Origin: Treponema sp.
GTDB lineage: Bacteria; Spirochaetota; Spirochaetia; Treponematales; Treponemataceae
Reading direction: 5' to 3'
Assembly: GCA_024696155.1 (NCBI GenBank)
Contig: JAILHD010000024.1
Location: 1 to 47,176, forward strand
DNA length: 47,176 nucleotides
A program made the translations under genes and the position numbers. The notes below the pieces were generated by a model, which ran no database searches, was not told the DNA's origin, and saw only the letters and a list, made by a program, of their open reading frames with translations. Numbering within the stretch: the first letter of the stretch is position 1; each line of letters begins with the position of its first letter. Below are positions 1 through 47,176 of this stretch, piece by piece.

Positions 1-121
1 GCTTAAAATGGTCAGGATTATCAGTAATAGATTTTTCCTGGTAATATGTTTCATTCAGACCGCCCCTTTTGAGTGAGATTCAGTATACTTTATGAATATA
101 AAATTGTAAACGATTATTTTA

Positions 122-151
122 TTGAACAAAACAAGTAAAAAATATTAGAAT
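122..151 (+). promoter_or_regulatory. Candidate sigma70 promoter for rpsO
   Basis: TTGAAC at 122-127, an 18-nt spacer and TAGAAT at 146-151 resemble -35 and -10 boxes. Transcription would start near 158 and leave a leader of about 200 nt before rpsO. A second TATAAT at 157-162 has no well-spaced -35. No credible gene is visible in 1-365; the first 120 bases are AT-rich and unassigned. Confidence 0.4.
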
Positions 152-285
152 AGTATTATAATACAACGTTTTCGTAAAATATCAATAGGGAAGAAAGCTT
201 ATATTGATATCTTGATTAAAGCTGATTTTTTTAATAATATTATTAAATCTGTTTTACGGATTTTCTGTGATTACTTCCTAGAAAC

Positions 286-340
286 CCAGGATTTGACCTG
301 CAGGACTTCCGCCCAGACAGTTTTCCGGCCTGGCTGGAAA
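286..340 (+). promoter_or_regulatory. Possible structured rpsO leader (S15 autoregulation)
   Basis: The last 80 nt before rpsO are richer in GC than the rest of the leader. TTTCC at 322-326 can pair with GGAAA at 336-340. The loop between them contains CCTGG (329-333), which is complementary to CCAGG at 286-290, so a pseudoknot is possible. S15 represses its own mRNA through different leader structures in different bacteria. The pairing here is my reading by eye and is not conserved evidence. Confidence 0.3.
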
Positions 341-365
341 TCATAATTTGTTAAGGGGTTCCAAT

Positions 366-635
366 ATGGCACTTGCTAAAGAAACAACAGCCGCAACAGT
401 AAAGAAGTACGGCGCAAAAGAAACTGATACAGGTAATGTAAAGGTTCAGATCGCTATCATGACACAGCGTGTTGAGCAGCTTACTGCTCACAACAAGCAG
501 TTCCCAAAGGACGCTAACGCTAAACGTGCACTTCTTAAGGTTGTAGGACAGCGCCGCAAGATGCTCCGCTACTTTGAACGCACAGACCTCGAAGGTTACC
601 GTGCATTCATCAAAGAGCTCGGACTTCGTAAGTAG
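366..635 (+). CDS. rpsO: 30S ribosomal protein S15
   Basis: Primary 16S rRNA-binding protein of the small-subunit platform. The 89-residue product has the usual S15 length. It shows the family signatures: the helical start with TGNVKVQIA, the region around RVEQLTAHNKQFPKD, the basic QRRKMLRYFER segment, and an end in IKELGLRK. ATG 366 is chosen because AAGGGG at 353-358 is a well-placed ribosome-binding site; the in-frame upstream start at 348 would add six non-family residues. pnp follows, a pairing conserved in many bacteria, but here each gene has its own promoter and terminator. S15 may control its own translation through the leader. Confidence 0.97.
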   Translation: MALAKETTAATVKKYGAKETDTGNVKVQIAIMTQRVEQLTAHNKQFPKDANAKRALLKVVGQRRKMLRYFERTDLEGYRAFIKELGLRK

Positions 636-640
636 CGCCT

Positions 641-682
641 CGGTGGTTGAGTGCCTGCAAAGCAGGCTTATCGAAACCACCG
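641..682. repeat. REP-like nested palindrome downstream of rpsO
   Basis: Outer arms CGGTGGTT (641-648) and AACCACCG (675-682) enclose an inner hairpin GCCTGC-AAA-GCAGGC (653-667). The core pattern GGTGGTTGAG...TCGAAACCACC looks like dispersed palindromic elements that I recall from other bacterial genomes. It sits between the rpsO stop and the terminator. No second full copy occurs in this window, so calling it a repeat is inference. Confidence 0.5.
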
Positions 683-687
683 TTACA

Positions 688-722
688 AATCCCGCCAGTT
701 TCATGCTGAGCGGGATTTTTTA
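688..722 (+). terminator. Intrinsic terminator of rpsO
   Basis: AATCCCGC (688-695) pairs perfectly with GCGGGATT (710-717) across a 14-nt loop, and a T run follows immediately. It lies about 50 nt after the rpsO stop and separates rpsO from pnp. Confidence 0.9.
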
Positions 723-746
723 TTTTAAATCTTCTATATAATTGAA

Positions 747-775
747 TTGATTAATCTCCATTTATGGATTAAAAT
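747..775 (+). promoter_or_regulatory. Candidate sigma70 promoter for pnp
   Basis: TTGATT (747-752), a 17-nt spacer and TAAAAT (770-775). It lies just after the rpsO terminator and predicts a start near 782 with a leader of about 80 nt. An imperfect palindrome (TTAATC...ATTAA) overlaps the spacer and could be an operator. Confidence 0.55.
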
Positions 776-823
776 TATATATCTTACACTTTGTATATTA
801 GTTTTACTAATAAATAGATAAAA

Positions 824-850
824 ACACGCGTCGGATGTAGTGACGTGTGT
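824..850 (+). promoter_or_regulatory. Hairpin in the pnp leader, abutting the ribosome-binding site
   Basis: ACACGCGTC (824-832) pairs with GACGTGTGT (842-850) over nine base pairs, one of them G-U, with a 9-nt loop. The AGGAG ribosome-binding site starts at the next base, 851. In Escherichia coli, pnp is autoregulated through a leader stem processed by RNase III. A comparable role here is an inference from position and shape. Confidence 0.55.
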
Positions 851-862
851 AGGAGAAAAATT

Positions 863-2968
863 ATGTCTGTAGAAAGAGTAACCTACAAACTTGGAGATGC
901 CGATCTCATCCTGGAAACTGGAAAAATCGGTAAACAGGCTAACGGATGCGTTTACGCTCAGTGGGGCGGAGCCGCTATTATTGCAACTATTTGTGCTTCT
1001 TCTTCTGTAACTGAAGGTCAGGATTTTGTGCCTGTTACTGTTGAGTACAACGAAAAATTCTATGCTGCCGGAAAGATTCCTGGTGGTTTTGTAAAGCGCG
1101 AAGGTCGTCCAAAGGATAAGGAAATTCTTGTAAGCCGCCTTATCGACCGTCCTATGCGTCCTCTTTTTGAGCCTTCATTTGGTCATGAGCTTCAGATTGT
1201 TCCAACTTGTGTTTCTTGCGATGGTGTTCATACTCAGGATATTCTTGCTGTAATTGCTGCTTCTGCTGCAACTACAATTTCTGATATTCCATTCCACGGC
1301 CCGGTTGCTGCCTGCCGTATCGGATATTTGAACGGTGAATACATTGTAAACCCAACTTTCAAGCAGATTGAAGAAAGCGAACTTGAAATTGTTGTTGCCG
1401 GAACTAAAGACGGATTTACAATGGTTGAAGGTGGTGCAAACGAAGTTTCTGAAGATGTAATGCTTGGAGCTTTGGAAAAGGCTCAGGCTTTCATTACTGA
1501 TATGTGTAAGCTTCAGGAAGAACTGGCTGCTAAGGCTGGTAAAGAAAAGCTTCCTTTGAATCCTCTTGATGTAACTCTGGCTAACGCTGAGGAAATTGAA
1601 AAAGAGGCAACTCCACTTTTGAAAGAAGCCTGCTTCCAGGACGGAAAAATGAACCGCGGAAAGGCTATTGCAAAGGTAGAAAAAGAGCTTGCTGCAAAAT
1701 ATGCAGAGCAGCTTGAAGACCCAATTCAGGCTAAACTCTTTATGACTTTGATGGATGACATCCAGTACAAGCTTCTTCGTAAATCAATTCTTGATGACGG
1801 AGTTCGTATTGACGGTCGTAAGACTGATGAAATTCGCCCAATCACTTGTGAAGTAAATGTATTGCCAACTCCTCACGGATCGGCTTTGTTCACTCGTGGT
1901 GAAACTCAGTCTCTTGCTGTTTGTACTTTGGGTACTGCAATGGACGAGCAGTCTTATGATGATATTGATGGAGACCGCTCTGAGCACTTCATCCTTCACT
2001 ATAATTTCCCTCCATACTCAGTTGGTGAAACAGGTAAGCTTACAACAGGCCGCCGCGAAATTGGTCACGGAAACCTTGCCCGCCGTTCTCTTGCTGCTAT
2101 GGTTCCAAGTCGTGAAGAATTCCCTTACACAATCCGCGTAGTTAGTGAGATTATGGAATCTAACGGTTCTTCATCACAGGCTTCTACTTGTGGTGGTACT
2201 CTCTGTATGCTGGCTGCCGGTGTTCCAATGAAGAAGATGGTTGCCGGTATTGCTATGGGTCTTATTACAGAACCAGAGGGAGACAATCCTTACGGACGTT
2301 ATTCAATCCTTTCTGATATTCTTGGTGAAGAAGACCACCTTGGTGATATGGACTTTAAGGTAGCCGGAACAAAAGATGGTATTACTGGTTTCCAGATGGA
2401 TATCAAGATTGCCGGTGTAACAACTGAAATCATGAAGAAGGCTATGGAACAGGCTCGTCAGGGTCGTTTGCACATCCTTTCTATCATGGAAAAATGCATC
2501 GACAAGCCGGCTCCTCTTGCTAAGAACGCTCCACAGATTCTTACAATGAAGATTCCTGTAGACAAGATTGGTGCTTTGATTGGACCTGGCGGAAAGAATG
2601 TTAAGGCTTTGTGCCAGCAGTATGATGTAACAATTAATACTGATGATGACGGAACTGTAACAATCTACTCTAAGAACGGAATGAATGCAGAAGCTGCCAA
2701 GAAGGCTGTAAAGGGCATTACAGAAGATCCAGAGGTTGGAACAATCTATCAGGGTACTGTAAAACGCATTATGGAATTCGGCGCTTTCGTAGAAATCCTT
2801 CCTGGAAAAGAAGGTCTCTGCCACATTTCAAAGCTCAGCCGCCAGCGCGTAAGCAAGGTAACAGACGTTTTGAAAGAAGGTCAGCAGATTCCTGTAAAGC
2901 TTCTTGAAGTTGACAAGCAGGGCCGCTTGAACCTGAGCTATGTAGATGCTTTGGAAGAACAGAAATAG
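863..2968 (+). CDS. pnp: Polynucleotide phosphorylase
   Basis: Phosphorolytic 3'-5' exoribonuclease and RNA-tailing enzyme, a trimeric core of mRNA decay. The 701-residue length is typical. Two RNase PH domains are visible: residues about 10-230, with FVKREGRPKDKEILVSRLIDRP, and about 310-540, with the active-site stretch TRGETQSLAVCTLGT and the conserved run ESNGSSSQASTCGG. A KH domain follows (IGALIGPGGKNVK, about 575-588), then a C-terminal S1 domain (GTIYQGTVKRIMEFGAFVEI). ATG 863 is used because AGGAG lies at 851-855; the upstream in-frame start at 845 falls inside the leader hairpin. The gene stands alone between its promoter and terminator. Confidence 0.98.
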   Translation: MSVERVTYKLGDADLILETGKIGKQANGCVYAQWGGAAIIATICASSSVTEGQDFVPVTVEYNEKFYAAGKIPGGFVKREGRPKDKEILVSRLIDRPMRPLFEPSFGHELQIVPTCVSCDGVHTQDILAVIAASAATTISDIPFHGPVAACRIGYLNGEYIVNPTFKQIEESELEIVVAGTKDGFTMVEGGANEVSEDVMLGALEKAQAFITDMCKLQEELAAKAGKEKLPLNPLDVTLANAEEIEKEATPLLKEACFQDGKMNRGKAIAKVEKELAAKYAEQLEDPIQAKLFMTLMDDIQYKLLRKSILDDGVRIDGRKTDEIRPITCEVNVLPTPHGSALFTRGETQSLAVCTLGTAMDEQSYDDIDGDRSEHFILHYNFPPYSVGETGKLTTGRREIGHGNLARRSLAAMVPSREEFPYTIRVVSEIMESNGSSSQASTCGGTLCMLAAGVPMKKMVAGIAMGLITEPEGDNPYGRYSILSDILGEEDHLGDMDFKVAGTKDGITGFQMDIKIAGVTTEIMKKAMEQARQGRLHILSIMEKCIDKPAPLAKNAPQILTMKIPVDKIGALIGPGGKNVKALCQQYDVTINTDDDGTVTIYSKNGMNAEAAKKAVKGITEDPEVGTIYQGTVKRIMEFGAFVEILPGKEGLCHISKLSRQRVSKVTDVLKEGQQIPVKLLEVDKQGRLNLSYVDALEEQK

Positions 2969-3006
2969 TTCACTCATAAGAGAAAAAATCTAAATTATAT
3001 AATCAG

Positions 3007-3043
3007 ATTCCCAGGGGTACTTCCTACTTCTGGGAATTTTTTT
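3007..3043 (+). terminator. Intrinsic terminator of pnp
   Basis: ATTCCCAG (3007-3014) pairs with CTGGGAAT (3030-3037) and is followed by a run of T to 3043. It lies about 40 nt past the pnp stop. Confidence 0.88.
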
Positions 3044-3051
3044 ATTTAAAT

Positions 3052-3080
3052 TTGCAAAAAAATAAAACTGAAATTAAAAT
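3052..3080 (+). promoter_or_regulatory. Candidate sigma70 promoter for the chemoreceptor gene
   Basis: TTGCAA (3052-3057), a 17-nt spacer and TAAAAT (3075-3080). The predicted start near 3087 leaves about 30 nt before the ATG, including GGAGG. No sigma28-type motif was recognised. Confidence 0.5.
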
Positions 3081-3118
3081 AGTGTTATATTTAATTAACT
3101 AAAAATGGAGGGAGCTGA

Positions 3119-5230
3119 ATGGCTCGCGAAAAAAAAGAACTGGACAGATTTGCAGAAAATCCTAAACGGAATGTTCCGATTCTGGTAAAACTGATTTCTG
3201 TTGTAATTACTGCTATTATTATGAGTGTTACTGGGGTTGCGCTTCTTTCTCTGAATATTTTTTCAGATGGAGTACGTAAGTCAACAGACAATGACCTTAT
3301 GAAGTTTTCTCAAGGTCTGGATATGACGCTAAAAGACTGGCGTAATACTCTGGAATCTGATGTAATGATGCTTGCTAACCGGCCTGATGTGTCTAATCTT
3401 GTTACGGAAAAAGATATGTACGGTTTGAACACAATTGTAGGCTGGGCAAATGGTACATTAAATGTAGATCTTCTTGCCTTTACAGATGGTTCTGGAAATG
3501 TTATTTCGGGGCAGGGAACATCCCGTGGAGATTATTTGACTTCTGTTAGTTCTGTAAGTTCTGCTCTAAGGGGTATTGCCGGCTATTCCTTTGATGATAT
3601 TGGTTCAATCGGATATTCCATGATTGCAACCGCACCAATCCGTTCTAAGGGTAAAGTTACCGGATGTGTTATAGCGGCTTATTCTTTGGTAAACGGAAAA
3701 ATTACAAATCAAGTAGAAAATTCTTATTCTGCTGTTTGTACAATTTTTCAGGGAAGTAAAAGAGTTGCTACTACTTTGGGTGAAGAATATGTGGGAACAT
3801 CTCTGGAACAAAAAGAAATTCTGGATGCTGTTTTAAGGGATGGAAATGAATACCATGTAACAAATACCATCAATGGAAATCAGTATATGTCTGTTTATTT
3901 CCCTCTGGAGTCCAGTAATGGTGTAATTTCTGGAATGGCTTTTATAGCCCGAAGCGTAGAAATTGTAAATTCAATAAAACTTCATACTATGAAAATTGTA
4001 ATTCCTGGTTCTGCACTTTTAGTTTTGATTTTTGGATTCTTCTGTTTTAGATTTATCCGCTGGCTTATGAACCGTATTGCAAATGTTACAAACTTCTTAA
4101 AGGAACTGGAAACTGGTGATGCTGATCTTACAAAGCGCTGTAAATTGTTCCTTAGAGATGAAATTGGTGAATTGATTATTCATTTTGATTTATTCCTGGA
4201 TAAACTTCAGGAAATTATGGGTAAGGTAAAGGGTACAAAATCTGAACTTGGTGAATCTGGAGAAAAACTTTCTCTTTCTACACAGGATACTTCAAGTGCC
4301 ATCACTCAGATTATTGCAAATATCGATAGTATTCATAATCAGATTTCTTCTCAGACAGAAACCGTAAATCAGGTTGCAGGAACTGTTAATGATGTTTCTG
4401 AAAACATAACAAATCTTGATATATTGATTGATAATCAGAGTTCTGCAGTTACTCAGGCATCTGCAGCAATTGAAGAAATGATCGGAAATATTTCTTCTGT
4501 TACAAAATCTGTTGATACAATGGCTCAGTCTTTTGGAATTCTGAATGAAAATGTAAATATCGGCTTTAAAAAACAGCAGAATGTTAATGAACGAATTATG
4601 CAGATAGAAGATCAGTCTCAGATGCTTGAAGAAGCAAATAAGGCTATTTCAAGCATTGCTTCTCAGACAAATCTTCTTGCAATGAATGCGGCAATTGAAG
4701 CCGCTCATGCTGGAGAAGCTGGTAAAGGCTTCTCTGTAGTTGCTGACGAAATAAGAAAACTTTCGGAAACTTCTTCTTTGCAGTCTCGTTCTATTGGAGA
4801 ACAGCTTTCTAATATCCAGACTTCAATAAAAGAAGTTGCATCTTATTCTTCAGAAGCAAGTCAGGCCTTCAGTTCTGTTTCTGAGCATATTAAGAAAACA
4901 GACCAACTTGTATCGCAAATTAAATCTGCAATGGAAGAACAGAATGAAGGTTCAAAGCAGATCAGTGAGGCTCTTTTGAATATGAATGATGGTGCTCAAA
5001 AAGTACAGTCTGGTTCAAAAGAGATGAGCATGCGAAACGAAAGTATTATGAAAGAAATGCAATCTTTACAAAGTGCTACTGCTAATATGCAATCCGGAAT
5101 GGAAGAAATGGCAGCAGGAGCAAAGAAAATTAATATTACGGGAGTTGCGCTTTCAGAAATTTCCAAAGATGTTCAGGTTGCCATAAATAAAATTGGAAGC
5201 CAGATTGATTTGTTCAAAACAGAATATTAA
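3119..5230 (+). CDS. Methyl-accepting chemotaxis protein with periplasmic Cache-like sensor
   Basis: Transmembrane chemoreceptor that controls CheA. The 703-residue protein has a membrane helix at about 20-47, an extracytoplasmic region of about 240 residues with two Cache-like lobes (around [15 protein letters not shown] and [13 protein letters not shown]), a second helix at about 294-314, a HAMP-like linker and a long coiled-coil signalling domain. The conserved hairpin tip is clear at about 514-552 ([19 protein letters not shown], then [14 protein letters not shown]). GGAGG at 3108-3112 sets the ATG. A TRAP-type solute-binding lipoprotein gene follows after only 16 nt, so that protein may deliver the ligand. 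The Cache subtype is uncertain. Confidence 0.93.
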
Positions 5231-5246
5231 TTGGATTAGAGGTTTT

Positions 5247-6257
5247 ATGAAAAAAATAGGAATTTTGTTTATAACGTTTTTAATCTTAAGTCTTGTTCCT
5301 TCGTGCAGTAAAAACCATGGAGCAACTATAAAAAAGCATCCTGTTACGCTTCGTCTTTCAGAAAATCATGTTGCAGGTTACCCGACATCTCTTGCAGATG
5401 AAGAGTTTGCCCGTCTAGTTCAAAAAAGAACTGAAGGCCGTGTAAAAATTGAAGTTCGCGAAGGTGGTGCGCTTGCTCAGAATGAAGGTGATGCCATTGA
5501 AGGTCTTCAGACTGGAGACCTTGCATTTACCAGAGTTTCTTCATCTTCTGTTGCTGCTTATGTAAATCAGATAAATGCAATTCAATTTCCATATTTGTAC
5601 AGAAATGCTGATCACATGTGGAAGGTTTTGAATGGACAGATAGGTCAGGATATTTTGAACGGAATAGAAAGTTCTGGATCAGGGCTTGTTGGTCTTTGTT
5701 ACTATGACGGAGGCTCACGAAATTTTTATGTTAATAAACCTGTTCATTCGGTTGCTGATATGAAGGGTTTAAGAATCAGGGTGATGAACAGTCCGATTAT
5801 GCTTGATATGTGTGAAGCTCTTGGTGCTAAAGGTGTAACCGGTCTTTCTATGACAGAGATTCGAGGCGCTGTTTTAAGTGGAAAAATTGATGGTGCAGAA
5901 AATAATTTTCCAAGCTACCAGAGTAATGGTGATTACAGTATTGCGCCATATTTTGTTCTTGATCAGCATACACGTATTCCAGAAATCCTGATTGCATCTA
6001 AGAAAGTGCTTTCCCGCCTGGATCCTGGTGACGTTGAAATTATAAAAGAAGTTGCAAAAGAAACCCAGGAATATGAAATACAAAAATGGAAGGAAAGGGA
6101 AGCATATTCAGAGCAGGTTTCCAGAAAGAACGGCTGCCAGGTTATTGAACTTTCTAGCCATGAATATGATGAATTTCAGAAAGCAATGGATCCTGTGTAT
6201 AAAAAGCATGGCTCCCAATATATGTCAATAATCAACGCTATTCGGGCTGTAAATTAA
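5247..6257 (+). CDS. TRAP-type solute-binding lipoprotein, DctP family, without membrane subunits nearby
   Basis: DctP-family proteins bind organic acids, often uronates and other sugar acids, and hand them to DctQM transporters. The 336-residue product starts with a lipoprotein signal ending LVPSC (Cys20). Family features are the LRLSENHVAGYP start, EVREGGALAQNEGDAIEG, GDLAFTRVSSS, the IQFPYLYRN segment, GLRIRVMNSPIM with the usual binding arginine, and the GKIDGAENN motif. ATG 5247 is chosen because the signal peptide begins there and AGAGG precedes it; upstream starts overlap the chemoreceptor gene. No DctQ or DctM gene is present in the window. The neighbours are a chemoreceptor upstream and a convergent KDPG-type aldolase, so a role in sensing a sugar acid is plausible but unproven. 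Confidence 0.85.
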   Translation: MKKIGILFITFLILSLVPSCSKNHGATIKKHPVTLRLSENHVAGYPTSLADEEFARLVQKRTEGRVKIEVREGGALAQNEGDAIEGLQTGDLAFTRVSSSSVAAYVNQINAIQFPYLYRNADHMWKVLNGQIGQDILNGIESSGSGLVGLCYYDGGSRNFYVNKPVHSVADMKGLRIRVMNSPIMLDMCEALGAKGVTGLSMTEIRGAVLSGKIDGAENNFPSYQSNGDYSIAPYFVLDQHTRIPEILIASKKVLSRLDPGDVEIIKEVAKETQEYEIQKWKEREAYSEQVSRKNGCQVIELSSHEYDEFQKAMDPVYKKHGSQYMSIINAIRAVN

Positions 6258-6388
6258 GTTAGCAAAGGGTAGAAGGCATTATTTTCCTTTGTAAAAAAAT
6301 ACGAATCCATAAACTAGCGCGATTGCGCTAGTTAGCAAAGGGTACAACTCCTTCGGAAGTTGGTGAAGTTCATTACTTCCCTTTGCAA
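6258..6388. repeat. Repeat- and hairpin-rich junction between convergent genes
   Basis: A 14-bp direct repeat, GTTAGCAAAGGGTA, occurs at 6258-6271 and 6331-6344, 73 bp apart. Each copy is followed by its own inverted partner: CCTTTG at 6286-6291 and CCCTTTGC at 6379-6386. Between the copies lies a perfect 9-bp stem, AACTAGCGC (6312-6320) and GCGCTAGTT (6325-6333), with a GATT loop. Within the second copy a near-palindrome surrounds CCTTCGG. The hairpins may end transcription of both convergent genes, although no T run directly follows them. The second unit extends into the last codons of the aldolase gene. Confidence 0.6.
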
Positions 6389-6960
6389 ACCCACGACCCA
6401 CCTACCGCAATTACATTTTTTGTTTCCAGATAGTCGTCTGCATTTGCAGCGTCAATTCCACCTGTCGGAATAAATTTTACAGTAGGGAAAGGGCCGCTGA
6501 AGGCCTTTAGCATTTTTGTTCCTCCACTGATTTCTGCTGGAAAAAACTTAAGTACATTAAGGCCATACATTAAGGCTTTTTCTATCTGACTTGGATTGTT
6601 AATTCCCGGGAAAATAGGCATGTCATTTTTAATACACCAGTCAACTGTTGCTTCGTTAAAACCTGGAGACATTGCAAACTGAGCTCCGCTGTTTTTAGCA
6701 AGTTCTGCAAGTTTTGGATTTATAACAGTTCCTGCCCCACAGAGCATTTTTGGACACAACTGTCTTACAGCCTTTATACATTCACCAGCTTTTAAGAAAT
6801 CATTTTCATCTCCGTTGGCACTTCTGAATGCAAATTCTACGGCGCTATATCCGCGGTTTATAAGAGAATGAGCCAGTTTTACAGCTTCATCAATATCAAA
6901 AACTGTAACAACTGGGATAATTTTTACTTCACAAAGTCTGCTAACAATTTCTTCAAACAT
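6373..6960 (-). CDS. eda: KDPG/KHG (2-keto-3-deoxy-6-phosphogluconate-type) aldolase
   Basis: Class I aldolase that splits 2-keto-3-deoxy-6-phosphogluconate (or 4-hydroxy-2-oxoglutarate) to pyruvate plus an aldehyde, the last step of uronate and Entner-Doudoroff routes. Seen in the 195 residues: VEFAFRS with Glu42 and Arg46, the GAGTV loop (75-79), Schiff-base Lys138 in LKFFPAE, phosphate-binding IPTGGI and GGSW. The family usually has about 205-215 residues; this one stops right after GGSWVCKGK and seems to lack the last helix. The stop lies inside the adjoining repeat. No Shine-Dalgarno is visible. A perfect TATAAT ends 7 nt before the ATG, so the mRNA is probably leaderless. A uronate role fits the DctP neighbour but is inference. 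Confidence 0.88.
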   Translation of the reverse strand: MFEEIVSRLCEVKIIPVVTVFDIDEAVKLAHSLINRGYSAVEFAFRSANGDENDFLKAGECIKAVRQLCPKMLCGAGTVINPKLAELAKNSGAQFAMSPGFNEATVDWCIKNDMPIFPGINNPSQIEKALMYGLNVLKFFPAEISGGTKMLKAFSGPFPTVKFIPTGGIDAANADDYLETKNVIAVGGSWVCKGK

Positions 6961-6967
6961 TTAATTA

Positions 6968-6996
6968 ATTATAGTTTATTACACTACTATCCTCAA
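6968..6996 (-). promoter_or_regulatory. Promoter of eda, predicted leaderless start
   Basis: On the minus strand TTGAGG (6991-6996), a 17-nt spacer and a perfect TATAAT (6968-6973). Only seven bases (6961-6967) separate the -10 box from the ATG, so transcription should begin at or next to the start codon. Confidence 0.75.
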
Positions 6997-6997
6997 C

Positions 6998-7037
6998 AAA
7001 AAAATGCCGCCTATTCTGCATTTACAGAACAGACGGC
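6998..7037 (-). terminator. Intrinsic terminator of the outer-membrane protein gene
   Basis: Read on the minus strand, GCCGTCTGTTCTG (7025-7037) pairs fully with CAGAATAGGCGGC (7006-7018), 13 bp including two G-U pairs, with a 6-nt loop. A T run corresponding to 6998-7004 follows. It lies directly upstream of the eda promoter and insulates the two genes. Confidence 0.9.
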
Positions 7038-7068
7038 AAGCTATTGTTTGAGAACTACAACTTTATAA

Positions 7069-8169
7069 TTAGAATGAATATTTCCAGTAAACAGGGAAGT
7101 TTACGTTAGTGTAATCTTCACCAAAGAATACGTTTACACCTGCACTAAGCTCATGGTTTCCAAGAGTATATGTAACAGCTGGATTAACATGGAAGCGTGC
7201 ATCAACTTTTTTGTCGCTGTCAGATTCTGCATCCAAAGCTGTTGCAAAGGCACAGTCCAAAGAAAGTGATTCAATTACATTGTAGCCTGCTGTTGCTGCG
7301 ATGTAGAAATCATATTCATTGTCTTTAGAATCTGTGAAGTTTGTTGCAAAATCAAGAGCTGCGTGGAAAGCTTCTTTTTCATAAGTTGCTGCTGCTGTAA
7401 AGAGGTTACCTGCAACTACGCTTCCTCCAGCTTTTACAACATCTGGTTCTACAGAAGTGTTGTAACCAAATCCTGCATTAAGAACAAGACCTTCAATCTT
7501 TAAAAGACTTCCGTATACACCAAAGCCAAAGCCGTCTGCTTCATTTACTTCGCTTGCAGAATTGTCTGCAACGTTGCGAACAGTTGCGGCTAAAGCAAAA
7601 GCGTCTGTTGTATATTCAGCACCAAAGTTAACTACAGGTTTATAATCGTCATGTCCGAAAACAGAAGTGAAATCAAGACCTGCACCAATTACAAGTCCTT
7701 CCATTGGTCTTACAATAGCACCTAAATCACTTCCAATGTTACCTGTAGAAACATTGTCGTCCCAGATTGGGAAGTAAGAACCAGCTGCCCACATTTTTTC
7801 GTGGAACTCAAATCCAAGAATATCAAGTGGACGTACTTCAATATAAGTGTCACCAAAATCATAACCTGGACCAGATGAATCTTCATCTGTTACTCCTAAA
7901 GCAAAAGCGTCTTCTCCATCGCTTGGGGCTGCAACTTTGTTTGACCAGAAAACAAGTTCAATCATTGCATCTAATTTTTCTGAAGAATATTCAAAAACTG
8001 ATTTATTTTTGATTCCTGCGAAATCTGAATCTGTATCTTCATCACCTTCTTTTACAATGTTTACAATATCACTTGAAACTTTGTTAGAAAATGAAACTTC
8101 TGTCTCTGCAAAAGCAAAGCCACAAGCCAGACTAAGAGCAACTGCTGCTACAACTTTTGATTTAATCAT
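7069..8169 (-). CDS. Predicted outer-membrane beta-barrel protein
   Basis: I do not recognise a named family. The 366-residue product has a signal peptide with an FAFA-E cleavage site after residue 21, then alternating hydrophobic/polar stretches rich in Gly, Asp and aromatic residues. It ends VYWKYSF; a terminal Phe after alternating residues is the usual BAM-targeting beta signal. The mature part is acidic (DEDTDSDF, DGEDAF), as in many porin-like proteins. AAGGAG lies 8 nt before the ATG. The leader is long and holds inverted repeats, and a strong terminator follows, so it is a single-gene unit, probably highly expressed. Transport function is unknown. Confidence 0.7.
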   Translation of the reverse strand: MIKSKVVAAVALSLACGFAFAETEVSFSNKVSSDIVNIVKEGDEDTDSDFAGIKNKSVFEYSSEKLDAMIELVFWSNKVAAPSDGEDAFALGVTDEDSSGPGYDFGDTYIEVRPLDILGFEFHEKMWAAGSYFPIWDDNVSTGNIGSDLGAIVRPMEGLVIGAGLDFTSVFGHDDYKPVVNFGAEYTTDAFALAATVRNVADNSASEVNEADGFGFGVYGSLLKIEGLVLNAGFGYNTSVEPDVVKAGGSVVAGNLFTAAATYEKEAFHAALDFATNFTDSKDNEYDFYIAATAGYNVIESLSLDCAFATALDAESDSDKKVDARFHVNPAVTYTLGNHELSAGVNVFFGEDYTNVNFPVYWKYSF

Positions 8170-8200
8170 TTTGTATCTCCTTTTAGAGTTAGATAAGACT

Positions 8201-8274
8201 AACTAACTTTTAATGTTGATATAAAAACATATTATTTAAAAAAAGACAAGTATTTTTTATAAAAAAAGTTAGTT
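8201..8274 (-). promoter_or_regulatory. Inverted repeat spanning the outer-membrane protein promoter region
   Basis: AACTAACTTTT (8201-8211) and AAAAGTTAGTT (8264-8274) form a perfect 11-bp inverted repeat about 52 nt apart. A third related copy lies nearer the gene, where AGTTAG (8187-8192) and CTAACT (8199-8204) form a short stem. On the minus strand TTGTCT (8244-8249) is a possible -35 with only a weak -10. The sites could be operator half-sites or an mRNA stem. Confidence 0.4.
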
Positions 8275-8327
8275 TTGCCTAATATTTTTTAATTATTCTG
8301 AAGGTGGCTAAATCTTTTATAATCATT

Positions 8328-8333
8328 TATAAT
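8328..8333 (+). promoter_or_regulatory. -10 box of dut, predicted near-leaderless start
   Basis: TATAAT at 8328-8333 lies six bases before the dut ATG, and another TATAAT lies at 8318-8323. The -35 regions are weak. No Shine-Dalgarno precedes the ATG. Confidence 0.5.
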
Positions 8334-8339
8334 AAAAAT

Positions 8340-8780
8340 ATGACAAAAATAAATATTAAAGTTGTGGCTTCTGAAGGAGCCGTTTTACCTGTGTACAAAA
8401 CAGCAGGTGCTGCCGGTGCTGATATTTGTGCCCTTTTAAAAGAGCCTGTGATTATTGAAAGCGGAAAATCTGCGATGATTCCTACAGGGCTTTTTTTTGA
8501 GATTCCGGAAGGTTATGAAGTTCAGATTCGTCCACGTTCCGGTTTAGCAGCAAAAAATGGTGTAACTGTTCTAAATACCCCAGGTACAATCGACAGTGAT
8601 TACCGCGGTGAAATCAATGTAATTTTAATTAACCTTGGCAATAAGCCATTTACTGTAAATAACGGCGAAAGAATTGCTCAAATGCTGATTGCACCTGTTA
8701 TTCAGGGGGACTTTAGCGTGGTAGAAAACCTTGAAAAAACAGAACGAGGCTCTGGTGGGTTTGGTTCTACAGGAGTTTAA
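8340..8780 (+). CDS. dut: Deoxyuridine 5'-triphosphate nucleotidohydrolase (dUTPase)
   Basis: Hydrolyses dUTP to dUMP and pyrophosphate, keeping uracil out of DNA and feeding thymidylate synthesis; active as a trimer. The 146 residues match the family length. Conserved motifs are [12 protein letters not shown] (motif 1), [11 protein letters not shown] (motif 2), [15 protein letters not shown] with the catalytic Asp (motif 3), [14 protein letters not shown] (motif 4) and the C-terminal arm [11 protein letters not shown] (motif 5). ATG 8340 is preferred over an upstream GTG at 8304 because MTKINIKVV matches the family start. It lacks a ribosome-binding site and has a TATAAT just upstream. lptF follows after 27 nt, so it probably heads the lptF-lptG-tgt operon. 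Confidence 0.95.
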
Positions 8781-8807
8781 CGAGCTTTGATTTTAGGAAG
8801 GTAAATT

Positions 8808-10112
8808 TTGCCCGACATCACGGAATTAAAAAAGAAACTGGAGCAGGCGTTTAGTATTATTTCTGACCGCAAATCCAGAGCCTACAAAAAAATTGAACCT
8901 CTTATTGACTGGATATTAAAAAAAACAGGACCGGTGATAGAATTCTGTCAGGAAAAATATTCCTGGTTTGATAAGAATATTTTAAAATCCGGGGAATTAA
9001 AAAACAACATCCTGATAAAATATCTTTTTAAAGATTTATTTTTGTACTTTCTGGTTGCTTTTCTTTTCTTTTTTATGATTTTTTTTGTAAATCAGATTCT
9101 TCTGACTGTAGAACAGCTTCTTTCAAAGTCAGCTCCATTTAGCGATGTAATGCGCATTATGTTTTACAGTCTGCCTTTTATTATTGCTCAGTCAGCTCCA
9201 TTTGCTACTCTGGTAGGTTTTTCTATGAGCCTTGGTGGCATGATGAGCAGTAATGAAATCCTGATTTTCCGTGCTTCTGGTTTTTCTTTTATAAAGATTT
9301 TTTACCCTGTTATCATTTTGGGAGCAGCTATTTCTGTAGGCTCTTTTTTTGTAAATGATTATCTTTTGCCTTTGGGCACTATGAAGTACAATCAGCTTTT
9401 CAGAAAAATCATGCAGTCTACACCAACAGTTTCCCTGGAATCTAACAGTGTAAAGGCTTTGGACAGTTCAAGCATTGTAATGGGGCATGTAAATTCTGGC
9501 GAAGTCAGCGATCTGATTCTTTTTGATACAGATGATGATTCTGATAAAGTAATAATTGCAGGAAAATCTACCCTTAAAGGCGGTCAGACAGAAGGCGTTC
9601 TTATGGAACTTTCCATGAATGATTCAACTGTTCTTTCTATTAATAAACGTGACAGGCATAATTATGATGTAATGGAATCGGAACGAACTGTCCTTAATGT
9701 TTTTGATAAGGCAGTGCTTGGCAATACTTCACATTCTGCCCGGGAAATGACAACCTATGATCTTTCCAGAGAATTAAAGCACATGAAAGAATCAAATGGA
9801 GATTCCTATTCAGAACGGCGAAGACTTCGCCTGTGGACGATGGAGTTTCATAAAAAATTTGCACTTCCATTTGGTTCTATATTTTTTGCATTTCTTGCTT
9901 TTTCAATTGCTTTTGTTTTTGGTAAGCATCGTGGCCAGACAATCTGTCTTTTTATAGGACTTGTTGTTTGTGTTCTTTATTGGGCAATGCAGATAATGGG
10001 GCAGCTATTTGTTCAGAGAGTAGGGCTTAATCCCTTCTGGTGTATCTGGGTTCCAAACTTTGTAATAGGTTTTATGGCTCTGATATTCCTTGCAATTCTT
10101 TTAAAAAAATAG
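8808..10112 (+). CDS. lptF: LptF/LptG-family (YjgP/YjgQ) permease
   Basis: Inner-membrane half of an LptB2FG-type ABC exporter that extracts a lipid or glycolipid for transport to the outer membrane. The 434 residues include about six membrane helices in two groups of three (about 75-175 and 345-430) around a periplasmic beta-rich domain. Typical stretches are SLPFIIAQSAPFATLVGFSMSLG and MSSNEILIFRASG. The start is TTG, with AGGAAGG at 8795-8801. About 65 hydrophilic and amphipathic residues precede the first helix; family members usually begin almost at it. lptG follows 20 nt later. Treponemes are generally described as lacking classical LPS, so the cargo is unclear; the F and G labels rest on order only. 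Confidence 0.83.
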   Translation: MPDITELKKKLEQAFSIISDRKSRAYKKIEPLIDWILKKTGPVIEFCQEKYSWFDKNILKSGELKNNILIKYLFKDLFLYFLVAFLFFFMIFFVNQILLTVEQLLSKSAPFSDVMRIMFYSLPFIIAQSAPFATLVGFSMSLGGMMSSNEILIFRASGFSFIKIFYPVIILGAAISVGSFFVNDYLLPLGTMKYNQLFRKIMQSTPTVSLESNSVKALDSSSIVMGHVNSGEVSDLILFDTDDDSDKVIIAGKSTLKGGQTEGVLMELSMNDSTVLSINKRDRHNYDVMESERTVLNVFDKAVLGNTSHSAREMTTYDLSRELKHMKESNGDSYSERRRLRLWTMEFHKKFALPFGSIFFAFLAFSIAFVFGKHRGQTICLFIGLVVCVLYWAMQIMGQLFVQRVGLNPFWCIWVPNFVIGFMALIFLAILLKK

Positions 10113-10132
10113 GAAGGCGGGAGAAAGTATTT

Positions 10133-11212
10133 TTGAAACTTGTGGGATATCTGCTAAAAAAAATAATTCCTCTTTTTATAGGTGCGGTATTGTTTTTTGC
10201 CCTGGTTTTAAATCTTGTAGATTTGTTTATGAATCTTACAACTTACCTGCAAAACGGATGTTCCTGGCATGATATTGGTGTTGTAATGCTGAATTATATT
10301 CCAAAAACAATATGGTATGCAGTTCCTGTTGCCATTTTGTTTTCTACTTCTTACACCTTAAGTAATATGTATGCCAATAATGAACTTGAAGCCCTGTTTG
10401 CTTCCGGAGTTTCTCTTTTTAAATTTACTTTTCCGGTCCTTTTGCTTTCTTTTATTCTTTCTTTTGTACTTTTTGCCTTTGAAAACGGCCTTGTTGTACA
10501 GACTTATGAAAAAAAGGTAAAATTACAGAATCAGCTGCTCCAGAAATTTGAAAGTGATAATAACAATAATGTCATTGTAATTTCTGATAACGGTAAAACA
10601 ATTTATAATGCTGCCCGTTATTATGAAGAAACAAAGAGGCTTCAGGATCTGTATCTGGTATTCCGGGATGATAATAAAAATCTGATTTGTATTATTCATT
10701 CCGACATAGCCGCCTGGGACTTTGATGCTGGGCACTGGCGGCTCCAGAATGCACTGGAATACGTTCGAAATGAACAAGGTCGCTTTATAACAACTGCTTT
10801 TGATTCTTCACTGGAAGAAAAACTTACTGAAAGCTATAAAATATTCCGAAAAAATATTGTAGACATTCAGTCGGTTTCTGCAAAAGAAGCAAAAATTTAT
10901 ATTGATCACCTTCGTAAAGCGGGACTCCCATTTGGAGAACAGCTTTCTGAATATTACAAAAAGTTTGCTTTTCCGTTTATAGTTTTTATTGTTGTTTTTC
11001 TTTCAATAGGGCTTACCGGAAAAACTAAAAAAAATGTACTGCTAATCAGTCTTGCCTCGTGCATCAGTGCTTCGGTTTTATTCTACGTAATGCACATGGT
11101 AACAATGGTTTTTGCAAAACACGGCTATATCTCTCCTTTTAGCGGAGCCTGGTCGCCTGTGATTTTATTTACAATTGCGAGTATAATATTATTAAAATAC
11201 AGCAGAACCTGA
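10133..11212 (+). CDS. lptG: LptF/LptG-family (YjgP/YjgQ) permease, second partner
   Basis: Second membrane subunit of the same exporter. With the TTG start at 10133 it has 359 residues, the usual LptG length, starting LKLVGYLLKKIIPLF. Helices are visible at about 10-35, 60-85 and 100-125, then a periplasmic domain, then three C-terminal helices (around FPFIVFIVVFLSIGLTG, VLLISLASCISASVLFYV and the end). The reading frame is open from 10040, but those extra residues overlap lptF; a purine-rich GGCGGGAG at 10116-10123 supports the later TTG. The ATPase LptB is not in the window. A weak hairpin follows, before tgt. Confidence 0.83.
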   Translation: MKLVGYLLKKIIPLFIGAVLFFALVLNLVDLFMNLTTYLQNGCSWHDIGVVMLNYIPKTIWYAVPVAILFSTSYTLSNMYANNELEALFASGVSLFKFTFPVLLLSFILSFVLFAFENGLVVQTYEKKVKLQNQLLQKFESDNNNNVIVISDNGKTIYNAARYYEETKRLQDLYLVFRDDNKNLICIIHSDIAAWDFDAGHWRLQNALEYVRNEQGRFITTAFDSSLEEKLTESYKIFRKNIVDIQSVSAKEAKIYIDHLRKAGLPFGEQLSEYYKKFAFPFIVFIVVFLSIGLTGKTKKNVLLISLASCISASVLFYVMHMVTMVFAKHGYISPFSGAWSPVILFTIASIILLKYSRT

Positions 11213-11235
11213 TTTAAGGTTGAATAATTAATTTT

Positions 11236-11267
11236 AAGGTGATTAAGAACTGTAAAACCACCTTTTT
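11236..11267 (+). terminator. Weak hairpin with T run between lptG and tgt
   Basis: AAGGTG (11236-11241) pairs with CACCTT (11259-11264), followed by three more T. Only six base pairs and a 17-nt loop, so it may attenuate rather than end transcription. The tgt ribosome-binding site GAGG follows at 11268. Confidence 0.35.
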
Positions 11268-11281
11268 GAGGATTTTAATTT

Positions 11282-12430
11282 ATGGAAAATACGATTATAA
11301 AAAATATTTTTGACATACATCACAAATCGGCCGATGGAAAAGCCCGTACAGGCGTTATTCATCTTGCCCACGGAGATGTTCAGACTCCTGTTTTTATGCC
11401 AGTTGGAACTAATGCCACTGTAAAGGCAATGCCAAAGGATTTTCTTGAAGAAATAAATTTTGAAATTATTCTTGCAAATACCTATCATCTTTATCTGCGA
11501 CCAGGTGCAGATCTTATAGAAGAAGCCGGTGGACTTCATGGTTTTTCTAAATGGAACCGCAACTTTTTAACAGATTCCGGCGGATTTCAGGTTTTCAGCC
11601 TTTCTAAACTTCGTAAAATTACAGATGATGGAGTTCGCTTTCAGAGTAATATCGACGGAAGCTATCATATGTTTACACCCGAAAGCGTAGTTCAGACTCA
11701 GAGAAAATTTAATTCCGACATTCAGATGCAGATTGATGTTTGTACGGGAGCTGGAGAGCCAAGAAAAGTGGCAGAAAAGGCCCTTAAAGTTACCAGTGAC
11801 TGGCTTTTACGCGCTAAAAAGGAATGGGAACACGCTGTAAATGACCAGGGTTACAAAGGAGTACTCTTCCCGATTGTTCAGGGAAACTTTTTTGAAGACC
11901 TTCGTAAACAGAGTGCAGAGTTTGTTGGGGAACAGGATCTTCCTGGAATTGCTATTGGCGGTCTTAGCGTTGGCGAAACTCCAGAAGAATTTACAAAGTT
12001 TTTGAATTACACCGTTCAATATCTGCCAGAAAATAAGCCAAAATATGTTATGGGAATCGGTACACCAGAATATATTCTTGATGCGGTTCAGGCTGGAATC
12101 GACATGTTTGACTGCGTTCTTCCTACCAGAAATGCCCGTAACGGTTCTTATTTTACCCATCGAGGTATGCTTTCTATTAAGCAGGAACGCTGGACACATT
12201 GTCATGAACCTCTGGACCCGGAGTGTAACTGTAAAGTTTGCCGCACTTACACCCGTTCATATTTGCGTCACATTTTTAAGGAACAGGAAATCTTAAGTTC
12301 AATTCTTGCAAGCTATCACAACTTGTATTTCCTTCACAATATGATTCACGAAATCCGTGCGGCTATTAACGAAGATCGCTTTGAAGAATACAGAAAGAAC
12401 TTTTTGGAAAAATTCCATCAGGGAGTTTAG
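11282..12430 (+). CDS. tgt: Queuine/preQ1 tRNA-guanine transglycosylase
   Basis: Exchanges guanine 34 of GUN-anticodon tRNAs for preQ1, the committed step of queuosine insertion. The 382 residues have the usual length. Visible are TDSGGFQVFSL, the substrate-binding GGLSVGE segment, KYVMGIGTP, the nucleophile region FDCVLPTRNARNG and the zinc site CNCKVC followed by SYLRH. The context (dut, lptFG upstream, HEAT protein 9 nt downstream) suggests one operon. GAGG at 11268-11271 precedes the ATG. No other queuosine genes lie in the window. Confidence 0.97.
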   Translation: MENTIIKNIFDIHHKSADGKARTGVIHLAHGDVQTPVFMPVGTNATVKAMPKDFLEEINFEIILANTYHLYLRPGADLIEEAGGLHGFSKWNRNFLTDSGGFQVFSLSKLRKITDDGVRFQSNIDGSYHMFTPESVVQTQRKFNSDIQMQIDVCTGAGEPRKVAEKALKVTSDWLLRAKKEWEHAVNDQGYKGVLFPIVQGNFFEDLRKQSAEFVGEQDLPGIAIGGLSVGETPEEFTKFLNYTVQYLPENKPKYVMGIGTPEYILDAVQAGIDMFDCVLPTRNARNGSYFTHRGMLSIKQERWTHCHEPLDPECNCKVCRTYTRSYLRHIFKEQEILSSILASYHNLYFLHNMIHEIRAAINEDRFEEYRKNFLEKFHQGV

Positions 12431-12439
12431 GGGGAAATT

Positions 12440-14281
12440 TTGAAGAAGTCAGTCCGAATCGCAATTTTTACTCTATTTTCTGCCGCTTTGTTTGCTCAGG
12501 AGGCTGACGCCCCGGTTCAGGTTAATGATTTGTATCCGTTGGGACCTGCTCCAGAAGAAATTGACCCTGAAATCAATGAGGCTGTAGAAGAACAGGTTTC
12601 TAATATTATGGACGGGCTGGAACTTTCAGAAGAAGAAAAAAAACTGATGGAACAGCCTGATGCAGAAACTAAGACAGATGATGCTTCTGCTTCTGGCACG
12701 GACAAAACTGATACACATTCGGAAGAGCCTGCTCCAAAAGAAGAAGGCGAGCCAGAATCAGAAGTTCAGGAAGTGCAGGACGAATCAGCCCAGGAAGAAA
12801 CAGCTTCTGAACAGGAAGAAGCAATAACAGAAGAATCTCAGAACGAAGAGGCCCCTTCTGAAGAAGAGGAAGAAGAATCTGAAGAGAAAAAATCGAATTC
12901 TCCTGCGGGGATTTCAGAAGTGCCTCCAAAAAAGCGCCCAAAGCCTATAGATCACGATAAGGCAAAGGCTGCAGAAGAAAAGGACGAAAACGAAGAGGTT
13001 CCTGAAAATAACCGGAATACAATTAAGTACGGACTTCCTTCTGAAATTACAAAACTTCTTGATGAATTAATGGCAAACGAAGATCCTCGTTTTACAGAAG
13101 AAATCTACGACCTTTTTGAAGTAACTGAAAATATTCAGATTCAGCAGAAAATCCTTGAATATTTTGGAAAGCTTGAAGACCCGTGTCTTGAAAACTTTGC
13201 AGTAACAATTCTTAATGATCCTTACGACACAAAGGCCGACGTTGTAAAGTCCTGCTTTGAATATATTCAAAAAGTTCACACAAAAGAAGCAATTCCAGCA
13301 GTTTTTACAATTCTGGAAAGCGACAACGAAACTTACTTTAACGACACACTTTCTACAATCGGCGAAATTGGAGATGCTCAGTCTGCTCTTTCTGTTGCAG
13401 AATATCTTGAGCGCGATGATTTGTCTGATGCCCAGCGCCAGACTTTGATGAAGACTTTGGGAAAACTTCATGCTGTAGAAACTTTTGATAAAATTGTTGC
13501 AATCCTTGAAAACGAAGATGAAAACTCTTTTGTGCGCATGTACGCGGCAGAAGCTCTGGGGCTTATGGGGAAAATGGAAGCCGTTCCTGTTCTTATAAAT
13601 GCTTTTAAGGATGCAAACCCTAATTTGCGCCAGTATGCAATAAAAGGCCTTGGAGAATTTCCTCAGGATGAAAAGGCACAGGCTGCAATTCTTCAGGGAA
13701 TCCGTGATGAGCACTGGAAGGTTCGTCAGGAAGCAATTAATGTTTCTAAAAAGATTCTTGATTATCATGCAATTCCATATTTGATGTATCGTGCAGAAAA
13801 CGACAGTGAACGCATCATCAAAGAAGCCGCAATTTCTGCCTTGTCGCTGTACAACGACTCTAATGCAGACCGTTTCTTAAAAGAAATGCTTGAAAAGAAA
13901 GTTCCTGACAATATTAAGATTAAAGCTGTTATTGCACTTTTGGAAGCAGAGCACGGCGAAGAAGAAATTATTGCACTTGCAGAAAAAGCTCTTTCTGATG
14001 TGCGAATGAAAAATCTTGCAAAAGGTATTGGAAACGAGCTTGCCAAACGTTCAAAACACAGTTACGAAGAAATTTGTCTTAAATATCTGGAAAATAAAGA
14101 TAGCGATATTCAGAATATTGGTCTTGATATGTATAAAAATTACAAGTTCAATGGTGTTGTAGAAGAAAAAATCCGCTCAATTGCGCTTGACCGCAAATCA
14201 AACGGATCTGTTCGTAACCGTGCCAAGAAAATGCTTGGCATAGAAGATGAAGAAAAGAAAGAGTCAGAGAAAAAAGACTAA
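12440..14281 (+). CDS. Exported HEAT-repeat protein with long acidic linker
   Basis: Function unknown. The 613-residue product starts with TTG (GGGGG ribosome-binding site overlapping the tgt stop) and a signal peptide ending around LFAQ-EAD. Residues about 25-190 are a low-complexity Glu/Ser/Ala-rich segment with a basic KKRPKPIDH patch. Residues about 195-600 are helical repeats of about 31-37 residues of HEAT/PBS-lyase type (for example VRMYAAEALGLMGKMEAVPVL and LRQYAIKGLGEF). Such scaffolds bind partner proteins, here probably in the periplasm. The gene ends in a 4-nt overlap with the convergent helicase gene, with no terminator between them. Confidence 0.75.
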   Translation: MKKSVRIAIFTLFSAALFAQEADAPVQVNDLYPLGPAPEEIDPEINEAVEEQVSNIMDGLELSEEEKKLMEQPDAETKTDDASASGTDKTDTHSEEPAPKEEGEPESEVQEVQDESAQEETASEQEEAITEESQNEEAPSEEEEEESEEKKSNSPAGISEVPPKKRPKPIDHDKAKAAEEKDENEEVPENNRNTIKYGLPSEITKLLDELMANEDPRFTEEIYDLFEVTENIQIQQKILEYFGKLEDPCLENFAVTILNDPYDTKADVVKSCFEYIQKVHTKEAIPAVFTILESDNETYFNDTLSTIGEIGDAQSALSVAEYLERDDLSDAQRQTLMKTLGKLHAVETFDKIVAILENEDENSFVRMYAAEALGLMGKMEAVPVLINAFKDANPNLRQYAIKGLGEFPQDEKAQAAILQGIRDEHWKVRQEAINVSKKILDYHAIPYLMYRAENDSERIIKEAAISALSLYNDSNADRFLKEMLEKKVPDNIKIKAVIALLEAEHGEEEIIALAEKALSDVRMKNLAKGIGNELAKRSKHSYEEICLKYLENKDSDIQNIGLDMYKNYKFNGVVEEKIRSIALDRKSNGSVRNRAKKMLGIEDEEKKESEKKD

Positions 14282-16854
14282 TCTTTCTTATTGTAGAATT
14301 TGTTCACAAGTCGCAGGGCGTCGTTAATGCGCTCATGGGCTTCCGCACTGAACTCTACATCTTCTTCTACAAGAGTTTCCAGACTTGCGTGGGTTTCCTG
14401 CAGTGCTGTAGAAAATCCGCGTGAAGTTTTAAGCCAGTAATTTCCTTTTCCGTCTGTAAAAAGAGTAATAAATCCATATTCCTTATTCTTCTGCTTTGCA
14501 ATTGCTGTGCGAAGAACTGTTTCCAGTGCAAAAATAATCTGCTCTTTTTCTACTTCGTTGTAAATATTGCCGTTTAAGTGACGGTTCCATTTTTTTTCGG
14601 CAATTGGAGTAAGTACAATATTTTTTGCAATCTCAATAATCTGCGAAAGTTTTTCGCCATCAAGAATCATTCCGTTATCTTTTGTGATGATGCGGCCACG
14701 CAAGTTTGCACATGCCTTAATTTTGTTTTTATCTGCTTCATTCTGAACTGCAAAAATAAAGCGTTCAAGCGGTAAAAGGGCAGTTTTCTTTCCTTTAAAT
14801 TTTTTTGTTTCAAAAATATCACCGCCAAAAGAAAAGCCTTCGTCTTTGTCGTTTGCTGTTTTTTTGTTTTCTGCTGCCTTTTTATCAGATTTTTTAACAG
14901 GTTTTGGTTTTATTTCTACGTCTTTTTCGCGGTCTTTTGCATTTTTACATGCCATAAGGCGTTCAAAAAGAGACGGATTAATCATGTCGAGCATTGGATG
15001 AGTAAGAGGTGAAACGCTCATTGCAAAAATGCGGCTTGTTCGCACAATCTCTCCTGCAACAATAAATACAGGATTCTGGCGGAACATTACGCTTCCTGGA
15101 TGAATACAGATATGACCGGCTGTAAGTGAACGGTAATTTTCACGACCTGTTCTGATGCATACAAACTGAATCATACCCGCTGCAATACAGCACAAATAAT
15201 CCTGCATGCTTCCGTTTTTGGATGTAAGAGGAACTCCCATTTTGTCGCCAACGATTTCGCCAAGCTGAATATAGATATTTTCTATTTCTGCCATTATGCG
15301 TTCGTCCAGGTAATTTTTTCTGCAGAATTTTTCGCGGTTATCAGTCTGCTTCCATGCATTGAACAGGTTGATGTAAGTTCCAAAATCGCCCTGAAGGTCT
15401 CTGAAACGGTGATGTGCCTTGCGGGCTTCCATCTCTTCATTCGGTGGAAGAACGAACGGTGAGTTTGCGCTCAAGAATGAAGCGGCAACAAGTGCCTTGT
15501 CGATAACGTCAGGGTAGCGCATGATTGCTTCTACAATAATTCGGCTGATTCTAGGCTCCAGCGGGAATTTTACCATCATCTTTCCAATATCAGAAAGATT
15601 ATTGTCACTGTCGAGTGCCCCCAGCATATTCAAAGTGTCTACGGCACCAATAATTCCTTCCCGGCCAGGAGAAGCAATAAAATCAAAATTATAAAAATCC
15701 GTGATTCCAAGTTCTGCCATGCGGAGAACTACTTCGCTAAGGTCTGTGCGGTAAATTTCTTCTTTTGTGTACATTTCCCGGCTTTCAAAATCCTTGCGGG
15801 AATACAGTCTGTAGCAGGTTCCTTCATGAGTTCGTCCAGCTCGTCCTTTACGCTGGTTTGAACTTGCCTTACTTACAGTTGTTTCTATAAGACTTGAAGT
15901 AAAAGTTCGGGGACTGTAAAAATTCAGCTTTGCAAGACCGCAGTCGATTACTGTTGTAATATCCTGAATTGTAACAGAAGTTTCTGCAATGTTGGTAGAA
16001 ATTACAACCTTCTTTTTTCCTGCCGGAGGATTGTCAAAAACCCGTTCCTGTTCTTCTTTCTGAAGACGGCCGTAAAGTGGCAGTACCCAGAGCTGGCGGC
16101 TGAAAGGTGCGTGCTCCAGCCTGTACATACAGTCTTTAATGATTTTTTCTCCCGGTAAGAAAATCAAAATACCGCCTTCATCCCCGTTATCAAGTACACG
16201 GTCTACAGTGCGGCAGATTTTATTCAAAATTGCATCGCAGCCGGCCTCAGTTGCAGTTGTTGCTCCACCTTCAATTGGGTCGTAAACAAGGCTTACCGGA
16301 TATGTAATTGTATCAATGGAAACAATTGGTGCATTATCAAAATACTCAGAAAAGACCTGAGTGTTCATCGTAGCCGAAGAAACAATTACGTGAAAATCTT
16401 TTCGTTCCTTCAAAACACGTTTTACAAGGCCAAGTACAAAGTCAATGTTAAGGCTTCGTTCGTGCGCCTCGTCAATCATCAAAACACTGTATTTAGAAAG
16501 CCACGGATCCAGCTTCATTTCCTGAAGTAAGATACCGTCTGTCATAATCTTTATTCTTGTGTCCTGATTTGTCTGATCTTCAAAACGCATCTTGTAGCCA
16601 ACGAGACCCGGGTAGGTAGTACCAAGCTGTTTTGAAATAAATTCGCTTACGCTGAGTGCTGCAATTCGGCGAGGCTGAGTTACACCAATTATTCCGTTTG
16701 TTGCGTATCCAGCTTCGTACAAAATCACTGGAATCTGTGTTGTTTTTCCAGAGCCTGTAGGGCTTTCTACAATTACAACCTGATGATTTTCCAGGCAGTC
16801 TAATATTTTCTGTTTTTGAGCGTAAACTGGTAATGATTTGTAGTCTATTGCCAT
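14278..16854 (-). CDS. hrpA: HrpA-like DEAH-box ATP-dependent helicase
   Basis: DEAH/RHA-family RNA helicase. Motifs in order over 858 residues: Walker A GSGKTTQIP (about 35-43), TQPRRIAA (Ia), the DEAH box in MIDEAHERS, SAT (III), ISTNIAETSVTI (V) and QRKGRAGRT (VI). HA2-like and OB-fold-like regions follow (LGALDSDNNLSDIG, MIQFVCIRTGRENYRSL). It is shorter than the roughly 1300-residue E. coli HrpA and carries a Lys-rich insertion at about 640-670. HrpB is an alternative; the ITYPVSLVYDP segment after motif III favours HrpA. Its start overlaps the end of the upstream capA-like gene by 10 nt, implying translational coupling. Confidence 0.88.
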   Translation of the reverse strand: MAIDYKSLPVYAQKQKILDCLENHQVVIVESPTGSGKTTQIPVILYEAGYATNGIIGVTQPRRIAALSVSEFISKQLGTTYPGLVGYKMRFEDQTNQDTRIKIMTDGILLQEMKLDPWLSKYSVLMIDEAHERSLNIDFVLGLVKRVLKERKDFHVIVSSATMNTQVFSEYFDNAPIVSIDTITYPVSLVYDPIEGGATTATEAGCDAILNKICRTVDRVLDNGDEGGILIFLPGEKIIKDCMYRLEHAPFSRQLWVLPLYGRLQKEEQERVFDNPPAGKKKVVISTNIAETSVTIQDITTVIDCGLAKLNFYSPRTFTSSLIETTVSKASSNQRKGRAGRTHEGTCYRLYSRKDFESREMYTKEEIYRTDLSEVVLRMAELGITDFYNFDFIASPGREGIIGAVDTLNMLGALDSDNNLSDIGKMMVKFPLEPRISRIIVEAIMRYPDVIDKALVAASFLSANSPFVLPPNEEMEARKAHHRFRDLQGDFGTYINLFNAWKQTDNREKFCRKNYLDERIMAEIENIYIQLGEIVGDKMGVPLTSKNGSMQDYLCCIAAGMIQFVCIRTGRENYRSLTAGHICIHPGSVMFRQNPVFIVAGEIVRTSRIFAMSVSPLTHPMLDMINPSLFERLMACKNAKDREKDVEIKPKPVKKSDKKAAENKKTANDKDEGFSFGGDIFETKKFKGKKTALLPLERFIFAVQNEADKNKIKACANLRGRIITKDNGMILDGEKLSQIIEIAKNIVLTPIAEKKWNRHLNGNIYNEVEKEQIIFALETVLRTAIAKQKNKEYGFITLFTDGKGNYWLKTSRGFSTALQETHASLETLVEEDVEFSAEAHERINDALRLVNKFYNKKD

Positions 16855-18071
16855 GTAATTAAATCCTTTGTTTGTTCCGAGTTAACCTTAATCCGCCGTT
16901 CAATGTATGATGCCCAGTCATTACGTTTTACATCTTTCAGATAATCTACAAAGTCCTGATTAAGCGGCTTGAGCACAAATTCCCAGGCGGTGTTGATGTA
17001 AGTAGTAATAAAAATCGGTTCCGCCTTTTTAATCTGAACGGAATATTCAGGTTTTCCTTCTGTATTATAGCGTGTTTTGCCAGGTTTAGTCTTTACAAAT
17101 TGAACAGAATATAAAAGTCCGTCGCCAGTGTGGTCGCGTTCGCTCATTGGAGTGCTCAAATCAAAAGTTGGCTGAATTCTCTGTGCGCTGATTGTATTCC
17201 CGTTTGCATACATAATCAGCTTGTGTCTTCCGCTTTCTGATTCAAACACAAACTCACGGTCTTTTATAATATGAGCGTGATTTGCCCAGACAACGTCTGC
17301 AACTTCCAGAAGTTGTAAATAAAAATCACGTTGTCTTTTAAGCACTTCTCGTTTATATTCAGGCTCATCTGCATGCATGGAAATTACAAATAAATCACAC
17401 GGATTTTCTGCGCGAAGTTTTTTACAGTATTCTACAAATTCACGGTGCGATTTTTCTGATGTATGCACATAATTTATGAGTGCCTGATCATGCGGATAGT
17501 TGAGGATTCCTGTTACTGGTAAAAACAAAATCTTCCAGCCGTTTTTTTCTATAATATTATAAGTGTAAGGATCTCCTTTTTTATTTTTAAGACCAGAAAA
17601 ATAAACGTGTTTTCCCTCATCTGCATATTTTTTTGTAATTTCTTCTGCTGTTCTGATTGTTTCTGCAATGCCTTTTTCAAACTGATCAAAAGAGTGATTG
17701 TTTGCAAGCGAAAAAACGTCAAAACCCGCGTCAATTGCAGCTTCTACATAACGTCGCGGAAGATTAAAATTCGGGTAAGACGAAACGGGCTTTGTCTGAT
17801 CAACAGGCGATTCAATATTTGCAAAGGCAAGATCAGCATTTTCTATGTAATTTCTTACGTCGTTCCAGATTTTGTCATATTTTGTGATGTTGTGATTTAC
17901 TGAATGAGCCATTACATCGCCTGCAAAAAGAAGGGAAAGGGTATTTGATTCAACTTCGTGAATCGGGGATGTTGTTTTGTTTTGAGATGAGTTTTCTGCT
18001 GTTTTATTTGATGCGCAGGAAGTAATAGTGAGTATAAATAAAAATGCCGCATAACGAAAAACTTTTCGCAT
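16845..18071 (-). CDS. CapA-family (PGA_cap) metallophosphatase-like lipoprotein
   Basis: CapA-type proteins share a calcineurin-like fold and are linked to poly-gamma-glutamate capsule or other cell-surface work; substrate unknown here. The 408 residues show a lipoprotein signal ending TITSC (Cys19), the metal motifs LFAGDVMAH and AFANIESP, LANNHSFDQ, SMHADEPEY and the ANHAHII stretch. ATG 18071 is chosen over 18080: it gives a compact signal peptide and lies 7 nt downstream of TATAAT, while the earlier ATG is inside that -10 box. No ribosome-binding site, so probably leaderless. The helicase gene overlaps its end. No capB or capC is present. Confidence 0.82.
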   Translation of the reverse strand: MRKVFRYAAFLFILTITSCASNKTAENSSQNKTTSPIHEVESNTLSLLFAGDVMAHSVNHNITKYDKIWNDVRNYIENADLAFANIESPVDQTKPVSSYPNFNLPRRYVEAAIDAGFDVFSLANNHSFDQFEKGIAETIRTAEEITKKYADEGKHVYFSGLKNKKGDPYTYNIIEKNGWKILFLPVTGILNYPHDQALINYVHTSEKSHREFVEYCKKLRAENPCDLFVISMHADEPEYKREVLKRQRDFYLQLLEVADVVWANHAHIIKDREFVFESESGRHKLIMYANGNTISAQRIQPTFDLSTPMSERDHTGDGLLYSVQFVKTKPGKTRYNTEGKPEYSVQIKKAEPIFITTYINTAWEFVLKPLNQDFVDYLKDVKRNDWASYIERRIKVNSEQTKDLITWQ

Positions 18072-18078
18072 TGTTTCC

Positions 18079-18084
18079 ATTATA
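18079..18084 (-). promoter_or_regulatory. -10 box of the capA-like gene, predicted leaderless start
   Basis: TATAAT on the minus strand lies 7 nt (18072-18078) before ATG 18071. The -35 is weak (TTTCAA at 18102-18107 with a 17-nt spacer). Confidence 0.5.
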
Positions 18085-18120
18085 CGGCATTTTAATCAAA
18101 ATTGAAAAAGAAAATTTCAA

Positions 18121-18173
18121 CCACAGATAGGACACAGATGATTTTCTATTTTTTTATCCGTTCTATCCGTGTC
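18121..18173. repeat. Inverted pair of short ACAGAT/ACGGAT repeats between capA-like gene and purA
   Basis: On the plus strand ACAGAT occurs twice (18123-18128, 18134-18139); on the minus strand ACGGAT occurs twice (complements at 18156-18161 and 18165-18170). The arms GACACAGAT (18131-18139) and ATCCGTGTC (18165-18173) form a stem with one mismatch, and an AT-rich loop lies between. It starts 6 nt beyond the purA stop and could serve as its transcription end. The phrase resembles a dispersed repeat that I recall from other genomes. Confidence 0.5.
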
Positions 18174-18179
18174 AAAAAT

Positions 18180-19406
18180 CTATTTCTTCCAGATTTTTTC
18201 GCGTACAAAAGTCTGGTTGCGGTCTGCACCAACAGAAACGATACCAACCTTTGTGCCTGTAAAGTCTTCAATGAACTCTACATAAGCCTTGGCATTCTTT
18301 GGAAGTTTTTTGTAGTCTGTACATTTTGTAATGTCAGCCTTCCAACCGTCAAACTTCTTAAGAACTGGTTTTGCGCGGTTGAGCTCAGGAATTGAAGTAG
18401 GGAAGTCAGTTACAACTTTTCCGTCAATATCGTAAGCAACACATGCTTCAATTTCGTTCATGTCATCATAAATATCAAGGTGAGTAAGAACAAGGTTATC
18501 GATTGAGTTTACGTGGCATGCATAGCGCAAAGCAACAAGGTCAAGGTAACCGCAGCGGCGTGGACGACCTGTTGTTACACCAAATTCGTTACCAGTATTA
18601 CGAACATAGTCGCAAAGTTCGCCTTCAGTATCAGCATTGAATTCAGATGGCATAGGACCATTACCAACGCGTGTTTCGTAAGCCTTGAATACACCGTAGA
18701 TTTTGTCCAGAGCTTTAGGACCAATTCCAGAACCGGAAGAAGCTCCGTAAGAACCAGAAGCGCCAGATGAAACATAAGGATATGTACCAGAGTCAATGTC
18801 CAGCATAGCACCCTGAGCGCCTTCGAACAAAATCTTTTCATCGCGGTATTCATACATTTTAGCCGCAATGTTTACGCGCATTTTAATAAGCTGGTCTTTA
18901 TACTGTTCAAGGAATTTTTTGTCTGCATCGTCAAGGTCATTCCATTTTTCATCCCAGTCAAGGTCTGCAACGCGGATACCGTCGCGCTCAGATTTCATAG
19001 AATATGTAGTACCGATTCCTCGGCCTGTAGTTCCGATAGGGCGCTTACGGGCTGCATCGCGGGCCTTATCCATTTCGCGGTAGCCTGGAAGAGTAAGGTG
19101 GGCACGGTCAGAAATAAATACTCGGCCTTCCCAGTTTACACCGTTGTCTTTGAGCATCTGAAGTTCCTTAAAAAGAGCCTCAGGGTCGATTACCATTCCG
19201 CTTCCAAGGAAAACTGATTTTTCCGGGTAAAGGATTCCAGACGGAACCTGATGGAGAGCGTACTTTTTCCCATCAACAACGATTGTGTGACCTGCATTAG
19301 CGCCGCCCGCAAAACGAACAACGTATTTTGCATCCTGAGCAAGGTAGTCAACGATTTTTCCCTTGCCTTCATCGCCCCACTGGGCACCCATTACTACAAT
19401 ATTCAT
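18180..19406 (-). CDS. purA: Adenylosuccinate synthetase
   Basis: Joins IMP and aspartate using GTP, the first step from IMP to AMP. The 408 residues are slightly below the usual 420-430. Visible: GAQWGDEGKGK with the catalytic Asp (about 12), GGANAGHTIV with the catalytic His, HQVPSGIL, IGTTGRGIGTTY, FEGAQGAMLDIDSGTYPYV, TGRPRRCGYLDLVALRYA and a C-terminal VGADRNQT. GGAAGGAAG lies just before the ATG. Its leader of about 80 nt from a good promoter contains two hairpins with the same loop, the second touching the ribosome-binding site, so translation or transcript stability may be regulated. No other purine gene is nearby. Confidence 0.97.
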   Translation of the reverse strand: MNIVVMGAQWGDEGKGKIVDYLAQDAKYVVRFAGGANAGHTIVVDGKKYALHQVPSGILYPEKSVFLGSGMVIDPEALFKELQMLKDNGVNWEGRVFISDRAHLTLPGYREMDKARDAARKRPIGTTGRGIGTTYSMKSERDGIRVADLDWDEKWNDLDDADKKFLEQYKDQLIKMRVNIAAKMYEYRDEKILFEGAQGAMLDIDSGTYPYVSSGASGSYGASSGSGIGPKALDKIYGVFKAYETRVGNGPMPSEFNADTEGELCDYVRNTGNEFGVTTGRPRRCGYLDLVALRYACHVNSIDNLVLTHLDIYDDMNEIEACVAYDIDGKVVTDFPTSIPELNRAKPVLKKFDGWKADITKCTDYKKLPKNAKAYVEFIEDFTGTKVGIVSVGADRNQTFVREKIWKK

Positions 19407-19419
19407 GGTTTTACTTCCT

Positions 19420-19480
19420 TCCGCAGAATCATCGCGGAGTAAAAGAGATTTTTTATGCTGGCTCGAAGAATCATCTCAAG
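19420..19480 (-). promoter_or_regulatory. Tandem identical-loop hairpins in the purA leader
   Basis: Minus-strand RNA reads CUUGA-GAUGAUUCU-UCGAG (19480-19462) and, 23 nt later, UCCGC-GAUGAUUCU-GCGGA (19438-19420). The stems differ in sequence but the 9-nt loops are identical. The second stem's 3' arm GCGGA runs into the ribosome-binding site GGAAGGAAG. This looks like a repeated RNA-recognition element; I do not recognise it as a known riboswitch. Confidence 0.55.
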
Positions 19481-19494
19481 TCTCAGCACGCGAT

Positions 19495-19523
19495 ACTATA
19501 TCACAAAGCGAGGTTTTAGTCAT
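19495..19523 (-). promoter_or_regulatory. Promoter of purA
   Basis: On the minus strand ATGACT (19518-19523), a 17-nt spacer and TATAGT (19495-19500). The start is expected near 19488, which places both leader hairpins in the mRNA. Confidence 0.6.
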
Positions 19524-19553
19524 TATGAAGTTTTTAAGCAGATTTTAAGTTTA

Positions 19554-20369
19554 TTACTTAAAATTTAGGGAAACAACAACAGAACCTGTATTCTGATCTT
19601 TTCCACCTTCATTTGAGTTTGAAGTGCCTGTAAGTGCTGAAATGCTTGAATTGTCTAGTGTATTTCCAAGGTTTGCAACGTAGGCTTGTAGATCCTGTGT
19701 TTTTATAAGAGCAAGGAGCTGTGGTGGAATAAAACGGCCAGAAATAGCATCAAGCTGGGTATTCTGTCCTGCAAAGACTGGTGTTCCGATTACAGCTTCT
19801 CCTATTTTTTTTGTAGATGAAAAAACTGAACTTGAAGTTTCTGGCGGAAGATAATCGTTTGCAACGTCATCGCTGGCTACATTAGCTTTTGGATTTATTG
19901 TTTTAGAAGAAGCTACCATGCCTAGCATAGCTGCAATTTTTCCACTGGCCCATACAGAAAAGAAAGTTCCTCGTACTGAGGCTGTAGAAACAGGGGAGCG
20001 GACCTTAAAATCTGTACGCTTGTTTTCTGCGTGTTTTACGCTTGCAGAAAGTTTTCCGCTGTCTATAAAGAATTGAGCCTGCTCTTTTTTATCGTTTTCT
20101 GTAAGCTGTTCGATTGTCATTCTTGTTAATGAAGCAAGTGTTACTGTGGATTCTTTTACTGCAAAAACTGCTTCTGAATTAAAGCCTGTGCTGACTATGT
20201 CCCCGCGGGAAAGTGTTGTGCCTTCTGTTAGAGGTGCCCAGGCTGTTGTGTTTGCCTTTAATACTTCGACTTTTCCTTTTACGGAAACAACTTTTGCATT
20301 AAGTGCCTGTGCGCTAATTGTAAAACTAAGTAAAACTGAGCTTATGATTACTGCAAATAATTTTTTCAT
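19554..20369 (-). CDS. Exported FecR-domain protein
   Basis: FecR-domain proteins are periplasmic parts of signalling or envelope complexes. The 271-residue protein has a signal peptide (cleavage near SAQA-LN), then a FecR-like domain at about 25-150: KVVSVKGKVEVLKA, LTEGTTLSRGDIVSTG, SEAVFAVKESTVTLASLTRM and the diagnostic RSPVSTASVRGT. The remaining 120 residues have no recognised domain and are Ser/Ala-rich. GGAGG precedes the ATG. It is the last gene of a minus-strand unit with a beta barrel and a small exported protein, and a CHASE2 adenylate cyclase is divergently transcribed. No sigma factor adjoins it, unlike classical FecIR pairs. Confidence 0.85.
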   Translation of the reverse strand: MKKLFAVIISSVLLSFTISAQALNAKVVSVKGKVEVLKANTTAWAPLTEGTTLSRGDIVSTGFNSEAVFAVKESTVTLASLTRMTIEQLTENDKKEQAQFFIDSGKLSASVKHAENKRTDFKVRSPVSTASVRGTFFSVWASGKIAAMLGMVASSKTINPKANVASDDVANDYLPPETSSSVFSSTKKIGEAVIGTPVFAGQNTQLDAISGRFIPPQLLALIKTQDLQAYVANLGNTLDNSSISALTGTSNSNEGGKDQNTGSVVVSLNFK

Positions 20370-20392
20370 TTTTTCCTCCGTTTTTAGAAAAG

Positions 20393-21586
20393 CTAGAATG
20401 CAAGGTTTGTACTAAGTGTAAATATTGCTTTTTTGTCTTCTGAATTTTTAGGGAAGAACTGACTTACTGTAGCATTTATCCCTAAATCGCTGAATATTTG
20501 AAGTCCAATGTTCAATCCGGCTTCTGTTCCATAGTATTCTATGTCTGATTCTGGCCAGTTGAAGATTGCGTTTCCGTATGCTCCGAGTAAGAGTTTTTCT
20601 GTTGGTTTTATAGATGCATTAACTCCTGCTTTTATAAGGCTTGTATATTCTGGCTCTGAATATGAATTTACTGCCGTCATGCTTGTAAAACCTTTAAATG
20701 GTTTTAAGCCCATTTGTTCGCCAGAAGCATAGATTCCGTTTAAGGAGATTGCTATGTCTTTTACGTCTGGAAGAATTGTAAAGTTGAGTTTTGTAAGATT
20801 TGAGATTCCATCGCCATCACTAAGTTCTGAGCCAACTGTTGATGTGAGTGCATAGCACAAATGGCGAAGTAAATATCCGTTTAAGCCAAGGGTTCCGTAA
20901 ATTCTGTTGTAATTGTCTGAACCATTTTTTACTCCCGGAGTAGCAAGGCTTGCAAGGAATTCTGCGCTTACTGTCTGGTTTGCAAAAAGATATGGGAATT
21001 CAACATTGAGTGCAAGGTTTGTGTAGGCTGGGGCAAAATAATATCCTTTTTTTGTGTCCAGTTTGTAATCTGAACTCTGTTTGTTTAGAATTGTTACATT
21101 CTGTGCGTTTAGAAGTCCTGTATAGTTTGCGTAGGCTTTTAAGAAAATGCTGGAAAAATCTGCTGTAATAAGAGCGCCATCAGAAGTCTGAGAAAGAATC
21201 AGTCCGCTGAGGTCTGTAAAATTAAAGCGACCGGCATTAAATGCTACTGTCCCTGTTCCTGCATTAATTTTTTTGAAGAATCTTAAGTTTTTTAAATCAT
21301 AAATCAGAACGGTTTCTGCGGCATCTGAAGTTTCTAAATCTGTAGAATAAAAACGATATTTTGCTTCGGTTTCTGCTGCAATAAAAGTTGTGGAATTAAT
21401 ATTATGGCGGAACCAGCCTGTAAGAATTTCATCCTGTTTTAGAGAAAAATTTTTAAATTCCCCATCTTTTGGATAAGACGGAGTACCCAGTTTTGAGTAT
21501 GTTCCAAGGCTTCCTCCAAAATCCAGCGCATATGCAAAAGAACTGAGTGCAACCAGAGCGGCAAGTACAATTTTTTTAGTTTTCAT
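20393..21586 (-). CDS. Predicted outer-membrane beta-barrel protein of the FecR/CHASE2 locus
   Basis: No named family recognised. The 397 residues begin with a signal peptide (ALSSFAYA-LDF) and continue with many amphipathic beta-strand-like stretches with Tyr, Asn and Gly turns, ending FTLSTNLAF, a terminal-Phe beta signal. Its ATG overlaps the upstream gene's stop as TAATG, with GGAGG just before, so the two are translationally coupled. The FecR-domain gene follows 23 nt later. The barrel could be the outer-membrane partner of the FecR protein; that is inference from position. Confidence 0.7.
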   Translation of the reverse strand: MKTKKIVLAALVALSSFAYALDFGGSLGTYSKLGTPSYPKDGEFKNFSLKQDEILTGWFRHNINSTTFIAAETEAKYRFYSTDLETSDAAETVLIYDLKNLRFFKKINAGTGTVAFNAGRFNFTDLSGLILSQTSDGALITADFSSIFLKAYANYTGLLNAQNVTILNKQSSDYKLDTKKGYYFAPAYTNLALNVEFPYLFANQTVSAEFLASLATPGVKNGSDNYNRIYGTLGLNGYLLRHLCYALTSTVGSELSDGDGISNLTKLNFTILPDVKDIAISLNGIYASGEQMGLKPFKGFTSMTAVNSYSEPEYTSLIKAGVNASIKPTEKLLLGAYGNAIFNWPESDIEYYGTEAGLNIGLQIFSDLGINATVSQFFPKNSEDKKAIFTLSTNLAF

Positions 21587-22035
21587 TAGAAGCCTCCTTT
21601 TTTAGAATCACATTCGCTAAGTATGTTAATAAATTCTTTGCCACTTACAAATGCTGCGGGATCTGTGTCGTTTGGTACAATGTTCATTGCTTTTAATTCG
21701 CGAAGAGCATAGCGCGGGGCTTTTGTAATTCTAAAAAGAAGTCCGCCTTTTATTTCTGCGGCTTTTACACACAAAAAAGACATATCTTTGATTTTTATTT
21801 CATCTGAGCTCTGGACGTTTTTGTTTTTGATAAACTTATTTTCCTTCAAAATATCAAAAGCTTCTGCTTCTGAAATATCATCTGAAGCAAGTCCTGATTG
21901 AATTGCAATAAAGTAGCTTGCATCTGCATAGGTTATTCTTTCTACAGAAAGTAACTCTGTGACTTTTTGTGCTGACTGGGCGCTCGCACTAAAAATCATG
22001 GCTGCAACAATAGTTGATAAAAATAATCTCTTCAT
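21586..22035 (-). CDS. Small exported protein of unknown function
   Basis: I do not recognise the family. The 149 residues have a signal peptide (cleavage near SASA-QSA), then a mostly helical-looking domain: VERITYADASYFIAIQSG, SEAEAFDILKEN, a cluster reading FLCVKAAEIKGGLLFRIT, and AALREL-like APRYALRELK. It heads the minus-strand unit, translationally coupled to the barrel gene. AAGGAA precedes the ATG and a minus-strand TATAAT lies at 22060-22065. Confidence 0.65.
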   Translation of the reverse strand: MKRLFLSTIVAAMIFSASAQSAQKVTELLSVERITYADASYFIAIQSGLASDDISEAEAFDILKENKFIKNKNVQSSDEIKIKDMSFLCVKAAEIKGGLLFRITKAPRYALRELKAMNIVPNDTDPAAFVSGKEFINILSECDSKKGGF

Positions 22036-22059
22036 TTTTTTAATATTCCTTTATGAAAA

Positions 22060-22080
22060 ATTATAACATGGGTTTATAAT
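22060..22080. promoter_or_regulatory. Back-to-back -10 boxes between the FecR operon and the CHASE2 cyclase
   Basis: In a 52-nt gap a minus-strand TATAAT (22060-22065) faces the small exported protein and a plus-strand TATAAT (22075-22080) faces the cyclase, only 9 nt apart. The two polymerases could not bind at once, so the transcripts should compete or share one regulator. The plus box lies 7 nt before the cyclase ATG. Confidence 0.55.
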
Positions 22081-22087
22081 AAATGGT

Positions 22088-24883
22088 ATGATAAAAGTAA
22101 AAGATTTCGCAAAAAAACAGGCTGAGTTAATTATCATTTTTGCTGCTGCTTTAATCAGCATTTTATTATGGATAGCTGGCGCTTACAGAAAGATTGATTA
22201 TAAGGCCTATGACGTTATGCTTCCGTTTACAAAAGAAATAGAAGATGATACTCCTTTGCTTCTTGTAGAAGTTGATGATTTTGCTATAGATTTGGTTGGT
22301 GACTGGCCCTGGACCCGCGATATTATGGGAAATGCCCTTTTACGAATGAAGGAGCTTGGCGCCGAGCGGGTAATATTCGATATTGAATATCTTTCAAATT
22401 CAAGTCTTGCTTTGAATCAGAAGGCTTTAAGTAGAATTAATTATTATTCTGATATAAATACCCTTGTAAATGATCTTGTTTTAGATACTGATAATTATCT
22501 TTCTCGATGTGTGCAGTTTTTTGGCAATTCCTGGCTAACTTTTAACATGCAGTCAATGGGGCTTGAGCGTACAGAAGAAGAGCAGAATTATTCCAGAACA
22601 CGTTTTGGACTTTCTGTAAAAGACGACGGCGGACTGGTATTTAAGGGAAATGAAAAAGTCCGCTATCTGGAATCTATTGCAAGTGGTCTGAATGTAGAAA
22701 AATTTTTAACACCAGCTGTTTCTCCGATTATAAATGCTGCAAAAGGAGCGGGGTTTACGAACTGTTTTGTAGATCTGGATGGTATCCGCCGTCGTATTCA
22801 GCTTCTGGAAAAAAATGAAGATGCTTTTATTGGTCAGCTTGTTTTTGCACCGCTTGTGGATTTACTGGATGTTAAAAATATTGTTCGTACAAGGTCACAT
22901 TTGATTCTGGAAGATGCGCTTGTGCCTGGAACGGAGAATCGCCATACAATTAAGATTCCGCTTGATGATTCGGGCTGTATGCTTATTAACTGGCTGCATT
23001 CGTCGTATAACGAAAGTTTTGGCGGCGATCTTGGAAATGTCTGGAAGAACCGTCACGAATCTTTTGCCTTTTTGAATCAGCTGGATAGCATTGAAGAATA
23101 TATTGTTGATAATCTTAGCGCACTTGCAAGCCTTAATTATATAGAAAAAAATATTTATTCTAAGGCAGAAGACCTTTGTGTCCTTTACTCTCAGATTTTA
23201 GTGGCAAAAAACTTTTTACTTTCCTGTTGTAACGGTTTTGATGAACAGAATAATGCTGTTGAAGGCGGATTGAATCAAGAAATTATGGATGAGTATTTAA
23301 GTATGCGTAAAGATTTTTATGCACAACTGGCAGATTTTGATAAGGAACTTTTGAGTTATGGAGAAGGACTTGCGTTTACAAAAGACACGGCATTCAGTCA
23401 GGATGAAGTTTCTTATATCTGCGAGTTAATCAGCGCTTTTGATGATAATACAAATCTTTACAATTCGTATATTTCTGAAATGAAGAATAAATACGAAGGT
23501 GCTTTCTGTCTTGTTGGATTTACCGCAAATGCAAGTACAGATTTTGGTATTACGCCTTTTGACCGTATTTATGCAAATCTTGGTGTTCATGCAAATGTTG
23601 CAAACACAATTTTACAGGAAGATTTTATTACACCGCTTTCTGAATGGTGGGGACTTTTGTTTGCTGTTCTGGTGGTTTTTCTTGTGGTTTACCTTTGCAG
23701 AAAATGCAGCCTTGCTACAAAAATCACTTTTGGTTTGATTTATGTGTTTGCGGTTGTGACTGTTCTTGTTATTTTAATGGTAAGTTTTAAGATTTTTATT
23801 CCTCTTAGTATGCCTTCTACCTTTGTTCTGCTTAGTTTTATTGGAAATTCCTGCTTTAATTTTATTCAGCTTGAACGTGACAGAAGAACTCTGCGCCGTG
23901 GTTTTGATGCTTACGTTGCGCCAGAAATTGTAACTCAGATTGTAAAGAATCCTGATAAGCTTAAGCTTGGTGGAGATAATAAGCGCCTTACAGCTCTTTT
24001 TAGTGATGTAAGAAAATTTTCTGGCTTTACGGAATGTGTTAATCAGGAGGAAGGAGAGTCTAAGGGTGCGGTGCGTCTTGTAGAAATCCTTAACGGTTAT
24101 CTTGGCGTTTTAAGCGATGCTATAATGGCTCAGCATGGTACAATTGATAAGTACGTTGGTGATGAGATTGTGTCATTTTTTGGTGCTCCGGTTGAGGATG
24201 AAGAAAATGCCTATCACGCGTGTGTTGCGGGAATCAGAATGCGTCAGGCAGAAGCTTATTTTAATCACGAACATATGGAAGAATTGCCGTTCCATCCTAA
24301 AACTGGAACTCCTTTCCTTTTAAAGTCCCGCGTGGGATTAAATACTGGTGATATGGTTGTTGGAAACATGGGTACTCAGAAAAAGCTGAACTACACGATT
24401 ATGGGAAACAACGTGAACCTTGCAAGCCGTCTGGAAGGAACAAATAAAGAATACGACAGCTGGATTATGGCTAGTGAAAGTACCTGGAACGATGCAAATA
24501 ATGGAGCTCATAAAGGGGAACTTGTTGCACGTCAGCTGGATTGTGTAAAAGTTGTAAACGTTGAAAAACCGGTTCAGATTTACAGCATTATTGGTCTTAG
24601 AAATGAACTTGCTTCTGCAGAACTGGAAGCAGCGGAAATTTTTAATCATGCAATGGAGTTTTATTTAAAAGGAAGAGAAACACCTGAAGAGCCTAAAAAT
24701 CCAGATGATTTTAATGAAGCCATAAAATTCTTTGAGCAGGCTTATAAGTGCTATAGCGTTATTGATTCTCAGGATCCGGGATATATCTCTATGGAAAAAA
24801 AGATGATTGCGCGTTGTAACGAATTTTTGCAGCACGGTATTCCGGGGCCTTGGGATGGCGTTTACACAATGACCACAAAATAA
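22088..24883 (+). CDS. CHASE2-domain class III adenylate/guanylate cyclase
   Basis: Membrane receptor-cyclase. The 931 residues comprise an N-terminal helix (about 12-30), a large extracytoplasmic CHASE2 region (about 35-510, starting YKAYDVMLPF, with DWPWTRDIMGNALLRM and VIFDIEY), three helices (about 518-595) and a cytoplasmic cyclase domain (about 630-840). Metal-binding aspartates are in LFSDVRKFSGFT and KYVGDEIVSFFG; NLASRLEG is the transition-state region. A C-terminal tail of about 80 residues has a TPR-like stretch (FNEAIKFFEQAYKCY). ATP or GTP preference is not certain from sight. No ribosome-binding site, with TATAAT 7 nt upstream, so leaderless. Divergent from the FecR/barrel unit. 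Confidence 0.92.
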   Translation: MIKVKDFAKKQAELIIIFAAALISILLWIAGAYRKIDYKAYDVMLPFTKEIEDDTPLLLVEVDDFAIDLVGDWPWTRDIMGNALLRMKELGAERVIFDIEYLSNSSLALNQKALSRINYYSDINTLVNDLVLDTDNYLSRCVQFFGNSWLTFNMQSMGLERTEEEQNYSRTRFGLSVKDDGGLVFKGNEKVRYLESIASGLNVEKFLTPAVSPIINAAKGAGFTNCFVDLDGIRRRIQLLEKNEDAFIGQLVFAPLVDLLDVKNIVRTRSHLILEDALVPGTENRHTIKIPLDDSGCMLINWLHSSYNESFGGDLGNVWKNRHESFAFLNQLDSIEEYIVDNLSALASLNYIEKNIYSKAEDLCVLYSQILVAKNFLLSCCNGFDEQNNAVEGGLNQEIMDEYLSMRKDFYAQLADFDKELLSYGEGLAFTKDTAFSQDEVSYICELISAFDDNTNLYNSYISEMKNKYEGAFCLVGFTANASTDFGITPFDRIYANLGVHANVANTILQEDFITPLSEWWGLLFAVLVVFLVVYLCRKCSLATKITFGLIYVFAVVTVLVILMVSFKIFIPLSMPSTFVLLSFIGNSCFNFIQLERDRRTLRRGFDAYVAPEIVTQIVKNPDKLKLGGDNKRLTALFSDVRKFSGFTECVNQEEGESKGAVRLVEILNGYLGVLSDAIMAQHGTIDKYVGDEIVSFFGAPVEDEENAYHACVAGIRMRQAEAYFNHEHMEELPFHPKTGTPFLLKSRVGLNTGDMVVGNMGTQKKLNYTIMGNNVNLASRLEGTNKEYDSWIMASESTWNDANNGAHKGELVARQLDCVKVVNVEKPVQIYSIIGLRNELASAELEAAEIFNHAMEFYLKGRETPEEPKNPDDFNEAIKFFEQAYKCYSVIDSQDPGYISMEKKMIARCNEFLQHGIPGPWDGVYTMTTK

Positions 24884-24890
24884 AAGGCAA

Positions 24891-24921
24891 TTGTAAAATC
24901 GTGCGGGTTTTATCCGATAAT
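24891..24921 (+). promoter_or_regulatory. Possible xerC promoter close to the ATG
   Basis: TTGTAA (24891-24896) and GATAAT (24916-24921) with a 19-nt spacer, ending 6 nt before the ATG at 24928. There is no evident ribosome-binding site. The spacing is long, so this is weak. Confidence 0.3.
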
Positions 24922-24927
24922 AACAGT

Positions 24928-25833
24928 ATGAAACTGGCTTCTGCAATTGACGAATTTCTTCTTTATATGGGCTCTGTAAAAGGACTCAGCGAAAACACTG
25001 TCATCGGGTACAAAAATGATTATATTCTTCTTCTGGAACTGTTAGGTCATGACCGTGAACTTGATGACATTGTGCGCGAAGATTTGAATGTCTGCATTGG
25101 AGAACTTTCTAAACTAAAGCGTAAGAGCACCAGCATCAATCGTTTTATTTCTTCTATGAGGACTCTGTTTTCTTACTGTCATAAATTTGGTTACATTAAG
25201 ACAAATCCTGCTCTGTCTTTAAAAACTGTAAAAATCTCTAAGCTAATGCCGCGTTTTATGACTGAATCCGAAGTAGAAACGCTTTGTGCAATGCCTGAAA
25301 AAAATGAGCTTTTGTGGGAAAGTCGGGATAAAGCACTTTTTGAAATGCTTTTTTCTTCCGGCTGCCGTGTGAGTGAACTTGCTGGCCTTAAGATTTCTGA
25401 TTTTAACGGTGGAATTGACCGTGCTATTGTTCGTGGTAAGGGCAATAAGGATAGAGTCGTTTATTTTGGAGAGGCGGCGCAGAAAGCCTTTCTGGAATAC
25501 CTTAAAGACAGAAAAAAACTGATTATTGAAAAGGGGCTTGATCCTAAGAATATCCAGAATGTTTTTGTAAATCAGAATGGCACTGCGCTTACAACGGGAG
25601 GAATAAGATTTATTCTTTCGCGTTATACTGGGGTAGAGGGCACAAAGCATCATATCAATCCTCATGCCTTCCGTCACACTTTTGCAACACAGCTTCTTTC
25701 TAACGGCTGTGACGTGCGCGTTGTTCAGGAACTTTTGGGACATTCAAGTATTTCCACCACTCAACGTTACACCCACGTGACTACCGAAAAATTGATAGAA
25801 ACTTATAGAAATGCTTTTCCTCACAGCAAATAG
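24928..25833 (+). CDS. xerC: Tyrosine recombinase, XerC/XerD type
   Basis: Site-specific recombinase resolving chromosome dimers at dif. The 301 residues match Xer length. An N-terminal SAM-like core-binding domain (about 5-85) precedes the catalytic domain with Arg in SGCRVSELAG, Lys in GKGNKDR, the HAFRH box, LGHSS and the Tyr nucleophile in TQRYTHV. ATG 24928 fits the family start; the longer frame from 24850 overlaps the cyclase gene. Its position before hslV-hslU-flgB matches codV of Bacillus subtilis, which favours XerC over XerD, although no separate paralogue is available for comparison. Confidence 0.88.
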   Translation: MKLASAIDEFLLYMGSVKGLSENTVIGYKNDYILLLELLGHDRELDDIVREDLNVCIGELSKLKRKSTSINRFISSMRTLFSYCHKFGYIKTNPALSLKTVKISKLMPRFMTESEVETLCAMPEKNELLWESRDKALFEMLFSSGCRVSELAGLKISDFNGGIDRAIVRGKGNKDRVVYFGEAAQKAFLEYLKDRKKLIIEKGLDPKNIQNVFVNQNGTALTTGGIRFILSRYTGVEGTKHHINPHAFRHTFATQLLSNGCDVRVVQELLGHSSISTTQRYTHVTTEKLIETYRNAFPHSK

Positions 25834-25858
25834 AACAAGGGGGGCGGGAATTTTTTAT

Positions 25859-25887
25859 TTGCCGAAGCCTTTGTAAATCATTATATT
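25859..25887 (+). promoter_or_regulatory. Promoter of hslV, predicted leaderless start
   Basis: TTGCCG (25859-25864), a 17-nt spacer and TATATT (25882-25887). Seven bases separate the -10 box from the hslV ATG at 25895, and no Shine-Dalgarno is present. Confidence 0.65.
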
Positions 25888-25894
25888 TTAACCT

Positions 25895-26440
25895 ATGGGA
25901 AATAAGATTAAAATTAGAAGCACCACGATTCTTGCTGTGCGCAGAAACGGACAGGTTGCTATGGCGGGTGACGGACAGTGTACTCTTGGCGAGACAGTAT
26001 GCAAAGGTAATTCCCGCAAAGTCAGAAAAATTTATGATGGAAAGATTCTTACAGGCTTTGCAGGAAGTGTGGCAGATGCGTTTACACTCCTTGACCGCTT
26101 TGAAACTAAAGTAAAAGAATATAACGGCGATATTATGCGTTCGGCTGTTGAGCTTGCAAAAATGTGGCGAACAGACCGTATGCTTCAGAAACTTGAAGCA
26201 ATGCTGCTTGTTGCAGATAAAAACAAGATTCTTTTAATCAGTGGAGACGGTAACGTTATTGAGCCTGAACACGACGCAATTGCAATCGGTTCGGGCGGAA
26301 ACTATGCATATTCTGCGGCTCTTGCTTATCTTGATTCTTCTGATTTGAGCGCAAAGGAAATTGCAGAGCGTTCTTTGAATATTGCCGGCAGTATTTGTAT
26401 TTACACAAACCAGAACTTGACGATTGAGACACTGGAGTAA
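25895..26440 (+). CDS. hslV: ATP-dependent protease subunit HslV (ClpQ)
   Basis: Proteolytic core of the HslUV protease, a double hexamer with N-terminal Thr active sites. The 181 residues have the [19 protein letters not shown] signature, the NSRKVRKI and [17 protein letters not shown] segments and [13 protein letters not shown]. The catalytic Thr aligns with Thr10, so nine residues (MGNKIKIRS) must be removed; E. coli HslV has only Met before the Thr. No later start exists before Thr10. hslU starts 6 nt after the stop. Confidence 0.96.
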
Positions 26441-26446
26441 AGATTA

Positions 26447-27961
26447 ATGGAAAACACAGAAAATAAAACAGAACTTACCCCAAAACAGATTGTAGAAAAA
26501 CTTGACCAGTATATTATCGGACAGAAGAAGGCAAAGAAGGCTGTGGCTGTTGCTCTTCGTAACCGCTTTCGCCGTCTTAAGCTTTCGGAAGAAATTCGCG
26601 ATGAAGTTGCTCCAAAAAATATTTTGATGATTGGACCTACTGGCGTTGGTAAAACTGAAATTGCACGCCGTCTTGCAAAACTTTGCGGGGCACCTTTCCT
26701 AAAAGTTGAAGCTACAAAATATACAGAAGTTGGCTATGTTGGACGCGATGTTGAATCTATGATCCGCGACCTTATGGCTGTTGGTTATAACGACGTAAAA
26801 GCCGAAATGGAAGAGCAGCTGCGCGAAAAATCTGTTGCAATCGTAGAAGAAAAATTGCTTGATTTGCTTGTGCCTGGTTCTGGCGAAAAAGACAAGAAAA
26901 ATGATGCAAAACCAGAATCTATCCAGCAGGGCTTGATAACTCAGGCTGATGAAAATGGAATTACTCTTGATTTGAATAAACTTGCTTCTTCTTTGCAGAA
27001 TACTCTTGATGCCGCAAATACAGCAGCCGCTGCCCAGCAGAAATCTGATGAAGAAAAGGCTGAAGAAGAGAGAAATAAATCTACACGCGAAAAATTCCGC
27101 ACAATGCTTCGTGAAGGAAAACTTGAAGACCGTGAAGTTGATATGGTTGTTCACCGTTCTGTGGGAATGCCAAGCATGGAAATTATTGCGGGTGGTTCAA
27201 TTGATGACCTTCAGAACAGTATGCAGGGCATTATCAATATGATGAATGGTTCCGGACGAGGAAAAAAGCGTTCTGTTACAATTAAAGAAGCTCGTAAAAT
27301 CCTTACAGAAGAAACTCTGGACAATATGGTTGACCACGATAAGGTTGCAGACGAGGCTAAGCGCCGTGTAGAGCAGAGCGGAATCATCTTTATTGATGAA
27401 ATTGATAAGATTGCCGTTCATGGTGAAAGTCACGGTCAGGATGTAAGCCGCGAAGGTGTTCAGCGCGATATTCTTCCGATTGTAGAAGGAAGTAACGTAA
27501 ATACAAAAATGGGTGTTGTAGATACAACTCACATTCTGTTTATTGCAGCCGGAGCCTTTAGCGTTGCTGCTCCAAGTGATTTGATTCCTGAACTTCAGGG
27601 ACGTTTCCCATTAAGAGTTGAGCTTGAATCACTTCATAAAGAAGACTTTAAGAAAATCCTTATGGAGCCAAAAAATTCCCTTATCAAACAGTATACAGCC
27701 CTTTTGGAAACAGAAGGCTTAAAACTTGAATTTACAGAAGACGCTCTTGATAAGATGAGTTTTATTGCAGAAGACGTAAACTCAAAGGCAGAAAACATTG
27801 GTGCAAGACGCCTTCACACAATTATGGAAAAGGTGCTTGATGAAATTGCCTTTGACGCAGACGAGCACGCCGGAGAAACAATCACAATTGATGCAAAATA
27901 CGTTGAAGAAAAACTCAACGATGTTGCCTCAAGCGAAGACCTTTCAAGATACATTTTGTAA
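26447..27961 (+). CDS. hslU: ATP-dependent protease ATPase subunit HslU (ClpY)
   Basis: AAA+ unfoldase partner of HslV. Visible are the LTPKQIVEKLDQYIIGQ start, Walker A GPTGVGKTE, the pore-loop region KYTEVGYVGRD, Walker B in IIFIDEIDKIA, sensor-type ELQGRFPLRVEL, IGARRLHT and the C-terminal tail LSRYIL that docks into HslV. At 504 residues it is longer than the 443 of E. coli; the extra length is a low-complexity Ala/Gln/Glu/Lys stretch inside the intermediate (I) domain at about residues 145-215. GGAG near the hslV stop provides the ribosome-binding site. Confidence 0.96.
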   Translation: MENTENKTELTPKQIVEKLDQYIIGQKKAKKAVAVALRNRFRRLKLSEEIRDEVAPKNILMIGPTGVGKTEIARRLAKLCGAPFLKVEATKYTEVGYVGRDVESMIRDLMAVGYNDVKAEMEEQLREKSVAIVEEKLLDLLVPGSGEKDKKNDAKPESIQQGLITQADENGITLDLNKLASSLQNTLDAANTAAAAQQKSDEEKAEEERNKSTREKFRTMLREGKLEDREVDMVVHRSVGMPSMEIIAGGSIDDLQNSMQGIINMMNGSGRGKKRSVTIKEARKILTEETLDNMVDHDKVADEAKRRVEQSGIIFIDEIDKIAVHGESHGQDVSREGVQRDILPIVEGSNVNTKMGVVDTTHILFIAAGAFSVAAPSDLIPELQGRFPLRVELESLHKEDFKKILMEPKNSLIKQYTALLETEGLKLEFTEDALDKMSFIAEDVNSKAENIGARRLHTIMEKVLDEIAFDADEHAGETITIDAKYVEEKLNDVASSEDLSRYIL

Positions 27962-27975
27962 ATTTATCTAAACTA

Positions 27976-28019
27976 ATATTTTTGACATCCGATGATAAAA
28001 CAAAGGATGTCAAAAATAT
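27976..28019 (+). promoter_or_regulatory. 15-bp stem occluding the flgB ribosome-binding site and start codon
   Basis: ATATTTTTGACATCC (27976-27990) and GGATGTCAAAAATAT (28005-28019) are perfectly complementary with a 14-nt loop. The 3' arm contains the GGA of the Shine-Dalgarno and the A and U of the flgB start codon. The structure follows the hslU stop by 14 nt. It could be a translational switch (temperature, protein or ribosome-coupled) or a DNA operator. There is no U run directly after the stem, so it is not an ordinary terminator. Confidence 0.7.
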
Positions 28020-28434
28020 GAATAGTTTTACACGCTCAATCGATTTATTACAGCGCGAAATGGATGTTTCGAGTCTGCGCTATCAGGTTACTTCTAATAA
28101 CCTTGCAAACGCTGAAACACCAAATTTTAAGCGCCAGACTGTAAACTTTGAAAGCGAATTAAAACGCGCTTTTGAATCAGAAAAGATGGCGAAAGATTCT
28201 TTCCAGCTCACACGTACGGACGACCGCCATATCAAAATCAACCAGCCATACGATTACCGCGAAGTTCAGCCTCGTCGCGTAACAGACTATCTTTCTACCG
28301 CTAAAGCAAACGGTAACAACGTAGACGCAGAATACGAAGCAAACAATATCCTCCAGATTCAGATGCAGTACCGCTTACTCACACAACTCACAGCCTTTGA
28401 ATTTGACCAGGTTAACACCGCTATGAAAAAATAA
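28018..28434 (+). CDS. flgB: Flagellar proximal rod protein FlgB
   Basis: Rod protein linking the MS ring to the distal rod of the periplasmic flagellum. The 138 residues equal the E. coli length. Conserved start NSFTRSIDLLQREMDV, SNNLANAETPNFKR (the rod/hook family N-terminal motif), and C-terminal AEYEANNILQIQMQYRLLTQLT are visible. ATG 28018 is chosen over an upstream TTG at 27982 by family length and the AAAGGATG at 28002-28009. The start is buried in a 15-bp stem. It is the first flagellar gene after xerC-hslV-hslU. Confidence 0.94.
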   Translation: MNSFTRSIDLLQREMDVSSLRYQVTSNNLANAETPNFKRQTVNFESELKRAFESEKMAKDSFQLTRTDDRHIKINQPYDYREVQPRRVTDYLSTAKANGNNVDAEYEANNILQIQMQYRLLTQLTAFEFDQVNTAMKK

Positions 28435-28438
28435 GATG

Positions 28439-28620
28439 CTAGTTTTGCCATGCAAAACTAGTGGTGGCGGCCGGTAAACATGCTATTGAAGGGTAAATTA
28501 CGTCCGCCACCAGCTATGAAGAAATAACTTCCGTTTGTAGAACGGGGGCGTTGCGGGGCACTCCCCGCAGAAGGGGTAGCGAGCAACGCAGTGCGAGTGG
28601 GGGGAAGGCTTTCCCCTCCT
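28439..28620 (+). repeat. GC-rich multi-hairpin element between flgB and flgC
   Basis: The 199-nt gap, unusual inside an rod-gene operon, is much richer in G and C than its surroundings. It holds CTAGTTTTG/CAAAACTAG (28439-28447 and 28453-28461), TGGTGGCGG/CCGCCACCA (28462-28470 and 28504-28512), GCGTTGC/GCAACGC (28548-28554 and 28583-28589) around GCGGGG/CCCCGC (28553-28558 and 28563-28568), and GGGGAA/TTCCCC (28601-28606 and 28611-28616). CTCC at 28616-28619 can also pair with the flgC ribosome-binding site. No reading frame of note. It looks like an inserted REP- or MITE-like element. Confidence 0.6.
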
Positions 28621-28633
28621 AAGGAGTAAAAAT

Positions 28634-29092
28634 ATGGGACTTTTTACCAGTATAAATATTGCGGCAACAGGAATGAGTGCCGAGCGTCTTAGAAGCGATG
28701 TAATTTCTGACAACATTGCAAACGCAACAACAACAAGAACACAGGAAGGAGGCGCTTTCAAACGTTCTTCTGTAATACTTAGTCCGGTTTCGGATTCGCA
28801 TCCTCAGTGGAGAATGCCTTTTGTGCCTTCTGACCTTGATAACGGTCCTGGAAGAGGTGTAAAGGTAATGGAAATTGTAAAAGATACCAGCGACGGTACT
28901 TTTGTTTATGATCCGGATCATCCTGATGCAATTAAATCTGGCCCGCACGCTGGTTATGTTGAATATCCAAATGTAAATATCGTGAACGAAATGGTAGATT
29001 TGATTTCTGCAAGCCGCGCTTACGAAGCAAATGCCACTGTTGTTGACGGTGCAAAAGATATGTTCAACGCTGCATTGGACATTGGCCGCTAG
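28634..29092 (+). CDS. flgC: Flagellar proximal rod protein FlgC
   Basis: Rod protein next to FlgB. The 152 residues are somewhat longer than the roughly 135 of E. coli. The N-terminal motif reads GLFTSINIAATGMSAERLRSD then SDNIANATTTRT; the C-terminal motif reads YPNVNIVNEMVDLISASRAYEANATV. The ribosome-binding site AAGGAG at 28621-28626 lies at the very edge of the GC-rich element. fliE follows after 30 nt. Confidence 0.95.
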   Translation: MGLFTSINIAATGMSAERLRSDVISDNIANATTTRTQEGGAFKRSSVILSPVSDSHPQWRMPFVPSDLDNGPGRGVKVMEIVKDTSDGTFVYDPDHPDAIKSGPHAGYVEYPNVNIVNEMVDLISASRAYEANATVVDGAKDMFNAALDIGR

Positions 29093-29122
29093 TTGATGTA
29101 AAATAAATTCGGGTGGTGGAAT

Positions 29123-29518
29123 ATGAAAATTGCAGAATTTGGCGCTCTTCAGATGGCGCGGACTGACCTTCAGCATTTTGGGAAATCAAGAATAACTTCT
29201 GTTCAGAATTCGGGAGAAATGCCAGTTGTTAATTCAATTAAAGGTGTTTCTAAGGATTCGGAACTTTATTTGCTTGGTGGTGTAAAAGAGGCTTCTTCAC
29301 GTTCTTTTCAGTCTTATCTTATGGAAGCTTTGAATTCTGTAAACGGCAGTCAGCTTGAAGTAAACGCCGTTCAGGAAAAATTAATCACAAATCCTGATGA
29401 TGTGGACATCCACGACGTTACAATTGCTATGTCAAAAGCCCGTATGAGCCTTAATCTTGCACAGAATGTAATTGATAGAATTACAACCAGCTGGAATGAA
29501 ATAACTACAACGCGATAA
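29123..29518 (+). CDS. fliE: Flagellar hook-basal body protein FliE
   Basis: Adaptor joining the MS ring to the rod. The C-terminal half carries the family pattern: SFQSYLMEALNSVNGSQLEVN, then NPDDVDIHDVTIAMSKARMSLNLAQNVIDR. At 131 residues it exceeds the about 104 of E. coli by an N-terminal stretch (about 1-45) with no clear motif. GGTGG precedes the ATG. A terminator and a 406-nt non-coding gap follow before fliF. Confidence 0.93.
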   Translation: MKIAEFGALQMARTDLQHFGKSRITSVQNSGEMPVVNSIKGVSKDSELYLLGGVKEASSRSFQSYLMEALNSVNGSQLEVNAVQEKLITNPDDVDIHDVTIAMSKARMSLNLAQNVIDRITTSWNEITTTR

Positions 29519-29527
29519 TAGCAAAAA

Positions 29528-29564
29528 AATTAAAAACTTTGTTCAAAAGTTTTTTAATTTTTTT
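29528..29564 (+). terminator. Terminator after fliE
   Basis: AATTAAAAACTTT (29529-29540 region) pairs with AAAGTTTTTTAATT (29546-29559) with one bulged T, followed by T to 29564. AT-rich but long; it separates flgBC-fliE from fliF. Confidence 0.6.
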
Positions 29565-29580
29565 ACGAGAAAAAGCGTCG

Positions 29581-29612
29581 TCGATTAAAACTGCGAGAGC
29601 AGTTTTAATCGA
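29581..29612 (+). other. Perfect 14-bp hairpin with GAGA tetraloop
   Basis: TCGATTAAAACTGC (29581-29594), loop GAGA, GCAGTTTTAATCGA (29599-29612). GAGA is a stable GNRA loop. No U run follows, so it is not a simple terminator; it could protect an RNA end, be processed, or be an element end. Confidence 0.7.
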
Positions 29613-29832
29613 GCAAGATAAATCATTCAGGCAATTGCAATAAAATAAATCTATCATAAAAATGGCTTGCGGTCGCGAATTATGGTGCAAAACCGCGCGA
29701 TATCGTGCTACATGCTGTTTGTGATAGAGAAACTATAAAACTTGCCGCTCTCGCAGCAGTCACAAACAGAATGTTTTTGCCCCATGCTTCGCTCCCTCCG
29801 CCAGTTTGTACTGTAGATTCAATAATTTTTAA

Positions 29833-29861
29833 TTGTCAAATTTTCCCCTATATGTTATAAT
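29833..29861 (+). promoter_or_regulatory. Promoter of fliF
   Basis: TTGTCA (29833-29838), a 17-nt spacer and a perfect TATAAT (29856-29861): the best plus-strand promoter in the flagellar region. A start near 29868 implies a leader of about 57 nt. It shows that fliF-fliJ can be expressed apart from flgBC-fliE. Confidence 0.75.
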
Positions 29862-29866
29862 TTACT

Positions 29867-29905
29867 AAATTTATATAAATTTCTTTAAAAAAAATAAAAG
29901 AAATT
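29867..29905 (+). promoter_or_regulatory. Palindrome and hairpin in the fliF leader
   Basis: AAATTTATATAAATTT (29867-29882) is a perfect 16-bp palindrome at the predicted start site. It overlaps a 9-bp stem AATTTCTTT/AAAGAAATT (29878-29886 and 29897-29905). The two are mutually exclusive as RNA folds; the palindrome could be a protein operator. Confidence 0.45.
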
Positions 29906-29924
29906 CGTTCACGGGAGGGGACAG

Positions 29925-31634
29925 ATGAACGAATGGCTTAAAAAACTTGCTGAAAAGGTGAAGAACCTTTGGAAGAACGGTAAGCCGATTCAAAAAGTCA
30001 TAATTATTGGTGTAATTGCAGTTATCATAATTGCTGTTGTTTCTGCGGCTAAAGTGTCTTCTAAGCCTACAACAGTAAGGGTTTTTACGCAGGCAATTAC
30101 AGATCCTGACACTCTTACAAAAATCACAGACAGAATTGACGAAGAACATATCCCTTGTTCTGTTCAGGATGGTTATATCATCGTTGAAGATGAACGTACC
30201 GCACGTAAGCTTCAGACTCTTTTAGTGAGTGAAAACCTTGTCCCTTCTTACGTTCAGCCTTTTTCGGCAGCGATTTTTAAGCGTGACTGGTCAACAACTG
30301 ATGCTGACCAGCTTATGAAGATGAATAAGGAACTTCAGAACGAAGTCCGCAATATGATTATTACTATTGATGGTATTCGTGATGCAAAGGTTGTAATTGT
30401 TCGTCCTGAAGATAAGCTTTTTGCTGCAGATCAGCGTCCTGTTTCTGCATCTGTTACATTATTTTTGAATAGTGGAAGTGATTTTGCTACAAACAGACGA
30501 CGAATACTTGGTCTTCAGCGTCTTATTCTTTCTGCTGTTGAAGGTCTTACAGAAGATAATCTTGTAATTACCAATTCTCAGGGTGAACAGATTAATGATT
30601 TTGAAGGTATGGCCGAAAGTGATCGCATTGATCTTGTAGCAAAACAGCAGAAGAATATCAACAAAATGGAAATTCAAATGACTGCAGACATTCTTACAAC
30701 ACTGCAGGGCATTTTTACAGAAGACAGAATCCGAAACCTCAACGTAAAGCTTGAGATGGATTATTCTCAGAAAACAATTGATTCTACAAAATATTCTCCG
30801 ATTGTCCGCAAGGAAGATAACCCCGACACTCCTTACGACGATTCAGATATGGTAGATTATCTTCCAATTTCCAGTCAGACTGTTACGAATGAATGGCAGG
30901 GAACTGGTTATAATCCAGAAGGTCCTGCCGGTGTTGAAGGTCAGACTCCACCTGTTTATTCAGATATGAGTAATGTAATCGGCCGTTCTACTCAGACAGG
31001 TGTTACTCAGAATAATGTAATCAATACAACAACGACTCATGAAGTTTCGGCTCCAAAACCTGAAAAATGGTCTGTTTCTGTAAACGTTGATGGTGTCTGG
31101 AAAAAATCTAAAGATCCAAAGACTGGACAGTGGGAATTTGATGAGTTTGGTGGAATTAAACGTACTTACGTAGAACCAACTCAGGCAGAATTGGACAGTG
31201 TAAGAAGTTATATTGAAGGTGCAATCGGTTATAACAGAAGCCGCGGTGATATTGTAAGTGTTACTGCTTTGCAGATTGACCGTACAAAACAGTTTGAAGA
31301 AGAAGATGCTGCTTATTTTGCAGCTATACAGCGCAGAAGAACAATTATTCTTGTTCTTGTTTCTATTGCCGTTATCCTTATTGGCTTTATCCTGTTCAGA
31401 ATTATTTCCAAGGAAATGGAAAGACGCAGACGCGAACGCGAAGCTCGTCTTCTTGCGGAACAGCAGGCAGCACGCGAACGTGCCCTTTGGGAAGCAAAAG
31501 ACGAAGGTATGGACGTTACAATGTCTGTTGAAGAAACAAGACGTATGGAACTTCAGGAAAATGCAATTGCTATGGCAAAAGAGCATCCTGAAGATGTTGC
31601 AATGCTCATACGTACATGGCTGATGGAAGAGTAG
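29925..31634 (+). CDS. fliF: Flagellar MS-ring protein FliF
   Basis: Forms the inner-membrane ring on which the motor is built. The 569 residues have a first membrane helix (about 24-42, VIIIGVIAVIIIAVV), ring-building motif domains with a secretin-like pattern (TARKLQTLLVSENLVPSY, RDAKVVIVRPEDKLFA, PVSASVTLFLNSG), a periplasmic loop rich in Gly and Pro (about 300-375), a second helix (about 473-494) and the cytoplasmic FliG-binding tail ending AMLIRTWLMEE. GGGAGGGG precedes the ATG. fliG follows 10 nt later. Confidence 0.96.
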   Translation: MNEWLKKLAEKVKNLWKNGKPIQKVIIIGVIAVIIIAVVSAAKVSSKPTTVRVFTQAITDPDTLTKITDRIDEEHIPCSVQDGYIIVEDERTARKLQTLLVSENLVPSYVQPFSAAIFKRDWSTTDADQLMKMNKELQNEVRNMIITIDGIRDAKVVIVRPEDKLFAADQRPVSASVTLFLNSGSDFATNRRRILGLQRLILSAVEGLTEDNLVITNSQGEQINDFEGMAESDRIDLVAKQQKNINKMEIQMTADILTTLQGIFTEDRIRNLNVKLEMDYSQKTIDSTKYSPIVRKEDNPDTPYDDSDMVDYLPISSQTVTNEWQGTGYNPEGPAGVEGQTPPVYSDMSNVIGRSTQTGVTQNNVINTTTTHEVSAPKPEKWSVSVNVDGVWKKSKDPKTGQWEFDEFGGIKRTYVEPTQAELDSVRSYIEGAIGYNRSRGDIVSVTALQIDRTKQFEEEDAAYFAAIQRRRTIILVLVSIAVILIGFILFRIISKEMERRRREREARLLAEQQAARERALWEAKDEGMDVTMSVEETRRMELQENAIAMAKEHPEDVAMLIRTWLMEE

Positions 31635-31644
31635 GGAGGAATAT

Positions 31645-32742
31645 ATGGCTGACGAAGCAGGTGGAGAAATAAAATCATCACCAAAACCAGTTTTGAAACC
31701 AGCTGGTGCTGGTGGTTCTTCTAAAAAGAACAACAAAGATTATAAAAGCCTTACTGGCCGTCAGAAAGCGGCTATTTTCTTAATCTCTATTGGTCCTGAT
31801 GTTTCTGCAGAAATCATGAAGCATCTGCGCGAAGATGAGGTTGAAACACTTACATTTGAAATTGCCCGTCAGGAAAAAGTAAATCCTGAATTTAAAGATG
31901 CCGTTCTTGAAGAGTTCCAGGAACTCATGAATGCTCAGAACTTTATCACTACTGGTGGTATTGATTATGCGCGTGAACTTTTGGAAAAATCTTTGGGAAG
32001 TCAGAAGGCAATCGATATCATCAACCGCCTTACATCAAGCCTTCAGGTTCGTCCGTTCGACTTTATCCGCCGTACAGATCCGGCTCATTTGTTAAACTTT
32101 ATTCAGCAGGAATATCCGCAGACTATTGCTTTGATTCTTGCTTACCTGGAGCCTGGAAAGGCTGCTGTTATTTTGCAGAATCTGCCGGAAGAAATGCAGG
32201 CAGAAGTTTCTAAGCGTCTTGCAACAATGGACCGTACATCACCAGACGTTTTGCGCGAAGTTGAACGCGTATTGGAAAAGAAGCTTTCTACTCTGTCTTC
32301 TGAAGACTACACTGCTGCCGGTGGTGTTGAATCTATCGTAGAAATCTTGAACCTTGTTGACCGTTCTTCTGAAAAGGCAATTATCGAACAGCTGGAAGAA
32401 GACGATCCAGACCTTGCAGAGGAAATCAAAAAGCGAATGTTCGTATTCGAAGATATTGTTATGCTCGACGACCGCGCTATTCAGAAGGTTCTCCGCGATG
32501 TCGATCAGCAGGAACTCGCAAAAGCGCTTAAGTCGGTTGATACTGAAGTACAGGACAAAATCTTCCGCAATATGTCTAAACGTGCGGCTTCTATGCTTAA
32601 AGAAGATATGGAATTCATGGGCCCAGTACGATTGAAGGACGTTGAAGAGTCTCAGCAGAAGATTGTATCTATCATCCGTCGTCTTGAAGACAGTGGTGAT
32701 ATCGTTATTGCACGTTCTGGCGAAGACGAACTTGTTTCTTAG
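31645..32742 (+). CDS. fliG: Flagellar motor switch protein FliG
   Basis: Torque-transmitting switch protein. The 365 residues have a 35-residue Lys/Gly/Pro-rich N-terminal extension, then the FliG N domain (LTGRQKAAIFLISIGPDVSAEIMKHL), the EYPQTIALILAYL motif of the middle domain, and the C-terminal torque helix region with charged residues (IQKVLRDVDQQELAKALKS). GGAGG precedes the ATG. Spirochaetes often have two FliG paralogues; with fliF upstream and fliH downstream this should be the core motor copy. Confidence 0.96.
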   Translation: MADEAGGEIKSSPKPVLKPAGAGGSSKKNNKDYKSLTGRQKAAIFLISIGPDVSAEIMKHLREDEVETLTFEIARQEKVNPEFKDAVLEEFQELMNAQNFITTGGIDYARELLEKSLGSQKAIDIINRLTSSLQVRPFDFIRRTDPAHLLNFIQQEYPQTIALILAYLEPGKAAVILQNLPEEMQAEVSKRLATMDRTSPDVLREVERVLEKKLSTLSSEDYTAAGGVESIVEILNLVDRSSEKAIIEQLEEDDPDLAEEIKKRMFVFEDIVMLDDRAIQKVLRDVDQQELAKALKSVDTEVQDKIFRNMSKRAASMLKEDMEFMGPVRLKDVEESQQKIVSIIRRLEDSGDIVIARSGEDELVS

Positions 32743-32772
32743 TAAATAGAAGGTTTTGGGGAGGTATTTAAC

Positions 32773-33705
32773 GTGGCAAAAACAGTTTTTAGACCAGGTG
32801 AAGCAAAAGAACTCGAAAAAAAGATGGTGTTGCCGCTTTTTAAAGATTACACTCCTGTAGAAGAAGAACCTGAAGTTGAAGAAGAAGTATATGAAGGTCC
32901 TACTGTAGAAGATTTAAAGCGTGAAGCAGAAGAATTTAAGGCTCAGTGGGAACAAGAAAAACAGCAGATGGAAAATGATGCTCAATTAAAAGCTGAAGCC
33001 ATCATTAAAAAAGCCGAGGACGCTGCCTTTGAAGAAGTACAGCGCCAGACAAACTCTGCGGCAGAAATTAAAGCTAAGGCAGAATCTGATGCCCAAGAAA
33101 TACTGACAAAAGCACGAACAGATGCAGAACAGATTATTGCTGAGGCAGAAGCTAAAAAGTCTCAGTTAGAAACTGAGGCGCACGAAAATGGTTTTGAAGC
33201 TGGGCGTAAAGCTGGTTATGAAGACGGTGTTGCAGAAGTTAATCGTCTTATTGAACGAATGCATAAGATGGTTGAATCTGTTATGCAGCGCCGCGAAGAA
33301 ATCCTTTCTGAAACAGAAAGTCAGATTGTAGAACTTGTAATTTTGATGGCTCGAAAAGTTATTAAAATCCTTTCTGAAAGCCAGAAAAATGTTGTAATGG
33401 CAAATACTCTTGCCGCACTTAAAAAAGTAAAGACTCGCGGTAAGGTAACACTTCGCGTAAATCTGGAAGAAGTAAAACTTACAACTGATCATATTCAGGA
33501 ATTTATTCAGCATGTAGAAAATATTGAAGCAATCAAAGTGCTTGAAGATTCTTCTGTAGAAAAGGGTGGCTGTATTGTAGAAACAGATTTTGGCGCAATT
33601 GACGCTCGAATTTCCAGCCAGCTTACTGAACTTGAAAATAAGATTCTGGAAGTTTCTCCTCTTAAGACAATAAAGCCTCAGGATAATCTTACTTCTGCTG
33701 AGTAG
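32773..33705 (+). CDS. fliH: Flagellar export stator/assembly protein FliH
   Basis: Partner of the FliI ATPase in the flagellar export apparatus. The 310-residue protein starts with GTG (GGGGAGG at 32758-32764). Residues about 1-50 are acidic, about 50-150 form a long charged coiled coil with repeated EA/KA pairs, and about 190-300 is the conserved C-terminal FliH domain (QIVELVILMARKVIKI, LRVNLEEVKL, SSVEKGGCIVETDFGAIDARI). It is longer than the about 235 residues of E. coli. fliI starts 11 nt downstream. Confidence 0.93.
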   Translation: MAKTVFRPGEAKELEKKMVLPLFKDYTPVEEEPEVEEEVYEGPTVEDLKREAEEFKAQWEQEKQQMENDAQLKAEAIIKKAEDAAFEEVQRQTNSAAEIKAKAESDAQEILTKARTDAEQIIAEAEAKKSQLETEAHENGFEAGRKAGYEDGVAEVNRLIERMHKMVESVMQRREEILSETESQIVELVILMARKVIKILSESQKNVVMANTLAALKKVKTRGKVTLRVNLEEVKLTTDHIQEFIQHVENIEAIKVLEDSSVEKGGCIVETDFGAIDARISSQLTELENKILEVSPLKTIKPQDNLTSAE

Positions 33706-33716
33706 GAGGAGACTTT

Positions 33717-35138
33717 ATGGGTTTTGCTGAGTTTAATTTTACAAAATATCTCGAAAAAGTTTGTGATGCGGAGACTATTCTTTATACAGGAAGGGTTTCT
33801 GGGGTAAAGGGCCTTGAAATAGAAAGTGAAGGCCCTCGTTCTGTAATTGGTGAAATTTGCACAATAAAATTGCCTGATGGAAAATCAATTAAGGCAGAAG
33901 TTGTAGGTTTACAGGGAAAAACTGTGCGTCTTACAGCTTTTGGAGAAACTAAAGGAATAGAGATTGGCTGTGAAGTTATAGCTTCTGGTTCAACCTTGCA
34001 GGTACCTGTAGGAATGGGCTTACTTGGACGAACAATTGATGCTACTGGTGTTGCGGTGGATGGAAAAGGGGAAATAAACCCTGATACATATTATCCTGCG
34101 GTTGCTAATTCTCCAGATCCTATGACTAAGCGTCCTGTAAATAAACGAATTACAACTGGTGTTCGTGCCATAGATTCGCTTTTGACAATTGGAAAAGGGC
34201 AGCGAATTGGTATTTTTGCTGGTTCTGGTGTTGGTAAATCTACACTTCTTTCTATGATTGCCCGTAACTCTGATGCTGATGTAAACGTAATCGGTTTGAT
34301 TGGTGAACGTGGCCGCGAAGTTCTGGATTTTATTGACCGTGATTTAGGAAAAGAAGGCCTTAAACGCTCTGTAGTTGTTGTTGCAACTGGAGATCAGCCT
34401 GCTATCTGCCGAGTGCGTGCAGCATATGTTTGTACTGCCATTGCAGAATATTTCCGCGATCAGGGAAAAGACGTTGTTTTGATGATGGATAACGTAACAC
34501 GATTTGCAAAAGCGCAGCAGGAAATTGGAACTTCTAATGGTGAGCTTCCTATTCATGGCGGATATCCTCCATCTGTATTTGATATGCTTCCTAAACTTAT
34601 GGAGCGCACTGGTACAAACGATAAAGGTTCAATCACGGCTTTTTACAATGTTCTTGTAGACTCTGATGATATGAATGAGCCTATAACTGATGCTGTTCGT
34701 GGTATTCTGGACGGTCATATTGTACTTTCTCGTCAGCTGGCTCAGGCTTATCATTATCCTGCAATTGATGTACTTGCTTCAATTAGCCGTCTTTCTAAGC
34801 GTGTTACAGGAAAGGTTACCCAGACTGTTGCTGGACAAATCCGTACCCTTATGGCAACTTATCGCGACAATGCAACTATGATCACAGCTGGTATTTATCA
34901 GAAGGGAAATTCTGCAAGCATTGATGCTGCAATAGATAAACATGATGAAATAGAAGAGTTCCTGAAGCAGGAAGAATTTGAGCCGTGTCCAATGAATGAA
35001 ACTCTGGATAAAATGGCAGCTCTTATGGGAGTGGAAATTCCAGAAGAAGAATATGTAGAAGCCCCAGCTTTGAATAGACCTACTACTGCTCAGATTGTAG
35101 ATGCCCAGAAGGCTGTAACAGAAAGTGAAGAAATTTAA
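33717..35138 (+). CDS. fliI: Flagellum-specific ATPase FliI
   Basis: F1-beta-like hexameric ATPase that unfolds and delivers export substrates. The 473 residues show Walker A GSGVGKST (about 168-175), LIGERGREVLDFID, the Walker B region VVLMMDNVTRFA, TNDKGSITAFYNVLV and DGHIVLSRQLA. GGAGG precedes the ATG. The gene ends with a 14-nt overlap into fliJ, so the two are translationally coupled. Confidence 0.97.
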   Translation: MGFAEFNFTKYLEKVCDAETILYTGRVSGVKGLEIESEGPRSVIGEICTIKLPDGKSIKAEVVGLQGKTVRLTAFGETKGIEIGCEVIASGSTLQVPVGMGLLGRTIDATGVAVDGKGEINPDTYYPAVANSPDPMTKRPVNKRITTGVRAIDSLLTIGKGQRIGIFAGSGVGKSTLLSMIARNSDADVNVIGLIGERGREVLDFIDRDLGKEGLKRSVVVVATGDQPAICRVRAAYVCTAIAEYFRDQGKDVVLMMDNVTRFAKAQQEIGTSNGELPIHGGYPPSVFDMLPKLMERTGTNDKGSITAFYNVLVDSDDMNEPITDAVRGILDGHIVLSRQLAQAYHYPAIDVLASISRLSKRVTGKVTQTVAGQIRTLMATYRDNATMITAGIYQKGNSASIDAAIDKHDEIEEFLKQEEFEPCPMNETLDKMAALMGVEIPEEEYVEAPALNRPTTAQIVDAQKAVTESEEI

Positions 35139-35568
35139 GTTTGAACTTGAAAAGATTCTTGAATTCCGCGACTTTGAAAAAAAACAAGCAGAAGTGGAAC
35201 TTGCAAAAGCTCTTGCCGTTGAAACAGAAATTCAGAATAACTTAAAAGAAATCGCTAATCAGTACGCCACACTCGATAAATATATGAATGGCTCTCTTAG
35301 TTTTGATGATATGATCAGCATGAGCCAGAATAAAAATCTTTTGAATTATCAGAAAGAAGAATTATTAAATCAGCTTGCTGAAGCAAAACTTGTAAGCGAA
35401 CAAAAACGAAAAATTCTTGCTGAATGCATGAAAAAAACTACTGCACTTGAAAAGATGAAAGAACTCCAGCTTGCTCAATATAAAGAAGAAGTAAAGCGTG
35501 CTGAAAATAAAAGGCTGCAGGAAATTGCAGCCAGTAAAATCAGTTCAGAAATCTCTGCTAGTACTTAA
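35125..35568 (+). CDS. fliJ: Flagellar export chaperone-like protein FliJ
   Basis: Coiled-coil subunit in the FliI ring that resembles the gamma subunit of F1. The 147 residues start with GTG (MKKFKFELEKILEFRDFEKKQ) and are almost wholly helical with heptad-like Leu/Ile spacing, ending in a Lys/Glu-rich tail. The identity rests on the FKFELEKILEFR-type start, size and position after fliI. Its last 11 nt overlap the convergent nucleoside-kinase gene, and no terminator separates them. Confidence 0.88.
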   Translation: MKKFKFELEKILEFRDFEKKQAEVELAKALAVETEIQNNLKEIANQYATLDKYMNGSLSFDDMISMSQNKNLLNYQKEELLNQLAEAKLVSEQKRKILAECMKKTTALEKMKELQLAQYKEEVKRAENKRLQEIAASKISSEISAST

Positions 35569-37234
35569 ACGCAGAGCCTCCAATAAACTCGCGGATAATC
35601 GAGCGTGGCGGTACTGCTTCTGGAGAAACTGTAGTAAAGTTTTCCAGGAACGAAAGCAGACGGCGGGCTTCTGCGTATTCAGGCATTGTAGGATTTACCT
35701 GACGCAAAAGTGGCGCTGCATAAACTCGTAATACCGAAAGTTCATAATCCAAAGCTGTATTCAACACAGCATCAGCGTTATTCTGGAATGGGAAGATATG
35801 AAGCTCTTCTCCCTTACGAACACTTGGCCACATCTGAATTGTGCCTTCTGCCGGTTTTCCGCGGAAGTTGTTATCACGTACAATGCGTCGGATCAGACGG
35901 TTATCACTTGTGGAAACTCTGTTATGGTCATTTAGGTTCAACTGTGTCAGGGCAGAAAGATAAATCTTAAACTTATATTCTGCAGGAACTTTTGGTGTAA
36001 GTTTGTCGTTAAGGCCGTGAATTCCTTCCATAATAAGAATTTCATTTTTGCCAAGAGTCATTGTGTTACCTTCTTCAAAGTAACTTGTGCCTGTGTGGAA
36101 GTCGTAGCTTGGAAGCTTTATTTCTTTTCCCTCAAATAAATCCATAAGATTCTGATTCAAAAGTTCAATGTTCAAAGCTTCAAGGCATTCAAAATCAGGC
36201 TGGCCGTTTTCATCAAGAGGAGTTTTGTCTTTTCCTGCGTAGTAACAGTCAAGGCTGATAACCTTAGGTGTGTAACCCAAAGCCTGTAATTCTAGTGCAA
36301 GTTTTTTTGCAGAAGTTGTTTTTCCAGAAGAAGAAGGTCCTGCAATTAAAACTACACGCACAGTTTTTCTTTCTACAATCTGGCTTGCAATTTTAGAAAA
36401 GTTTTTCTGCTGGAAAATTTCTGTAATGTCTATAAAGTCGTTAATTTTTCGGTGAGCAATTAAATCATTAAGTGAAGCCGCAGATGTTACATTAATCTTT
36501 CGACCCCAGTTCTTGTACTTCTGATAAACTTCAAAAAGTTTTGGTTCATCTTTAAATGGAGGAAGTTCATTTGGAGTTGAATGGCGAGGGAATCGGAGTA
36601 AAAAGCCTTCTCCATATTTCTTAAGTTCAAAAGTTTTAAGAATTCCTGTGTGCTGAACCATTGGACCAAAGTACATATCAGAAAATTCTCCGATTGTATT
36701 TATTTTTACAGATGGAATACTCAGATATTCAAGCTGTTTTCGTGTTTCTACAAGCCCAAGGCGGTCAAAAAGAGCTATGGCTTCTTCATAGGCAATTCGT
36801 TCTGTTGTAATTTCTAAATCCTGAGCAACGATTTTTCGCATTTCTGACTGAATTGCATCAATTACTTCCTGAGTATCTTCTTTTCCGTCATCAAGGTTGT
36901 AATAGTAACCATAACCAAGGCTGTGTCCAACCAGAAGTCTTGTTTTTGGATATAATCTGTGGGCGGCAGCAGCAAGAAGAAGACAAAGTGAACGCTTATA
37001 AATTGCAGAGCCGTCTTTTGTAGGAAGCATAATCGGCTCAATTTTTGAAGTATACTGAATTCGCTTTTCAAGAGAGCAGATTTCATTATTTATTTTTACA
37101 CCAACAATATTCTCTGCATCTTCTTTTGACAATTTAAAATTATCTAAAATTTTAAAAACCTGTGTTCCCGATTCAACAGTTTTTTCTGAGATTACTTTTG
37201 ACTCGTTTATAAATGTTACTTTAATCTGTTTCAT
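35558..37234 (-). CDS. Uridine-kinase-like nucleoside kinase fused to TGS and ThrRS-like domains
   Basis: Predicted phosphotransferase of the PRK/uridine kinase fold. The 558 residues start with a TGS-like ubiquitin-fold segment (1-60, FINESKVISEKTVESGTQVFKIL), continue with a tRNA-synthetase second-domain-like part (about 65-200, AAAAHRLYPKTRLLVGHSLGYG) and end with the kinase domain (about 285-500): Walker A AGPSSSGKTTSAKKL, SLDCYY, the acid-rich YDFHTG region and IMEGIHGLN. A good promoter and GAGAGGTG lie upstream. Similar fusions exist in Thermotogae and Clostridia as I recall; substrate and role of the ThrRS-like part are not established here. Confidence 0.83.
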   Translation of the reverse strand: MKQIKVTFINESKVISEKTVESGTQVFKILDNFKLSKEDAENIVGVKINNEICSLEKRIQYTSKIEPIMLPTKDGSAIYKRSLCLLLAAAAHRLYPKTRLLVGHSLGYGYYYNLDDGKEDTQEVIDAIQSEMRKIVAQDLEITTERIAYEEAIALFDRLGLVETRKQLEYLSIPSVKINTIGEFSDMYFGPMVQHTGILKTFELKKYGEGFLLRFPRHSTPNELPPFKDEPKLFEVYQKYKNWGRKINVTSAASLNDLIAHRKINDFIDITEIFQQKNFSKIASQIVERKTVRVVLIAGPSSSGKTTSAKKLALELQALGYTPKVISLDCYYAGKDKTPLDENGQPDFECLEALNIELLNQNLMDLFEGKEIKLPSYDFHTGTSYFEEGNTMTLGKNEILIMEGIHGLNDKLTPKVPAEYKFKIYLSALTQLNLNDHNRVSTSDNRLIRRIVRDNNFRGKPAEGTIQMWPSVRKGEELHIFPFQNNADAVLNTALDYELSVLRVYAAPLLRQVNPTMPEYAEARRLLSFLENFTTVSPEAVPPRSIIREFIGGSAFKY

Positions 37235-37265
37235 AATGCACCTCTCAGTTAATAAGTATTATTAA

Positions 37266-37294
37266 ATTATAAGGTGGAAAGTCAGATTTGTAAA
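37266..37294 (-). promoter_or_regulatory. Promoter of the nucleoside-kinase gene
   Basis: On the minus strand TTTACA (37289-37294), a 17-nt spacer and a perfect TATAAT (37266-37271). It lies within 65 nt of the upstream FAD-subunit gene's stop, so the kinase need not depend on that operon. Confidence 0.65.
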
Positions 37295-37299
37295 AAAAA

Positions 37300-38097
37300 T
37301 TATGTCAACTGTTCAAAAGAATAACGGGTCAGATTAAAGAACTGCTGCTTAAGTACGTCACTGATCATTTTGTCGGTGGCGGCTTTATTAAAGGCAACTT
37401 CGGCATTTTCGCAAATCTGACTTACATCTTTTTGAGAAAGGGGCAGTCGTTTTCCTACAAGAGAGTTTTCAAATTCCTTGCTGTGGAAGGTGAAAGGCCC
37501 TGCAAAAGTCAGGCGTATCCCCAAAAGACTGTTTTTTTCGATTTTTGCAAGAAAAGCAAATGAAGCAGAAAGTTCATTGATTCCCTGTTCTGGGCCAATT
37601 CTTCTAAAAATAGAAAGGTCGGAATCCAGAAGAGGAATTCTTATTGCTGTTAAAATGCTTCCCTGAGGCACTGATTTAAAATTCAAAATGCTTTCTGTAA
37701 AAGTATCAGATGGAGTTTTAAAATCAAGTTTTGCATCAAGTGCCATAAGAGGTGCATAAAGAGTGTGCTTTTGACCGCTTGCAAGAATGTTTCCTCCAAT
37801 TGTTGCCATATTTCTTATAATCGGGTTGGCAATTGAAGAAAGAGCTTCAAAAAGTACCTGTGGAAGGTGATTCTGTCCAAGTGCCAGCAACTGACTTAAG
37901 GTAACGCCGGGGCCTACAGTAAGAAAGCGCTCATGGCGGGTGATGTGATTAAAATCTTTTATTTGTTTTATGGAAATTGCTTTTTTAGGGAACTCATCGC
38001 TTCCTGTACAGCCTCCAACAATTTTTGCACCCTGATTATTTTTCAGAAGAGTAATAAGTTCATTAGGTGTTCTTGCGTAAAGCATCTGTTTTGACAT
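37300..38097 (-). CDS. FAD-binding subunit of a molybdenum-hydroxylase-like enzyme
   Basis: Electron-accepting FAD subunit of the xanthine dehydrogenase/CO dehydrogenase family. The 265 residues show the PCMH-type FAD motifs: AKIVGGCTGSD near the start and ATIGGNILASGQKHTLYAPLMALDA, followed by a CO-dehydrogenase-flavoprotein-like C-terminal domain (GIRLTFAGPFTF). It is slightly shorter than common family members (about 280-290). Its ATG overlaps the iron-sulfur gene's stop as TAATG. It is the last of three coupled genes; substrate not predictable. Confidence 0.82.
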   Translation of the reverse strand: MSKQMLYARTPNELITLLKNNQGAKIVGGCTGSDEFPKKAISIKQIKDFNHITRHERFLTVGPGVTLSQLLALGQNHLPQVLFEALSSIANPIIRNMATIGGNILASGQKHTLYAPLMALDAKLDFKTPSDTFTESILNFKSVPQGSILTAIRIPLLDSDLSIFRRIGPEQGINELSASFAFLAKIEKNSLLGIRLTFAGPFTFHSKEFENSLVGKRLPLSQKDVSQICENAEVAFNKAATDKMISDVLKQQFFNLTRYSFEQLT

Positions 38098-38594
38098 TAT
38101 CTCTCTCCTTCAATTTTTGTAACACGTTTAAGACGTTTTGCCTGCAGCTGCATTGCGTAAATTACACCATTTACCAGAGTTTCAAGGTCTGTACAGCAGG
38201 ATGAAAGATGCTGCATCTGCTCCTTGATTTCCTGGCGTGTAGGAATTTTTGTGTTTTTTAAAATCTGATAAGCAGAAAAAATCTTTCCGGAATTACAGTA
38301 ACCGCAAAGTTTAATTCCTGCCTTGTTAAAGCCATCCATAATAATTGTATAAAAATCAGATTTTTCAAAAAAATCCAGCGTGATAATTTCCATGTCTTTT
38401 ACAAGACCAACTGGTATTTTGCAGGAAGCAACGGGAATATCATTGAGTAATACTGTACAGGAACCGCATCCGCCTTCCATACAGCCGTTTTTTACAGAAG
38501 TGCAGCCGTTTTTACGAAGAACTTTTAAAAGAGGTTCATCAGCCTGAGCATCTAATATTACTTTTACCTGATTTAGAGTTACAGGGATTTTCAT
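38097..38594 (-). CDS. [2Fe-2S] subunit of a molybdenum-hydroxylase-like enzyme, with altered second cluster motif
   Basis: Small electron-transfer subunit with two [2Fe-2S] sites. The plant-type site is intact: Cys38, Cys43, Cys46 and Cys58 (GCMEGGCGSC). The helical-domain site normally reads CGxC then CxC about 31 residues later. Here CGYC is Cys97/Cys100, but the expected first Cys (132) is Ser and the cysteines are adjacent at 133 and 134 (LSSCCT). The usual QCGxCTPG surroundings are also changed (LCGYCNSG). The 165-residue length is normal. Start overlaps the large-subunit stop (ATGA). Confidence 0.85.
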   Translation of the reverse strand: MKIPVTLNQVKVILDAQADEPLLKVLRKNGCTSVKNGCMEGGCGSCTVLLNDIPVASCKIPVGLVKDMEIITLDFFEKSDFYTIIMDGFNKAGIKLCGYCNSGKIFSAYQILKNTKIPTRQEIKEQMQHLSSCCTDLETLVNGVIYAMQLQAKRLKRVTKIEGER

Positions 38595-40810
38595 TTTTTA
38601 CCTTCCCCCCGTTCTTTTATAAGAGTGAACAACTGTCTTTCTGTACAAGGAAGTTTTGTTACCTGAGTTGCAAGGGCAGAAGAAAGGGCAGAAGAGAATG
38701 CTGCAGGAAGAGCATTGTGTACAAGTTCTCCAACCTGGCCTGCCGTATTTTTTGACGGAATAAACTGGATAAATACATTATCGCAGACAACAGTTTTGCC
38801 TTGTACAAGCATGCATAACTCTTTCTGAACTTCAAGACGGACTGTACGAAGGGCTGCTGCCTCATCAAGAATTTCTCCACAGTCAATAGAAAGCCAGATA
38901 CCACGGATTTTTTCGTTGTAAGTGTACGGATCAAGTTCTACTTCTGCAACGCATGCAATAAGCGAAGTTGCCATAAATGGTGTGCCGCAGAAATTGTCTT
39001 TATCCCATTTTAATTTTGTACCAGCTGGTACACTTTTTCTGACAGTAATTGGAAGCGGCTGATGGAATCTCTTTTTTTGAATCTCAAGGCAGCATTTTTT
39101 GATTAGCTGATTAATTATTCCGATTGTGCTGAAAGAATCTTCGGGTGATTTTGGTATTTCTTCCAGCGTAAAATTTGAGTCAATCTGAACGTTAATTTTT
39201 GAAAGTTCAAGAATTTTACTTGCTGTAGTTCTCCAGATATCCTGATTTACATTTGATGTCTGGATTGTATGGATTACAACTTTATCTTCGGGTAAAAGCG
39301 TTACATCAATTTTTGGATAGTAGGAGAAGGAACTTGCTCCGTGGTAACCAGAATTATTATAAGCGCACGAAAGGCCGATGCCTCGTAACGGGAAGGCAAA
39401 AAATGGTTCTTCGCCTTGTTCTACTCGGTCGATGGAGTCCATGTGGAAGGAGGCGTACTTTCTGTTAAAGTCGCTCATTCGCACAGTATTTTGGATGACT
39501 TCCTGAATATTTTCGTTTTCAATCTGGAATGGAAATGTCCCGACTGGTTCAATATTAATTGAACGAACATCATCTGGGAAAATGCCTGTTACATTACTTA
39601 TTTTTTGAATCTGATTTTCAATTGCAAAAAAACTCTGGGAATCTACGCCTTTTATGCTGATTGTTGTTGGCGGATTTTTTGAAGTTTTTGCCTGTGCTGT
39701 AATATAAAGGTTTCTTGTTTTATAAAAATTGCACGAGGCGATTGCAATGCGGTCTGTGATTTCCTGTGCAAAAGGATTTTCTGAGCCTACATCAATGTCT
39801 ATGTTTACTTTTAGGGCCTTTATTCTGCCTTCATCATTAACTGCGGCTTTGTAAGTAATTTCTGTTTTTACGCCAGGCTCCATAAATCTTTCCTGCTCGT
39901 TTTGAGAGAGCATCAGTTTTACGGGCTTTTTTAAAATATATGCTGCAAGAGCTGTCTGAACTGCGATTTGAGTTGTACGCCAGAGTCCGTCAGAATAGAG
40001 ACTTGAGTTTTTAGTCTTATGAATAAAAATCAGTTGCGGACTAATTTTTAAGGTTTCTGAAAGAACTTTCTGCAAAAAATATGTCCATTTGGTTGGTACA
40101 AAAACATGGAGTTTGTCGCCTTCGGTGTAGCAGAAGGCACCTGTAGGTTCCTGCCATTTTGGATTCACTATTGTCTGCGACCAGGTTTCTTCTATTATAT
40201 ATTTTTCACTTTCAAAAAGTTCTTTATCAATCTGTTCCGTCTCGAGTTCCTTAAAAAGGCCGGTCTTAATAATTCGCTCACCAACAGTTTTGGGAGTATC
40301 AATATTCAGATTTTTATTATCAATTACAGAGTCAAGAGAAGGTAGTTCATTTAAGGTTGTAGCAAGATTATCTAAATCTGCAAGCGAATCCTGAGGCGAA
40401 GTCTGAGGGGTAGTTTTTGAACTGCCTTTCATTACATTTGTAAGCGCGGATTCAAGGTTTTGAATGTCAAAATAAACTGCGGCGCGGTCTGTAAGGCTTT
40501 CTATTTCAAGCTCATTCGGACCAACAATAATTCCTAACGGTTCTCCTGTGTAATTAACGTTCTTAAAGCCCAAAATCTTCGTTACTGTGCCGTTGAATTC
40601 CATAGTCTTTGAGCCAGGAATATCTTTTGCAGTAAAAAGTGAATATCCTTCGGGCATATCAGGAATCTTGATGTCTTTTACCATACCCGTTGTTGCCGGG
40701 CTTCTGATAAGAGCTGCATAAAGCATTCCTTCTTTAGAAAAATCGCTGTAAAAGCCTTTTGCATCAAGAGAGCGCGTTACAATTTTTGGTGCCTTTTTAG
40801 TTTTTGCCAT
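38591..40810 (-). CDS. Molybdopterin-binding large subunit, xanthine dehydrogenase family
   Basis: Catalytic subunit of a molybdenum hydroxylase. The 739 residues have the N-terminal a/b-hammerhead domain (DAKGFYSDFSKEGMLYAALIRSP, GYSLFTAKDIPG, NYTGEPLGIIV) and a divergent molybdopterin domain. The catalytic Glu seems kept as Glu695 in QVGELV, followed by the usual LP-type C-terminal helix (TKLPCTERQLF). Other cofactor loops are hard to recognise by eye. An insertion rich in Leu, Asn and Thr follows about residue 125. No ribosome-binding site: TATAAT lies 8 nt before the ATG. No cofactor-synthesis gene is in the window, so activity and substrate are open. Confidence 0.78.
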   Translation of the reverse strand: MAKTKKAPKIVTRSLDAKGFYSDFSKEGMLYAALIRSPATTGMVKDIKIPDMPEGYSLFTAKDIPGSKTMEFNGTVTKILGFKNVNYTGEPLGIIVGPNELEIESLTDRAAVYFDIQNLESALTNVMKGSSKTTPQTSPQDSLADLDNLATTLNELPSLDSVIDNKNLNIDTPKTVGERIIKTGLFKELETEQIDKELFESEKYIIEETWSQTIVNPKWQEPTGAFCYTEGDKLHVFVPTKWTYFLQKVLSETLKISPQLIFIHKTKNSSLYSDGLWRTTQIAVQTALAAYILKKPVKLMLSQNEQERFMEPGVKTEITYKAAVNDEGRIKALKVNIDIDVGSENPFAQEITDRIAIASCNFYKTRNLYITAQAKTSKNPPTTISIKGVDSQSFFAIENQIQKISNVTGIFPDDVRSINIEPVGTFPFQIENENIQEVIQNTVRMSDFNRKYASFHMDSIDRVEQGEEPFFAFPLRGIGLSCAYNNSGYHGASSFSYYPKIDVTLLPEDKVVIHTIQTSNVNQDIWRTTASKILELSKINVQIDSNFTLEEIPKSPEDSFSTIGIINQLIKKCCLEIQKKRFHQPLPITVRKSVPAGTKLKWDKDNFCGTPFMATSLIACVAEVELDPYTYNEKIRGIWLSIDCGEILDEAAALRTVRLEVQKELCMLVQGKTVVCDNVFIQFIPSKNTAGQVGELVHNALPAAFSSALSSALATQVTKLPCTERQLFTLIKERGEGKK

Positions 40811-40818
40811 CTTTTTCT

Positions 40819-40847
40819 ATTATATAATACTTTTTCTTAAATGTGAT
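40819..40847 (-). promoter_or_regulatory. Promoter of the Mo-hydroxylase operon, predicted near-leaderless
   Basis: On the minus strand ATCACA (40842-40847), a 17-nt spacer and TATAAT (40819-40824). The -10 box ends 8 nt before the ATG at 40810. Confidence 0.5.
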
Positions 40848-42108
40848 TTTCTTTTCCTATGTTTTTTACAGTTTCTATTACAAAATCTACCTGCTCATCT
40901 GTCTGGTCAGGAAAGAGAGGAATAGAAATTGTTTTTTGATATTGATTTTCTGCATTTGGAAACTTTTCTGCCGTAAAATCTTTGTAAAGTTCTTTCCAGT
41001 AAGTAAAATGAAAAATAGGAATAAAATGAACCGAAATTCCAATTCCTGCAGCCTGCATTTTTTTTGCAAATTCTTCACGCGAAATTTTAAGTTTTTCTGG
41101 AACAAGGCGCATTAAATACAAGTGCCAGCTGTTTCCCTGTCCGTCTGGCGGGAGCTGAATAAAATCAAGTTTTGAAAAAGCCTGATTATATTTTTCTACA
41201 ATCTTTTTGCGCTGATTATAAAAAAGCCATGCTCTGTCTAACTGGCAGCAGCCAAGGGCCGCAAGAACATCTGGAAGATTGCATTTGTAACCAGGAGCTA
41301 TAATGTCGTATTCCCAGGAAGCTCGCGGAGAAGTGTAGCGGGCCCAGGTTGTCCTGTCCATGCCATGAAGACGCATTACAGTCATTCGTTTTGCAAGGTC
41401 CGGATTTCTTGTACAGATCATTCCGCCTTCTGCTGTTGTAATTGTTTTTGTAACATAAAAACTGAATACTCCTGCATCGCCTATTGCTCCTGCAAAACCA
41501 AGTTCTGTAGGAGAAGGAAAAGCGTGTGCAGCATCTTCTATTACATAGATTTTGTGTTCTGAGGTACTGTAGCATTCTGCAAGTTCAACAATTTTTTTCA
41601 TGTTACAGATATTGCCCGCAATATGAACAGGAACAATTGCCTGAACTTTTGGTGAACCGTTTGCAGCATCTTTTTTTAGAATTTCTTCTATTTTGTTACA
41701 ATCAATGCTATAAGAGTCTTTTTCTATATCTGCAAAATAAACGTCAGCACCAAGATGACGTGCACAGGCCGCCGTAGAAACAAAAGTGTATGGAGTTGTA
41801 ATTACTGCGGTTCCTGCTTTTACTCCGCAGGCTTCCATTGCAAGAATCATACCGCTAGTATTTGAATTTACAGCAAGGCTTATTACAGGATCTGTAGAAA
41901 GTCCAAGCTCTTTTCTGTTTTTTGAAACTTCCTCTAAAGAAAAAGGAGATTTATCATTTTCTGTCATTGCGGCAGAGAACTTTTTTTCAAATTCTAATGC
42001 ATATTTTCCAGTTGTAAGCCAGCCGGAACGAAGAACTTCCAGAACGGCATTTTCTTCATCTTTTGTGATTGCTGCTCTATGGAATGGAACATTTATTTCG
42101 TTAGCCAT
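40837..42108 (-). CDS. DegT/DnrJ/EryC1-family sugar aminotransferase
   Basis: PLP enzyme that aminates a keto-sugar nucleotide. The 423 residues show the NSNTSGMILAMEACGVKAGTAVITTPYTFVSTA cofactor region in parts, VIEDAAHAFPS, the Schiff-base Lys in SFYVTKTITTAEGG, and GYKCNLPDVLAALG. Together with the dehydratase gene 9 nt upstream it forms a two-step route to a 4-amino-4,6-dideoxy sugar of bacillosamine or related type, likely for glycosylation of envelope or flagellar proteins; the sugar is inferred. AGAAGGA precedes the ATG. Confidence 0.86.
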   Translation of the reverse strand: MANEINVPFHRAAITKDEENAVLEVLRSGWLTTGKYALEFEKKFSAAMTENDKSPFSLEEVSKNRKELGLSTDPVISLAVNSNTSGMILAMEACGVKAGTAVITTPYTFVSTAACARHLGADVYFADIEKDSYSIDCNKIEEILKKDAANGSPKVQAIVPVHIAGNICNMKKIVELAECYSTSEHKIYVIEDAAHAFPSPTELGFAGAIGDAGVFSFYVTKTITTAEGGMICTRNPDLAKRMTVMRLHGMDRTTWARYTSPRASWEYDIIAPGYKCNLPDVLAALGCCQLDRAWLFYNQRKKIVEKYNQAFSKLDFIQLPPDGQGNSWHLYLMRLVPEKLKISREEFAKKMQAAGIGISVHFIPIFHFTYWKELYKDFTAEKFPNAENQYQKTISIPLFPDQTDEQVDFVIETVKNIGKENHI

Positions 42109-42117
42109 ATATTCCTT

Positions 42118-43560
42118 CTAACAGATTTCGTTATGTAAAATTTTTGTTAATTTTTCTTTGTTTCTAAAGTCACTTTCGTGTTCTGCTGTATAAAAGCAGC
42201 ATGGACGAAGTTTCTTTAAAAGTGAAGAAAGTTTTTCTTCTGGATAATCAATCCATTCTAGTTTTAGAATATTCTTATATTTTGTGGCACAAGGTTTTTC
42301 TTCATCAAGATAACGGAGTTCGTTTGATCTTTCGCCTTTTTGTGCGCCAATAAATTTAATATCAATATCCTTGTAAGGCTCTAATCCAGAAAATTTTATA
42401 AGCTGTTCTGTAAAATCAAGAATCTTTATTGGATCGCCCATGTCTAAAAGATATGCACTGCTGTTATTATCTATTCCGCCTGCCTGTAGAATAAGAGACG
42501 ATGCATCAGGAATAGTCATAAAATATCGGACCATATCTTTATCTGTTACAGTAACAGGACCTCCAGTTTTTATCTGATTTTGCAATACAGGAAGGAAAGA
42601 CCCTCTGCTTCCCAATACATTACCCAGTCTAACAAAAGTAAAATTTTGATTTTTTTGAGCTCTTTTTGCAGCAGAAAGAACCAGTTTTTCGCAAATCATT
42701 TTTGAAATACCATATACACTTACTGGAGAAACAGCTTTATATGATGAAATGAAAATAAATCTGCTTACCTTATATTTTAGACTGGCATCCAAAAGATTTT
42801 CTGTGCCAAATACGTTATTTTCAATTGCTGCAACCTGATTTTCTTCTACCATTGGAATGTGTTTGTAGGCGGCACAGTGGAAAATTACATCACATTTTGT
42901 GTTTTTGATGATGTAGTCTACGTATTCGCGGTCACGCATATCGCCAATAATAGGAACAATAGTTGCTTTTTCTCCAACTCCTTCTGCCTGTAAAACCTTT
43001 AGCTCACGGTAAATGTTACAGATAGAGTTTTCGCCATGTCCAAAAAGGTAAAGACGTTCTGCGCCTCCGCTTAAAAGCTGTCGTGCAAGTTCTGAACCAA
43101 TTGAACCACCTGCTCCTGTAATAAAAACTCGTTTTCCGCGCAGATAGTTAAGACTTTCTTTTAAAGAAATTACGATTGGAGTGCGTCCAAGAATATCAAG
43201 AGGATCAATCTGGCGGGTCAGTACAAGGTGCGGATCACCGTCCACAACCTGACTGATTCCTGGAAGAATCTTTATATTTTTAAAATGATTTTTCTGAAGA
43301 GTAGTGTAAATCTCTCTGATTCTTTCTACAGATGCATTTGGAATTGCAATAATTGCTTCGTCTAAATCAGAATTATTAAGAATTGAGGCAACTGAAGAAA
43401 TAGGACCTAAAACAGGGATTCCGTCAATCTGATTTCCAATGATGGTTTTATCATCATCAAGAAACGCATTAACCTTTCCAAATACTTTTTTTCGCTTAAT
43501 ATCATCAGCAATTGTCTGCCCGGCAAAGCCAGCACCAATAATATAAATACGTTTTTCCAT
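42118..43560 (-). CDS. UDP-GlcNAc 4,6-dehydratase-like protein (PglF/CapD family), no membrane domain
   Basis: NAD-dependent dehydratase/epimerase, extended SDR family, turning a UDP-HexNAc into a 4-keto-6-deoxy sugar. The 480 residues begin with a CoA-binding/Rossmann-like domain (IYIIGAGFAGQTIADDI), an intermediate region with QIDPLDILGRTPIV, and the SDR domain (FITGAGGSIGSELARQLL, then AYKHIPMVE and VYGISK as the Y-x3-K pair). PglF and CapD normally have about four N-terminal membrane helices; these are missing and the protein starts at the cytosolic part. The aminotransferase gene follows after 9 nt. Confidence 0.85.
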   Translation of the reverse strand: MEKRIYIIGAGFAGQTIADDIKRKKVFGKVNAFLDDDKTIIGNQIDGIPVLGPISSVASILNNSDLDEAIIAIPNASVERIREIYTTLQKNHFKNIKILPGISQVVDGDPHLVLTRQIDPLDILGRTPIVISLKESLNYLRGKRVFITGAGGSIGSELARQLLSGGAERLYLFGHGENSICNIYRELKVLQAEGVGEKATIVPIIGDMRDREYVDYIIKNTKCDVIFHCAAYKHIPMVEENQVAAIENNVFGTENLLDASLKYKVSRFIFISSYKAVSPVSVYGISKMICEKLVLSAAKRAQKNQNFTFVRLGNVLGSRGSFLPVLQNQIKTGGPVTVTDKDMVRYFMTIPDASSLILQAGGIDNNSSAYLLDMGDPIKILDFTEQLIKFSGLEPYKDIDIKFIGAQKGERSNELRYLDEEKPCATKYKNILKLEWIDYPEEKLSSLLKKLRPCCFYTAEHESDFRNKEKLTKILHNEIC

Positions 43561-43578
43561 ATTTCCCGACCTTTAGAT

Positions 43579-43607
43579 ATTTTAGCATATATCGTACAGG
43601 TTGGAAA
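43579..43607 (-). promoter_or_regulatory. Possible promoter of the dehydratase/aminotransferase operon
   Basis: On the minus strand TTTCCA (43602-43607), a 17-nt spacer and TAAAAT (43579-43584), with the ATG 18 nt further on. The 132-nt gap to the plus-strand gene at 43693 must also hold that gene's promoter, which I cannot place firmly. Confidence 0.4.
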
Positions 43608-43692
43608 GTTGAAAAATTATCTTAAAAAAATCTCTAAACTCAATTCTTAAAATCACCGAAAAGGAAGTAAGAATAAAAGAAAGGGGAAAATC

Positions 43693-44190
43693 ATGGGAAT
43701 TAAGAAATTCTTTATGTTTTTAGTAATGGCATTCTGTTTTTGCTCTATTACATTTGCCAGACAAATTTCTGTTCAGATTTTACAGCTGGATGAAACAAGC
43801 GAAGAAATTACCGACAAATCCTATGATATAGAAACTTTAGTTCTTGATGGTTTCTTTGAAAGAAATTATATCGTTACAACTTCTGCTGCTTCTATGTTCA
43901 CAAATGACGATGAAGCCCTTACTTTGTGGAAAAATGGTCTTGGAGAAGCCTTGAACGGTGCTTCGGACTATTTTGTTCAGATTGAAGTTTATTACACTGC
44001 AGATAAAAATCTTAGAAAACCGGTTGGAATGATAAATAAAATTACATGGAAACTTGCTACTGTAAAAACTGGTCTAGTAATTAATTCTGCAACATTATCA
44101 GAAATAAAAATAAAACCGAATGGTCAGGAAGATTTAGGCGCAATTGCTTCAAATCTTGTAAAAAATATAAATAATGCCATAAAGGCCTAG
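43693..44190 (+). CDS. Small exported protein, faintly LpoB/TolB-N-like
   Basis: No firm family. The 165 residues start with a signal peptide (cleavage near TFA-RQI). The mature part has a beta-strand start (ISVQILQL), a helix-rich middle and a segment YFVQIEVYYT...ITWKLATVKTGLVINSATLS that resembles the CsgG/LpoB/TolB-N type pattern in which a strand, a TG turn and another strand follow. That likeness is by eye and weak. AAGGGG precedes the ATG. It is followed directly by two envelope proteins with RlpA-like and SPOR domains, so a peptidoglycan-related role is possible. Confidence 0.6.
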   Translation: MGIKKFFMFLVMAFCFCSITFARQISVQILQLDETSEEITDKSYDIETLVLDGFFERNYIVTTSAASMFTNDDEALTLWKNGLGEALNGASDYFVQIEVYYTADKNLRKPVGMINKITWKLATVKTGLVINSATLSEIKIKPNGQEDLGAIASNLVKNINNAIKA

Positions 44191-44213
44191 TGTTCTTAAG
44201 GATGGGTAGGAAT

Positions 44214-45437
44214 ATGAATAAAATGTTTTCAACTTTGGCAAAATTATCCAGGGCTGTATCTGCGCTGGCTGTCGTAACGGCTGGTTGTCTGATGCTTACT
44301 TCGTTTAGTCCTTCTATTGACGGAAGGGCTGTTGTCGTTGATGAGGGTGTAATGCCTTCTGGTTTGTTTGCAAAAACTGTAGGGTACCTTCCCGGCGACA
44401 TAATCAGTGTCTCTAACGTTGCTCAGAATAAGACTGTTGATCTTCTGGTAATTGGTGCTCTTGATGCCTCAGAAGGTGTTGCAATTTTGCTTACTCCAGA
44501 AGCTGCAGATGCCTGCGGAATAGAAAAAGATTCTAACTCAATTGTAAAAATTACAAAACGCAATGGTCAGGAAGACCGTGTATATGGTAATGCCGTAATT
44601 TCTGGTGATTCTGCTATTGCCGTAAAAGAAGATAGCGATGCTGTAGATAATCCGTCTGCTGATGAAGTCGCAGAAGAAGTTTTTCCAGAAGAAAATATTC
44701 CAGAGGCTGTTGCCGCTGTTGAGGAAACTTCAGAAGAAGTTGCTGTTGCGCCTGTAGAAGAAACTCCGCTTATCGAAAAAGCAGATGATTCATCAGAAGC
44801 TCTGCAGAGAGCTGAAGAACGTGCTGAAACTCCTGTAATTGCAGAAGTTCCTGTTGTGGAAGAAGCTGCAGAAACCCCTGAAGAGGCACCTTTTGAAGAA
44901 GAATTTACAGAAGATTATGTTGCCGCTTTGCCTGTAGAAGAAGATGAAGTTACAGATGTAGAAGAAGTTTATACACCTTCACCTGCTGTTGCAGAAACTC
45001 CAGCTCCACTTCCTCCAGTAGAAGAAGATGATGACTCTGAATCATATGACGCAATTGTTCTGGTTCCCGCAGGTGCAAATCCTCCTGTAAATGACAAACC
45101 ATACAGCGAGCCTAAAGCTGAACCTGTAAAAACTCCAGATGCGCCAAAGCCTGTTGCTGTAAAAACAGACCTGACATATCAGAACTTTATGGTATCTTGT
45201 GCAGACGATTTAAAACGTAATTCTTATTATGTTCAGATTGCAACAATGCACGATGATGCAAATATTCAGGAAGTAGTAAACAAGTACGGAACAAACTATC
45301 CGATTACTATTGTTCCCGTAAAAAATAATTCAAAGCAGATTTTAATCGGTTCTTTGAACATGGACGAATATGCTGTTGTTCTAGAACGCTTTAAGTCATA
45401 CGGTTACAAAGATGCTTTCTTAAGAAAAATCAGATAA
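44214..45437 (+). CDS. Envelope protein with RlpA-like double-psi barrel and SPOR domain (first paralogue)
   Basis: Residues about 40-115 match the double-psi beta-barrel pattern of RlpA (SGLFAKTVGYLPGDIISVSN, then TVDLLVIGALD and ILLTPEAADACGI), but I see neither the His nor the Asp of active RlpA transglycosylases. Residues about 135-320 are an acidic Glu/Ala/Val/Pro-rich linker. The C-terminal 75 residues are SPOR-like (SYYVQIATMHDDANIQEVVNKYG), a fold that binds denuded peptidoglycan. Start uncertain: ATG 44214 (TAGGA just upstream) or 44223; 407 residues with the former. The signal may end at AVVTAGC (Cys25), so it could be a lipoprotein. Confidence 0.78.
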   Translation: MNKMFSTLAKLSRAVSALAVVTAGCLMLTSFSPSIDGRAVVVDEGVMPSGLFAKTVGYLPGDIISVSNVAQNKTVDLLVIGALDASEGVAILLTPEAADACGIEKDSNSIVKITKRNGQEDRVYGNAVISGDSAIAVKEDSDAVDNPSADEVAEEVFPEENIPEAVAAVEETSEEVAVAPVEETPLIEKADDSSEALQRAEERAETPVIAEVPVVEEAAETPEEAPFEEEFTEDYVAALPVEEDEVTDVEEVYTPSPAVAETPAPLPPVEEDDDSESYDAIVLVPAGANPPVNDKPYSEPKAEPVKTPDAPKPVAVKTDLTYQNFMVSCADDLKRNSYYVQIATMHDDANIQEVVNKYGTNYPITIVPVKNNSKQILIGSLNMDEYAVVLERFKSYGYKDAFLRKIR

Positions 45438-45470
45438 AAAAAAGTTTAAAAGGTTTATAGAGGTATTTGA

Positions 45471-46742
45471 ATGAAAAAGAGTATTAATACAGCTTTAGTT
45501 TTTGCGACAGCTCTTGCGTTTTGCTTTGCTCAGGCAGGTTATGAACAGGAGAACTTTTCTTCAAATATTTCTATAGATGATATTGCAGAAGAACTTGTTA
45601 CAGAGACCGAAGAATCAGAAAATTCTCAGGCCCTGGAAGAGGTGGAAGAAGAAGTTGTTTTTGATTCCGATTTTGAAGGCGAAGAACCTGCAGAAACTGA
45701 ACCAAAAATCCCTGAAAATTACTGGCGTGGAAAAGTTGCAATTGCTACACCAAATGAGTTTCCAAAAGGCCTTTTTGCAATGGCAAAGGGCTATTTTCCT
45801 GGCGATACCCTTACTGTAATTAATGGAAAAACTCAAACTTCTGTAAATGTTTTGATTATCGGAACCATCGATCAGAATGAAACAACAGGAATTAAATTTT
45901 CTTTTGAAGCTGCCACAGCACTTAAACTTACTGATAAAACAGATGCAACTGTAGTTTTAGACGCTAGAATCAATCCACCGGAAGTCCGCGAGGCTGCAAC
46001 TGCAAAGCTTACAATTTTTGCCCAGAACGAACCTGATTATACAAGCCTTGAACAACCTCTTTCTGTTGTTGAGGAAGAAGAATTCCTTGCTAAAACAGAG
46101 CCTGCTGCAGAAGTGCCTGTAGAAATTGTTTCCGAAGTTCAAGAAGAAGAAACTGAGCCGGTAGCTTTGCCTCAGGATTTTGAAGTTGTTGCTTTGGAAG
46201 AAGTTCAGCCTGCTCCAGAAGAAGCTGCTGTAGAAACAAATACCGCAAATACAAACGATGCGTACGAACCTATAATTCTTGATGTCCCAGAAGTAAAAGA
46301 ACCTGTCACCGAGGAAGTACCGGAATCTGAACCTGAAATTGAAGTTAAAACTGAGGATGAAGGCACTGCTTCGCAGCGCGTAGAATTACCAGTACCACAA
46401 GAGATTCAGCCAGAACCAGAAGTTTGCGAACTTCCACCTAAGCCTGCGAAGAGCTTCGCTCCACCAGTGCAGAAGGCCCCGGTTTCCTATAAAAAACTTA
46501 TCGCCAATGAGAAAATGGTTCGAGCAGGATTCTACATTCAGCTGTCTTTCCTTACAAATGACGAAAACTTACAAAAATTTTCAGACAATCATTCTGGCGA
46601 ATTAAAATTGTTCTATATTCCGCACAAAAACGGCTATAAAGTATTTGCAGGCGTATTCAGTAAAGAAGATAAAGCTCAGGCTCTTGAGTATGTAAAATCA
46701 CTTGGTTTTAAAGATGTCTTTGCCAGATGGCTTGGAAAATAA
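45471..46742 (+). CDS. Envelope protein with RlpA-like double-psi barrel and SPOR domain (second paralogue)
   Basis: Same architecture as the preceding gene in 423 residues: signal peptide (CFAQA-GYE), acidic stretch, double-psi-like domain at about 85-170 (KGLFAMAKGYFPGDTLTVIN, VNVLIIGTIDQNE, FSFEAATALKL), a Glu/Pro/Val linker (about 180-335) and a C-terminal SPOR-like domain (GFYIQLSFLTNDENLQKFSDNH, then VFAGVFSKEDKAQALEYVKSLGF). GAGG precedes the ATG and a strong terminator follows. Tandem duplication with divergence is clear. The catalytic RlpA residues again appear absent. Role in septation or wall integrity is inferred from SPOR domains in general. Confidence 0.78.
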   Translation: MKKSINTALVFATALAFCFAQAGYEQENFSSNISIDDIAEELVTETEESENSQALEEVEEEVVFDSDFEGEEPAETEPKIPENYWRGKVAIATPNEFPKGLFAMAKGYFPGDTLTVINGKTQTSVNVLIIGTIDQNETTGIKFSFEAATALKLTDKTDATVVLDARINPPEVREAATAKLTIFAQNEPDYTSLEQPLSVVEEEEFLAKTEPAAEVPVEIVSEVQEEETEPVALPQDFEVVALEEVQPAPEEAAVETNTANTNDAYEPIILDVPEVKEPVTEEVPESEPEIEVKTEDEGTASQRVELPVPQEIQPEPEVCELPPKPAKSFAPPVQKAPVSYKKLIANEKMVRAGFYIQLSFLTNDENLQKFSDNHSGELKLFYIPHKNGYKVFAGVFSKEDKAQALEYVKSLGFKDVFARWLGK

Positions 46743-46779
46743 AAAAAAGCAGCCGGCTTAAGCCGACTGCTTTTTTTTT
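46742..46779. terminator. Bidirectional terminator between convergent genes
   Basis: GCAGCCGGC (46749-46757), loop TTAA, GCCGACTGC (46762-46770). One position is C-A on the plus strand but G-U on the minus strand. A8 upstream and T9 downstream give a U run in both directions, so it can end both the SPOR operon and ilvE. Confidence 0.93.
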
Positions 46780-46794
46780 CTGAAAAGCAATCTT

Positions 46795-47176
46795 TTAGAT
46801 TGTGTAAATCCATCCTTCTGGAGCAGGAAGTCTACCCATCTGGATTCCTGTCAATGTGTCGTAGATTTTCTGGAGAACAGGTCCCATTTCATCTTTTCCT
46901 TCATTGAACTTAATTTCTGTTCCGTGGTCGTTGATTGTTCCAACAGGGCTGATTACAGCAGCAGTACCACAAAGACCGCATTCTGCAAAATCCTTAAGTT
47001 CTGCCTTGTTAATCTGGCGCTCTTCAACTTCCATTTTAAGAACGTCTTTTGCTACAGTAAGAATTGAACGGCGTGTAATAGAAGGCAAGATAGAACCTGA
47101 TTTTGGAGTTACAAGTTTTCCGTCTTTTGTTACAAGAAGAATGTTTGCTCCACCAGTTTCTTCAAGATATGTGTGA
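46795..47176 (-). CDS. ilvE: Branched-chain amino acid aminotransferase, 3' part
   Basis: PLP enzyme for the last step of leucine, isoleucine and valine synthesis. About 127 C-terminal residues lie in the window; the 5' part runs off the end. Type II BCAT signatures are YLEETGGANILLV, GSILPSITRRSIL, the ECGLCGTAAVISPVG cysteine motif and the end APEGWIYTI. It ends at the bidirectional terminator. Confidence 0.95.
   Translation of the reverse strand, partial: HTYLEETGGANILLVTKDGKLVTPKSGSILPSITRRSILTVAKDVLKMEVEERQINKAELKDFAECGLCGTAAVISPVGTINDHGTEIKFNEGKDEMGPVLQKIYDTLTGIQMGRLPAPEGWIYTI

Follow-up and report, generated by a model that had tools for sequence, protein, structure and literature searches.

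Why should the ribosome-binding site (RBS) and start codon of a flagellar operon be matched, base for base, by the DNA lying just upstream of them? The question is raised by a Treponema sp. contig of 47,176 nt, analysed over its whole length and referred to here as the window, in which flgB, the first gene of a flgB-flgC-fliE-fliF... operon, follows hslVU and, further upstream, a gene for a XerC-type recombinase (NCBIfam; Table 1). The two arms of an inverted repeat in the hslU-flgB gap are 100% complementary over 15 bp and enclose a loop of 14 nt, with the left arm starting 14 nt downstream of the hslU stop codon (27959-27961), and the right arm containing both the GGA of the Shine-Dalgarno (SD) sequence and the AU of the flgB AUG (28018-28020). 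This is the longest perfect stem in the 47-kb window for loops of up to 30 nt, compared with a maximum of 13 bp in 30 dinucleotide shuffles of the whole window, and a 111-nt RNA around the repeat folds with -25.3 kcal/mol (z -4.8), a stability equalled in 0 of 200 shuffles. The 15-bp repeat is unlikely by chance; in the rest of the genome, matches to the palindrome did not exceed the control. An initial annotation of this DNA had described a perfect stem hiding the RBS and start of flgB, and both points hold: the complementarity is exact, and folding predictions place the SD and AUG in a helix once both arms are present. Other short repeats are seen in the same operon, namely a 10-bp palindrome just past the flgB stop and before flgC (28439-28461, CTAGTTTTGC-ATG-GCAAAACTAG), and two perfect 14-bp stems in the fliE-fliF gap (29523-29612).

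Table 1. Features of the flgB upstream region and neighbouring genes, in window coordinates.
Feature	Position	Strand	Basis or remarks
Second sigma-28-like box (TAAA 24894, CCGA 24914)	24894..24930	+	Pattern match; 14-nt distance in relatives
hslV	25895..26440	+	NCBIfam
hslU	26447..27961	+	NCBIfam TIGR00390; presumed source of read-through RNA
Sigma-28 -35 box of the flgB promoter, TAAA (within cTAAAc)	27969..27972	+	Pattern match; box recurs in relatives
Promoter spacer, 15 nt, CTAATATTTTTGACA	27973..27987	+	Mostly left arm (putative anti-RBS); spacer-RBS complementarity test
5' (left) arm of stem, ATATTTTTGACATCC	27976..27990	+	Predicted only in read-through RNA
Sigma-28 -10 box, TCCGATGA	27988..27995	+	Its TCC, the last bases of the left arm, is complementary to the SD GGA
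Predicted sigma-28 transcript start, within loop	28001..28003	+	Inferred from aer spacing and the 14-nt leaderless class
3' (right) arm of stem, GGATGTCAAAAATAT	28005..28019	+	Shine-Dalgarno (AAGGATGT) to AU of flgB AUG
flgB, rod protein FlgB, 138 aa	28018..28434	+	NCBIfam TIGR01396

The key to the repeat appears to lie in what else the left arm encodes. Immediately 3' of the hslU stop, with 7 nt between the end of hslU and the -35 box, is a sigma-28 (FliA) promoter of the form cTAAAc-N15-TCCGATGA, the spacing of which fits the published sigma-28 consensus TAAAGTTT-n11-GCCGATAA (PMC2859248). Besides the TAAA-N15-GCCGATAA arrangement, its assignment draws on conservation among orthologues and on the presence of a FliA-like sigma factor gene, which adjoins flhG and is truncated by a contig end. 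The pattern TAAAN{14,16}CCGATRA has 18 matches in the genome versus 6 for a reversed control, including the starts of flgM and of a FlgN-like gene, and a search of the region for sigma-70 promoters gave 11 matches versus 10 expected. Among 118 distinct flgB upstream regions, 115 carry the sigma-28 box (3 or 4 of the 4 positions matched at -35), making it the sole feature common to nearly all of them. In four relatives (L002, L026, L031 and L058) a dispersed-looking repeat (TTATCTGCGTCCCATCTGTGGC / ATCCGTGAAATCCGTGTC) lies directly 5' of the flgB -35 box, having replaced the hslU-flgB gap so that the promoter core alone remains.

In Escherichia coli aer, transcription starts 6 bp past the -10 octamer, which puts it 12 nt beyond the leading C of CCGA (PMC2859248). 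From this spacing and from the 14-nt leaderless class described below, we placed the predicted flgB start 12-14 nt after the corresponding C (27989). As this start lies in the loop, the left arm would be absent from the sigma-28 transcript and the flgB RBS open; stem formation would then be possible only in RNA reading through from xerC-hslVU. Predicted RBS accessibility at 37 °C is 0.15 in the read-through RNA versus 0.70 in the sigma-28 RNA. A transcript start inside 27991-28017, which the initial annotation had weighed against the stem, is thus just what the conserved promoter predicts; its effect is not to abolish the stem but to restrict it to read-through RNA.

The repeat is probably best understood as a promoter-embedded anti-RBS that limits FlgB translation to sigma-28-initiated mRNA. 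Its basis, obtained by sequence and computation, is the repeat itself, the conserved promoter and the own-species complementarity across the genus described below. With flgB's own promoter fitted in directly behind hslU, an RNA begun upstream and running through hslU, the existence of which we infer, would carry the transcribed promoter, whose spacer would fold onto the flgB SD and AUG and presumably block initiation. The sigma-28 RNA, begun at the predicted start in the loop, would escape the left arm and be translated, the outcome being that FlgB would be made solely from sigma-28-initiated mRNA.

A swap test was used to compare the pairing of each promoter segment with its own leader and with the leaders of other species, drawing on the 118 distinct regions, from which 54 non-redundant Treponema leaders bearing an SD were taken. 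Over these 54 loci the mean duplex energy was -11.8 kcal/mol for own pairs versus -8.8 kcal/mol for swapped pairs (z -9.0, 0 of 50,000 permutations), and shuffling the spacers as a control gave z -9.75. Stems of at least 11 bp were found in 9 of 57 own pairs; among 3,192 swapped pairs there were 18, several of them between close relatives. The signal persisted when the loci were collapsed to 18 single-linkage clusters (6 of 20,000), when the window's clade was removed (z -5.2 to -7.9, varying with segment lengths), when the -10 box was dropped as well (z -4.3), and when the 10 strongest loci were dropped from the full set (z -4.4). The test was devised after the window's stem and a first swap result had been seen, and the species are related, so that exact p-values are not to be taken at face value and it is the clade-excluded and cluster-level results, together with the flat controls below, that should be leaned on. 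On these grounds the RBS-masking pairing across relatives looks selected. The presence of the mask in many Treponema species, in different sequences, suggests selection against out-of-turn flgB translation.

Arm sequences differ between lineages, often completely, and loops range from 11 to 75 nt, which makes both a protein operator and templated palindrome formation less likely. Our grouping of arms chained into one large group and does not count independent origins. In one alignable pair (L107 and L118) the spacer changes from CCTAT to TTTAT and the leader from ATAGG to ATAAG, a compensatory-type difference as read by eye.

Of the competing explanations, the one that survives best, although we consider it unlikely, is that the palindrome is a product of chance or mutation without function in this species, in which a T-rich spacer plus TCC faces an A-rich leader with GGA and template switching perfected the match. 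The stem is indeed partly compositional (TCC/GGA, T-run/A-run), and pairing in the closest relatives, the comparison called for by the initial annotation, gave a divided answer, being kept in L003 and weak in L002 and in L031/L058 (-10 kcal/mol). However, the species-swap null retains composition and is strongly exceeded even without the window's clade, and long loops lower the likelihood of template switching. For the window's species alone, the stem might be partly fortuitous, as L002, L031 and L058 pair weakly.

The complementarity is also sharply localized. The spacer pairs in excess with the SD/AUG region (-20..+6, z -6.2), and is flat against the 5' part of long leaders (z +0.3) and against coding positions +7..+32 (z -0.8), while the RBS shows no excess against the 30 nt upstream of -35 (z +0.5). 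The flat controls beside the strong SD/AUG signal confine the complementarity to the spacer and the RBS/AUG. They also bear on the reading of the repeat as a terminator or 3'-end protector of the hslVU mRNA, which its position just past hslU would favour and which we hold to be very unlikely: long leaders pair at the SD/AUG and not nearer their 5' end, the stem is followed by GAATAGTTTT with no U-tract, and a terminator scan was negative at the site.

If the mask acts on read-through RNA, it might be expected where read-through is. Among loci with an upstream stop within 30 nt and no terminator seen, the pairing excess is strong (z -7.45, n=28), and behind an upstream terminator it is not significant (z -1.4, n=12); pairing energies of the two sets differ (p = 0.011), with shorter leaders in some terminator loci a partial confounder of this contrast. 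At the level of single loci in the window's neighbourhood, L001 and L003, which have gaps of less than 10 nt and no terminator, pair strongly, and L004 and L101, which have a terminator, lack such strong pairing; L204 and L214 are exceptions that pair well despite upstream terminators. Because of these exceptions and the leader-length confounder, we regard the link between pairing and read-through as suggestive. Across species, predicted RBS accessibility rises from 0.30 in the read-through RNA to 0.41 when its spacer is replaced by a foreign one, and is 0.53 in the sigma-28 RNA. The same pairing test on another sigma-28 gene, flgM, gave no excess (z +1.75, n=11); its promoter appears to lie within the end of the upstream gene and to be constrained by it, and the last 26 residues of the FlgM query were extrapolated, the query serving only to find homologues.

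A second way of reaching the same end may exist in relatives whose flgB mRNA has no leader. The distance from CCGA to the flgB start codon is 13-14 nt in 39 distinct regions, and 10 further regions have an in-frame ATG at 14 nt, two codons ahead of the annotated ATG (the script that measured these distances scored another two cases wrongly). A start 12-14 nt after CCGA implies a leader of 0-2 nt, and from the 14-nt distance we predict leaderless flgB mRNAs in about 50 other species. An internal AUG without an SD is poorly translated, and a start codon set precisely 14 nt downstream of the first CCGA base would be silent when internal to a longer RNA. In this leaderless class the spacer shows a weak excess of pairing with the start region (z -2.6). 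A literature search on leaderless flagellar mRNA in Treponema found nothing relevant. Among the SD-bearing flgB leaders, 37 of 66 (e.g. L008, L012 and L108) contain ATGTAA, a start followed at once by a stop, 15-16 nt after CCGA, near the flgB AUG of the leaderless species and a few nt from the predicted 5' end; it is possibly a 5'-terminal start-stop element or a relic of a leaderless start.

The gene upstream of hslVU shows the same geometry. The xerC-type ATG (24928) stands exactly 14 nt after the CCGA of the second sigma-28-like box, a distance kept in many relatives, and a leaderless xerC-hslVU transcript is predicted from it. The operon may therefore be driven by sigma-28 too, so that the insulation of flgB is perhaps not about timing. 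Elsewhere in the window's own genome, the gene for an FtsK-like protein (L121) and a further gene (L123) have CCGA exactly 14 nt before ATG, and Treponema may commonly make leaderless mRNAs from sigma-28 promoters. In this genome CTAAA-N-CCGA-N-ATG occurs 14 times versus 34 for the reversed control, and without an excess an individual match to that pattern carries little weight. Evenly balanced, in our judgement, is the wider proposition that Treponema has three interchangeable ways of confining flgB translation to sigma-28-initiated mRNA (leaderless starts, spacer-RBS pairing and upstream terminators), the promoter DNA holding a further code, read at the level of RNA, that evolves together with the leader.

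Two regulatory readings fare worst. The initial annotation had suggested thermometer-like control, and a thermometer, or some other switch in the native flgB mRNA that heat, a protein or a small RNA opens, would suit the helix over RBS and AUG when both arms are present and the heat-shock protease genes upstream. It is nevertheless highly improbable, given that the sigma-28 promoter lies in the left arm, so that the native mRNA is predicted to lack that arm, that the helix is predicted to stay closed between 25 and 60 °C (RBS/AUG unpaired 0.13-0.19), and that an Rfam search gave no family at gathering score. Opening by ribosomes finishing hslU, also proposed there, fits poorly as well: the footprint expected of a ribosome at the hslU stop reaches at most to about the start of the left arm, and an arm beginning 14 nt past the stop is at or beyond it. 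Perfect symmetry overlapping a promoter could also mark a DNA operator bound by a dimeric repressor over the -10 box, a notion to which we give very little credence, as the varied loops and lineage-specific arms leave no conserved half-sites at constant spacing and half-site matches in the genome are not enriched (38 versus 45 for the control).

Nor does the suggested special link between protease and flagellum find favour, the partner of the RBS being the sigma-28 spacer, and strong pairing occurring also where the upstream gene ends farther away (L060 and L114). The gene order in Bacillus subtilis, which we take to be codV-clpQ-clpY-codY-flgB, suggests that this neighbourhood is instead an old gene order. 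A candidate CsrA site in the leader (ACAAAGGAUGUC, motif-like by eye) was set aside, as relatives with GATGTAAAC have no GGA there. The flgB leaders of L200, L201, L203, L207 and L210 have an apparent internal hairpin of their own just 5' of the SD (AGGATGTC, by eye), and appear to be of a different design.

If the promoter-embedded anti-RBS is real, the promoter spacer, usually treated as filler, would be under selection at the RNA level, neighbouring operons could be insulated without a terminator, and the placement of a sigma-28 flagellar operon directly behind a housekeeping protease operon would be accounted for. The swap test requires sequences alone and is usable for any promoter in any genus.

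How does this arrangement compare with known systems? RNA thermometers of the ROSE and FourU types also form a helix over SD and AUG; unlike these, the flgB helix is too stable for physiological melting and is not part of the predicted native mRNA. In IS10/Tn10 and other insertion sequences, an RBS is sequestered as a shield from outside promoters. As there, external read-through RNA is predicted to fold over the flgB RBS, the difference being that IS10/Tn10 protects the transposase of a mobile element and flgB belongs to an ordinary operon. As for the promoter, the sigma-28 promoter PflaB2 of Treponema denticola, described with -10 CCGATAA and -35 TTAA, has the same type of boxes as that of flgB, and as far as the source's account of PflaB2 goes its spacer is given no anti-RBS role (PMC9481697). 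The closest parallel is with phage T4, where the RBS of gene e (lysozyme), soc, 49 and I-TevI is masked in early read-through RNA and free in late-promoter RNA (review PMC3014915). A search of the literature did not find the same device reported in a flagellar operon. Shared with T4 gene e is a promoter located in the DNA that encodes the helix's 5' strand: in flgB too, by prediction, the longer RNA is masked by a helix over SD and AUG, and the RNA of the inner promoter lacks the 5' strand and is open. The T4 systems are phage genes, whereas flgB heads a flagellar operon on a chromosome, its promoter is of the sigma-28 type, and the helix exists in many lineage-specific versions. By analogy, the flgB mask would work like that of T4 gene e, and we place it in no named family.
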